From: Hirudinaria manillensis
Taxonomy: Eukaryota; Annelida; Clitellata; Hirudinida; Hirudinidae
Reading direction: 5' to 3'
Assembly (NCBI GenBank): GCA_034509925.1
Contig: CM067529.1
Coordinates: 10,565,501-10,629,500, forward strand
Length of the DNA stretch: 64,000 nt
The position numbers and the translations under genes were made by a program. Of the stretch, positions 1 through 64,000 are shown in pieces. The notes beneath the pieces are model-generated. The model saw only the letters and a list, made by a program, of their open reading frames with translations. It was not told where the DNA came from and ran no database searches. Numbering within the stretch: the first letter of the stretch is position 1; each line of letters begins with the position of its first letter.

Positions 1-111
1 AGAATGGCTATGATTAATATATTTAAAGTTAATTAATTAATATATTTAAATTGTCATTTGTATGGATATTTTAATGTACAACGTTGGCATTTATAAAATG
101 TTTATTTTCAG

Positions 112-646
112 AATCCTGAGAATTTGAAGATGCTCGCTACTGACATGCCGGTTGTTTACCTGGATTACTCTAAAACGACGATGGTTATTGAAAACAGGTT
201 GATTGAATTATTATATTCTTACCTTGTTCATCTTCATTTTTCAATCGAAATTTCACATTTGTCTAATGTTCTAAAGCTGTGCAAGACATCTTTTGAACGT
301 AACATGTTTAAAAAAATAGTTTTTATCGTGTTACAGTGTCACATTCATCTCCAGTTCCATTGTTGATTGACATTAGTTTCATGTGCAGCTTAGCCAATTT
401 GCTAAACTAATTCTACACTCTAAAGTCAAGAACTGAATAGAATTCAAACTTTAATATTGTCTGCTAAAGTTGATTCGTATATCACTGATCTAATCCTGAA
501 ACATATCAATTGTCATAAAATAGTGCTATTTCTTATTTTTATGCAGCACTTCGGTTGCAATGGAACAGACACCAAACCAATTAGAGAATGATTTTTCATT
601 GCTGTTACTTTCTGATGTCGTTTGGAATTTGAAGGAATCACCATGA
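112..646 (+). CDS. 3' end of an unrecognised gene, last two exons
   Basis: Two exons at 112-197 and 547-646 join in frame (codon AG|C) and encode the last 61 residues of a protein whose 5' part lies left of the window. The upstream exon follows a good acceptor (tttattttcag), its donor is gttgat, and the second acceptor is tttttatgcag. The tail contains VVYLDYSKTTMVIEN and ends in VVWNLKESP before TGA. A consensus AATAAA follows 40 bases after the stop, which supports a real 3' end. I do not recognise the family: the piece is short and has no domain signature. Exon structure moderately sure, function unknown. Confidence 0.5.
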
Positions 647-685
647 AGCATTTTTATATTATCTTATAAAATATGTTTTTGTTGG

Positions 686-691
686 AATAAA
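686..691 (+). terminator. poly(A) signal of the gene ending at 646
   Basis: AATAAA 40 bases past the stop codon of the partial gene at the left edge. Confidence 0.5.
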
Positions 692-2534
692 AACTGATTT
701 TGTGCGCTGATCTCAATCTTTGTCTGAGGCTTTTTTAAAGATGAATTTTTGTTAAAAACCTAAATGAGTGATTATGATGCATTAAAAAGAATATAATGTC
801 ATTGTTATCATTGATTTTCTCATTTACTGTTTATTCATTTAGTTTAGGAACCATGTTATATTTTTTAAGCTTAAATTTTAACATGGTGTAGAATATGGTG
901 GATATGTGAGGTGAATTGAAAAGAGTCTTATGCAAGATATGATAATTAGTCTTTAAAATTTGATATTTAAAATTTAATTCCAGAATTAGAGACAAAAAAT
1001 CTATCCCTGGTCCATCAATAGTCTACATTCTAGACTAGAATTTCTAGTATTCTAGATCCACCACTGAATAAAGGTCATTATTTTCAAAATTTTGATGTGT
1101 GGGTTAAGTAGATTTCAGTTGTGTTTGATGTGAAATCGTTTGCAAACAGAAAAACGTTGTGGGCAGTTTGTTTGCCAAATAGATTTGTGGCGTACCCACT
1201 TGATGGATGGAGGGGAAAATCGAGCTTCCTTGATCGAACAACTTAGTGGTGAATTGCGAATAGGGATGTTCATAAAGACTAAAAAATCATTAACATTCAT
1301 AGGCACGAAGACATCGCGCACATTTTATGCATAGATGTCACGTTTAACCTGTCAGTTGAGTAGATTTTTTTTTCTTTGCCAGACTGTTTTATTTCCGAGA
1401 GGACCCAAACAGACATGTTTATGTTATTGGCGATGGCCCCTCTGATGTTCTACGCTTGTAATATTGATTTTAACTTGAGATAATCGATGCCTAATTGTTA
1501 AAAAGATCTTCATTTGCCCGATAGACAATTTGATCGATTTGATTGTTCAAGGAAGATGTTGTGTGAATGGTCATATATTTGTTCACCGAAAATCCTAAAA
1601 AGAAACAGCTCTATATTATGGGCATTGATGTCACTTTCCAGTGATTATAGGATGGATCAATTGACTCACTCCTTTATTTTTCAAAATAATTTAATCATTT
1701 GCAGAAAATATACGTGTAAGGCAATTTACATGCAGAAAAATTAAGTGGCATCCTTTTTTTTTTATAGTTTTTATAGATACATACAGATATTAATGTATAA
1801 TTGATAATAGCAGTAATAGTAATAATAGCAATAATAACCTAATCTATAATTTCCAAAAGACAGAATTAAGTTGGAGCGTCATGTTTGTAAACCAGTCATG
1901 CCCCTATAGCTAATCGCACGGCATTATATAAATGACATGTTATTCTTATTATAAAACCTCTTCAGACATTCTGGAAGAGCCTGTGTTTCCCAGTCCTGGC
2001 TTTGTTTATTAGCATGTTTCTCAAACATCATATATCCTCTCGATTAAATATCATTTAAAAATTCTGCTGAATTTAAATATTTTCATTCATCTGTTATAAA
2101 ATCTTCAATGTTCAGGCAGAGTCCATGTCCAAAAATTAAGTAATCCTTGTGAAGTTCCATAAAACGTCAGCTTATAGCCTTTTAACACCTACAATGGAAC
2201 CTGTGAATTAGGGTAAAACCTGTCCTAAGGGCCATTTTTTTCCAGGAACCGATTTTACTTTAGTTTAACGTAGACAGCTCATAAAAGGGAAAAACTTGAA
2301 CATGCCCATAGGAACACAACTTTCGTGAAAAATTTAGCTTTCTCTACTGTCAGATTTTACTGTACGTCTTCCTCCATCTAGAACAAATGTTGGATGACAC
2401 GTGGCTTAACAACATTGGTAGGATTTGGTTAATCGATGGATAAACTCAATTCATCCACGTTCAACAACGACGTAAATAAATAAGCTTTCGGCACGTGCTG
2501 GGTTCATTATTATAGATTTGTTAAGCTTTGAAGG
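692..2534. other. Intergenic stretch, no gene recognised
   Basis: Only short chance ORFs are present on both strands, with no domain, no good exon chain and no RNA gene that I can see. A degraded transposon copy lies at 2190-2364 and is listed separately. Confidence 0.5.
2190..2364 (-). mobile_element. Degraded pogo/Tigger-like MITE, copy c
   Basis: Read on the minus strand this stretch begins TACAGTAAAATCTG and then follows, with gaps, the element at 38887-39060. It shares the blocks ACGTTAAACTAAAGTAAAATC and GGACAGGTTTTACCC, the last as GGACGGGTTTTATCC in the other copy. It carries no ORF. The family call rests on the TIR style (TA-CAGTAAAAC) and is tentative. Confidence 0.4.
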
Positions 2535-3336
2535 ATGCGGCCAATTTTTTGTCTCCTTTCCTTTCTTTGCCTTTGCAAAGAGGCAAATTTATTGGATGGT
2601 TATTTCATTTATTTTAAATACGATTATATATTGAAATTTATTTTATTTACGATTTAAATTATTGTTATATAAGTTATTGATAATTTTCAAAATGGTGTTT
2701 AGTAGTTTAGTCCAGAATAATTGAATAATCTCTATGATACCTATAACCGATAATAGAATAAACCTCCTAGAACGCATTCGCGCACGAATTAAAAACGATT
2801 CATATAATATTTGTTCTAAAATTTCCGTATAAGTTTCTAATACTTGTTTCTATCTTGTTTCAAATCTTAAGCAACGATGAATATCGATGTCGATTGGATA
2901 CACGTCCAAGAAACTCCAAACAAATTTGGACACCTGCCGGAATACATTAAAATCAGGCTTCCCGTCGATCCTGGTAGATATGTGACCATAGAACTCCATA
3001 GGAAAGATGACGATTACAAAAACATTCCAGTTATTTTGGGCGGAGATGATGGACACACATTATGGGAATCGCACGAGGATGAAGTCTGCTTTGTTTTATT
3101 TTTAAGTTTATAAGTTTATTAATTTCAACTGTTAAGTAAAATTTATTAAATTAGTTTCGCAGTTCGAATAGCTAGGGAAACAGACTTGGAACTCAATGTA
3201 AAACTGCTTGAAATAAATAGAATTAAATATTAAAAAATAAAACTCGAAGGCCAGCCTTAAGGAAGCCCTTGCTTATACCCTCACTCTCCTCAGTGGCCTT
3301 GAAGTCCACAGGACATACGCCACTCTTACGAACCGA

Positions 3337-3381
<45 letters not shown>

Positions 3382-4606
3382 CGTTCAACTTGTAAATTTG
3401 AGATTGTTAATGAACTTGTAAATGAATTTTTAATAACTTCGTAAATGTTTTTTTTTAAATAATTAATTCTTAAATAAATATTATTATGTATCTACATCTT
3501 AGTATCATTTTGTCGTTCCAGAGGTTCCACGTGTACAGCGATAACAAATACAAAGCGTCCTTCACCGTTGCCCTCAACAAGACATCCGAAGAATTGCCAA
3601 AAATAACCTACGTGAGTTAAATTTCTTAGTCGAATGTGTTTAAAACTATATCAGTTTTATTTTTTAAATCTGAATACTGTTTAGTATCTTTAGTAAATGT
3701 GTGTTTTACGATGTTCCTAGGAAAGTGACAAACAAATCACAACGATCTAAGGGTACCCTAATTATGCCCAAACTCTGCCCTACACATACCCTATATTGTC
3801 TCCTGACAAGTGACAAACAAATCACAACGATCTAAGGGTACTGTTATAACTTCAGAATATCGAGATCAACACGGTTTATTAGGATCAACGCAATACGACA
3901 CAACTCGACACAACACGACACAGTACGATACGAACACGAGCGGAATTAAAACGGAAAACAAGCGTGCCTCATCGCACGAGGTGCACAAAACCAAAGATAC
4001 GTATAATCCCACAACAGGTACCCTAATTATGCCCAAACTCTGCCCTACACATACCCTATATTGTCTCCTGAGTATTTAAATCCACTGAAAACTGATAAAA
4101 CTTGCTTAAGTTGGCTTTTGACTGTCATTTCTCTATCTACCCCTCACAGTGACCAATTATGTTCTTACTAATCAGTGATTCTGTTACCAGCAAAAGTTAC
4201 TAAAAGTAGAACATTGGAAGATATAAAACAGTTCTTTGTGATATAATTCAACTCATTCCTAAAATATTCGTAAAATATTACATGCTATATTTGTTTAAAA
4301 ATAGCTCAAAAACGTTTTATTTTAATGTATGCAAAATAGTTTGGCAGTTTCATGCACAAAGGCAGGCTGTACAGCTTAAGACCGGGCAAGAAGGAGCATG
4401 TACACCATGAAATTCTACAGCATTTTCATATCACAATCCACAATCATGCTCACGTTTTGGTTGAAGATAAACCAGTTGAACGCCATCATGATGGTAATTT
4501 CTTGGAAAATTATTTGAAACATGAAAGATATTATTGGTGACTTGTTTCGTTCCAACGATAATTTTACTTTCAGCAAAAGATTACTTCACGGCTGATGAGC
4601 TCTGAT
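2535..4606 (+). CDS. Secreted stand-alone reprolysin (M12B) prodomain protein with C-terminal ADEL
   Basis: Five exons (2535-2598, 2872-3083, 3522-3611, 4340-4493, 4575-4606) join in frame into 183 residues. Residues 1-17 form a signal peptide (MRPIFCLLSFLCLCKEA). The rest resembles the prodomain of M12B metalloproteinases: HLPEYIKI, then a beta-rich stretch with VTIELHRKDDD, then YFGSFMHKGRLYSLRP, the usual point where these prodomains read G-x-(V/F)-x-x-G-x-x-x-I-x-P. No catalytic domain follows. The last exon ends KDYFTADEL then TGA, and ADEL fits the ER-retrieval pattern [KRHQSA]-[DENQ]-E-L. AATAAA lies 64 bases downstream. The donors gttatt and gtctgc are weak. Prodomain-less M12B genes lie at 38-52 kb, so this protein could act on them in trans (inference). 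A truncated former protease gene is the alternative. Confidence 0.6.
3240..3379 (+). repeat. Possible SINE or LINE tail ending in (ATT)n
   Basis: A GC-richer 95-bp segment (cagccttaaggaagcccttg onwards) runs straight into an ATT microsatellite at 3336-3379. That layout is common at the 3' ends of SINEs and LINEs. A related piece, cagccttaaggaa, recurs at 11815. No tRNA-like A/B box was convincing. It sits in an intron of the prodomain gene. Confidence 0.3.
3723..4071 (+). repeat. 85-bp tandem duplication, second copy split by a solo LTR
   Basis: The first copy at 3723-3807 runs without a break from agtgacaaacaaatcacaac to ataccctatattgtctcctg. The second copy starts at 3808, breaks at 3841 and resumes at 4022. 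The two are identical or nearly so. The first copy therefore preserves the site as it was before the insertion. Confidence 0.85.
3842..4016. mobile_element. Solo LTR, 175 bp
   Basis: The element begins TGTTATAACTTC, ends CCCACAACA, and is flanked on both sides by the 5-bp duplication GGTAC (3837-3841 and 4017-4021). TG...CA ends with a 5-bp target duplication and no internal sequence are what recombination between the LTRs of a Copia- or BEL-type element leaves behind. The uninterrupted copy of the host sequence at 3723-3807 carries a single GGTAC at the same place. Superfamily not decided. Confidence 0.8.
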
Positions 4607-4669
4607 GGATAACATGCATAATTTTGCAAAAACTCTCCGAGCGCTTTTGATAAATCGTTGTTAAATGTT

Positions 4670-4675
4670 AATAAA
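4670..4675 (+). terminator. poly(A) signal of the prodomain gene
   Basis: AATAAA 64 bases after the TGA at 4604-4606. Confidence 0.55.
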
Positions 4676-5768
4676 TATTCTATTCATGGAGTATGTCGAC
4701 TTTATCAACTGAAATAAGACATAAATTCAAACGCATTCTTAGTAGAATAAATCGAATTAAACAATAAACTTTATCGGATCAGCTTATTTCACTGATATTA
4801 AATTTTGCGGAAAGAGATCCAAATAATCAGATGGTTTACGGGCAAAGTCGTAACAAGTGGCCGCCCGTCTCAGACACAAGTCTGAAGAACCGATCATCAC
4901 GTTCAGAAGGATCTAGTAAGTCTCAGAACCATTGACCATATGTGACCATAGAAAGTCATCATTAGTGGTGATTCACGGTATCGTACGGATTCATTGGCGC
5001 CAAGTAGTTTTACTACAGGAATTTTGTTTAGGAATAAATTTATAAAATTATTCGAGCAATTATTAACTTATGCAAATCGAAATTCTTGTGAAAAGCGCCA
5101 TCTCTCGCGTTAATCAGTCAAAGTGTCGAGATTCGTCAGGGATATGCGTTAATCATAACAACAATCAATTGAATGATTTAACGGTAACTTTCTAATTGTA
5201 AACAATTTGGTTGGAATCGTAATTAATATTATCTGCCATTGTATTCCCACGTGGTAAAGAAATTAAATTCGATTGGACTCACTGTCCACGCGTTCCTCAA
5301 ATGAATTCTGCTGAATAATTTAAACAAAATTAAAAATATATAAATATTTTTTTAAAAATTCCTCCTTTATTTAAAACGAAATAAATTAATTTTTATATAA
5401 ATAAAATCATTTTTTTAGAAGCAAATACAAAAATTATTTTAAATTTATTTGTAGAATTAATTAAAATTTTAAAGTTTTATAATCAAATTAACTAATTATC
5501 TTGCATTGCCTTGAAGCCTAAAGAATGAAAAAAAGAAACGCCGATGATATATTCATTTATGATAAATTACAAATGCGGGTCTCACATCATTCAATTATGT
5601 AATTTTACAAAAATATTTAATTTACATTCCCTAAGTGGCTGATGTGTGTTCAATGTATCATTTAGTGATATAGAATTTATTTTCCAAATATATGTTTGAT
5701 TCATGTATTGCCGTCTAAAACACGTAATTATGCAAAATTTCTTTCAAAATTTGACTTCAATGTTTGAA
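4676..5768. other. Intergenic stretch, no gene recognised
   Basis: AT-rich sequence without exon-like ORFs. A minus-strand AATAAA (TTTATT at 5676-5681) probably serves the gene at 5769-7085. Confidence 0.5.
5676..5681 (-). terminator. poly(A) signal of the 438-residue gene
   Basis: TTTATT on the + strand, AATAAA on the minus strand, about 90 bases past the stop codon. Confidence 0.45.
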
Positions 5769-7085
5769 TCACGCAGACATCCTGAATCGGTCAACGAAGA
5801 GTTTGTATTCCCAGTCGATAGCAGGACATATTTTTAGCAAGTTTACAAGCCATTTCTCTTTAATACATTTGTGATCAAATATATCTGTAATCAAAAACCT
5901 ATCATTTCTAATCAACATTGGCTTGGCTGAAATGCCGAGCCATTGGTACCAACTGCCGTTTAAAACAAACAGATATTGTAGTAGCTCCGCTGTCACGATA
6001 GCAATCTTATTGATGCCTTCAATGGTGCTCATTAAACAGTCGATATGTTCACCTGTACAACATTTGGATTTTACATCACACGCAAGTGAAAGAATATAAG
6101 ATAAGGTTTTCACAACCATTTCAACAAGCTTCCTGAAGTCATGAATGTGGCAGTCTTGTGTATCATCTTTTAAGTATAGAAGTGCGGTGAGAAATGACTT
6201 ATTGACGACTGACTGATCAACGGTGTCAGAAGGTTTGCACAAAAGCAAATGAAATTTCTGCAGTAAGCCACTAAGAAGGAATCGTTTAACTGGATTATTT
6301 CTGCATTGTTGTTCTTTTTCATCGAGCAATGTCAACGCACATTTCAGAGTCGTCCTAAGACATTGTCCATTGAAATCAATATCCCGCATGGCTTTAAAAA
6401 TAGGCGATATTTCCAAAATATCGTCGCAGTTTAAATAATAATAGACTTTTCTTAGATAATCAATATGAAGGCACTTGTTCTCGTCATTCAGCAAAAATAT
6501 CAATTTCATTTCGATAAAGTCATCGTGATTAAAATGAAACGTTGACCAGAATTTTGGCATTTTGTCCAACAATATCGCAGCTATTGCCATGGCAATGTGC
6601 GTTGAATTTTGACAAATTGGACCCAAGTGATGCGATACGAAAAGGTTAAGACTGTTGTAAAGCAACGTGTTTACGCTTCCTACACTGATGTAGTAAGCGA
6701 ATTTTAACCACAAGGAGCCATTCAATTCTGTATAACAATTTCTTACGAAACCCATACAAGTTATGGATATTAATTCTTCAATTTCTCTTTTGTTTTGTGA
6801 CGAAGTTTTAAAAATCATTTTGTGAACATTTATGCTGTCCATAAATTCTGGCACAGGTGGTATGATTGCATCGACAAGCGTTATATAGTTTTCAAACATT
6901 TCCTTATCAAAGTATGAATGGAGCAAATAAGCGAGAGCATATCCATAACCCATATCCAGCCACTCTTTCAACGACTTGTTACCAACGTCCTGCCTCAATG
7001 CTTCCACTGGGTCATCGGAATCTACGATTCTTTGGAGCGCGAGAACTTTAGCATCCATTATTTTCGTCAACTCTCGCATGGTCAT
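5769..7085 (-). CDS. Intronless hypothetical protein, 438 residues
   Basis: One uninterrupted frame runs from ATG (MTMRELTKIMDAKVL) to a stop after DRFRMSA. I do not recognise the family. The protein has no signal peptide, no clear membrane segment and no zinc or nucleotide-binding motif. Leucine-rich helical stretches are spaced along its length (for example GYGYALAYLLHSYF near residue 47 and LLQYLFVLNGSWYQWLG near residue 367), which would fit an alpha-solenoid of HEAT or armadillo type. About 13 cysteines are scattered without a repeat pattern. The lack of introns stands out beside neighbours with 5-21 exons and could mean a retrocopy or an intronless family. A minus-strand AATAAA lies about 90 bases after the stop. 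The ORF is far too long to be chance in sequence this AT-rich. Confidence 0.75.
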   Translation of the reverse strand: MTMRELTKIMDAKVLALQRIVDSDDPVEALRQDVGNKSLKEWLDMGYGYALAYLLHSYFDKEMFENYITLVDAIIPPVPEFMDSINVHKMIFKTSSQNKREIEELISITCMGFVRNCYTELNGSLWLKFAYYISVGSVNTLLYNSLNLFVSHHLGPICQNSTHIAMAIAAILLDKMPKFWSTFHFNHDDFIEMKLIFLLNDENKCLHIDYLRKVYYYLNCDDILEISPIFKAMRDIDFNGQCLRTTLKCALTLLDEKEQQCRNNPVKRFLLSGLLQKFHLLLCKPSDTVDQSVVNKSFLTALLYLKDDTQDCHIHDFRKLVEMVVKTLSYILSLACDVKSKCCTGEHIDCLMSTIEGINKIAIVTAELLQYLFVLNGSWYQWLGISAKPMLIRNDRFLITDIFDHKCIKEKWLVNLLKICPAIDWEYKLFVDRFRMSA

Positions 7086-8389
7086 GAGTGATTTTTAAAT
7101 TCAGAAATATTGGAGAATGTTTCTTATTTTCAACTGCACTAATCTGTTTACGTTTTGTAGTTATTTCTCGTGTCGCCTTTATACATGATTAGATCGAAAG
7201 ATACTGAATACTTCTCAAGGTCCGATTTTATTGATATTTAAAATTTATTATATTTTACAATCAATTACTCAATTCTCGGTACGATTTTTCTAAAATATTT
7301 TCTAACCTTTTCATATGAAGTGATAGATAAAATAATCTTATCATCTACGCAATACTCTTGAACAAAGTCTTTTGCCATATCTGTTCTTTAATTAAATTTA
7401 AATATAATATTATAACACAAAAAATGTATTCTTCTATATCTTTATGTATCGAGTTTATACTATATTGAGGAATTCTCAAACTTTACATGTTACCTGGGAT
7501 TTCAATTCTCTGACTAAAATATTTTTTGGCTTCTTTATATCAAAGCATAGCTTACTTATACCCACGAATGCAGTCCATCTTTTCCAAACCTTGAATTATT
7601 TTAAATACAAAGTTATGGACCAAGACTCTATTCTTGTATACTTTTAATGTATCGTAGACAAATGTGGCTTTTTTTCTCTCTCCTTTATGTAATGTTTAAA
7701 AATCATATAAGCCACGTTTATTGCGCGGAATTGTAAAGAATGTATAAACCGCTTTTTACTTTATGTTTCTAATTACTGCTTATGTTAAAGCAATTTCTAG
7801 TCCATAAGGCTGGCACGTTGAGTTTTTTTTTTAAATATTAATATTTGATTCGGTTTATTTCAGGATTTTTGCATTCTGCTTAGAATTCTGCTTTTGTTGT
7901 TATCTTTTCAAGTTGTTTACAAAAGTTCAAGATTTTTTGCTCGGGAATTTCATTTTCGTTGAATAAACTTGAAAACTAAAAAAGAAAAAATTACGAACTT
8001 TTCAGACGCAGCCCGAAACTTTAATCGAAAAGTCAAAAAGTGATTCCAAGATTTCACTCACCGATGTGAATTAAACAAAAGCATATATTATTAGAAAAGC
8101 TAGTGGTATGAAGGGTTGATTTGAAAGACATCCCTAAAAAAGTCGATATGCCGTCGCTCACAATATAGCAAACGATATGTGATCTTAGTTTATATGAATT
8201 ATTGTCCATTAAAAGTATTTAATCATTCTTAGCTTAAAGAAAGTTAAATGAAGGATCAAGGAGCAGAACGATTTACAGGGGTTCCAAAAAACCACCAGGT
8301 TTTTCAAAGCGACTCGGCAGTCCCTTCAGAGTTTTGAAATATAATTATTTTTTTTTTAATTTCTTCGCAAATTCGAGGAAGAAATAGAT
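7086..8389. other. Intergenic stretch, no gene recognised
   Basis: It holds the upstream region of the 438-residue gene and the downstream region of P450 copy 1. The part near 8280-8400 is a diverged copy of the 3' flank also seen beside copies 2-4 (ttcgcaaattcgag near an A/T run). Nothing else identified. Confidence 0.5.
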
Positions 8390-11300
8390 TTAATTTGATT
8401 TGGTAAAAAGCATGCCAACCATTCTTTCAGATGCTTTTAGATATATTCCATTGGAAGACTTCATCGTCATAGCCATTAATTTACGTGGTTTGTGATTTTC
8501 CTTAACATCGAAGTTGAATCTGAGCAAGGAAGCGGTTCATTATTAAGCCAATAAAAAAAAAAAATTAATCAAATCATGTCTTATATTAGGAAAATGATAA
8601 ATTTCATAATCGAAAAATTAAGATGAAAAGAACCTTTTCAGAGTCCTCGCTAAGACCACTTTCAGTTCATCCATCGCAAAGGCTTGTCCGATGCAGTTTC
8701 TTATTTGATTGAACAAATATCAAGTATTGTGGCAAATCATCGTAAATTGGAAAAATGAAATTATAATACATATAAGTCATTTTTTAATGTTGGGCGTCAT
8801 ATTTACAATCAACGAATTAATTCTGCCTAACTTTTAAAATAAATTATGAACTCAATTTAACTTATTGCCATCTTCATGAAGCGTTATTCAAAGCACGGTT
8901 TCTGGTGTGGATTATTTAGCATTTCAACTTGTAACTTTTGTTAGAATCTCAGAAATTAGTTCAAAGTTACCGAAAACCGGCAGAAAAGGGAATAAATGCA
9001 AATGGATCCATCGATTTACTTCTCTCCTGCGAAAATCTTTCTGGATCAAATTTTTTCAAAAAATTTAAAAATAAATTAATGTAATAAATATTTACAAAAA
9101 TATTGGCACGCATATAAATAAATAAAACTTATTTCTAAAGAATTTTTTCAAGAAAATTTCATCACAACCGATGGTTCGTCCCATATGTGAGGGTTGTGAT
9201 GAAGACTGTAAAGGACGATAGAAACTACTGTTCCAGCAGGAACAGATTTTCCATCAATGAATACGTCTTCTTCCAGCTCTCTTTCAAGGTATGGAATACC
9301 ATATAATCTCAATGATTCCTTTATGCACATGGTAAGATACGGTAGTTTTTGAATGTCATCCCTTCAAATTGATGAAAAAATTGGTTTTATGTCTAATTAG
9401 GATTATGAAAACATATGCGTCTAACTGTAAACATAATATAGTCTACAGTACAAGCAGGGGATTATAAATATATATTAATATATTTTAAAAATAAATTCAA
9501 CAGCTTTATTCAAGTGACTTAAATCACAATTACAACGTCGATTAACAATTAAGTGCCTCATTTAAATTGGTATAGTAACCATCTCATATAGTCATCGTTT
9601 TTATCTTTCATCAAATCTTCAATTTCCTCCTGGCAAATTCTTTGGTGATATGGATTTGATGCCAAACAATATAATGACCATGACATAGCAGAAGCGGTCG
9701 TCTCGTAGCCTAAATAAATAATCTTAACTAACCATTCTCTTCAGACGTAGTAATCATGAAAATTCATCATAAATTGATACTAACACCCTCTAAATGGACT
9801 CCTACTTAAAGTGCTCACCTCCCAAAATAAAAGTATTCACTTCGTCTCTAATTTCTTCGTCTGTTAATCCCACGCCATCTGTGTCTACAGACCTCACCAA
9901 AATGTCCAAGAAATCGTGATGATTTTCCACTTCATTAGGTTGTTCCTGCGATATTTAAATTCTTAAAAGGTCTAATTTTAAACAAGATAGTACATTAAAA
10001 CCCTAATTATTTGTTCCGACTTTTATTGAGTTGATGAATAACTTATCCAGGCCTTAACAAATCCGGCATATCTGTCCTGGTTCGGTGCGTTGGGTTTAGG
10101 AATACGGTGTGAGTGATTAGATTTGAAAACACTAGTCTCAACTAAAGGAAATATGTAGATGGAGCTTTATAAAAGTTCCCTCACATAATATTCGGATGTG
10201 TAAGGAACTCAAAATACTGTGTTTCTCTGCACAAACATAAACATTGCGAAAATAAATCGGTAAAAAAAAACGACCGACAATTAGCAAATCTATTTGGTCA
10301 TTTTCTTCAAATTTTAAATAAAGATTTACAATGAAATATCAATTATAGAAAATCTGAACATGTACAAAAACAATAGTTTATGCATTCAAAAAATCTGATT
10401 CTAAAATCTATAAAAAGGTTGATTGAGTTTTATAAAAATAAATAAAACATAGTTCATATATAATGAACTGACAATTAACTGTTTCCTTCTTTCTTTAATT
10501 AATTCCATGGCAAATTCGCCCACTTCTTCAGCATATTTCCAAAAATTCTTTCCATCTTTGGTCATCCAGTAAATAAAATCGAAATGTTTCCATGGCTCGC
10601 TATTCCATTGGAATTTGTTCCAAAATTTAAATTTAGACTAACAATTCATTTATATCGTTTAAAACAACTGAACCGGAACTCACTATTGTCGTTTCATAAC
10701 TAGTGTTGTCAATTCATCCACTGCCCGATCGTAAAAATGATCATCTCTGGAAAAAAGAGTAAGAGGTCAGTTTGATTATATCGAGCAAAAGTTCAAATTA
10801 ATATTTCACATCACCCTCTGGTCTGCAAGTCACTTTTGTAAGAAAAGGCACATTGTAAAATGATGTCCAACGAAAGCTTCGAAGTCAATTCGAATATATC
10901 GAAAGATTCATTAGATTTGGCATATGCAGATATGTTCTCCTTAATTAATGAAATTTGTTTTAAAGAAGATATTAAATAAAAAAGAATTATTCCGTAACAA
11001 TAGTTAGTAAATGACAATTAGATTTACTAGTTAGATAATTAGTTAGAAGCTTTCTTTTTACCAAGAATACATCTGTAGCTCGGTTTTGGGCGTTGATGTA
11101 GTTTTTGAGAGAATCGAAGTGAAAAGTCGGAGTCAATAACCTTCGATTTCTATGCCATTTTTCACCCGACGATAGCAACAAACCATCACCAGGCCACTTC
11201 AATCCATAGCGGTAGACACCGAAAAAAGTTGGTTTTTTACCTAAAATAACCGTTTATAATCAATTTTCACATTATAAAACAAATTTGAGAAATTCATGCA

Positions 11301-12406
11301 TGATTATGTTATCAGAAAAAAAATCAAGAATTCAATTAGTGAAATTTCAAATTATGATAGAAATTATTATTGATAAAATTATTAAACAATCTATAATATT
11401 CTCGTGAAGATATTATTTTTTCTTATTTTGCAATTATATGACATACCTAAACGATGTAATATTAAATAGTAAATAGTCTTGGATAGCTATTGTTTTTATT
11501 AACTCAAAATTTAAATATTTTCACAGAACATACCAGCCGCTTTCAAAACAACTTTGACCGTATCAGGATGATGAACCACAACACATGGTCTCAGAAAGTT
11601 TATGAAATAAATTCCACATGCTTTCGGATATTTTCTTGCTAATTCCTCAAAATAGGACAAGCCTTGCTCTCCTTGTCCTGATAGCTAGACATCAATTTAC
11701 TTAATTTTTCCCCAATTATCAAACCTTTTTTATTAATCATTAAATCAAGCAAAGAACATAGTTGAATACATAACTCAGGCCGGTTAATAAAGAGACTAGT
11801 GGATCAGCCTTAAGGAAACGCAAGCCTCCGCTAGCAGGCTGACCTGCTGACCTGACCTAAACTTATTTAATTAAATAGATAATCCTATCGAAAAGCAAAA
11901 GCAAAAAGCAAAAGCAAAAAAATAACCAACAAAACAACAAAGTAATTAATTGGAAATACCTAGGATAAGAAACAATTTGACAGACAATTTAAATTGTTAC
12001 GTATAACATCGCAAATGGAACGGTTTGTGATTTAAGTAATTGATTGCTTAAGCACCGTATTTTCACGAAATTAACACGCAGACGAATATAACACGATTTG
12101 CGTAAAATAAAGTTAATTAAAAACACGCACCATGACTACACTATGCTGTCAGCCAAACATTATGTTCATAAGTAATATTTTAAAAGTATTTGAGTCTAGT
12201 CATTCAATAGTTATCAACTGATCCACATATCAGCATATATAGGGGCAATTTCTGACCTTGTCAAGGTGACCTTTTAACCAATGCTTTTTATCCATCGGAA
12301 ACTGATCAACGGTTTTTCCATTGGCAATCAGTTTCCTCACGATACTGAAAAAATGGTAAGCGTAATACAATACACAAGAAATCAAAATCATCCACAGGTA
12401 ACTCAT
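8390..12406 (-). pseudogene. CYP4-like cytochrome P450, copy 1, with a broken splice acceptor
   Basis: All 12 exons of the family are present: 12257-12406, 11534-11684, 11062-11240, 10815-10939, 10684-10746, 10473-10599, 9819-9945, 9580-9709, 9166-9361, 8971-9053, 8634-8699, 8390-8519. Lengths match the intact copies and would give 508 residues. The N-terminal anchor is [15 protein letters not shown], the I helix FILGGYETT, the ExxR motif KESLR and the heme loop FSAGFRNCIG. The fault is at exon 10: where copies 2-4 read ttgaag|AAAT before the PERF segment, this copy reads ttgaaaAAAT. The AG is lost and no other AG lies in the preceding 60 bases. The next AG would shift the frame and destroy the heme loop. 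I see no premature stops, so the loss may be recent. A regulated intron-retention form cannot be excluded. Confidence 0.7.
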
Positions 12407-14329
12407 AGTTGTCGAATTTGACGCCTTTAACTCGATTATTACAAGAGGGAAAGACTAAGAAATAAACTTGTTATGTTCTGAACATTTTAGAACGAGATAA
12501 TCCTCTGAAAGTGTTTTTAATTTCTATAATTGTTCAACTTCGACCTTTGTCCTCAAAACTTTGTATATGTTTTAATTGCCAACGGAGAACATAAGAAGCC
12601 CAGTATTTAAAATTGTGTATGTTGTCATTCAATTGGTTTGCATGTTACAGGTGTAACTGCGAAGGAAGTCAGTCATGCGACACTCACGTACGACCTAAAA
12701 ACCTGCGATAACCACCTTCATCATCAGCCCCAACCAACACCACAAAACTTAAACTACACCCTCACTTTTTCTTCATTCATTATCATCACCAATTCACCAT
12801 CATCTTAATCCTCATCCGTTTGTTGGTATAGTTTTTGACAGAAGCCACTGCAACTTCTAATGCGTCTAGCTTGCTATTAAAAAGACATAAATGTAGGGCG
12901 AAAATACCATAGTTAAAAAGCCTAGATATTGCGCTAGCCGGGTTTAAAATATCTGCCTATAAATCTTATTTAACGACACAAAATTACATCAAAACGTTCA
13001 GCTGCCTTTTCTCTATAAAACATATTTGTGGTTAATAGTTAATATTTAGATTATATTTTTATTATTAATTTTATTATGTTATAGCTTCATTGGCTTGCTT
13101 AATTTTTGCAGTTTATTAAAAGACATTTTCAACACATAACTGTTCTTTAATCTTTAATTAGGCCTTTACGAGAGTATAACAGGCTCAAAGCTGCTTTTGA
13201 ATAGACAGGTATTGAGCCAGTTTTTCTATCTACAAAATTCAGAGGAAAACCATCCATGTAAATTCTACAATTGTGGTGACATGGGATCAATTGACAACTG
13301 TTGCTACCATATTTTTCCAATATTTAGGAGATGGCATCAAAAGACATTTCAGCATTCCAGTGATTCGCCCCAGAATGATTATCATAGATGAGTCTTTGAT
13401 TATCCTCAAGTCATTCAGCATTTCATAAGCTTAGAATTCAACCACTAATACCATTACGATTTTTTTGTCATTGATGTTATAGTTCTAAAAGGATATTATA
13501 GAATATGCACCAACTAGGCTACTGAAAATGATTTACATCTTTCCATAATACACATCTTGAAAATATTAGCTACTTTTTTTAAAATTTATATTCAAACATT
13601 ACAAAGGACTGCTCGGCTAGGCGATACTGAAGGCGTTAAGAAAGACATACTTATAGATTCTACGAGAAGATAGATAGTAAAGAGACGCAAATAGTTAGGA
13701 CAATGCTTCTAAAGGTTATGCCATAGATAGCATAGATTACCGTTTGGACTTCTTTGGTTTTGACTCTGATGAAGGAGATAATTTTTACAAAGAATCAGAA
13801 AAAGTAAATCTAAGTAAACAAAGACTGATTGAAGAAACTCATGCTCTAATTAATAATATAAAAAGAGATATTTCAAAAGAATTCACAAAAGTTGGGCACG
13901 AATTCGTGGTGGTTATGATCAGGGATAGATGAGCTTAGAGGTCAAGTTTATATCAAGGACCGCTTGAGAATTAAAATAATAACCAAGGAAACCTTCAAGT
14001 CACCGTACTCGTCATTATTCCACCTATCCTAATCGCTCATCAGCACCGTTCAACCCATACTATTAATTGCTAGGTTCTTAATTTATTCACAAATTTCAAA
14101 AAATAAAAATAAATAAAACAAAACTAAAAAATCAAATTGACTATTTTCAAGAAAAAAAAGTTAAATATGAAATGGTTGAGAAATCGAATGACTTAAAGCA
14201 AAGTTCAGTTAGTTTGACCAAAGATACAGCAATCTCGTATTTCCCTGTTTTAAGAGGCGGACAAGTTTATTTTAATTTATCTGAAAATATAGTAATAAAA
14301 TAAATTTAATTCAACATTTTATGAGTATT
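12407..14329. other. Spacer between P450 copies 1 and 2
   Basis: It contains the copy 1 upstream region, a C/A-rich low-complexity block at 12700-12840 (cctcatccg, catcatc runs) and two short + strand ORFs at 13197-13391 and 13701-13932. The second is acidic and lysine-rich (DFFGFDSDEGDNFYKES). Neither matches anything I know, and they may be transposon or exon relics. The last 350 bases repeat, diverged, in the 3' flanks of copies 3 and 4. Confidence 0.45.
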
Positions 14330-16829
14330 TCATAAAAGCAAGCCAACCATTCTTTCAGAAGCTTTTAGATATATTCCATTTGAAGATTTCATAGTCATAG
14401 CCATCAATTTACGTGGTATGTGATTTTCTTTAACATCGAAATTGAATCTGAATACAAAGCGAATCGCTATTAATACAAGAAATAAAATAACGAAGTGACC
14501 AAATCATGATATTTATTCTGAAAATTACAAAATTCTTATTTAAAAAATGAAAATGAAAATAACCTTTTCAGAGTTTTCGCTAAGACCACTTTCAGTTCAT
14601 CCATCGCAAAGGCTTGTCCGATGCAGTTTCTTATTTGATTAAACAAACATTAAGTGACAAATTACCCATAAATGAAACAAAAAAACACTTCGGGCAATTT
14701 TAAATGTTGGTTTAATATAATGCGATCAAATTAATTTAATAAAAAAAAAATAAACGTTGATAATCTATAAAATAAGTTTATCATTGCCATCTTTAAGAAG
14801 CTTTATGACATGCGTAGATTTTGAAGTGGATTATGTAGCATTTCAACTTTCGTTAGAAGATTAGAAATTAGTTCAAAGTTACCGATATCCGGCAGAAAAG
14901 GGGATAAATGCAAATGGATCCATAGATTTACTTCTCTCATAAGAAAATCTTTCTGGGTCATATTTCTTCAATAAATTTCAAATAAAAGTAATGTAAGCAG
15001 AATTGATATAAAATTGGCAAGCTCAAAAATGAAATGAAAGTAACTGATTTCATAAGCGTTTTGTAAGCGTTAAAAAATTTCATTGCAACCGATGGTTCGT
15101 CCCATATGTGAGGGTTGTGATGAAGACTGTAAAGGATAATAGAAACCACTGTTCCCGCAGGAACAAATTTTCCATCAATGAATACGTCTTCTTCCAGCTC
15201 TCTCTCAAGGTATGGAATACCATATAATCTCAGTGATTCCTTTATGCACATGGTAAGATATGGTAGTTTCTGAATGTCATCCCTTAAAATTGATGAAAAT
15301 TTTTTTAAGTTATGTTTAATTAGAATGATGAACAAAACATACCATCAGTCTAAATCTAAAATGTCTGTACAAGTTTGGAGGTTCTATTTAGAACTCAGAA
15401 TATAAAACCGACAGCTTTATTTAGGTCACCTAAGTCATAATCGCCTAACATTTTAAAGTCTCTCATTTAACTTGGTTTACTAGCCATCTCAGATAGTCAT
15501 CGTTTTGATGTTTCATTAAATCACGAATTTCTTGTTGGCAAATTCTCTGATGGCGCGGATTGGATGCCAGACAATACAACGACCATGAAATAGCAGAAGC
15601 AGTGGTCTCATAACCTAAAAATATAAACTTAACTAAGGATTCTCTTCATATTTAGTAAATATGACATTCATCATAAATTGATGCCAACAACGTCTAAATG
15701 GACCGCTTTACTTAAAATTCTCACCTCCCAAAATAAAAGTATTCACTTCGTCCCTAATTTCTTCGTCAGTTAATCCCACGCCATCTGTGTCTACAGACCT
15801 CACCAAAATGTCTAAGAAATCATGATAATTTTTTTCTTCATTGGAGCGTTGCTGCAATATCAAAAATTTTGATTTTTAAAAAAAATAATTTGATACTACA
15901 AAATCTGATATAAATTATTCAGATTTTATTGAGTTGATAATATATGCAGGCCTTAAGAAAACCTAGATATCTTAGTCGTGCAAAATGTCTCGTTGCGTCG
16001 AAATCAGTAAGGCGGTTCTAATAGCAATTACCAGGTTTGAAATCAATGGTCCTGACAAAAGGTAAATGGAGCAATTAAAATATTCCCTTTATATCACATT
16101 CCGATAGGTAAATAGTTCATGAAGTGTTAATACACTGAATTCAAAAGTAGCATGAAAATATGGTAAGAAATTCGATCCACGGTTAGCACAACTATTCGGT
16201 TGACCTTTTATAAATAACGGTTTACGATGAATCATTAGTTACGGACAATCTTTACAACTATAAGTTGAAACATTGCTTTAAAAATAATTTAAATTAAAAA
16301 AAAACAGTATAAAATGAAGTAGTGTTTTAGATAAAAAAAAAATTAACCGCTTGCATAAAATCGACTAACAATTAATTTTCTTTTTTCTTTAATTAATTTC
16401 ATACCAAAATCGCTCAATTCTTCAGCATATTTCCAAAAATTCTTCCCATCTTTGGTCATCCAGTAAATAAAATCGAAATGTTTCCATGGCTCGCTATTCC
16501 ATTGGAATTTGTTCCAAAATTTAAATTTAGACTAACAATTCATTATGGTGTCTAAATAGACTGAATTGGAACTCACTATTGTCGTTTCATAACTAGTGTT
16601 GTCAATTCATTCACTGCCCGATTGTAAAAATGATCCTCTCTGGAAAAAGTACGAGGTCAGTTTGATTATATCGAGCAAAAGCTCAAATATATATTTCACA
16701 TCACCCTCTGGTCTGCAAGTCACTTTTGTAAGAAAAGGCACATTCTAAAATAATGTCCAACGAAAGCTTCGAAGTCAATTCGAATATATCGAACGATTCA
16801 TTAGATTTGGCATAGGCAGATATGTTCTC
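14330..16829 (-). pseudogene. CYP4-like P450, copy 2, exons 4-12, separated from exons 1-3 by an inversion
   Basis: Exons at 16705-16829, 16577-16639, 16370-16493, 15725-15851, 15485-15614, 15087-15282, 14883-14965, 14564-14629 and 14330-14447 give the C-terminal three quarters of a P450, with KESLR, PERF and the heme loop. Exons 1-3 are missing upstream on this strand. They lie inverted at 17310-18323. Two donors are GC rather than GT: after exon 8 (gctagt at 15484) and after exon 9 (gcaatg at 15086). Coding frames are open in every exon. As arranged, no continuous mRNA can join the two parts by ordinary cis-splicing, so I call it a disrupted gene. Confidence 0.75.
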
Positions 16830-17309
16830 CTTTATAAATGAAATTTGTAAAAAGAAAATAATAGATATTATTAAATGAAAAAAACAATTCTTCCTTAATT
16901 GATTTTGGTATTGAAGCATATAGTCTGGGGCCATAGCATTGTATAGAAAATAATTTAAAAGCAGAAAGCGGGACTATATTCATGAGTGTTACGCAAGAAA
17001 CAGGAAGGATTATTGTAATTAAATATTTTAGGAAGAGAATTGAAGTCTTAAGCGAACTTGGAAAGAACATCGAAAGAAAATTGAACGATTATAAAAACGA
17101 TCAAAAACCACCAAGTCTCAAGGTCCTGTTGTGACTTTTAAAATTCAAAATGAAGTTTCAAAATCAAAGTTCAGAGTCCAATAACCACAGATATTATAAT
17201 ATAACGAGATAAAGACTTAATTTTAATTAAGTTCAGTATATCACGTTTAACAAATACACTTTTCCTTTTTCATTCTTAAATTAATTGAGTGTAAGGCAAT
17301 TACGCAACC

Positions 17310-18323
17310 ATGACATATCTTTGGATGATTTTGTTATCATGCGTATTGTACTACGTTTACCGCTTTTTGCAGCTAGTGTCTAAATTGATTGTCAATGGTA
17401 AAACCGTTGATCAGTTCCCAATGGATAAAAAGCATTGGTTGAAAGGTCACCTTGACAAGGTTAGAAATTTCACTCGGTGTAAAGGTTTATTAATTAAGTG
17501 AGGAATGTTATAATTTTTAATATCTCATTTTGATAGAACTTTGATTCAAAATTTTTAATAATGATTTTAAAGTCTTCTCTATGTAAGTATTTAAAATAAT
17601 TTAATTGATATTAGCTATCAGGCTAAGTCAAGATAGGGAGAAAATGTGCATTTTTGTGCATAGCATCATGATGCGTGTTTTATTCAATTATTTACAAATC
17701 ATATTATATTCGTCTGGGTGTTAATTTTATGCAAATAAATCGACTATGCAATAAGTTACTTAAACCAAGTAAATTGATATGTAGCTATCAGGACAAGACG
17801 AAAAAGGCTTGTCCTATTTTGAGGAATTAGTAAGGAAATATCCGAAAGCATGTGGAATTTATTTCATAAACTTTCTGAGACCATGTGTCGTGGTTCATCA
17901 TCCTGATACGGTCAAAGTTGTTTTGAAAGCTAATGGTATGTTCCATGATAATATTCAAATTTTGAATTTTTAAAAACAATAGCTATCCAAGACTATTCAC
18001 TAATTTTTGCGTCATTTAGGTATACATTGCAGTTGCAAAATAACGGCAAAATAACACTTTGCAAAAAATATAAATATATAACTATATTCTGTATATTTTT
18101 AAAACATGCATGAGTTACCTATTTATTAGAATTAATTGTTTCAGGTAAGAAGCCAACATTATTTGGTATGTATCACTACGCAAAGAAATGGCTGGGAGAT
18201 GGTTTGGGTCTAACGTCAGGTGAAAAATGGCATAGAAATCGAAAGTTGTTGACTCCGACTTTTCACTTCGATTCTCTCAAAAACTACATCAACGCCCAAA
18301 ACCGAGCTACAGATGTATTCCTG
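17310..18323 (+). pseudogene. CYP4-like P450, copy 2, exons 1-3, inverted
   Basis: Exons 17310-17459, 17785-17935 and 18145-18323 encode the N-terminal anchor (MTYLWMILLSCVLYYVYRF), the [16 protein letters not shown] segment and the WLGDGLGLTSGEKWHRNRK helix C region, on the opposite strand to the rest of the array. The promoter region before 17310 resembles that of copy 4. After exon 3, intron 3 matches copy 3 for about 43 bases and then stops matching near 18366. The other half of the same intron resumes on the minus strand at about 16893. Turning 16894-18367 round restores an ordinary P450 gene order. Proteins from this piece alone would lack the heme site. Confidence 0.8.
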
Positions 18324-19170
18324 GTACGAGAAACGAGTAACGATTAGTTATCATTTACTAAATTTTTGTTGTTGCTTATAAATTCGTATAAGTTGCAACT
18401 ATGAAGGGACATCTTTAAGGTTGTTTGAGTTTACATATTTATGTTATGTAGAATATGAGTTTATTATGCTTGTTTTTAGGTTAATTTGTTTCAATGTATT
18501 ATGTACATAATTGTTTGTATAATTTGGTACGTGTTGAAATTGCTTGTTTGATTACTTTTGCTCTTTTGACAATTGAATAATCTCTAAACTGTAAAAGAAA
18601 AATGTTAAGGCAGTTATCTCTAAGGGCATCGTTTTCACATACTCTCATTCACAAAATAGCAAACAAAAAATGATGAGGTTAATTAATGCCTTCATCAGGG
18701 TTGCATTTTGCATTCCGAAATAAAAGTGATTTATGAAGTTGGTTTGGTTATTGTTCTATTAATTTTGTTTTATGCTTTTTCATATTTATATTTCAAAACA
18801 CTTATGTGTATTATTTTGACAATTTAAAAATGTCAATCACTTTGTTTTATTTACAATAGCGCCGCTCCAACCAAACTAATAATTGCCATTTTCTTCATTT
18901 ATACACATATTTAAAACAATAAATAAATAAAAACTCAATCTGACCATTTTCATGTCTTATAAAAAGTTTAAAAAAAAATGGTTGGGAAGTTGAATGACTT
19001 TAACAAAGTTCGGCTGGTTTTTTTTTTCAACGATCCATCAATCTCTTATTTCCCAGTTTTAGAGGCGGACAAGTTTTTTTTAATTTATCTGCAAATTCGA
19101 GAAAAGAATAAATGTTATTCGATATCATAATATTTATGCATACGATGCATAAAATGAATTACAAACGATT
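18324..19170. other. Spacer after the inverted P450 piece
   Basis: The first 43 bases are the 5' half of intron 3 of copy 2. The rest is AT-rich spacer. From about 18850 it resembles the 3' flanks of copies 2 and 4 (aatctcttatttcccagttttagaggcggac near 19030). No gene seen. Confidence 0.5.
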
Positions 19171-22100
19171 TTAAGCATTTGATAAAAGCAAGCCAACCAT
19201 CCTTTCAGAAGCTTCCAAATATATTCCATTTGAAGATTTCATCGTCAAAGCCATTAATTTACATGGTTTGTGATTTTCTTGAACATCGAAATTGAATCTA
19301 AGCAATAAAGTGATCCGATATCAAGTCAATATAAAAATAATGAATTGATCAAATCATGATATTTATTCTGAAAGTTACAAATTTCATAATTGAAAAATAA
19401 AAATTAAAATAACCTCTTCAGAGTTCTCGCTAAGACCACTTTCAGTTCATCCATCGCAAAGGCTTGTCCGATGCAGTTTCTTATTTGATTGAACAAATAT
19501 CAAGTATTGTGGCAAATCATCGTAAATTGGAAAAATGAAATTATAATACATATAAGTCATTTTTTAATGTTGGGCGTCATATTTACAATCAACGAATTAA
19601 TTCTGCCTAACTTTTAAAATAAATTATGAACACAATTTAACTTATTGCCATCTTTATGAAGCGTTATTCAAATCATGGTTTCTGGTGTGGATTATTTAGC
19701 ATTTCAACTTTTAACTTTTGTTAGAATCTCAGAAATTAGTTCAAAGTTACCGAAAACCGGCAGAAAAGGGAATAAATGCAAATGGATCCATCGATTTACT
19801 TCCCTCGTGCAAAAATCTTTCTGGATCAAATTTCTTCAATATATTTAATATCAATGTAATGTAATATATATTGACAAAAAAAAGCAAACATATAAATAAA
19901 TAAAACTTATTTCTAAAGCAATTCTTTTTCAATAAAATTTAATTACAACCGATGGTTCGTCCCATATGTGAGGGTTGTGATGAAGACTGTAAAGGACAAT
20001 AGAAATCACTGTTCCAGCAGGAACGGATTTTCCATCAATGAATACGTCTTCTTCCAGCTCTTTCTCGAGGTATGGAACACCATATAATCTCAGTGATTCC
20101 TTTATGCACATAGTGAGATAAGGTAATTTTTGAAGATCATCCCTTCAAATTTATGAAATATTTATGCTTAAAATTATCAATAAAATATGCCATCTGCCTA
20201 AGTCTAGAATCTTTTCATAAGCATGGAAGTTCTACATAGAACTAACAATTTAAAACTAACAGCTTTGTTTAGTTCGTATAAGTCACAATTATAACATCAA
20301 TTAACACTTTAAAGCCTCTCATTTAATTTGTTATACTAGCCATGCCATATAGTCATTGTCTTCATCTTTCATCAAATCATCAATTTCTTGTTGGCAAATT
20401 CTTTGATGGCGCGGATATAATGCCAAACAATATAAGGACCATGAAATAGCAGAAGCAGTTGTCTCATAACCTAAATAAATAAGCTTTACTAATCACTCTT
20501 GTTATATGTAAAAAATTATTTGAAAATTCATCCTAAATCGATGTCGACAACGTTTAATTGCACCCATTCACTTAAAATTCTTACCTGCCAATATAAAAGT
20601 ATTCACTTCGTCCCTAATTTCTTCGTCAGTTAATCCCACGCCACCTGGGTCAACAGACCTCACCAAAATGTCCAAGAAATCATGATGACTTTCTTTTTCA
20701 TTGAGGCGTTCCTGCTGTAGGAAAATTCTTGGACTATCCAATTGTTTCTTTTCTTCTAATGATGACTACATTAAAAACTGATATTAATTATTTCAACTTT
20801 GATTGTTCTGTGTGACTTATGGAGGCCTTAATAAAACCTGGTTATTTTGGTAGTGAAAATGGCTCGTTGCGTTGAAATCATGAACGCGGTTCTTATGACA
20901 GGTACAAGATTTGAAATTATCTGTCCCGATAATGTATAAATGGATCAATTAAAATGTTTCTTTTATATCATATTCGGATAGATAAATAGTATCAGAAATG
21001 AGAGATAATGGTAAGAAATTCGATCCACGGTTAGCATATCTGTTTGGTCAACCTTAGTCATATTTTAAATGAGATTTAACAATAAATGTCGGATAAATAC
21101 AATCTCTATATGTATAGGCTTATAAATAATGCCTTAACAAAACAAATTATATTCTAAAAACGATAAAAAATCAAGTGGGTTTCAGATATAATAAAATAAA
21201 TTTATACATCCGACTAACAATTAACCGTTTTCTTCTTTCTTTAATTAATTCCATGGCGAATTCGCCCACTTCTTCAGCATATTTCCAAAAATTCTTTCCA
21301 TCTTTGGTCATCCAGTAAATAAAATCGAAATGTTTCCAAGGCTCGCTATTCAAATGCAATTTGTTCCAAATTTTAAACTTAGACCAACGATTCAATTTTA
21401 CTATTTAAAAAAAATCTGAAGCGGAACTCACTACTGACGTTTCATAATTAATTTTGACAATTCATTAACTGCCCGATTGTAAAAATGATCCACCCTGGAA
21501 AAAAGAGTAAGAGGTCAGTTTGATTATCGAGCAAAAGTTCAAAATAATATTTCACATCACCCTCTGGTTTGCAAGTCGCTTTTGTAAGAAAAGGCACATT
21601 GTAAAATGATGTCCAACGAAAGCTTCGAAGCCAATTCTAATACATCGAACGATTCATTAGATTTGGCATAGGCAGATATGTTCTCCTTTATAAATGAAAT
21701 AAAGTAAAAAGAGAAAAAAATAGATATTATTAAATAAAAAAAAAATTCTATAAAAATTTATTAAATCATAACTAATCGTTAGAAGCTTTCTTTTTACCAG
21801 GAATACATCTGTAGCTCGGTTTTGGGCGTTGATGTAGTTTTTGAGAGAATCGAAGTGAAAAGTCGGAGTCAATAACTTTCGATTTCTATGCCATTTTTGA
21901 CCTGACGATAGCAACAAACCATCACCAGGCCACTTTGTTGAGTAGTGATACACACCAAATAATGTTGGTTTCTTCCCTAAAACAACCGCGTTTAATGTAA
22001 AATTTATACATAATTATGCCATCAGAAAAAAAAATTCAATTAGCGTAATTCTAAATTATGATGGAAATTATTTTTGATAAAATTATTAAATAATCTATAA

Positions 22101-22774
22101 TATTTTTATGAAGATATTATTTTCCGTTATTTTGCTATTATATAACACACTTAAGCGACGTAATAGTAATTAGTAAATTTTAGTAAAAAGTCAGTAATTC
22201 ATAATTTGAATATTATCATGGAACATACCAGCAGCTTTCAAAACAACTTTGACCGTATCAGGATGATGAACCACGACACATGGTCTCAGAAAGTTTATGA
22301 AATAAATTGCACATGCTTTCGGATATTTCCTTACTAATTCCTCAAAATAGGACAAGCCTTTCTCGCCTTGTCCTGATAGCTAGACATCAGTTTAATTAAT
22401 TTAAGTAACTGATTGCATAAGCAATGTCACACGCATACGAATATAACAGGATTTGCGTAAAATAAAATTGAATAAAATACGCAACATGACTACACTATGC
22501 TGACGGCCAAATATAAATTTACTTGATTTAATTTCATAAGTAATATTTTAAACGTATTTGAGTCTAGTCATCCAATAATCATCACCTGATCCACATATCA
22601 GCATATATAGGGGCAATTTCTAACCTTGTCAAGGTGACCTTTCAACCAATGCTTTTTATCCATCGGAAACTGGTCAACTGTTTTTGCATTGGTAATCAAC
22701 TTCCTCATCAGGCGGAAAAAATGGTAAGCGTAATACAATACACAAGAAATCAAAATCATCCAAAGGTAACTCAT
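19171..22774 (-). CDS. CYP4-like cytochrome P450, copy 3 (507 residues)
   Basis: Twelve exons: 22625-22774, 22229-22379, 21798-21976, 21561-21685, 21432-21494, 21219-21345, 20585-20711, 20341-20470, 19947-20142, 19751-19833, 19414-19479, 19171-19297. They sum to 507 codons plus stop. Features in order: membrane anchor at residues 1-22, [19 protein letters not shown] (helix C), FILAGYETT (helix I), KESLR (helix K), PERF, FSAGFRNCIG (heme cysteine), and the tail [11 protein letters not shown]. The donor after exon 8 is GC (TG|gctagt at 20340). The neighbouring copy 2 shares this, while copies 1 and 4 have GT there. The acceptor lost in copy 1 is intact here. Expected to be an ER-bound monooxygenase of lipids or small molecules; substrate unknown. 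Confidence 0.82.
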
Positions 22775-23648
22775 AATTGTCGAATTTTATGCCTTTCACT
22801 CGATTATTTGAAAGGAAAAGACTAAGACATAAACTTGTTATGTTGTGAATTTTTCAAAAGTGAGATGTTCCTCTCTAAGTATTTTTCATTCCATAACTGT
22901 TCAACTTTGAACTTTGTTTTATGTTTTAATTGCCAACAGAGAACATGACTAAGAAGCCAAATATTTAAAAGTGTGTTTGTTTTCATTAAATTGTTAAAAA
23001 TACTGCAAGCGATTTGACAGAATGTGATGTGAAACATTGATTAACCAGTAATGAAACTAGTGGACAGTGAAAAGACCCTTAATTAAATTATGGCAGACCA
23101 ATGATTCCAGTCATTACAAGTCTAAAATATTGTCTTTACTCGAATAGTTCACGCACCCAAATTTGAATTACATTATTATCTCATGCATAGATTTTGATTC
23201 TATTGATATTCTTGATATTAAAATGCGAGAAAAGATCTCTGAAATGACTTTTAAGCGCGAATGAATTGAGTGGAGGATGCAGTTTGCATCCCAGGGGTCG
23301 GGAAGAAAGTTTTCAGAAAGGGCATTTTTGAGGCTTAAAATAACAACAAAGCAATCTTCATGTTGCCGTTCTCGTCATACTCCAACCTACTAACCTAATC
23401 GCTTAGCAAAGCCGCCCAAAACATACCCTTAATCGCCATGCTCTTCGTTTATTCATACGTTTAAAAATAAGCAACTCTATTCCACCATTTTTAGCTTCAA
23501 GTCAAGTAAAAAATTATTGAGGAGTGTTAAATGGTCCCCAATAAAATTCAACTGATTTTTTCAACGACTCAGCAATCTCTTCTCTTATTTCTCAGTTTTT
23601 GGACAAGGTTTTTTTTTAATTTTTCTGAAATTTGAGAATGAAACAAAT
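22775..23648. other. Spacer between P450 copies 3 and 4
   Basis: Upstream region of copy 3 and 3' flank of copy 4. The stretch 23330-23640 is a diverged copy of the flank next to copy 2 at 13960-14280, which shows that the duplicated unit includes flanking DNA. No other gene seen. Confidence 0.5.
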
Positions 23649-26600
23649 TTAATCCAGCATTTTTTGAGTATTTGATAAAAGCAAGCCCACCATTCTTTGA
23701 GAAGCTTTTAGATATATTCCATTTGATGATTTCGTCGTCATAGCCATTAATTTACGTGGTCTGTGATTTTCTTTAACATCGAAATTGAATCTAAATACAA
23801 AGCGAATCGCTATTAAGCAAATCAAAAAATAAGCGATTAAATCATAATATTCTGAAAGTTACAAATTTCTTAATTAAAAAATGAAAATAACCTTTTCAGA
23901 GTCCTCGCTAAGACCACCTTCAGTTCATCCATCGCAAAAGCCTGTCCGACACAGTTTCTTATTTGATTGAATAAACATTAAGTAAATTAAGGAAAAAAAA
24001 AGTACAATTATCCACGACTATGGCAATTTTTAAAAGTTGGTTACATCACATTGCTAGTCACAGAATTAATTTAATAATCTTTAAAATGAGTTTTGAACAA
24101 TTAGTCCCATCTTTATGAATGGCGTATTTTATCTTAAATAGAAGCTTTGAAATTAGTTCAAAGTTACCTAAATCCAGCAGAAAAGGGGATAAATGCAAAT
24201 GGATCCATTGATTTACTTCTCTCATAAGAAAATCTTTCTGGATCATATTTCTTCAATAAATTTAAAATAAAAGTAATGTAAAAAATATTGACAAAAAATT
24301 GGCAAGCATAAAAATAAGTGAAGCTTATTTCTAAAGCAATTTTTTTTCAATAACATTTAATTACAACCGATGGTTCGTCCCATATGTGAGGGTTGTGATG
24401 AAGACTGTAAAGGATAATAGAAACCACTGTTCCAGCAGGAACAAATTTTCCATCAATGAATACGTCTTCTTCCAGCTCTCTCTCAAGGTATGGAATACCA
24501 TATAATCTCAGTGATTCCTTTATACACGTGGTGAGATAAGGTAGTTTCTGAATGTCATCCCTTCAGATTGATGGAAAAAATAGATTTTATTTTCAATTAA
24601 AACTTTCGAATTAAACATGCAAACGGTCTAAACAAACAATCTCTGCACCTTGAAGGGAGGTTAAAGAATACACATCAAAATATTTTAAAAGATAAAATCA
24701 ATAATTTTACACCTGTTACTTATGTCACAATTTTAACATCGCTTGGCATTTTAAAATCTCTCATTTAACTTGGTATACCAACCATTTTAGATAGTCATCG
24801 TCTTGATCTATCATCATGTCATCAATTTCTTGTTGACAAATTCTTTGGTGAAGCGGATTTGATGCCAGACAATATAAAGACCATGAAATAGCAGAAGCGG
24901 TTGTCTCATAACCTAAATAAATAAGCTTAACCAAGCATTCTCTTCAGATATAATAAATTTGAAAATTCGTCTTAAATCAATGCAAACAATGTCCAATAGA
25001 CATCTTTGCATAAAATTCGTACCTGCCAAAATAAAAGTATTCACTTCGTCTCTAATTTCTTCGTCAGTTAATCCCACGCCATTTGTGTCTACAGACCTCA
25101 CCAAAATGTCCAAGAAATCGTGATAATTTTCCTCTTCATTGGGGTGTTCCTACGATATCGAAATTCTCAAAATATCCATTTCTTTAACAAATGTCTTTAA
25201 GAAATATTAAGATACTGAATTCGAAAAGGTTAAGTGGATTTTTAATAAATAAATAATTGCCTGTATAAACTCGACTTACAATTAAAATTCTTCTTTCTTT
25301 AATTAATTTCATAGCAAATTCGCACACTTCTTCAGCACACTTCAGAAAAATCTTGCCATCTTCGGTCATCCAGTATATAAAATCGAAATGTTTCCATGGC
25401 TGGCTATTTGAATACAGTTTAACCCGATGTTAAGTTTGGACTAACGATTCCATTTTTACCATTTAAGTATGTCGTATTTGAACTCACTATTGGCGCTTCA
25501 TAAATAATCTTGCCATCGTATTCACTGCTCGAGTATAAAAATGATCCTCGCTGTAAAGGATATAATTGGGTCATTAGGATTGCATCAAACAAAATTTCAA
25601 GATGAAAATTACAATACCATTTGGTTTGCAAGTTGCTATTATAAGAAAAGGCACATTGTAAAATGATGTCCAACGAAAGCTTCGAAGCCAATTCGAATAT
25701 ATCGAACGGTTCATTAGATTTGGCATAGGCAGAGACTTTTTCCTTAGGTAGTTAATAAATTGAAAATATGTTATTTTGAAATAAAATTAAATCTTTTAAA
25801 AAACTAAAAATAAAAAAAGTCAAAATGACTGCTAATAGCTTTTAGTACCAAGAAAATGTCCGTGGCTCGGTTTTGATGCTTGATATAGTGCTTAAGAGCA
25901 TCGAAGTGAAATGTCGGTGTTACCAATCTTCGATTTCTATGCCATTTTTTACCTCCCGATAGCAACAACCCATCTCCCAGCCACTTCTTTGCGTATTGAT
26001 AAATACCAAAAAAGGTTGGTTTCTTACCTGGAACAATCGATTCTGCTAAATAGGTATAATTCATGCATCGTTTAAAATAATATTCTTATATAATTATAAA
26101 ATGAGGGGATGTATTATTTCTCATCGAGTCGATATATAATTTGGAATATTTTCGTCGGGCAATTAATTCTCCTTGCATTTATAATAATTAATTAGTAATT
26201 TCCGTATATCCCCAAAAATAAGACACTAACTAGTCTTGTAATAAACTTTGTTCCAAAATAAGCAGTAGGACTTAATTGCGGTGGTATCTTATATTTATAA
26301 AGCAATCATGCTTTAATGCATAAAAAAGTTAGCCCAACTCCATGAACATTTATCATCATACCACAACTTATTCATTGTTATTAGAACAAATGGTGACAGA
26401 TGATTTTAAGTAGGACTTAATCTCATATACGAAAATTCACGCTGGGGTTTATTTTCATTGAAACACGGTAATAATGTATAACTACATTTGTTACTAATTA
26501 AAATTATAACATTGAATATACCAGCCGCTTTCAAAACCACTTTGACTGTATCAGGATGATGAACCATGACGTAAGGTCTCAGAAAGTTTATGTAATAAAT

Positions 26601-27146
26601 TCCACATGCTTTCGGATATTTCCTTACTAATTCCTCAAAATAGGACAAGCCTTTCTCGCCTTGTCCTGATAGCTAAACATCAATTTAATTTAACTAATTA
26701 ATTGCATAAAAGCATTTTCATGATATTAATACGATTTAAGTAAAATAAAATTGAATAAAACTTGCAGCAAGATTATACCAAGCACCAAAATATGCATTTT
26801 CTCCCTATCTCGCTTTTGACCTGACAGCTAATATAAACTAAATTATTTGAATTAGTTGCTGAGAGAAGATGTTAAAATCATTATCAAAGATTTTGAATCA
26901 AATTCCTGTCAAATTCGTAAAAATTTAGATATTAAAAATTGTGTAATAATAACCTCAATTAATTATTAAACCTTTACATCGTATGCAATTTCTAACCTTG
27001 TCAAGATGACCTTTCAACCAATGTTTTTTATCCATCGGAAACTGATCAACGGTTTTTCCATTGGTAATCAATCTGCTCACCAGTCGGAAAAAATGGTAAG
27101 CGTAATACACTACACAAGAAATCAAAATCATCCACAGGTAACTCAT
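23649..27146 (-). CDS. CYP4-like cytochrome P450, copy 4, intact (511 residues)
   Basis: Twelve exons: 26997-27146, 26522-26672, 25849-26027, 25618-25742, 25488-25550, 25280-25403, 25023-25149, 24783-24912, 24365-24560, 24168-24250, 23892-23957, 23649-23790. All have canonical GT-AG sites, and the sum is 511 codons plus stop. This is the cleanest copy and the reference for the array. The order is: N-terminal ER anchor ([19 protein letters not shown]), hinge HWLKGHLDK, helix C WLGDGLLLSGGKKWHRNRR, helix [16 protein letters not shown], helix K KESLR, KYDPERF, and the heme loop FSAGFRNCVGQAFAM with the cysteine ligand. Clan-4 P450s hydroxylate fatty acids, eicosanoids and xenobiotics with a reductase partner. 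The Glu that links heme covalently in many CYP4s is Ala here. The closest type by eye is CYP4/CYP4F; no finer name is justified. Confidence 0.88.
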
Positions 27147-28315
27147 GGATACTGAATCGTTTGGTTTCCACTCAATTAAATCAAGAGTGAAAGAATAATA
27201 AGAAGTTATGAAACTTGATATGTTTAATTAAAATTAAGTCTTTGTCTCGTTATTTTATAATATCTATGATTATTCGACTCTGAACTTTGATTTTGAAACT
27301 TCACTTTCAATTTTGAAAGTCAAAACAGCACGAAGAGACGTATTATTTTTTAATTCTTTTTGTAGTTATTCAATTGTCCACAGCTTTAAAAAGGTGAGTG
27401 ATAACAGATTATTATGGCGTGTTTTAGTAAAACAAAGTATTTGGACATTCGCAAATGAACGTAATTTTCAAAGTACTATTTGAAAATATATCGTGCGTTT
27501 GAAAAGCTAAGATTATTTCACAAAAGGTCTTGAATTCTGGCAACCTTTAGGGGAAGACTTGCCAGAGACCCTAATAATATTATTAATTATTAATATGTTA
27601 AAATACATCTGCTTATGGTAACACAAAAACCAATTAAAACAAAAAAGAAAAATTGCTTCTATAATTTTTTGAATCCAGTTACCTGAGTACAGTTACAGGT
27701 GATCGTGTTTTTATCTTCCACACCTTCTGCATTAAAGAATACATTCGTCAAAAATAATTCTGGAAGAACTATGGACATGTTTTGATGGTAATCTGTATTA
27801 ATTATGTAATTCTACCTTAAAAATAATAAATAGTAAATTTTAGTCTTTGCTGTCAGAATAGGAAACTTACCAGAGGACTTTTGGCCCGATGATTCAACCC
27901 AACCCGTTTCGCCGTTGAACGTTTATAAAAAAATATAATATTTCGATAACAATGCCAGTTAAGTAAAGAGGCACGAAACTAAATTATCATCTCTGCAATC
28001 TTTTCACGCATGTCCAAAATTGCAACTTTATTGAAAATATTATTGCTTTTATTGAACTGTATGAAACTGAGATAAATTAAAAACGACTTACAAGCTAAAC
28101 AGCATAATGTATGGTATTTTTGGACATTCAACAGTCTTCTCCATTCTAGTCTTCTGATTTTATACAAGAGAAATTTGTTTGCACATATTTAAATCAGTTA
28201 GTAAGAAGCTCACAATTGTTCATTGCGTATGATGGAAGAGATTTTTTTTCTGTCAAGGACTTTGCATTTTATTTACAAAAAAAAAATAATAATAACAATA
28301 ATAATAATAATAACA

Positions 28316-28347
<32 letters not shown>

Positions 28348-28452
28348 CAATGCAGAGTTATCATATCATGATCTTCACACCTTGAAGCTTTCAAAACTTG
28401 AAAGTCAAATAAATCGATGCCATGCAGTTGTTATTATCCGTAATATTATACG
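27147..28452. other. Spacer between P450 copies 4 and 5
   Basis: Promoter side of copy 4. Its first 180 bases match, inverted, the region before 17310. An AAT-type microsatellite lies at 28276-28347. No exon-like ORF otherwise. Confidence 0.5.
28276..28347. repeat. (AAT)n microsatellite
   Basis: Imperfect AAT repeat after an A run. It creates a spurious isoleucine-rich ORF on the + strand. Confidence 0.9.
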
Positions 28453-30482
28453 TTATTCTGTCCTTGGAGATGCTTTTAAATGAATTCCATTGGAAGACGT
28501 TAATATCAAAGACATCATCTTAATAGGAGTGAAATGTTTCTTGACACTGAATGTAAATCTAAAACGTTAATTTTAACGAGTTAATAAAGGCTTAACATAA
28601 ATAATCATATTTTAAGATTTTATTTCATAGAAAGAAAATATAACAAATTACCTTCTCAATGTTCTGGCCAAAACTAATTTAATTTCTGCCAATGCGAAAG
28701 CCTGTCCAAGGCAATTTCTAAGGTGAAAGTTAAATTTTATATTTACAACAAATGTTGTTTGGACTGTGAAGTTGCTTGGTTATATAAAAACTCTTTTAAT
28801 TATGATTCACCTGGGTCCAGTGGAGAAAGGTAGGTAGGAGTATGCATCTCGTTCAATAGAATTTTCTTTAGTAAATCTCTCGGGATGAAATTCCTGAAAA
28901 TATTTGTGTCATTCGAGCTGTTTTTGTTAACGCTTATTTATTTTGCGTATAATTAATTTATAGGTTTTTATTATTGAACAAAATGTGCTATAATCAAGAG
29001 ATAATGCATTCAAAGCAATACTTGTAATGTGATTAAAGTAAACAAATGTATTTTTAACCAGGGGAGTTTCCCAAATCTCTGGATGATGATGAAGGTTATA
29101 CAAGTTGATGCCAATGACTGTTCCAACTGGAACCAATTTCCCATCCAACATCACGTCTTCTTCCAGTTCCTTTTCAATGAACGGAGGACCGCATAACCTC
29201 ATCGATTCTTTCATGCACATCGTCAGATAGGGCAGTTCTTGCAGATCATCCCTTTCATGAAATAATTAGATTCATTTTATTGATAATTACTGTTTACATA
29301 AGTATTTATGATTTAAACAGATATCATCATCCAGATAAATGAGGCTCTTAGTCATTCAATTATGTAATATCTTAGTAAAAATTAATGAAATCGCGGGACG
29401 TATATTAATGCCAAAGCTCAATAGTAATATAGGCACATTATAAATTGTACATTTAAAGAAGTGTTCTTCTTGTTAAAAATTTTGTATCTTCACTTGATTT
29501 ACAACGAATTATTAAATTGTATAATCACTTTAATCACAGTTACTCTTTGTTCAAAGGGAAAATAAATGGCGTTGACCATTTAAAAAAAAACACAAACAAT
29601 GAAAATGACAACAATAAGAAATCAATGAGATACAAACCAATCTAGATTATCGTCTGGACGGCTGTTCAACAAATCGTCAATTTCTTTTTGACAAATTTTT
29701 TGATGGACTGGATTTAGTGCCAGGTTATACAAAGCCCATGATATCGCCGAAGAGGTGGTATCAAAGCCTACATAGAAAATAGAATTTCTACTCTATTGGG
29801 CTCAATATAAAATAAAAATGTTTTAACTCAATTTCTCATCAGACTATAAAATGAAACTCAGAGCAATTGCCTGCAAATATGAAGTCATTTATTTCAAATT
29901 TGATGTCCTCATCTGTCAGCCCGAAACCATCCTCATCTTTGGACCTCATCAACACGTCTAGAAAATCATAATATTTCATCGATTCTTCTGGGAATTTCTA
30001 AAACAAATGTAAAAAATTATCATAAATACTAGAATATAAATTTTCCCAGCATGGAAGTACACCTCGTATCGCATAATATGTTTTTTTCGAGAAAGAGTTA
30101 ATAGGCATTGTAACGAAACAGGCAAAAGAAATCTTCTATTATTCCTAGAAAACATTTAATTACGAACTAAAAATTATAAAGGCTGCTTGCTCACCTCCAA
30201 TAAATCTCTCCTCTTTTTAATTAATGTCGTGGCAAAATCACAAACTGAATCGGCATATTTCAGAAAGTTCTTTCCGTCATCAGTTCTCCAGTAAATAAAG
30301 TCAAAGTAATTCCACGGTTCGCTGATAATAGCATCAACAGAGAGGTATAACTCTACAAATTCTCATCAAGAGATTACAGCAATTGACTAACTAATAACGC
30401 TTCATCCATAGCCTCGTCATTTCTCTTACTGCCTTTATGTAAAAATATTCCTCGCTGAAAATGTGTTTGAGTGGTTAATTTG

Positions 30483-30513
<31 letters not shown>

Positions 30514-31798
30514 TTGGATTAATTCTGTAACTTTGTTGTTCCAATCAACCTTTTCGTCTGCGAACCGCTTTCAAAGGAAAAGGAATTTCTTAAAATGATG
30601 TCCAGAGTCAATTTCGATGCCAAATCGTGCATTTCTAGCGATTCGTTTTTATCGATGAGAGTTGATATATTTTCCTAAAAAATATTCGTAATAATCCCTT
30701 TAGAGCATCGAAATAACCACTACAAAATAATGCTTCTCCTTCTCATCATCACTAATTCTCACCATAACCATCATCATCATCACCATAAACTAGTTTAAAA
30801 ATTTTCCCTTTTAGAATATAACTGTAAAATAAAATTGATAGATTTTACCAAGAAAACATCAGTCCCAGGATTAAACGCTTTGAGGTAACGTTTTAGAGCT
30901 TCGACGTGGAAAGTAGGGGTCAACAATTTTCTATTTCTCTGCCACTTTTCACCGTTAGCAATTAGCACACCATCTCCTAACCATTTCCTTCCGAAGTGAC
31001 TTATGCCGAGGAAGGCTGGCCTTCTGGCTGAAGAATTCGATGTTGTATTAAGATATTGTTTCATTCACCCTTGATTTTGGACAAATTTAAAATGTAATTC
31101 CCCGTCACTTGCATGACTGATGATAGGAAATCAGTAACCTTAATAAGTTCGAGTGCAGACGATTGCTTTGTCTGCTAATTTTGGAGGTATTAAATGTTCG
31201 ATAAATGAACTAATTTACAAAATAATTTACATAATTGAGCGCAGTCACGTACTACGTGAATAAATTAAAATAATTACTTACAGGCTGCTTTCATCACAAC
31301 TTTCACAGTATCGGGATGGTAAACCATAACGTGTGGTTTTAAAAAGTTAATGAAATATATTCCGCAAGCTTTCGGATATTTTTTCATTAATTCGAAAAAA
31401 TACGACAATCCTTCTTCTCCTTGTCCTGATAACTGAACTCGATAAGAAACTTTTTTTTTTCAAATTCAAATTAAATAATGCGATAATTTAAGACTTAAGA
31501 TGTTTCCATATTTAATAAAATTATCTGTTAAACTGTAAGTTCGCTGAATTACGTTTTTTTAAATGATGTTATTCACGTTAGACTTCATGTTTTATGACCT
31601 TGGATTATTTTTTTTTTTTAATGAAATTCTAACCTTATCAAGATGGCCTTTCAGCCAATGCTTGTCATCCATTGGAAATTGGTCGACAGCTCTTCCGATA
31701 ATTCTCAGTTTCCATATCAATCGTATTATGCGATAAAATTGGTACAACAGATAGGTAACGCCAAATAGAATTAGAATTTCAATGAACGATGATGCCAT
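28453..31798 (-). CDS. CYP4-like cytochrome P450, copy 5 (504 residues)
   Basis: Twelve exons: 31634-31798, 31282-31432, 30849-31027, 30550-30674, 30392-30454, 30195-30321, 29871-29997, 29638-29767, 29059-29251, 28811-28893, 28652-28717, 28453-28558. They sum to 504 codons plus stop. The exon pattern equals copy 4, but exon 1 is 15 bases longer and exon 9 is 3 bases shorter. Copy 6 shares both, so copies 5 and 6 form a second subgroup. Motifs: anchor MASSFIEILILFGVTYLLY, helix I FIFAGFDTT, KESMR, PERF, heme loop FSTGPRNCLG. The donor after exon 7 is GC (CAG|gcaatt at 29870), the only site that keeps frame. Helix C reads WLGDGVLIANGEKWQRNRK. Probably functional; substrate unknown. Confidence 0.83.
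30485..30514. repeat. (ATT)n microsatellite
   Basis: Ten ATT units inside intron 4 of P450 copy 5. Confidence 0.9.
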
Positions 31799-32800
31799 AT
31801 CAATAAGCAAGACATAAAACTTTCTAAACCACGTAAAAGCAAAATTGTAACAATGCTAAGGAAACTAAGTGTCATTCGAAACACGATCCAACCCTTACGG
31901 CTGTTTTATTTAAATGGACTTTGAACATCTAAAAACAGTGCTAAAAGATTTATTTCGTTGATGAAAAAGTACCAGCCTTCGATAATTAAGTAAAAAAACA
32001 AGTAACAATTTACTTAAGTAGAAAAAATTGTTAATAAGTGCTTTTGTTTTACAAGTAAAAACTAAAAGTACTACTATTTAAGATATTTTATTGCTATCAT
32101 TTCTTATACACAAATGCTCTTAGTTCGTAACATTAGTTTTAGTTAAATAATATATCTTTTAAACTACAAAGACATTCCAAAGTCGAGAACTAAGTTCCAA
32201 TTAAGCGAATTTCACCCTCCCAAAAAAACATACCTAAACTTGTTTGGTAATAATGAACTTTAGGAGTTTATAAACGTACTTTGGGTGCGCACTTTGATCA
32301 AAGTTATTAACCAAGTTACAAAAAAGAATCACTTTTACTTACTATAATTGCTCATGGTCATAAATTTCGTGCTTCGAAATACACCGAATACATATACTGT
32401 TATCAACCAAAGCTGCATCCTTCTGCTCGTATATCAATGAAAGGAGTATCGATTATCATTGAATGTCTCTAAATTAAATAAACATAATTAATGTGTAACT
32501 AATTATTAGGTAAGGTTAGTGTTTCATAAAAATATTTTGTTCTTTTCAGTAACATAAAATTTGAACTTGGAGATTTAACAAAAGCTTAGAGCAAGATGTT
32601 GTTTTGCGATAAAGCATAGGACAATTGTAGTATTGCTATTATTTAATAATGATTTTATTCCATGTTATTTTGGCGCTAAAAGAATTATCTCCTTGCTCGC
32701 ATTAAATACAAAATATATCAGATAACCGGCAAAAAAAATTAAATATATTTTATTGAAAGTTGCATCAAATAACCACAATACTCAAGAAGCGTCATCTCGA
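31799..32800. other. Spacer between P450 copies 5 and 6
   Basis: AT-rich upstream region of copy 5 and downstream region of copy 6. No ORF or repeat recognised. Confidence 0.5.
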
Positions 32801-35800
32801 CTACGCTGTTTTTCTTTCAGTAGCTCTTAAATGAATTCCATTCGAAGATTTCAATGTCAGAGCCATTATTCTTTGAGGTTTAAAATTTTCTTCGACAGTA
32901 AAATTAAACCTATAAATAATATTCAAATATTATGAAATTGAAAAGCAACAAATTTTATTATTGAAATTAGACTAAGTACTAATTTATCAACTAACCTTCT
33001 TAATGTTCTGGCCAAAACAACCTTTATCTCTTCCATCGCAAAGGCTTGGCCAAGGCAATTTCTGAGGTGACAGACATTTACTTTTAAAAATTGAATTAAG
33101 CATTCATCTTTAATTAATAACTACAAAGAATCTGGAAGCCATACTTAGGCAAATTTAGCATTTAGCATTAAATTATTCTTAAGATCATTGGATCATACAG
33201 TCAACATTGCTACCTGAATCCAGCAGAAAATGGAACGTATGAAAATGGATCCATCAGGGAGAGTTTTTCTTTTGAAAATCTTTCTGGTTCAAACTTCTGC
33301 AAGAAATTATTCAGTTATAATTTCATGATTAAATGACTTTACGGCTTGGTTAGTCAATTTCCTGTCGTAACCAAAATCCAACTTAACCTGAGGATTTTCC
33401 CAAACATGAGGATTTGTATGAAGGTTGTTCAGAAAAATCAGAACCAATGAACCAGCAGGTACAAACTTTCCATCGATAAAAACGTCTTCTTCCAATTCCC
33501 TCTCGATGAATGGAACGCCACATATCCTCATTGATTCCTTTATGCACATGGTAAGATAAGGCAGCTCTTGTAAATCATTCCTTTAAATATTTTGAATGTT
33601 TATAAGATTTCAATTAAAATTCGATCTGTGGCTAAGTATAATCGAACTCAAAATAAACCTGTCTCAGAGACCAAATAATGTAAATATATGAAATCAAAAC
33701 TCACGTTCATATAATAAATCTTTCTTAAATATTAAACTGATAATTTATAATGAGACACTAAAGAACAAACCAGCACAAATAATCATCTGGCCTGTCCTCA
33801 AGTAAGGAATCGATTTCTTCTTGGCAAAGCTTTTGATGGTTGGGATACCGTGCCAGGTTGTACAATGCCCAGGTTATAGCGGATGAAGTAGTCTCATAAC
33901 CTACAATTTATAAGATTCCGAATAAGAAATGTTTAATTATAAATGCCAGCTGCATCTTAATAGACTCATGCAATCAAAAGCATGATGTAATTTAATAAAT
34001 AATAGTAATAATAATAATAATATGTCATTTATACATCGCCTTGCGCGCGAGATACAGGGACGCTGAAATGTTATGATAATAAATATGAAATAGAAACTAA
34101 TATATTCGTTTTACCTGCAGCAGTGAAAGTGTTTATTTCGTCTCTTAACTCTTCATCAGAAAGGCCGACTCCATCCTCATCTTTGGATCTCACCAGTGCA
34201 TCCAAAAAGTCGTGGTATTTATCAGCTTCATCCGGCTTGTTCTACAAAATCATGTGGAAAATAAGTTACTAAGATATTTGCCTTAATTACTTAATATTTT
34301 CAAATATACATTTACAAGTTTGTAGATTACGGACTACGAAAAATTAAGTTCCAAGTGGAAAGCGATATCATGCTTAAAAGTGTCCTATGCATAAATCACA
34401 AGGAACTCTTTTTTAGCTAAGTTATTGTTTGGAATTTCACAAAAAAATGTTTTTTTTTTGGCATTGAAACTTGGCCGGGATCAAAGTTTCGTTGTGACGA
34501 ATATTTACTTAGAGAACTGTTCTTTATAAGGCATTTTTGAAGAGCGTAATAAAATTATTAAAAACTATTAATTTCGGTGCCTCTATCATATATCTTCTTT
34601 CTTTGATCATGCTGTCCGCAAAATCATGCAGCAATTCACAATTTCTGGCAAATGTCCTTCCGTCACTGGTCCTCCAATAAATAGCGTCAAAATGTTTCCA
34701 TGGTTCACTTTTAAATATATAAAAATAATAATACATTTAAATGGCCAAACAACTAATCTAATTTAGTATTATTAAATATTATTATAAAATAAATTTATAT
34801 TTACAAAGCAGAGTTAATAAACAATTCATTTCAATACTGTTGGAGATTGAAAATTATTGTTTGATCGAATCTTCTCTAAGTAGACTCACTATTGTCGTTT
34901 AACCCATAATTTTGCCAGTTGGTTTATTGCTTTCGCATAAAAATGATTTTTTCTGAAAATTAAAACAAATCGATTTATTTATTTAGAAAACAAACAAAGG
35001 TTGCCTTTTCGTTACCCTTTTGTCTGCACATCGCTTTCGTATGAAAATATGGATCTCAGTATGATGTCGAGCGTCAAATGTGTGGTATATATGGTTGCGT
35101 CGAATGACTGATTGCCTTTAGCAAAAACTGACAGTTTTTCCTGAAGATAATATTCGATATAAGCAATTGAATCAAAAACGATATAATAAAATGTAGTGAA
35201 ATAAAAGTAAACCATACCAAGAAAATATCTGTTGCTCTGTTGTCAAAATTGATGTAATGCTTCAGAGATTCAAAATAAAAAATGGGCGTCAACAATCTTC
35301 TATTCCTGTGCCATCTGTTACCACTACTGAGTATCAGACCTTTCCCCATCCATTTTGTTCCATAATTATAAAAACCAAGAAAAGTCGGTTTTCTGCCTTA
35401 AAAAAAATTAAAAAATAAAGTTGACAATTTTTAAAATACAACTAATTAATTATTCAATTGTCTACTATTAAACTATTCAAACTTGTAAAATACAGTACAC
35501 AAATGATAATGTAATTATAATAATTGCTTGTTGAAGTTTAGTTTTGGGCTTATTAGAAAATAATAATAAATAAGCATTAATAAATCTTACTTGCAGCTTT
35601 CAGAACAACTTTCACTGTGTCAGGATGATAAACCACAACGTAAGGCTTCAAAAAGTTAATGAAATAAAGTCCACAGGCTTTTGGATACTTGAGCATTAAT
35701 TCGGAAAAATATGAAAGTCCTTCCTCGCCTTGTCCTAACTGTTAATTTGTTTTATTTGACTAATATTTTGATATATCACCAAAATATCATTAAACATTTA

Positions 35801-36150
35801 TTGAAAACTAAAAGATAACCAATTTAATGCTTATTAATTAGCATTTTACTTAAAACAGGCTTCAAACTTGACAAGATATTGAATACTTGTTGCTGAATGT
35901 ATAAAAATACCAAAGTGTAAAAATATAAATTCAAATCAAAAACCTTAAATAATAAAATAATAATTAAAATGTTGAGAGTTCTAACCTTATCAAGGTGGCC
36001 CTTCAACCAGTGCTTATAATCCATTGGAAATTGATTAACTGCTTGTCCGATTAATCTCATTTTCAAGATCCAGCGAACGATGAAAAAAACATAATATAAT
36101 GAAGAAGCTAAACAAAATAGTAAAAGCTTTTCAATCAGCGTTAAATTCAT
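32801..36150 (-). CDS. CYP4-like cytochrome P450, copy 6 (504 residues)
   Basis: Twelve exons: 35986-36150, 35591-35738, 35218-35396, 35016-35140, 34890-34952, 34581-34707, 34115-34241, 33771-33900, 33388-33580, 33214-33296, 32996-33061, 32801-32909. They sum to 504 codons plus stop. Exon 2 lacks one codon relative to the others (LGQG instead of LSGQG). Motifs: anchor MNLTLIEKLLLFCLASSLYY, helix C WMGKGLILSSGNRWHRNRR, helix I FTAAGYETT, KESMR, FEPERF, heme loop FSAGFRNCLG. The donor after exon 6 must be GC (GAG|gcaccg at 34580) to give the family exon length of 127 and keep frame. It is the weakest of the GC donors in the window, so a splicing defect is possible. Otherwise intact. Confidence 0.78.
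34003..34073. repeat. (TAA)n plus GC-rich hairpin repeat, copy a
   Basis: A TAA run is followed by atttatacatcgccttgcgc and, 20 bases on, gggacgctg. A similar unit (TAA run, then tttatatagcgcc ... gaggcgctt) lies at 56283-56345. The shared layout suggests one dispersed short repeat family. Intronic in P450 copy 6. Confidence 0.4.
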
Positions 36151-37389
36151 CTCGATATTCAATCTTTCACCACGCGCTTATGCAATAATTTATTTTTATA
36201 ATTTCAGACTTTCGGAAATTACATTTAATAATGGAAACTTAACTTACTAGGTTTTTGGAAACCTACTTGATTGTATAAACTGTTTTATTTGTTTGCTACT
36301 TTGAACTTTGAATTTTGTTTTCGTGAAAGGAAGAAAAACGAAAGAAAAAACGACTCGTTTTTTAACCAGTGAATCTGATTGAAGACTCGAGACGAATTTC
36401 TTTGTTATTTTGTCGGTTTTTAAAACATTACAATTTTGCATCCAGTACTTTTTCATGATTATTTTAATATTTTATTATAAGCATTTTCAAATATTTCTTT
36501 TCAAATTATAATAAATTAATCAGAATTTGATTAATTTTAAACAGCTCGATTAGGCTGCATGTTGAATAGCCCTTATTTCATATTTAGAAAACATTGTGAG
36601 TCACATAAACATTTTAATACAACTAAACATACACATTGGGACCGCAGGTTTATTTAATAATCTTAATTTTAATTTTATTTATGTTTAATTTTAATGATTG
36701 TGTTATTTCCTTCTATTTTAGCTTGCTATGGACGCCTCGAATTATTATACTCCTATGCTACAAGAAAGGATACATGCACGAATTTGATCAAGTTTATAAA
36801 TTGTATTAAGATTTTTTTAATGTTGATATTAGAAATTTGGGCTAAGCCAAGAAGAGAAATGTATTTCGATTATTAAATGCCAAAAGTGAATGTGACAAAA
36901 ATTTCGATCGTCATTTGTCGACTCGCTAAAGTGATCAATTTCTGTCCAATAAATAAGTAAACGTGTTTGTTAATTAAGGTGTAAAGTGAAAAACAATTTT
37001 TAATTTCTTTATTAAGTTTAATAATTTCTTATTGGGATGAGGTTTGGGGACTGAATGCTCTTTTCTGGTCTATTTTTTGAAGTGATACTAAATTTTCAAA
37101 AACCATTAGTTATCTTGATTCTCGCCGTTTATTTTAATGAATAATTCGAAACATTCTAAAGCCTTCCATGTGATAGTTATTATATTTGATGCAGGTTTTG
37201 TAAGTTCTCCGAAAATGATGAAAATATGTGCTACATTCGTGAAAATAAATTAAAGATCGCTTGGTAAAGTAATGATCAAATGAACGAACAAACTCAATTG
37301 TTTTTTTTTCTAATTTATTGAAATCTAGATATAAATCAAATACTCATCAAAAAGCTTTATCGTAATTGCTTGAAGTTTGAGCGGCATAC
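36151..37389. other. Spacer upstream of P450 copy 6
   Basis: Short chance ORFs only. No splice-supported exon, RNA gene or repeat recognised. Confidence 0.5.
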
Positions 37390-37665
37390 CGGTCAGTTAC
37401 TTTAAAATGTATTCCGTTCGACGATTTCATTGTCAGAGCCACTTTGAGGTTTAAAATTGTCCTTGACAGTAAAGGTGAATCTAAAGACAATTCAAATTCT
37501 TACTTAACTGTAGTATTTCAATATAGCTATGCAGATGATGATATGCACATTAAATTGAAAAAAATATAGCAAAAGTAAATGCAAATAAATTCAGAGTTCA
37601 ATCAATGAACCTCCTTAATGTTTTTGCCAAATCGACTTTCATCTCTTATATAGCAACGCGTTAAA
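37390..37665 (-). pseudogene. CYP4-like P450 relic, copy 7 (exons 11-12 only)
   Basis: The last exon is recognisable at 37390-37480 (FTFTVKDNFKPQ, and in another frame MKSSNGIHF), but a deletion of about 5 bases relative to copy 6 shifts the frame in the middle. A degraded end of exon 11 lies at 37611-37660, and the heme loop itself is gone. No other exons were found up to 38.3 kb. It marks a former seventh unit of the array. Confidence 0.7.
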
Positions 37666-38304
37666 GATTGTAAAACTAGAGCTTTGTTCATGTGACACTT
37701 TGAACTTTGTCTCCAACAAAACCAAAAAAAACCGAAAAAAATCCATTTTAAATCATGCGACTCCTTCTAACTGTACATTCAAATTAGTTCTCCAAAATGT
37801 TCTTTGATTTTCAGAAACTGCATAAGTTTATTATAATTAATTTGTTTAAAATGCATAAATAAAATGGGAATTAGATTTCCAGGAAGACCTAATTTTTGCA
37901 GCTTTGACAACATCCTGACAATGACAGGCCTGCGAGAGCAGACCTCAAAGATATTGTTAGAATCTGTTATCAGAGATAGAATCTGCTCTATAAGTCCAGT
38001 CGCTACAAAGGTTCATGACGTTACATGACATTTGATCAATTGGAAATTGTCGTTAATCTATTGACAAAATACAGAATCCATTATGATGCGGACTCTTGTT
38101 CTCAGAAAATTCAAACTATTTGGCTACAATTTAAATTTGATATAATTAGGATAATAATAACCGATGCAATAATAGTTTTTAAGTTGGGATCAACATAATT
38201 TAATAAATTTTCCGTGCATTTGCCATAAAAACTTGAGAGGCGGAGATAAACTTTAAAAAACCATTCATCGAATTTTATATTAGACGTGGGTCACTATCCA
38301 CGCA

Positions 38305-38784
38305 GAGCACAAATATTTACCAAATACAAATATTATAAATATTTTACTTCTGAAATTGTGTAGCATCATTTTACTTGTCAATAATTCAAAGGCGAGTATT
38401 GAGAATGAAGTCGTCATTGTTGTCTTTAAGTTTGTTGCTGTTGTACGTTTTGAAAGAAGCAACGCATACAAAGGGTAAAAACTGTTTAAAGCGATTTGTC
38501 TGCAAAAAACACAATTATTTGCAATTACAAAACATTTGATGATAAATGCGAAATTATTATGGAAGTCGATCAAAATGAATGAAGAAAAATAATTTTAAAA
38601 CAATTTATGCGATTACTTGTACTTAACATTATTTAAAACTGACTATTTATGTTTATAAGAGCACAAATATTTACCAAATACAAATATTATAAATATTTAC
38701 TTCTGAAATTGTGTAGCATCATTTTACTGGCGAGTATTGAGAATGAAATCGTCATTGCTGTCTTTAAGTTTGTTGCTGTTGTAT
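38305..38784 (+). repeat. Tandem duplication of promoter and first exon of the metalloproteinase gene
   Basis: The segment 38305-38444 (gagcacaaatatttaccaaa to ttgctgttgta, including the start codon at 38405) recurs at 38659-38784 with the start codon at 38743. The second copy lacks 17 bases (ttgtcaataattcaaag) just before the 5' leader and runs into a TA microsatellite before any splice donor. It therefore cannot supply a complete signal peptide exon. Confidence 0.8.
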
Positions 38785-41700
38785 ATATACATATATATGT
38801 ATTGTATATATTCATATACATTGTCTTAGGCCAATCTATTAATCACTTACATAAATTATAAACATTGCTGCTAAAGCTTTTGGAATTACAGTAAAACCTG
38901 CATATAGGGACAGCTAGATTTTGATCGAAAGAAGTATCCCTGTGGTAGGGTTGTTCCTATAATCAGGTGCCTATGTTAAACTTAAGTAAAATCTATTCCT
39001 AGAGAAAAAAGGACGGGTTTTATCCTATTCTCGGGTGCTCAATTCGATGATTTTGCTGTACTATCATTTATCACATCGTTATCTTTAATAGTATTTCCAA
39101 ATGCCATAAACACGAAGAACCGAATTAGAAAAGTCAATTTCGAAAAATATTACAAAACAGATTCATATTAGATTAATATTATCCACGCAAATCGGACCTA
39201 GGTCAATATTTATTTTGCAATCCATTGCAGCCGCGTCAGTAGCCGAAGAGGAGCAAAGAAAAATCAAAGCTCTAAAAATTAATAAGAAAAAACATACGAT
39301 CGAAATATTTGTGCTCGTGGACAATCTGTCGTACCAAAAGTAAAGTTGACATTCTTAATGTATTGGTACAGTATAATATAAATATTACAATGTAATTATA
39401 TTTAAATAATGCGTCTTTTTTTCAAATTTTGTCATTAAATAATCAATAATACATTCTATTAAATATTAATGTACTTCTTATAATTGCTTAATAATAGTAC
39501 TTTTAGATTTAACCTTTAGATGTAACCTTATATGCTTTGCTTATTATTCAATTCATTTATATACAAAAAAATAGATGGTTTAAATTGTGTGGACAAGATA
39601 AAGCGAAAACTAAAAGCACCATCGAATCATACTTTGGCCATGTAATTAAACAGGTATTGTTTTCTAACTAATTATTACTAGTAATTTTTTTAACTTCTAG
39701 GTAGGCTGGTGTCACCTGTAGGCTTAATACGTGCTATTAGTTATTTTTCCAATTAGGTTTAATTTCGAAAGTAATATTTTTCTGGAATTGCAGTAAAACC
39801 TACATGTAGGGACAGCTAGATATTGAACGAAAGAAATATCTCTATGGTAGGGCTGTTCCTGTAATGTGGTGCCCATGTAAACTTAAGTAAAATCTATCCA
39901 ACGAAGCAGATGTAATCGTTGACAGAAACGAGAGAGGAATTAATATTACCTCGAGTCAATATCTAAGCTTAAAAGACTGACATGCATTGACAATCCAGCG
40001 TGTGTTCAATGGATTTAATAATTTACTAATTAAGATATTATAATGTTATAATTCAATTCTTTGAAAATAATCACTATCCTTTAACCAGACAAAATATGGA
40101 ACATAATGTGAAATCGCAAAACAAAATCAAGTTAATTAATTTGAATTTAAATCTAATAATTAATTATTTGTTAACAACATTTCAAGTCGAAAAGAATTTA
40201 CGAACAAATTAATCTGAATAACATTTGGATAACTTTGGCTTTGATAGGATATCATATCGAAGATGTTAGTAAATATTGTTTATGTTTTGAATTATTTATC
40301 AGACTATACAATAATCACAATATATCACTACATCACAATAATATTTAAAACAAACCTATGGTAATGTTTTATTTGTCACGTCTTATCCACTAGAACGATA
40401 AATATTTGTAAAAGAGAGATAGTACAAAGATATATGTTTTTAAATTTAAATTTAAATAATTATTACTTATTATTAAATATTATAATACATGTTATGACTA
40501 ATTATTACAAACTTATCACCTGCAGACACCTAGACGCTTAAAATTCATGAGGAAAGCCGAAATAGGCAATGGTTATATAGATGATGTCAAAGCGGGAGAA
40601 TTATTCTACCAATGGATTGTCAAAGACAGGAATTCGAAAAGTCCGTTTTTACCGAAATTTGATATCGCAGTGCTATTCACGGGGTTGTTCAGTTTAAAAT
40701 CTGTTTTTGTGTTATTAAAACTGTGTTCTTAAAATTTACATTCAGAGACGATTTTACATAAGAAAATCCAATTTTCTTAAAAATTATATGTAACATTTAT
40801 TTATTATAAGAAATATTATAAATACATACAAGTTATAATATGAACACTGGAGACGGCTATGGCTATTTTGGAGCTGTGTGCACAGATTGGGGACTTTCCA
40901 TCGTGAGAGATACAAACTTTGTGTTCACAACCCACACCACTATCCACGAGATTGGCCACAAGTGAGATTTTATTTGATTAAGGATTTGAATTAAAAATGT
41001 AAGATAAATATAGATGTTAAATATCAAGAGAAAATTTATTATTTCATGTAAATAATAATTTTTTATAAACAGTAAATTAATAAATATTTCCACAGTCTTG
41101 GCATCCATCACGACGGACAAATCGGATGCTCTGACGATGCTTCGTATATCATGTCTGCAACAAAACTCGCACGAAACGATCACAATTACTTCAAGTTTTC
41201 CACCTGTTCACTCAGCGCCTTGCATAAGCATTTGTCTGAATTGGGGATGAAGTAAATATGGTTTCGTCATAAATCGTTAACTAGTTACATTTGTAATTTG
41301 TAAATTCCATAATTATTGACACACGCGACTGATGAATGTATCATTGGATAACTTTTGCATTGTAAATTAGATACAAATGAATTGATTACGTTTAAGAACA
41401 AAAAACCATTGTCTGCTTAACTCCGCTTCAAAAGAAAGCAAAGATAATATTAAGAAGCTCAAGAAGTACCCGGGAATGGAGTTCAGTCACGATGTTCAGT
41501 GCCAGGTTCTTTACGGACAGCATTCTTATTTATGCCCAGTTAGATTTTTATTTCTCAAATTTCTTTTAAAATTTATTTTTAATTGTTAGTGAATTTATTT
41601 AGTGCATTTAAAAGAATACCCTTGACTTGGAGTAATTAAACAAAAAATTATAACAAGAAACCTTTGTTTTGTATCCTTGAAACGATTGATAAGCTTGCAA

Positions 41701-43049
41701 TGTCGTATGATTTTTTAGGATAAAGAGAGGTATGGTGACAAAATGTGCGCACAAGCGTTTTGCTTTGATCCGTCCAAAACCCAGTGCTACGGACTGACGC
41801 TAGCTGATGGATCATCTTGCGATAACAAAATGTGGTGCATTCGGAAGAAATGCGTATCTGACAAGGACGCACCGACTCTTGACGGTTGGTCCTATTTGAC
41901 ATGGATTAGCTTTAACCGTTATTGAAAGCGTTGTTGAAAGTGTTTTATTTGTTTTCATTTTTTCATTTGCCGATATTGCACTGGCTGGCTGAGTGTTTAT
42001 TTTTGTGTCCCTAGGCGTTAGAATTTTCATAAAAAGTAAATTTCCAAAGTCAGTTGATTAGTGTATTCTTAAAGTTAAAGTTATATCATACATTTTGGTA
42101 AATAAATTTAATCATACGATTAACCTTTGTAAGTAAACTGAGAAAATATTTCAATATTGTAGTGAACTGTCGTTTCGGAGATTATGGTGGAGTAATTGAA
42201 ACCCACAAAGGATCGATGAAGTGTCCAGACATAGCAAGATATCCCGAGTTATGCAAAATGGAATTTTATAACTCGTTGTATTGCTGCAAGTCGTGCAAGT
42301 CATCCGGTGGAAAAAAACCTCCGAAGAAAAAAGGAAAGATGTTGTAAAGAGCTTTCATTGTTGTACGAAATCAACCACTTTTTTGAAAAACAACAAAACT
42401 ATATTAAAGTCCCCTTAAAGTTATTATTAAAAAAAAGACATTTTAAAATTATATTAAACTTGTAACCAAAATAAAATGCCAAATTGACGAACAGAATGGC
42501 TTGAATATCTTCTAGCCAAATTTGCAATCATTTTCGTTGGAAATTATAAAGACACAATAACTATTACTAATATGCTCAGGATCATAGCATTTCGAAGAAC
42601 ATACTTCATTCATTCTCAAACTAAAAATAAATTTTCCGATGTCATTATAAACAATATAGACCACCTCTGAAGATTTCAGAAGAGATATAAATGATAAAAC
42701 AATTTTTAAAAAGAAGCCTTTTTAAGCATGCTTCCATGTCCAAATGAACGCACTACTTTCGTGTAGACGCCTCCCGAAAATATAATTTGTTAATTCTAAA
42801 AATAACAACATGGGCGCTAATACTAAAATTCATATTTATAAAACATAACTTTGTTTTACATTCACAGGCAGTAGTTTTGAAGAATATTAAAAGCTACAAT
42901 TAGGCTGCAGCTAGGATTCATTTATATATTTATTAAAAATTACAGAGTGTAAAGACAGTCAATCATGGTGCCCAGACTACACGAGGACTTACCCGAGTGT
43001 ATGCAGTGACAATAAAATCAAGCAAGATTGCTGCCTGTCCTGTCATTAA
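38405..43049 (+). CDS. M12B (reprolysin) metalloproteinase without prodomain, with two ShK domains
   Basis: Eleven exons: 38405-38474, 39231-39339, 39575-39653, 40187-40264, 40526-40683, 40833-40961, 41096-41251, 41397-41538, 41719-41884, 42163-42306, 42946-43049. They give 444 residues. A signal peptide (MKSSLLSLSLLLLYVLKEA) is followed almost at once by the catalytic domain (HTIEIFVLVDNLSYQKWF). The prodomain normal for this family is absent. The zinc motif HEIGHNLGIHHD spans the exon 6/7 junction and is complete, with Met-turn YIMS. A cysteine-rich segment (LADGSSCDNKMWCIRKKC) and two ShK-like six-cysteine domains follow. The donor gtggaa of exon 10 is weak; read-through there would end the protein 13 codons later (stop 42345-42347) after a lysine-rich tail, without the second ShK domain. 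Probably a secreted zinc endopeptidase. Substrate and latency mechanism unknown. Confidence 0.8.
38887..39060 (+). mobile_element. pogo/Tigger-like MITE, copy a
   Basis: The element runs from TACAGTAAAACCTG to ATTTTGCTGTA. The ends are inverted repeats (CAGTAAAAC against GATTTTGCTG, one or two mismatches) bounded by TA. It is about 170 bp, without an ORF, in intron 1 of the metalloproteinase gene. Related copies are at 39791-39900 (5' part) and 2190-2364. Confidence 0.5.
39791..39900 (+). mobile_element. pogo/Tigger-like MITE, copy b, truncated
   Basis: It begins CAGTAAAACCTACATGTAGG and follows copy a through AAACTTAAGTAAAATCTATC, then stops matching. The right end is missing. Intron 3 of the same gene. 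Confidence 0.5.
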
Positions 43050-43601
43050 TGATGCAAATGTGCCTCCAGAGTAATATTCACCGAATTTCCATATACGACC
43101 AAATGTTATAGCAAAATGACTTTAATATATTTAAAGAAATGAATAATAAATATAATTTTAATTCTGGATTGGATTTTATTTATTGGTTCAAAATAATTAC
43201 AGCCATCTTGCTTGTTGCATCAAGAATTGTAGATGTATATTTTGTTACGAACGATAATGTTACACAACTACAACATTAAGTAATGTTCCTACGTCGAGGT
43301 CGTAAAGAAATTGTTTAAATAAGAATAATAATTTTTAATACCGGTGGATAATGCATTACCTGAAAACATGCAACAACGTTTAAATTGTAAAGCCGTAGAG
43401 AAGCGTCAAAATTCGCTCAACAATACAACTGTTTAAAGGCTAATCGTGGAATGCCAATACATTTTCGAGGCGTAATCGATGTAACTTTAGCAAACAAATG
43501 ATTTATTGGAAACAAAACGACATTTTTGAAAGGGCCACTTCATACAGGCCACAATGTACAGAATTACAATCTGGGGCAGACTTATTAGCCAAGCCATGAT
43601 C
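43050..43601. other. 3' region between the metalloproteinase and the elongin-C-like ORF
   Basis: No gene seen. TTTATT at 43502-43507 gives a minus-strand AATAAA for the elongin-C-like ORF. Confidence 0.5.
43502..43507 (-). terminator. poly(A) signal of the elongin-C-like ORF
   Basis: AATAAA on the minus strand about 95 bases downstream of the stop. Confidence 0.45.
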
Positions 43602-43934
43602 TTACAAGTCAAGATAATTTGCAGCGACTAGCAAATCTAAGGCATCTTCGACTGGGGGCTCAAAAGCAGGCACCTCTTCATAGTGCTTGTAACGTTCTCT
43701 GTATTCGAGATAATCACAAACTCCTTTCAGGATCTTTCCTGGAATAGCGTCTAACACGATTTCATTTAAATCGTCGTCGTCTTCCGCTGGACATTCTAAT
43801 ATTGACTTGATAAAAGAGGAAGTGCACGCGTGTTCTCTCAAAGCGTAAAACACTTGTCCGTCCGAAGAGACCAATTTGACGTACATAGATTCAGGTCCTC
43901 TGCAGTCATCGTCGTTAGGATGAGTAGATGCCAT
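43602..43934 (-). CDS. EloC: Divergent elongin-C-like protein, 110 residues, intronless
   Basis: A single-exon ORF matches elongin C (a Skp1/BTB-fold adaptor) over nearly its whole length: GPESMYVKLVSSDGQVF near residue 13, REHACTSSFIKSIL near residue 33, then VCDYLEYRERY and the C-terminal helix ALDLLVAANYLDL. Elongin C normally has about 112 residues and is almost invariant among animals. It pairs with elongin B and holds BC-box proteins in cullin ubiquitin ligases. This copy keeps the fold-defining residues but differs at many positions, and has an acidic run (EDDDD) where the animal protein has a different loop. The lack of introns and the divergence suggest an old retrocopy still under coding constraint. 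AATAAA lies about 95 bases past the stop. Confidence 0.8.
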   Translation of the reverse strand: MASTHPNDDDCRGPESMYVKLVSSDGQVFYALREHACTSSFIKSILECPAEDDDDLNEIVLDAIPGKILKGVCDYLEYRERYKHYEEVPAFEPPVEDALDLLVAANYLDL

Positions 43935-44751
43935 TGTTAAAGTTACACTAATAAGGTATTACTTAATAGACCGTTTTACCGCTGCTGATAATGATGATGA
44001 ATTTGCATCGAAATGCGGGTCAAAGGTGTAACACGAAAGACTATATGTGAAACAAAATTGACGTAAAAGTTTATTATTTACAAATATTTATTGATTTTAA
44101 AACCGTTTAAAATTTTGAAAAACATATACCACGATATGCCTAGGTAATACATTCTTTATATTTTAATAAATACATTCTTAGCCCTATATAATTCTTCATC
44201 GCTCCAATAAAAATGTTTTACCACGCGTCTCCTCTTCTATTTGTAATCATAAACATAAATTAGTATTTTTCTAGCAAATCATGCAAAAAATTGGTCCCTC
44301 CATTTGCAACGAACTTCCTTCTTAAATAAATAAACGTGACATAGAAACCAAATGTTCCTCTTGTTTGAATTATCTCAGCCCACGTAATATGTTTTGATTA
44401 AGAAGATTGAGCGACATAATGAATCGATTCCACCATCATCGTCATCGTCATCATTATCTGTTTCAAGTCCTTTGCAGCCAAATGACAACAAAATAAATAG
44501 CTAATGAGACAGACAGACAATGAAATGAGTCAAATAACGATTCGAAGATAAATTAAAAAAAATTTTTTTTAAATTTAAAGATCATAAATTTTGTTGATGT
44601 GGCAGAATGTTGCAGAAATGAAAGTGAATGAAGAGAAACTACAACGCAAGTGTTGACTAATAAAAGGCTCCAATCAATGGAATAAACCTCATCCCCACAA
44701 AATAAAATATTATAAATACGCTATTTTAAAATAGTTTCTAGGATTTTGGAC
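43935..44751. other. Spacer between the elongin-C-like ORF and the double metalloproteinase gene
   Basis: It holds the divergent promoters of the two genes. AT-rich, with A/T runs near 44550, and no other ORF of note. Confidence 0.5.
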
Positions 44752-47700
44752 ATGAAATCAATATGGCTTATACTTTTGTTATTACATATAATCACAGAAG
44801 TGATACCTATACTCGGTGGGATATAAATTATAAATTACTGTATAAAAATATTGGTAAAATTAAATAAATCGGGAATACATTATTTACAAGGACGTCGTAA
44901 GGACTTTAAAATAAATTAATTTACTAAAGAGGTTTAGTCAAATGAAATTTCTAGTAATCTTGCAAGTTACCTCGGAGAAGGGATTTTTAACATCGAAATA
45001 CCTAATGTCATGCCAATGTTTAATAGTACAAGAGTAACGAGTTTAATTTCATAGAATTATATTTATTACACAATAAAATCATTTACTTAAATTTATTTAT
45101 AAATCTTTAGTTCATTTATGTTAATAATGATTCATAAATGATGATTTATCATATCCATGTAATTTCAATAAGAAATCGTGATTTTCATAAGAATGGAGCA
45201 AGCCATTAATTCGGTTTCTTTTCTGGAATGTATTTGTTTGCAGGTCAAAGGTCAAAGGGATCCGTCGCAGAAGAAGAACAGAAAGCAATCAATGAACTAA
45301 AAATGAAGAAACAAACTCATACTATTGAGATATTTGTCTATGTTGACCACGTGTCATACAATAGGTAAGAACTTCAATGGCTGGATATCGATGGTTGTAC
45401 GTGGCTGTTATGGTGTCGTGACATTCATTTTGGATAATTCTGCACTTGAATTATTTGTTTGAAAATAAATAAATAAATAGATAAATTATTCGAATTAACT
45501 GAAATCTGCAAACTATTTGCAGAGTTTAAAAGTAGTTTCTTAGGCATTCCAGCAATAAATGATAAAAATTGTTACAAAGCAAAACAGGAATATTAATAAA
45601 CACTTTCTTTATCCAGTCATTAATGGTATCTAGTCAACAGATTGAGTTTTGAATGAGAAAATTATTACAGGATTATAAAATATAATTAGTTCTTAATTTA
45701 TTTAAATTATTATAATTAATTATTTACTAATTTTAAAACGATATTAAAATGTGCATCATTTATAACAGATGGTTTGATCTATCGTCAAAAGACCGCACGG
45801 AAACCATGAGAACTATTAAATTGCATTTTGCTTATGTCATAAATGAGGTAATTTTATTTTAAATTTCTGCTTAATCCAATAAAATTAAAAATGCATGACA
45901 CTGTAAGTTGTAGTTAGCAATTAATTGGTATTTTTCGAATCAATATTTTAGGTAAGAAGAATTTACGAACAAATCAGTTTGTCTCGAATTTGGTTAACAT
46001 GTGCCTTGGTCGGATATCACATTGAAGACGTGAGTGTTATTATCGTGTGTGTTACAAAAATCTATTATGTATTAATTAATTTATAAATATTTATTTTGCA
46101 GAACCCTAAACAAATCTTTATTAATAAGGCCAAGAAAGGACACAACGCATTAAATGCAACCTATGCTGCAGAATTATTTAAAAAATGGATTTTAAAAAAG
46201 CAACAGAGTTTACCAAGTTTTGATGTTGCCGTACTTTTCACGGGGTATTTAATTCCTATTAAATCGGTTGTTGCAAATTTTGGTCTGTGGATAATGATTG
46301 CACTAACTGTATGGACAGATAAAGCTAAGAACCGAAATCTTGGATAATTTTAATTTGCCAGAGGCTATTGTGGGATTTATTGAATTGGTTAATTCCGTCG
46401 ACTATTCTGTCCAATGTCAATATATTCAAATAATTTCATTTTTTAAATAAATTATGAAAATACAAAAAAAAAATTATTGAAAATGTCTGATATTTCTGAA
46501 CGAAAATATCAGATTTATATCATGTGTATACACATTTATATCGGCCATCCCTAGCTGGAGCTCAACTTTGGTCACGCTGAAATGTAGTTTATGAAAGTTG
46601 CAATAGATTTATTTTAAAATTTAAAGGTATTTTATGAGAAGCGCAATATTATCTCATATTTTTACATCTTCATTCAAAATTATCTCTTTTAAGTTTAATA
46701 AATTGTATTTCTAGGACTGCATTATACTGAAACATGCAATTACCGAAGTTATTTATTTAGATTTATTTCATAATTATTATTGGAAGGTACGATTTAACTA
46801 CTGGAAATGGCTATGGACTTTTTGGTTCAGCTTGTACATCGAAAGGAATTTCCATAATCAGGGATACCGAATTCACGTCTACGGTTTACGCAGTAGCTCG
46901 ACAAATTGCAAATAAGTAAAGTTTAAATTGACCTTTAACGTTTATTCATTTATTTATTTTATTTTATTTTTCTAAACAAATCGTATAAATCAAGAAGGTA
47001 TTAATCGAAATCGACATTTCTTTTGCAGTTTCGGTGTTGTGCGTGACAGTTCAACTGCCTGCAGCAATAATGGCAATTTTATCATGTCTTCAACAGTATC
47101 TGGAAAAAGCGCAAAAGATTTTTATAAATTCTCAAAATGCTCTCGGACTGCGATGAGAAAATATTTAGAAGAACTGAATAAGTAATGTGATATTCTGTTA
47201 ATTGTTAGTAAAAATAATAATTTTGGTTTAACGGGGGCTTACTATTATTATTATTATTATAATTATTATTATTATTATTATTATTGCACCGCTTTGACAT
47301 CTTGTTGGATCATTGTTTAGTTAAAACATTTGCGTGATTAAAGTAATATAAATAATAATAATTTTTTTAATTACATATATCATTATTTTATTTTAAAATA
47401 ATTGTAAGCGTGTTTTAAAACTAATTAATTCCTTTTTCTAACTAATTCTCCATTGTTTCAGACAAAATCAAAACTGTTTGCTCAACCCTCCTAAAAACAA
47501 CATCCTCGATACAATTCCTAAGACGAAAGAGTATCCTGGGATGGAATACAATCACGATGCACAATGTCTCATTGCCTATGGATCCTATTCGTACAAGTGC
47601 CCAGTAAGGAATTGCTAGTTGTACAAGTTTTTTTTAAAGTATATTATGAATGAAAGTAAACCAACCATTTCACCGATGTGTCTATTACATTATATTATTG

Positions 47701-50700
47701 GCCTTAGCATGTGTAATTTAAATATTACAATATTTAAATTAATTAAAAATCACTCTTATATTATCATGAGATGTGAAAACATCACGTCAGGTAGCACCTC
47801 ACAGTGTATTGTAAAGCAATTTATTTTTATTTTTTATTTTAGATTTTAACAGATAAGTTTAAATTGTTCTTTTGAAACGTTCTTTCCATTGTCTTTAATG
47901 TGAGAGGTCCAGCCTTTACAAATATATTCATGCAACACCTAATAAATGATATAACATCATTAAGTTAATCTTATTGAGTTAATAAATATCCAAATAAAAA
48001 CGTTTTTTATTATAAAAATAATTTTAATTTTTTAATTGTTTTGTAGGACCTGGGACTCTATGGTGACGACATGTGCAAGGAATATACCTGCTGGAACCAG
48101 GAAAAACGTGAATGTTCAAAAGTCGTCCCCGCAGATGGAACTCCGTGCGATGACAAGATGTGGTGCTTTAGAAATAAATGTGTTCATGATCAACGAGCGC
48201 CATCTCTCGACAGTAATTAAAAAGAAATTCTGTTTTCGGATAAAATTTAGATATCAAATACGTGTGGGTTTAGCGGCATTTTCATAAGTTAAGCGTTCGA
48301 TTTTTATTTCTTATATGAATAATTATTTAAATTAAATAAGCTTTCTTTCAATATAATGTAATTTATAAGTGCCAAATAATTTGTTCTGTAAATCCAGAAA
48401 ATTGCCGATTCGGAGATTACGGTGGAGTGATTGAAACAGATTCAGGTTTACTTACGTGCTCTGAACTGGCAGAACATCCCGATTATTGTTACGACCAATT
48501 GCACAGTTCCTACTGTTGCAAATCGTGTATCTCGGATGACAATGAAATCCCATCAGAAGAAGGTTAATAACCAGTTTTCTTGTTGTAAATGCCATATTGT
48601 TTTAGATTTTATTTTTAGAAATATCAATTAATTATAATTTAATAATAGTAAGTAAAATTCATAGAAATAAATAGAAAGTATTAGTATATATCATACGATT
48701 TAAATATTTAACTACCTGCGATTGGCTACAATAACATAAGTACAAATATTCAATAACACAGCTTTATAAAAATAATAATAACAATAATAAAATTCAATAA
48801 ATTAGTTCAGTAGTAGTTCAAATTTATCAACATTTAAATAAGTAGGAGTATCAAAAACACAATTTTATAGCTTATTTATAACCAAATTATGAATTAAATA
48901 AATTAAATGCTATCGTTTTAAAATTGTAAAGAGGAAGATCAGTCGGTAACAAACGTCAAAGGAGATAAACAAGTGTTCACTGCTGAAATTTTTGTATTCG
49001 TTGATCATGCCTCGTACGAAAAGTGAGCCGCCATTACGTCTAAGAATTTCAATAATAATAATAATAATAATAAAAAATAAACAATAATAAATGAAAAATG
49101 AAATTCTAACATTTGTAAACATCAAACTAAAAATTTCCAAAAGAGTGGAATATTTAATTAAGTAATAATGCAAATAAATTTGAATAATTGCTTTCTGTAT
49201 TAAGATGGTTTCAACTGTCTGGAAAAGACCGCACGGAAACACTACGAACCATTAAGATGTACTTTGCTCACGTGATAAACGAGGTATTTTTACAATTTAA
49301 ATCTTATTAAATGTTTTCGTAAATAATTGCAATATATTTATTTTTCAATATCGGGGCAATTAACATAAACATATGAACCGATAATCGAGAGAAATTACGT
49401 TAAGGCTAGGAAGATTTATGAAGGAGTGAATTTGCCTGGAGTTTGGACAACCTTATCGTTGATCGGATTTTACATTGAAGATGTCGGTTATATTCAATTT
49501 TAAGTAAATAAATAAAATTTTTAAAATGTTGAGATTCTTTGGATACTTATCATGAATTATATTATTGTGGGATTCAATAATCATGGATGGCCAAGTATTT
49601 ACCTGTATTTTTAACAGACACCTAGACACTTGAAATTCATCACCAAAGCCAAAATAGCCACAAATCAGATAAATGACACATATGCAGGAGAAATGTTTTA
49701 CGAATGGATTTTAAAAGATCGGCAATCAAAGAAGCGCATCGTACCGGACTTTGATTTAGCTGTGCTTTTCACAGGGTAGCTTTGGTTTAATTTAAGATTA
49801 GCCTTCTGCTTTCTGTAAGTCTTACTCTGTCAACGATTAAATGTGAATTTTAATTTTAATTTGTTAAAAAAATGGTTTAAAAGTTACAAGATGCTTACTG
49901 GAGATGGATACGGGTATTTCAAATCGGCTTGCACGCCTAAAGGAATTTCCATCGTAAGGGATACTAACTTCTTCTACACCACTCATACTACCGTCCATGA
50001 AATTGGTCACATGTTAGATTTCACTTTGAACGAAGTTAGTGAACAATTTGAATTAAATTATAACAAAATAATTTTTTTTTTAAGTCTTGGACTTCATCAC
50101 GACGGAGATCTTGGATGCAGCAATGATGCTTCTTACATCATGTCCGGCACAAAACTAGGAAAAAATAACAAAAATTTATTTAAATTCTCAAAATGCTCGT
50201 TGGAGTCTTTAAAAAGATTTTACCATGAATTGGGAAGGCATGTCTTTAATTCTTTATATGAAATTACACATTAATTTCTATTAATTCTATAAACTTTATT
50301 ATTTATCGTATTTCATCTTTTTTATACCAATTGAAATTCAAACAAAATTAATGTTGAATTAATTTATTTGCATTGAAGGAAAAAGAAAAATTGTCTATTA
50401 GTTTCATCTTCAAGCGAGAGTGACCAAATTACAAGGCAACTTAAACTATTTCCAGGATTGGAATACAATCACGATGAGCAATGTCTTGTTGCTTACGGAC
50501 CGCATTCTTTCATGTGCCCAGTATGATTTCATTGTTCCAAATTACTTGCTTACTTAACTTAATCACTTGATTTAAATCATTTAATTGCTTATTCAAAAAA
50601 CTTGTTCATTATTTCTGAAGCGTATTTTGTCAACAAATTTCAATTAGGATGTGTTGTTTAACTTGCAAACTGGAACATTTGCAGCCTAAGATAAGATTAG

Positions 50701-52081
50701 CGAAACGGTATTACTGGTATTAAGCAATTTATAAAATTACTAGCATGCTTATCACTAATGCAAATAATTAAGTTCATTGGACCTGACATTCACTGATATT
50801 TATGAATGTTAATACACTCGCAACACTTGTAAAGAACCGACACTTTGTTTTAAGGATAAAAACAGTTATGGCGACAAGATGTGTGAAGCGATTACTTGCT
50901 GGAACGATGATGACAGAGACTGTTGGAGGTTGACCCTGGCAGATGGCACTCCTTGCGATGACAAGAAATGGTGCATCAGGAAGAAATGTGTTCACGATGA
51001 ACGGGCGCCATCTCTCGATAGTAAGATATTTTTTATATATCTTTTTTAAAATTTTTTTAAATATAATGTTCAATTGCCTACAAATGCATTTCAGTTTGGA
51101 ATTAAAAATATATATTTAGAGTAGATACAAAATCTCTGTTACGTTCATGAACGTTTTATAGTATTTGATAAAACTTTCAATTTATCAGTTATTTTAGGCC
51201 GCACTTAAAGTAACACGCACTTAAAGCGTGCTATCAAAAAAAAAAAAGATTATTAATTGTTTTTAAACGATTATTTTGTCAAATTTCTTATCAACAAAAT
51301 ATTCGATAAATTAGAGAACTGTAGGTTTGGAGATTACGGTGGAGTGATCGACACAAACAAAGGATTACTTACGTGTTCGGAATTAACAAATTATCCTGAA
51401 TTATGCGAGGATGAATTGTACAAATCAACTTATTGTTGCAAGTCGTGTTCTCACGCTGTCAACCAAACTTCTAAGGCAACAGGTTTGATTATTTGAGAAA
51501 AAATAAGTTTCAACAACCATGATCAAAAATCAGTTCCAATTTCATTGAAGCTGTCAAATCTGTGTCTTTATTTATCATCTTTATTGCAAAACCAATATGC
51601 GATATAACGCTAGGATACATTTTGTATATGATATATATGTATACGGTATGTATGTTTTTTTATCTTTCCAGATGAGAATCTCGCTAAAGGCAAAAGCTGT
51701 GACGAACCAGAGTGGTGTGCTGGAGAAAGTTATTTAGACTGCTATGAACTTAAAGAAACATGTTGTAGAACCTGCCAGAAGAAACTCAACTCAGCAAGAC
51801 CAGGTCAAGAATAATTTATAAATGATTGATGTTACTTCATTGGTAATATTACCAGAAATTACCAGGAAGGTCTTCTCTTTTTAGGCAGTAGTTTACGTTA
51901 TAACTAGATTCCATACCTTCCGAACAAAATATTTAGAAAATTTAATATAAATTACCAGTTTCTTACATTTACAGATTGCAAATATGGCGACCGATATTCA
52001 TGGTGCGAGGAATATAACAAATCCAGTGATGTTTGCAAGGACCAAAACACCAAAAAAGAATGTTGTCAAACCTGTCAATAA
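44752..52081 (+). CDS. Double M12B metalloproteinase: inactive unit followed by active unit, four ShK domains
   Basis: Twenty-one exons join in frame to 880 residues. Unit 1: 44752-44815 (signal peptide MKSIWLILLLLHIITEV), 45244-45364, 45769-45847, 45952-46029, 46102-46244, 46787-46915, 47029-47181, 47462-47603, 48047-48212, 48398-48562. Unit 2: 48932-49022, 49205-49283, 49405-49482, 49618-49775, 49884-50012, 50085-50237, 50379-50520, 50855-51020, 51315-51482, 51672-51803, 51975-52081. There is no prodomain. In unit 1 the zinc site reads RQIANNFGVVRD, so all three His and the Glu are gone. Unit 2 reads HEIGHILGLHHD with Met-turn YIMS. Each unit has a Cys-rich part and one ShK domain; unit 2 has two more ShK. 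Exon 16 needs a GC donor (AAG|gcatgt). If the gttaat donor at 48563 is not used, unit 1 ends at 48567 and unit 2 would lack a signal peptide; I found none upstream of it. Confidence 0.72.
47243..47285. repeat. (ATT)n microsatellite
   Basis: ATT repeat with one interruption, in an intron of the double metalloproteinase gene. Confidence 0.9.
49051..49073. repeat. (AAT)n microsatellite
   Basis: Seven to eight AAT units just after the first exon of unit 2. Confidence 0.85.
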
Positions 52082-52087
52082 CAGTAA

Positions 52088-52093
52088 AATAAA
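52088..52093 (+). terminator. poly(A) signal of the double metalloproteinase gene
   Basis: AATAAA six bases beyond the TAA at 52079-52081, with further A/T-rich sequence behind it. Confidence 0.45.
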
Positions 52094-53326
52094 TTAATAA
52101 TATTTTAATAATAATTTTTTTTTTAATTTAGGATGAATTCGTAACAGCTAAAATAATATAAAATGAGATAAAAAAAAATCATAATAGAACAATTAGAAAA
52201 TCATGACAAAATTTAAAAAACAGATTCCAGGATTGTTTGGATTCATTTAGGATAAATGAAACATTACGCTGCTCATTTAGTTTTTTATTCACTTGATTAT
52301 TATTTCATATTACATATATTCGTCTCAATAACTCTAAGATTTTAAATTCAAATATATTCCTATATTTTTGTTTAGAATCAACTAACACCATCTAGCGAAT
52401 ATCCTACTTTTTTTTAATTAACAATTATTGAATTACAGCTCCTCTTTGTTGTGAAAAACGAAATCTCAAAAAAAAAAAAGGCTAATTAATAATTTTCTTA
52501 AAAGCTGAACACAACTGAACTTAAGTCCTGGAATCATTAAGTTCAACAGCAAAGAAATGAAATGGACTTGTTTCGATTTTGTCATCAACTGCCAGCCTTG
52601 GAGTGTTGCTAGAAGAATTTTGAATCTGATAAGCTATAGATGCGGTTTACTGAAAGTTAGAAAGGTATAATTAGCAAAACTTGAAAAGCAAGTATTAGCA
52701 CTTTCCATAAATTGTATGTGGTGCATTACAATCATGAAATGGAGTGAAATAAATTTAGAAGGTATAAAAACAAATGTGTCTTTGGATTGAGTGATTGGCA
52801 AATGAATGAATAAAAAATATATCTGAAATTTAAACAAATTAATTTTTTGAGATAAACTGTTTCGAAGATAACGGCTGTAAATGGCTGCAAATTTAAGACA
52901 TTAATATTCTTTTTTCGATAAAAGCCAAGTTCGATGAAATTTCTCTAACATTTGGAACGATATTGCTAAACGTCACATAATCTTATAAATACTTCCGTCT
53001 AATAAATCTGTTAAAATTCCTAGCTTTTGATATTGTAACAATGGTTACTAGAAGTTTTAATTTTATCAGATAATATTCGAGATATATTCTGTCAGGTAAT
53101 CAATTTTTCATATTAATATCACGATTAACGCCATGTTTACAGTATTACAAACAAACTTTATTTTAAAAGTAAACCGACTAATGACAAAAAAATTTCACAG
53201 ACCAAGTTACACAGGACAAAAAAAGTCAAATTTATTATGGTGTCATTTTAAACAAGAAATGTTAACAAATACAAAAGAAAAACCAGGAATGGAAAAAGTC
53301 CAGGAATATTTTGAGAAATTGTGCCA
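52094..53326. other. Convergent 3' spacer, no gene recognised
   Basis: It lies between the + strand metalloproteinase gene and the minus-strand serine protease homologue. It holds only short chance ORFs and a minus-strand AATAAA (TTTATT at 53157-53162). Confidence 0.5.
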
Positions 53327-56300
53327 TCATTTGGTTGGATTGCTAAAAAATAATAATTTATTATTGAAGTAATTAAAAAACTTATTTTGACGGCGAATGT
53401 TCAGTAAGAAACAAACTGCAAACAAAGTTTCACCTGAATTGATTAAATCCATTTCATCATCGATTCTGTTGAAGATAGTCACTGAGCATGGCCTTTTTCC
53501 AATAGTGATATCAAATCCTGTGGCAATACCAACCTGTACCCATAGTCCATTAATACTTTTGCATACCAATGGACTTCCACCGTCACCCTACATATAAATT
53601 ACACAGAGGTTTATTCAGCGTTTCATTCGAGTTACTACAGTGATAACTAACAGCACATAAGTTAATTCCAAAGTCATGTAACACATCCCCAGCACATAAC
53701 ATTTTGTGGTTCAACACATACCTAGATGCATTGGTAAAATTCTTATCATATAATATTTCTACGCAGCGATCAGTTGATATGATATCAAAACGTCCTCGCA
53801 TTAAATAAGTGGATTCTGTTCTAACTGTAAAAAAATTGTGTCGGGTCATTAATAAACTAATGTGAAATCGAACAAAACGATCTATACCTTTATCAATGTT
53901 ACCAAAGCCAGTCGCCACACAATAGTGAAATGAATACAAATCTTTATCATCCAATTTTCCACTAGGTAGACAAATTGGCCGCACAAAATCTGTATACGTG
54001 ATAGGGTAAGCAACTTTAATTAAAGCTATGTTTTTGCCGAAATGTGTGGAGGTGTATTTCGGATGCGTAATTATCATGGAGACATCAAGTGATTCAGCTG
54101 CTGGATCATTCCTGATAGTTGTTCCGACTTTAACTTTTATATCCGAATCACTCGAAGCGCCCCTACATAAATTGGTATTTAACACAATCACAAATTTGAA
54201 CAGACGAACCGAGTCAATCAATGCTATCTTTGTAACTTAATTACCTAAACGTACAATACCGATCAAAATAAAGTTGGCAGAAATAATATATGTGTCATTC
54301 TAAAGAAAATTAGTTATCAAAACTATTGCGGTGAAGTTGTGCTGTGGATATTTTGCTTATATTTGTGAAATACAAACTGTGAATGTTTGTAATACGTCCT
54401 AATACATCTACGGACAACAGAACAAAATCAACAAGTTCAGAAATTGCTGAAAAATATTTAAATAAATCCTTTGTTGGATTATTTTTTGTCAAAAAATCCA
54501 TATGTAGAGCAAAACATAATAAACGTACTCTAAACAGGAGGCTATCGTCAGGATCCATTCTTCATATAAAATCGAACCTCCGCATGCGTACAAATTATTA
54601 ATAATTATCTGAACGTGCCATGGCCATGAACCTTTGGCTGCCATATCGCCATTGATGATATACCGTCCCATTCCTTCTTGACTCGTTCTTTCCCCACAAA
54701 ATCCCCCGGTCACTAAATGCCACAAGAAATGTAAAATACTTGCTACATGCTACTGCATCAAAGTTAATCAGAATGTAATCATTAACGTGATGTTTAACTA
54801 TGACATTAATTATTTCAATTAGTTTTCAAAATCGAAACATTAATAACTTACTAAACTCGCTTATATTCAAGCACTCGAGTTTTACATATTCTTCCGTAAG
54901 ACAAAAAGGAGGCGGACTGTTTGTTTAACGTGTATGATTGTCATTTAATCGCTATCATTATTATTCTAATATTAGTTTATTAAATAATACACTTTACGAG
55001 TTAAATCATGTCATTAATTATCTAACAGGCCTCAATAATTAACTTGAAACCTAAGTCTCCACGACTGAAATCCTGGTAATACATTCTTATCGTATTTTTC
55101 TGTTGCCAAATGCATTACTCTATCCACACTTCCTTTGAGTCTGCTATAGTTCGACTTCAAGAGAATGCTTTAATTATTATAATATGAAGTAAGAAACAAA
55201 TCGATGTTTTAATTTAAACAAGTAAAAATATATGGATATTATATAAACATGATATCGATTAAACTAAGAAAATACAATCCAAACAATGCATATCGTTGTG
55301 TCCCTATCATCAAACTGTGTTCTACCGCTTTCTGAGAATGTTCGTAGAACAAATTATATTATAAAATGTCCTCTAAAACTGTTAAGATAAATAAACAACA
55401 ATAAAATGTAATAAGAGTAAAGTTCTACCTATGAAAGTGTTGTTTGCAAACAAGAAGACTGAATTCAGGCAGCCAGTGCATTGAGCATACGAACATGTTT
55501 AAGTGGCCTCTGTATTTTAACTTTAGGAAGTCATCTTGTATAGAGACTGAAATTAAAAATATTCTTTTATTCTTGGAAGTTTACTTATTAAAGTGACACT
55601 TTTTTTGTTTATAATTTATATTTTATTAATTCTAATTGTAAGAATAAGTGTAACCATACAACAATCATTCTCGTCACTGAAGTCTGGGCACTCAACTTCC
55701 CCGTCACAACGATCCTTATCGTCAAGACATTTTGAAGATTTTTTGCATTTGAATTGTCCTTCTTTGCAATCTATTCATTTTAAAAGGAATTTTTTTATTC
55801 ATTACAAAAAAAGAATTCTATTCATTATAGAGACATTTGTTTTTTAAGATTTGTAATATTTGCTTAATGACAGTACATGATGCGTAATATTGGCATGATG
55901 CCATATTAATGCAAATCCAGATTTCCTTTTGTCAAAATTAATTATTGATTAAATTATAAAATCTATTTTAAATAAATAAAGTGATATTTTGTAAAACAGA
56001 ATTTCAAGGGATTTGTTCAAACCGCAACATTTCTATCAAAATTTGCATTACTTAAAATATAAAATATTGGATGCTGATATTTAAAAGCAAAGTACTGTCT
56101 TCAGCTCTGAATTCTTTATCTGAATGTTTCAATGGAAAACTTACTGCATGAATGTAATTCGTCATCTTTAAATCGACAGTCTACGATGTTATCGCACACC
56201 CAATCTTTTTTAATGCAAAAGCCTCCCTGGCACTGTACTTCGTTAGGTTGACATTCTTGAGAACGATTTGAAATTATGTCAAGATAATAATAATAATAAT

Positions 56301-59300
56301 AATAGTTAATTTATATAGCGCCATATGCATAGCGTCGGAGGCGCTTAAAATATATATAAGATATATAATTACAGTACGTCGTGTGAATATCTTCACTGAA
56401 TTTTATTTTTTGGATGAAGCCATTACGTCGCTAACGCAATTGATTTATCAATAAAAGTTACTATTAAATGCGATAGACAATTTGCCGTTTTTTTTAAGGT
56501 ATCTTAACTCCCGGACGCCAGATGGGGCAGTGAGCATAAGTGTTGAAACCCCAAAGCAAAATTTTTCCTGGAGTTTGTTTTTGAAATTTTGCGACATTTA
56601 TTTTCGACTTGTCTGTATCACGAACGTTCAAAATACATGGGTTACATTTTTCGATTATCGTAGAATAATGTTGTTATGACTGTCTGTGTCGTCAGTAGCG
56701 ATAGCATGCCATGATTAGAATTGTTGATAAAGATTAACTAACTTACTTGAAGTTTACTGAAACTCGGATGAAACTATATAAAAAAAAGCTATGAAAAAAT
56801 GCGGAGTTCCTGACATATAGAAAGTAATAAGTAAACTGTTGTGTTATAACGATTTGAAATTTATATTAATGTTATAATTCCAGTTAAGAATATATATATA
56901 TATATCTATAATTTTAGATCATAAATGTAATTAAATACGTATTGGCTGGAGATCTATTGAAGAAATGTGTAAAAAAGAAAAGATGAAGAATATATAAAAA
57001 TGTTAAAGCTGTTAATAAGTGTGCGATGACTCTTAATTAATGATATAATTAGTTTTCATTGACAGCGATACGACTTTGTCTTCTACTTTTTTTTGTCTAA
57101 ACCTTTATGTCATTTTAATTATATTTGACATCAGGCAATCAATATTTATTAACTAATAATTATTGGAAAATATCAAATATATATATATTGTTGGATCCCT
57201 AGATCCAATAAATTGAATAATAATTAAAATTATATTGCCGATTAATTAATTTAAATAATTAATTAAATTTAGTGGCAATATAATTTGAGAATTAAATTGG
57301 TGCTATTCAGACTCTTTGGTTATGTACCTTGACAAATGGATTTACCTCGGAAAGTAGAGCGAGAGTAATAGAAACAGCAGATTTCAAGACTTAATCAATT
57401 AAGCATTTTACATCTTCCAAGCCATCTGACAACTTTCAATAAACCTGCCCTTCTATAATTAGTTTGAGGACCCCGGGTTATTACATTGGTGTCAGGAGTG
57501 GGATTTAGAGTTAAAGGGTATCCAAAAGTAACTAAAGTAGAAGCTTGTTTAGTTGAAAAGTGAACGATGCCGAAGTACTTGGATGAATTGTACGTGCCCC
57601 GATTGAGAAAAGAATTGAGAGAGCGTGGCCTGGATTGGAAAGGCACGAAAGCTGAGATACGAGAGCGACTTGGGGCATGGCTGACAGAGAATGGCCATGA
57701 CCCAGAGGAATACGAATTCGAGAATCCATCCCATAAAAAGATGGATGAATTTCTTGATTTTATGAAAAAGTCCGTAGAAAAGTTAAAGGAGTGTAGGAGG
57801 ATTATTAGGGGCGATTTGGAAAACACAGCGGTTCCATGCCAGGATGTCTCGTTGGCTTCGGGTGAAGACTCTGCCGAGAAGAGTCCTGTTGGTTCTTTTG
57901 AGGAGAGCAAAGTGGTGCTTCCATCTTGCGAAGAACAAGGAGAGGAACTCTGCAAAAAGGTTACCAACGAAGAACAAATCATGTCCGTTGTTCCAGGTAC
58001 CGTTTCTGGCAGCATTGGGATGGAGTCATTAGAAGGCACATCCAACCACAATGCGTGCGTGTCTCCAGAAACTCTGTGCGTGATGGCAGACTTAGAGAAC
58101 TCGACGTTGGAGCCCATAGAGTTACCAGATCAGGTCGAGTCGTCAGCAGGGCCCAAAGAGCTCACGGAGGTTTTAGTGGAGCAAGTGGGACTTTCGGAGG
58201 AGTCTGTGGGATTGCCGGTGGAGCGCACGGATTTGATGGTGGAACAAGTAGAGTCTACAGAACAGCCCATGAATTTACCAGCGGATGTTTCGGCTCCATT
58301 AGAAATAACAGAAGGGAGTGCTCGGAATTTCAGGAGAGTGCCTAGCAAGGAAAATGGAGCAGGTGATCCTGTAGAGAGTCTGAGATCTGGCGACATGGTG
58401 GAGCAGGAGGTTGAGCATAGAAATGGCGATGTTCCACGACTGAAACTTGTGGGACGTAGAAGTAAAAGGGGGGAAACAGAAATCCCAGAAGATGGCAAAG
58501 CAAATGGATCTGGGATTTGCAGCCATGAGATTGTTGGAAGATCGGATCCTATTCCTAGAGTAAAAATGAAAATGGGAATAGATGTCTGTTCGGGACGAAC
58601 AGATTTAAGGAGGGGGCAGTGTTGGATCCCTAGATCCAATAAATTGAATAATAATTAAAATTATATTGCCGATTAATTAATTTAAATAATTAATTAAATT
58701 TAGTGGCAATATAATTTGAGAATTAAATTGGTGCTATTCAGACTCTTTGGTTATGTACCTTGACAAATGGATTTACCTCGGAAAGTAGAGCGAGAGTAAT
58801 AGAAACAGCAGATTTCAAGACTTAATCAATTAAGCATTTCACATCTTCCAAGCCATCTGACAACTTTCAATAAACCTGCCCTTCTATAATTAGTTTGAGG
58901 ACCCCGGGTTATTACAATATATATATATATATGTATATATATAATATTGGCAGTCATTTGTTTTAAAGTAGTTCAAAGTGATCAAGCACAGCCCTTCTGT
59001 GTGGCACTAATCCTTGCGGAGTTTCCTCGTAATGTAATAGAATGACACATGGCATTGTCTGATGAAAAGGCCATTTTTATATTCTCTTGTGTCTAGTGTT
59101 TAAATAAGAAACTTTCTCAGTAACAATAAATGCGTTAGGGTACACTTGGGTGTACCACTTTGTTGGGAGGGAAAGTTGTTTTCTTGCTTAGGCATCCAAG
59201 AGTTAAAATTTAATCGTAAATAATTTATAATCAATTTTATTCATTTTCGTCGTTTTGATGGAATAGCATATCTATAAATATTCGTACAATTACAAGGTAA

Positions 59301-62300
59301 ATAAAACTAACCACAATTTAATTCATCGCTTCCATCAGGACATTGCTTTATTCTGTCGCACTTTTGGGTTGAAGGTAAACAACGAGAAAGAATGTCGCAT
59401 ACAAAGTCTGTCTCCAGACACTCTAAAAGGAAATACATTTGCAATTTGGCGTATATTTTTTTTTAATTTTGAATTTTCTGTCAAGTAATTAGTAAAAGAT
59501 CTAATTTGTAATATTCTACAGCATACATTTCCGACTTAGTCCTATTGTCTGCATAGTAGACAATTATAGGGACAGATTCAACAACACGGTGTATATTACA
59601 CAAGGACAGTTACTCTTAGCTCGCGCCTGACTCCCTTCATCACCATTTGAGAAAGAACGAGTGCTATTTCAGGAACGGGCGAGAGACCAACGTCCTTCTT
59701 CGTTTCCTGTCGCTCTTGTAGGCCGCATTGCTTTCAGTCTTTGAACTAAAACTTTCTACACTGTCCTACATCATCCCTCTTTCGTTACAACTACAACATC
59801 GGAAGTTTTTTCCTTTTATTGGAACGCGACACTGAACTCAAAAAAAAAAAATTGTACAACTTAATTTCCTCGTCTGAAATCAGTATTTTGCCACAAATAT
59901 AGCCCTTTTGGATAATCTAATTTAGTGGAAGTAGCAGAAATCCACACTTCCATAAACTTCTTAGAAATCCTCAAAAGCCCGGCATAACATACAATTATTC
60001 ATATCGCAAAAATATTTCAATTAAATTTTTATATGATTTTGCGTCATATAAACAAACAAATAGATTATAAATGAGATTTATAAGTTTTTTTTTTGAATCT
60101 CGTCAAAAAAACTAGCGTTCCCAGTTTTAGTGCCGTAACGATACCAAACTGCAAAATCCAGCCCGCGAGATGTTTTTCGAATATGGTAAAATTTCGGAAA
60201 TTTATCTGTATCATGCCATTTAGTTTCGAACTTTTTAAATTGGATGTCGAGTATGTATTCGACCCCCCGGAACAGCTATTTGATAGTCAGTCCTGCGCCC
60301 AGGCTAAAAGGTTTGGAGACCCTTGCCTTGCAGAATAGAGAGGGGCGTGATAGCCACCCAACTTGTTACACTCCTTATTTGTTAGGCCTACCATGTGAGA
60401 AAACCCTTGCTAAGATAAATACGAACTAGGTTACGAAACAAGTTATATGGTGGCTTTGCTTGCCACTGTTTTGTAGTTGTCTTCCTTGTAAGTCTTAGTC
60501 CAGAACTGAGTTCTTGATAACTATTTGTACACTTCTTTTATCCTAGAATTGAAGTTTAGCAAACTGTTTCCTGTTGCTCCAATCAGTCATATCGATATTG
60601 TGAGAGAATAAGATTCAATATCCAAAATGTTTTTTTTTTAATTTCGGTCTCCGAATACGTTGGAAAGTATTACTTTGTAAATTCGAAGATAGGACCTCCA
60701 AATCTTCCATAGCAAGTACCAGCTAATCAAGAATCAAAATCCTACAATATTTGCGTCTCTTCTGCTTTTTTGCCCGTACAAGAATATTAAAACAGTTTTT
60801 CTCAATAAGAATAATCTCATGATCGCAACTACTGATTGCCATCGCGCATAAGAAAGAGAGCGATAGACTTCTTTCGTGACTTCTTCACACAGAGTCATAA
60901 GAATGCCCTATTTTTATTCTCGACTCGATCTCATTAAAAAGTTTTATTATCAATACATAAAAATGGACTAAATAATCTTCAATAATTTACCTGAAATCCA
61001 TGGAGCTGTGAATACTAGAACTTCACAAAATATTAACCATTGCGGATGCATTCCTCCGAATTTTTTAATGGTTACATATTTACCAAAAATGGATTTATCA
61101 ACGTCAATTTTTAATTCGGTTGAATAATGTGAGCATTTTAAAATTGCTACTCCCGCTGAACAATGTGAAAATGATACGTTATTAAACAAAATCAAGAAAT
61201 ATTTGGGACAACTAAGAATCTGATTAAAGTTATCAAAATGATGATTTCAATGTATGTGGTTACTTAATTAAAATCCGAAATGTTTTTTTTTTTTAATTAT
61301 TTTTGGAAATCTAAAAAATAAATGTTTTAAAAAATATCTCATCGAAATTTGAAAAATCGATCCTTTGCTATAAAACTTAGTTTAAATACACGGATGAAAC
61401 AAACTTTGATTTTGTTCTGGTGACGGTTGATGAAATTTTGCACACATCATATCATCGAAGTTTTTATTATCGTTGGATACAAACACTTTAAATGTGTTAA
61501 ATGTGGCGCCACCTACGAATAATGTTACTCATTTTGATAGAATTTCAAAATAATTATATTATAAATTTGTAAAATATTTTTTTATATTAAATGAACATTT
61601 ATTTTTTATTAATAATTAATTTAAAGTGAACAAAACTTAATAAAATACATTAGAGTAACATAAATTGCCATCTCGTAACTAGTTGATGACTTTTCTAAAA
61701 GATATTTTTTAAAAAATCATCAATTTGTCTTCCTTTGCAATCAGTGTTAGATTACCGGTTGAGTTTGGTCTATATATTATAGTTACTGCTGAAATGTACG
61801 AAGGTCTGTCAAGGACTACTCTCCACCATGCAAGTTCTTCACCATCGCCCTTAACTTTTCCACAAGTTTCTCTATACCCATCAACCATCAATTTTGACAT
61901 GTGTTGGAATTGCGAGCGACTTTGAAAGGTTGGTCTGCCATAAGCCATGCTAACTGAAAATTATACATACTTGAGTTAACGAAAAGGATGTCTAATGCAT
62001 GTTGAACATGCACCAAATACTTTATTTAAATTCAAATGATGGAATGATTTACTTTGATGAAATTAAATCCTTTTTTCTTACCAGTGTCAATATCGGCATA
62101 TACGCTAACTTCACAAAGTACCAGCATCTTTACTTGATAATGATTATCTCTCCTTATAGTCACTCGGTGGCCGAGAAGAATATATTTACATAAAAATGTA
62201 ATTTCATGACCTGAATGATTTTTAATGGAAAATAAATTGATCTAATCATACATATTATATTGGTATATGTATCTGTTTTCTGTTACTCGTACAATCTTAT

Positions 62301-63360
62301 AGAGTGAAATCCCAGTGTGCAGTCTTCAAGGGGTAGTTAATACAATAATTTTACTCAGAGAGTATTACTGAAATATTCTGACAAACCTTTTGTGATGGTA
62401 GAAAATACTGTTTAATCTCTAATTTTTTTGCTCACAAGGGACTTAATGTATTCTCCATCTCGAATGTGTACTCAATTTCAGAATGGAAAATTAATTTAAG
62501 TATAGATTTATGCAGTTGAATACTAAATAACGTATCCAATTTAAATTATGTATGTATGTAACAAAATTTGTCAAATCGCAATACTCCATTTTATTAGGGG
62601 CCGTCCATAAAATGTTACTGTGACAAGTAAGACTGGCCTAAGAAATTGCTGAAGATTGTAAATCTTTATGAAACAAAAGTTCATGTGAATGGCAGCTATG
62701 CTGTTTGTTATATAATTTGTTTTGTGAGTTTATTTTTAAGTTATTACGTTATTACGTCTACTACATAATTGTAAATTTATGGTTCGGATTTATGTGTCAT
62801 ACCTTTGGGGTGTTAAATTTATGATTGATATTGAATTGACGTAAAATGGTCTAAATGGTCATACTTTATGGACGAGCACTTAGACAATAACTTAGATTCA
62901 ATTAATCAAATACAAACTTAAAAAAAGAGCATTTACCTGACGTATTAGTAGATTTGTTGAAACTATCGCAAATATTGCCAGGATACACCATGTTATATCG
63001 TACAACATGGACGTCTATGTTATTCATGTGAGTTATACCAACTGGGCGTAACAACACATATACACATGAATTAGTCATCCGTCACTGTATCATCGATTTT
63101 AAATTTGAAAGATATTTAATTATTAATTAATAAAATTAGCGTTTGACAGAACTCACTTGATCTATTAGAACTGAATAAAACGATGACAGACTTTACAACA
63201 TAAACTCCGTCTAATAAACAATTCCACCAAATTTTCTCGGAATCCTTGTTAGTGCTAAAAGATATTGAACAAGTGTTTGGATTTTTGTCCACTGCCAAAC
63301 TCGATGAGGCATTCATATATGTCTGACTTTGTGATGTAGCGTTTTGTTCAACATAACTAA
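53327..63360 (-). CDS. Mosaic serine protease homologue (FTP x2, LDLa x3, SRCR, inactive S1), 5' end outside window
   Basis: Fifteen exons read in one frame for 766 residues: 63157-63360, 62937-63041, 62082-62210 (FTP 1); 61756-61953, 60991-61155 (FTP 2); 59312-59422, 56145-56255, 55660-55770 (one LDLa each, 111 bases, phase 1-1); 55429-55546, 55051-55143, 54852-54916 (SRCR); 54529-54712, 53888-54162, 53652-53824, 53327-53587 (S1). FTP 1 shows WWNCLLDGVYVVKS and LVLCEVSVYA. The LDLa domains show ECPDFSDENDC and QCPDGSDELNC. The protease domain starts at YIINGDMAAKGSWPWHVQI. Its catalytic residues are replaced: TAAHC is TIASC (His57 to Ser), the Asp102 site reads GKNIALIKV, and GDSGGP is GDGGSP. 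It therefore cannot cleave as a serine protease. Likely a secreted recognition or immune-type cofactor (inference). The first exon, with any signal peptide, lies further right. Confidence 0.8.
56283..56345. repeat. (TAA)n plus GC-rich hairpin repeat, copy b
   Basis: The TAA run is followed by tttatatagcgcc and, 17 bases later, gaggcgctt, an inverted repeat of gcgcc. It is related to the unit at 34003-34073. Intron between LDLa 1 and LDLa 2. Confidence 0.4.
57189..57485 (+). repeat. 5' LTR, 297 bp
   Basis: It starts TGTTGGATCCC and ends CGGGTTATTACA. It contains AATAAA in CTTTCAATAAACCTG near its 3' end, the expected poly(A) signal. Confidence 0.9.
57487..57504 (+). promoter_or_regulatory. 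Primer-binding site, tRNA-Leu type
   Basis: TGGTGTCAGGAGTGGGAT begins one base after the LTR. It is the complement of a 3' end reading ATCCCACTCCTGACACCA, which fits the acceptor and T-arm of animal leucine tRNAs. Confidence 0.7.
57567..58658 (+). CDS. SAP-domain gag-like protein of the LTR element, 363 residues
   Basis: The protein starts MPKYLDELYVPRLRKELRER. Residues 7-40 form a SAP helix-loop-helix (LRKELRERGLDWKGTKAEI, then RERLGAWL), a nucleic-acid-binding fold. The rest is acidic and low in structure. Residues 190-260 carry a degenerate repeat built on L-x-x-E-x-V-x-L (VLVEQVGLSEESVGLPVE and relatives). There is no CCHC zinc knuckle and no enzyme domain. The frame runs 39 bases into the 3' LTR before its stop, so the purine tract is also coding. 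GC content and codon choice are clearly higher in GC than the host genes around it. Probable role: packaging or chromatin targeting of the element's RNA or cDNA (inference). Confidence 0.75.
   Translation: MPKYLDELYVPRLRKELRERGLDWKGTKAEIRERLGAWLTENGHDPEEYEFENPSHKKMDEFLDFMKKSVEKLKECRRIIRGDLENTAVPCQDVSLASGEDSAEKSPVGSFEESKVVLPSCEEQGEELCKKVTNEEQIMSVVPGTVSGSIGMESLEGTSNHNACVSPETLCVMADLENSTLEPIELPDQVESSAGPKELTEVLVEQVGLSEESVGLPVERTDLMVEQVESTEQPMNLPADVSAPLEITEGSARNFRRVPSKENGAGDPVESLRSGDMVEQEVEHRNGDVPRLKLVGRRSKRGETEIPEDGKANGSGICSHEIVGRSDPIPRVKMKMGIDVCSGRTDLRRGQCWIPRSNKLNNN
58607..58619 (+). promoter_or_regulatory. Polypurine tract of the LTR element
   Basis: AAGGAGGGGGCAG directly abuts the 3' LTR at 58620, the expected start site of plus-strand DNA synthesis. 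Confidence 0.75.
58620..58916 (+). repeat. 3' LTR, 297 bp
   Basis: Same length as the 5' LTR and identical to it apart from one transition. Confidence 0.9.
58917..58943. repeat. (AT)n tract at the insertion site
   Basis: Alternating AT on both sides of the element (57179-57188 on the left). The insertion hit an AT microsatellite. Confidence 0.8.
59520..60430. other. Intronic block with higher GC, origin unclear
   Basis: Between FTP 2 and LDLa 1. Segments 59560-59790 (gctcgcgcctgactccc, gaacgggcgagagaccaac) and 60240-60360 are clearly less AT-rich than their surroundings, have no coding frame and no recognisable ends. Probably old transposon pieces. Confidence 0.35.
62597..62879. mobile_element. 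PIF/Harbinger-like MITE, 283 bp
   Basis: The left end GGGGCCGTCCATAAAATGTTAC and the inverted right end GTGCTCGTCCATAAAGTATGAC form imperfect terminal inverted repeats. TTA flanks both sides (62594-62596 and 62880-62882), a 3-bp duplication typical of PIF/Harbinger elements. No ORF. It lies in the intron between the second and third exons of FTP 1. Confidence 0.6.
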
Positions 63361-64000
63361 CTAAAAACAGCGACATGAATCAGTTTAATTTTAAAATAAG
63401 CTACATAAAATCCTCTGAGAAATTTTGTTTTCAATTTTCTAAAGATATTATAATATAATAAGATTAATGGTAGTGACATTAAAATAATAATCTTTTATAA
63501 ATCAAAATGTGCTGTCACCGGTTGACCCGTTATTAAATTATTAATGGAATAATAGTTGAATAATACTTGACTTGCCTTTCAATAACGGTGATACCTTGGT
63601 GAATATTACCGCGAGGTATATTATCATCAAATTCAACTTCATATTTTTTAGATATTCAGAAATAAGTTGATACGCTTATGATTTGATTTTGTTAATACCC
63701 ACTCTATTATAGGCTCTATCATAATAGTGAAGCGGTGCAACTAGTACACAATAAAACATTATTAATGTATATTTGATAATAGGCAGCGATCAATTTAGAT
63801 AACAAGCAATGGATTTTTACGAAAAATTTGTTTACAACAAAATGTAAACTCTTTAAGCATGAAATTCATATTTAGCGAGGTCAGGTATAATCTCCCAAGT
63901 GCAGTAGAAATTGTAGAGGCCTAAGCAATTATCTGAATATCTCTGAAATTAATTCAGTTTCCTTAACTACCAGCTTGTAATTCATTTATTTCTGTGCATG
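63361..64000. other. Intron or upstream region of the mosaic gene
   Basis: No exon recognised. The acceptor at 63361-63362 (tttttag before the first listed exon) shows that at least one more exon lies to the right, probably beyond the window. Confidence 0.5.

Follow-up and report, generated by a model that had tools for sequence, protein, structure and literature searches.

Parallels to the gene reported here are described from snakes. According to PMC8742412 the SVMP prodomain has been recruited alone on at least two independent occasions, in Echis by way of stop codons in otherwise unremarkable sequences and in the psammophiine snakes, where it diversified widely. On the account of that paper, a stand-alone M12B prodomain is already a known kind. 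Isolated prodomains can also act on proteases in trans. The free prodomain of TACE inhibits TACE, as reported in PMC5159831, and stand-alone propeptide-like inhibitors such as SUB1-ProM are described for the subtilases (PMC6993865). Among the titles and abstract openings searched we found none on M12B enzymes without a prodomain that are acted on by a natural prodomain; prior art may exist.

Here we analyze a predicted M12B prodomain gene of Hirudinaria manillensis. It lies in a window, that is, the whole stretch of 64,000 nucleotides under analysis, which covers C4:10565501-10629500 of a genome assembled into 23 contigs (148 Mb). Like the Echis and psammophiine products described in PMC8742412 it would give an M12B prodomain made without other domains. 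As a kind the gene is not new, since prodomain-only M12B products have been published for snake venoms in that same paper. There are also differences, since PMC8742412 places the snake products in the venom gland and describes the psammophiine ones as diversified with a shifted second half, whereas here we have one predicted gene. With the free TACE prodomain of PMC5159831, which is able to act in trans on the catalytic domain, our candidate shares that it is an isolated M12B-type prodomain; the TACE prodomain, however, was engineered from a normal zymogen and works by cysteine coordination and surface contact. SUB1-ProM resembles it as a propeptide-like protein with its own gene near protease genes, but belongs to another protease clan and its inhibition is experimentally shown (PMC6993865).

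Gene model and identity of the prodomain

We re-derived the gene from the sequence. Five exons at 2535-4605, separated by introns which are all GT-AG, form a frame that is open for 183 codons to a TGA (Table 1). Thus the five in-frame exons, the 183 residues, the signal-like peptide and the ADEL end of the preliminary description were all recovered from the DNA, together with its poly(A) signal 64 bases past the stop. The stop and the ADEL end are as claimed there; only the end coordinate had to be moved from 4606 to 4605. The end and phase of exon 1 are, by eye, the same as in other M12B signal exons of the genome, and the weak donors of exons 1 and 2 are located where other M12B genes of the genome have theirs (exon 1 again by eye). 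The introns are rich in repeats, and the solo-LTR-like insert in intron 3 has copies which are 98.9% and 99.4% alike at L015 and L016, loci that come up again below. The surviving exons of the window copy carry no disabling change, neither a stop nor a frameshift nor a lost splice site; its 3′ part is missing.

Table 1 Positions in the window of the prodomain gene, its exons and the neighbouring M12B genes
Feature	Position	Strand	Description
Exon 1	2535..2598	+	Signal-like peptide MRPIFCLLSFLCLCKEANLLD; weak donor GTTATT, phase 1
Exon 2	2872..3083	+	Prodomain, first part; weak donor GTCTGC; tblastn to C2 M12B genes, best E=6e-7
Exon 3	3522..3611	+	Prodomain, middle, RFHVYSDNKYKASFTV...; donor GTGAGT
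Solo-LTR-like insert	3842..4016	.	TGTTA...AACA in intron 3; target-site duplication GGTAC; no exon touched; LTR label by eye
Exon 4	4340..4493	+	Prodomain, last part; phase-1 donor GTAATT; tblastn to L019 and both L018 genes
Exon 5	4574..4605	+	AKDYFTADEL and stop; linker-exon position and phase as in full-length genes
AATAAA	4670..4675	+	Possible poly(A) signal; present in the four copies too
Gene 1	38405..41246	+	Signal exon 38405-38474 in phase to catalytic exon 39231-39339; no prodomain between
Gene 2	44752..47176	+	Signal exon 44752-44815 and catalytic exon 45244-45364, in phase; no prodomain
Gene 3	48932..50235	+	Catalytic exons with HEIGH

The similarity to M12B prodomains was established from within the genome. 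When the exons were queried one by one with tblastn, exons 2, 3, and 4 found counterparts, in unchanged order, among the exons of the M12B genes at C2:13.41-13.44 Mb, and exon ends and phases correspond between the window prodomain and these genes. In an alignment the identity to six prodomains of full-length genes is 25-28%. A profile of four C2 prodomains, all taken from full-length M12B genes of the same genome and with the window left out, gives the window protein 72.7 bits (E=2.6e-21), the best of 2000 shuffles reaching 9.7. Further window-free profiles give 55.9 bits when built from two C4 sequences and 93.6 bits when built from all six, with 2000 shuffles at no more than 11.2 bits. Judged by these profiles, the window protein is a true M12B-type prodomain, and the stand-alone prodomain with a signal-like peptide proposed earlier is borne out.

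The preliminary description had named a prodomain HMM search as a check, and its outcome is divided: PF01562 is silent while the genome-derived profiles match far above the shuffles. In a Pfam scan of the single exons and of the spliced protein no M12B prodomain was matched. We do not take this as a refutation because most prodomains of full-length genes miss PF01562 too; it was reached by one of four, at E=0.0077 and below the cut-off. A genome scan with PF01562 also gave no match, a result which does not imply absence. Beyond this family, a PDB scan with the prodomain alignment returned no metalloprotease (best was a fibronectin type III protein, E=0.077), and in a protein homologue search none of the eight candidates scored came to E<=10. 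In a DNA scan with window positions 2400-3330 exon 1 or 2 was covered, among the 40 candidates scored of 168, only by the window itself. The window protein has cysteines only at residues 6, 12, and 14, within the signal-like peptide, and a cysteine switch is therefore ruled out.

The missing catalytic part and the copies of exon 4

With the homology queries used here we matched no M12B catalytic exon between 4605 and gene 1 at 39.2 kb, and an adjoining catalytic domain with HExxHxxGxxH was not found beside the window prodomain. The other prodomain sets found in the genome are different. Each of the seven, of which four lie on C2 and three at C4:13.15-13.17 Mb, is followed on its own strand by catalytic exons, and for one further set at C4:10.555 Mb the catalytic exons follow after about 7 kb; two weak candidate prodomains on C3 (E=0.06 and 0.35) stand outside the count of seven. 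Thus the window gene is like the full-length genes at C2:13.41-13.44 Mb and C4:13.15-13.17 Mb in the order and phases of its prodomain exons but unlike them in that these run on into catalytic exons. Downstream of exon 4 the C2 genes have linker exons, basic cleavage-like sites such as SREKR, and catalytic exons. At L019 an exon in the stretch beyond exon 4 begins with ANDFIKTPNIEDGK, in the same phase as AKDYFTADEL of the window (a short match, seen by eye). We therefore read exon 5 as the putative start of a linker exon, for which position and phase are a stronger argument than the short sequence match. As far as exon structure and homology can tell, the window gene is derived from a full-length M12B gene and its catalytic part has been lost.

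Two parts of the window, 4017-5124 and 5790-6257, are found again, collinear, in four copies on the opposite strand at C4:10.694-10.724 Mb, where further pieces of 5824-7610 recur out of line. A DNA scan with 4340-4720 found five places, window included. Pairwise differences among the four copies amount to 1-8 in about 1115 sites. They have kept exon 4 alone, its donor GT is changed to AT, and most of exon 5 is missing through a gap of 27 bp. The DNA immediately 3′ of exon 4 is common to the window and the four copies; the catalytic part was therefore probably gone, or far off, before the split.

Comparison with one of the copies (L016) gives 75 differences at 819 non-coding sites. In exon 4, 10 of 154 sites differ, eight by replacement and two silently, and this 8:2 ratio does not point to constraint on the pair, which is what a pair with one dead side should show. 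Of the eight replacements, three hit columns which are invariant in the prodomain alignment and each time it is the copy that departs. In a rough simulation of neutral decay, the chance that frame and splice sites stay intact was 0.017-0.047 when half of the divergence was assigned to the window branch, and 0.13-0.22 when only a quarter was. The simulation leans towards constraint but proves nothing.

Other features lie on the minus strand downstream of the gene. A match to snoU13 (RF01210) at 4825-4912 scores 47.8 bits against a cut-off of 46, and this stretch is also found in the four duplicated segments. An open reading frame of 441 codons at 5769-7094 hits no Pfam family above the cut-off; related pieces adjoin the four exon 4 copies (L014-L017). 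From 8349 to 36177 follows an array of cytochrome P450-like genes, presumably CYP4-like, with three stretches 78-84% alike to 8349-9985.

M12B genes without a prodomain

Downstream of the P450-like array the window holds M12B genes in which a signal exon leads directly to a catalytic exon (Table 1). Gene 1 has HEIGHK and HHD motifs at 40846-41246 and more exons to about 43 kb. Two like genes at C4:10.477 and 10.494 Mb, about 91 and 73 kb upstream of the prodomain gene, also have the signal joined to a catalytic exon (by eye), with a distance of less than 300 bases between the two. In all, C4:10.47-10.62 Mb contains four M12B genes of this build. The preliminary description had placed prodomain-less M12B enzymes in the region, and genes 1 and 2 together with the two upstream genes agree with it. 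This is the more curious half of its idea and, as read from the exons, it stands.

Gene 2 has VYAVARQIANK in the zinc-site stretch (46800-47176) where the neighbours have HEIGHK, and it looks like a pseudoprotease beside active-looking relatives. For gene 3 no signal exon of its own was seen at 48560-48930. The last exon of gene 2 is compatible in phase with the first one of gene 3 (48340-49022). Genes 2 and 3 may form a single gene that holds an inactive and an active-looking M12B unit.

The ADEL end and possible roles of the protein

The C-terminal ADEL (4591-4602) fits only the wide motif form [KRHQSA][DENQ]EL quoted in the preliminary description. This motif stands before three of 6397 stops in the window, ADEL included, which is about 1 in 2100 and as composition predicts. 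According to PMC8248988 ADEL is unused in most organisms and is mostly secreted from human cells, with D50 and E117 of the human KDEL receptor excluding it; some yeasts use ADEL or DDEL and have receptors that differ at such positions. We searched the genome for the KDEL-receptor family and found two loci, at C12:2.199 Mb and C6:9.070 Mb. On C12 the first exon piece gives a gapless alignment to residues 31-118 of KDELR2 (solved structures) and keeps D50 and E117; W120 on C12 as well as D50, E117, and W120 on C6 were identified by eye from the same motifs. Both loci thus retain the residues which in the human receptor PMC8248988 ties to the exclusion of ADEL, and retention in the endoplasmic reticulum through ADEL is therefore unlikely in this organism. 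Nor is the motif conserved in near relatives, as the 27 bp of exon 5 are gone in four of four copies.

The preliminary description had seen in the protein an ER-resident prodomain, held by ADEL as a chaperone for the prodomain-less enzymes, and had named conserved ADEL or KDEL ends in orthologues as a check. The fit of the tail to the quoted motif and the yeasts with ADEL or DDEL signals (PMC8248988) speak for it; the kept receptor residues, the human cells which mostly secrete ADEL reporters according to the same source, and the near absence of exon 5 from the copies make it the most improbable of the readings considered, and ER residence is not supported. A pair without ER retention would need no ADEL. 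The prodomain could act in trans, assisting or silencing the prodomain-less M12B enzymes while both travel through the secretory pathway of one cell, and the prodomain gene lies about 34 kb from their cluster. Such a natural split M12B system draws on the presence of these genes in the same region and on the assistance and inhibition by ADAM prodomains described in PMC5159831, but one candidate enzyme, gene 2, has no zinc site and full-length M12B genes are abundant as alternative partners. We consider it unlikely. It is also conceivable, though very unlikely, that the locus is the distant 5′ part of gene 1, with exon 4 joined to the catalytic exon of that gene by removal of an intron of about 35 kb which spans the antisense P450 cluster, and yields an ordinary full-length enzyme. 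The phase-1 donor of exon 4 fits the acceptor at 39231 on the same strand; gene 1, however, has its own in-phase signal exon, and the M12B introns read here are far shorter.

Two readings carry more weight. We suggest, tentatively, that the gene is a 3′-truncated paralogue of a full-length M12B metalloprotease gene, reduced to its signal exon, three prodomain exons and the first part of the linker exon. A transcript of the modelled form would encode a prodomain-only protein with a signal-like peptide that would be secreted and not returned to the ER. Its most likely activity would be binding in trans to M12B catalytic domains, in the manner of free ADAM prodomains, which would make it an inhibitor or decoy that works without a cysteine switch. 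We propose this secreted prodomain because of the profile match, the shared exon order, ends and phases, and the catalytic exons that are missing only here among the sets. It is favoured by a frame and splice sites that are intact despite 75 differences in 819 non-coding sites, by the changes in invariant columns that all lie on the copy side, and by the inhibition of TACE by its free prodomain (PMC5159831). It is weakened by the weak donors of exons 1 and 2, by the 8:2 ratio in exon 4 and by a neutral chance of up to 0.22. The lack of a homologue in the protein search and of a cysteine outside the signal-like peptide weaken it too, as does the antisense open reading frame at 5769-7094 which shows a disturbed 3′ side. 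An intact truncated paralogue with a secreted product that may bind M12B catalytic domains in trans is thus a serious possibility that stops short of being probable. Equally likely is that the same truncated paralogue is a functionless relic, its open frame a recent survivor and ADEL the place where the linker exon happens to meet its first stop. The lost 3′ part, the weak donors and the four decayed copies of the 3′ half would suit a relic, as would the replacement-rich exon 4 and the repeat-rich introns with their solo-LTR-like insert. Against a relic stands the window copy itself, which is free of stops, frameshifts and lost splice sites, with a neutral survival of 0.017-0.22 depending on the assumption.

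If the gene is silent, it is unremarkable debris from a protease family that duplicates fast. If it is expressed, it would add to the snake cases an M12B prodomain made as a separate protein, here in a region where other M12B genes have lost theirs, and the need of such enzymes for a prodomain in cis would become directly testable.
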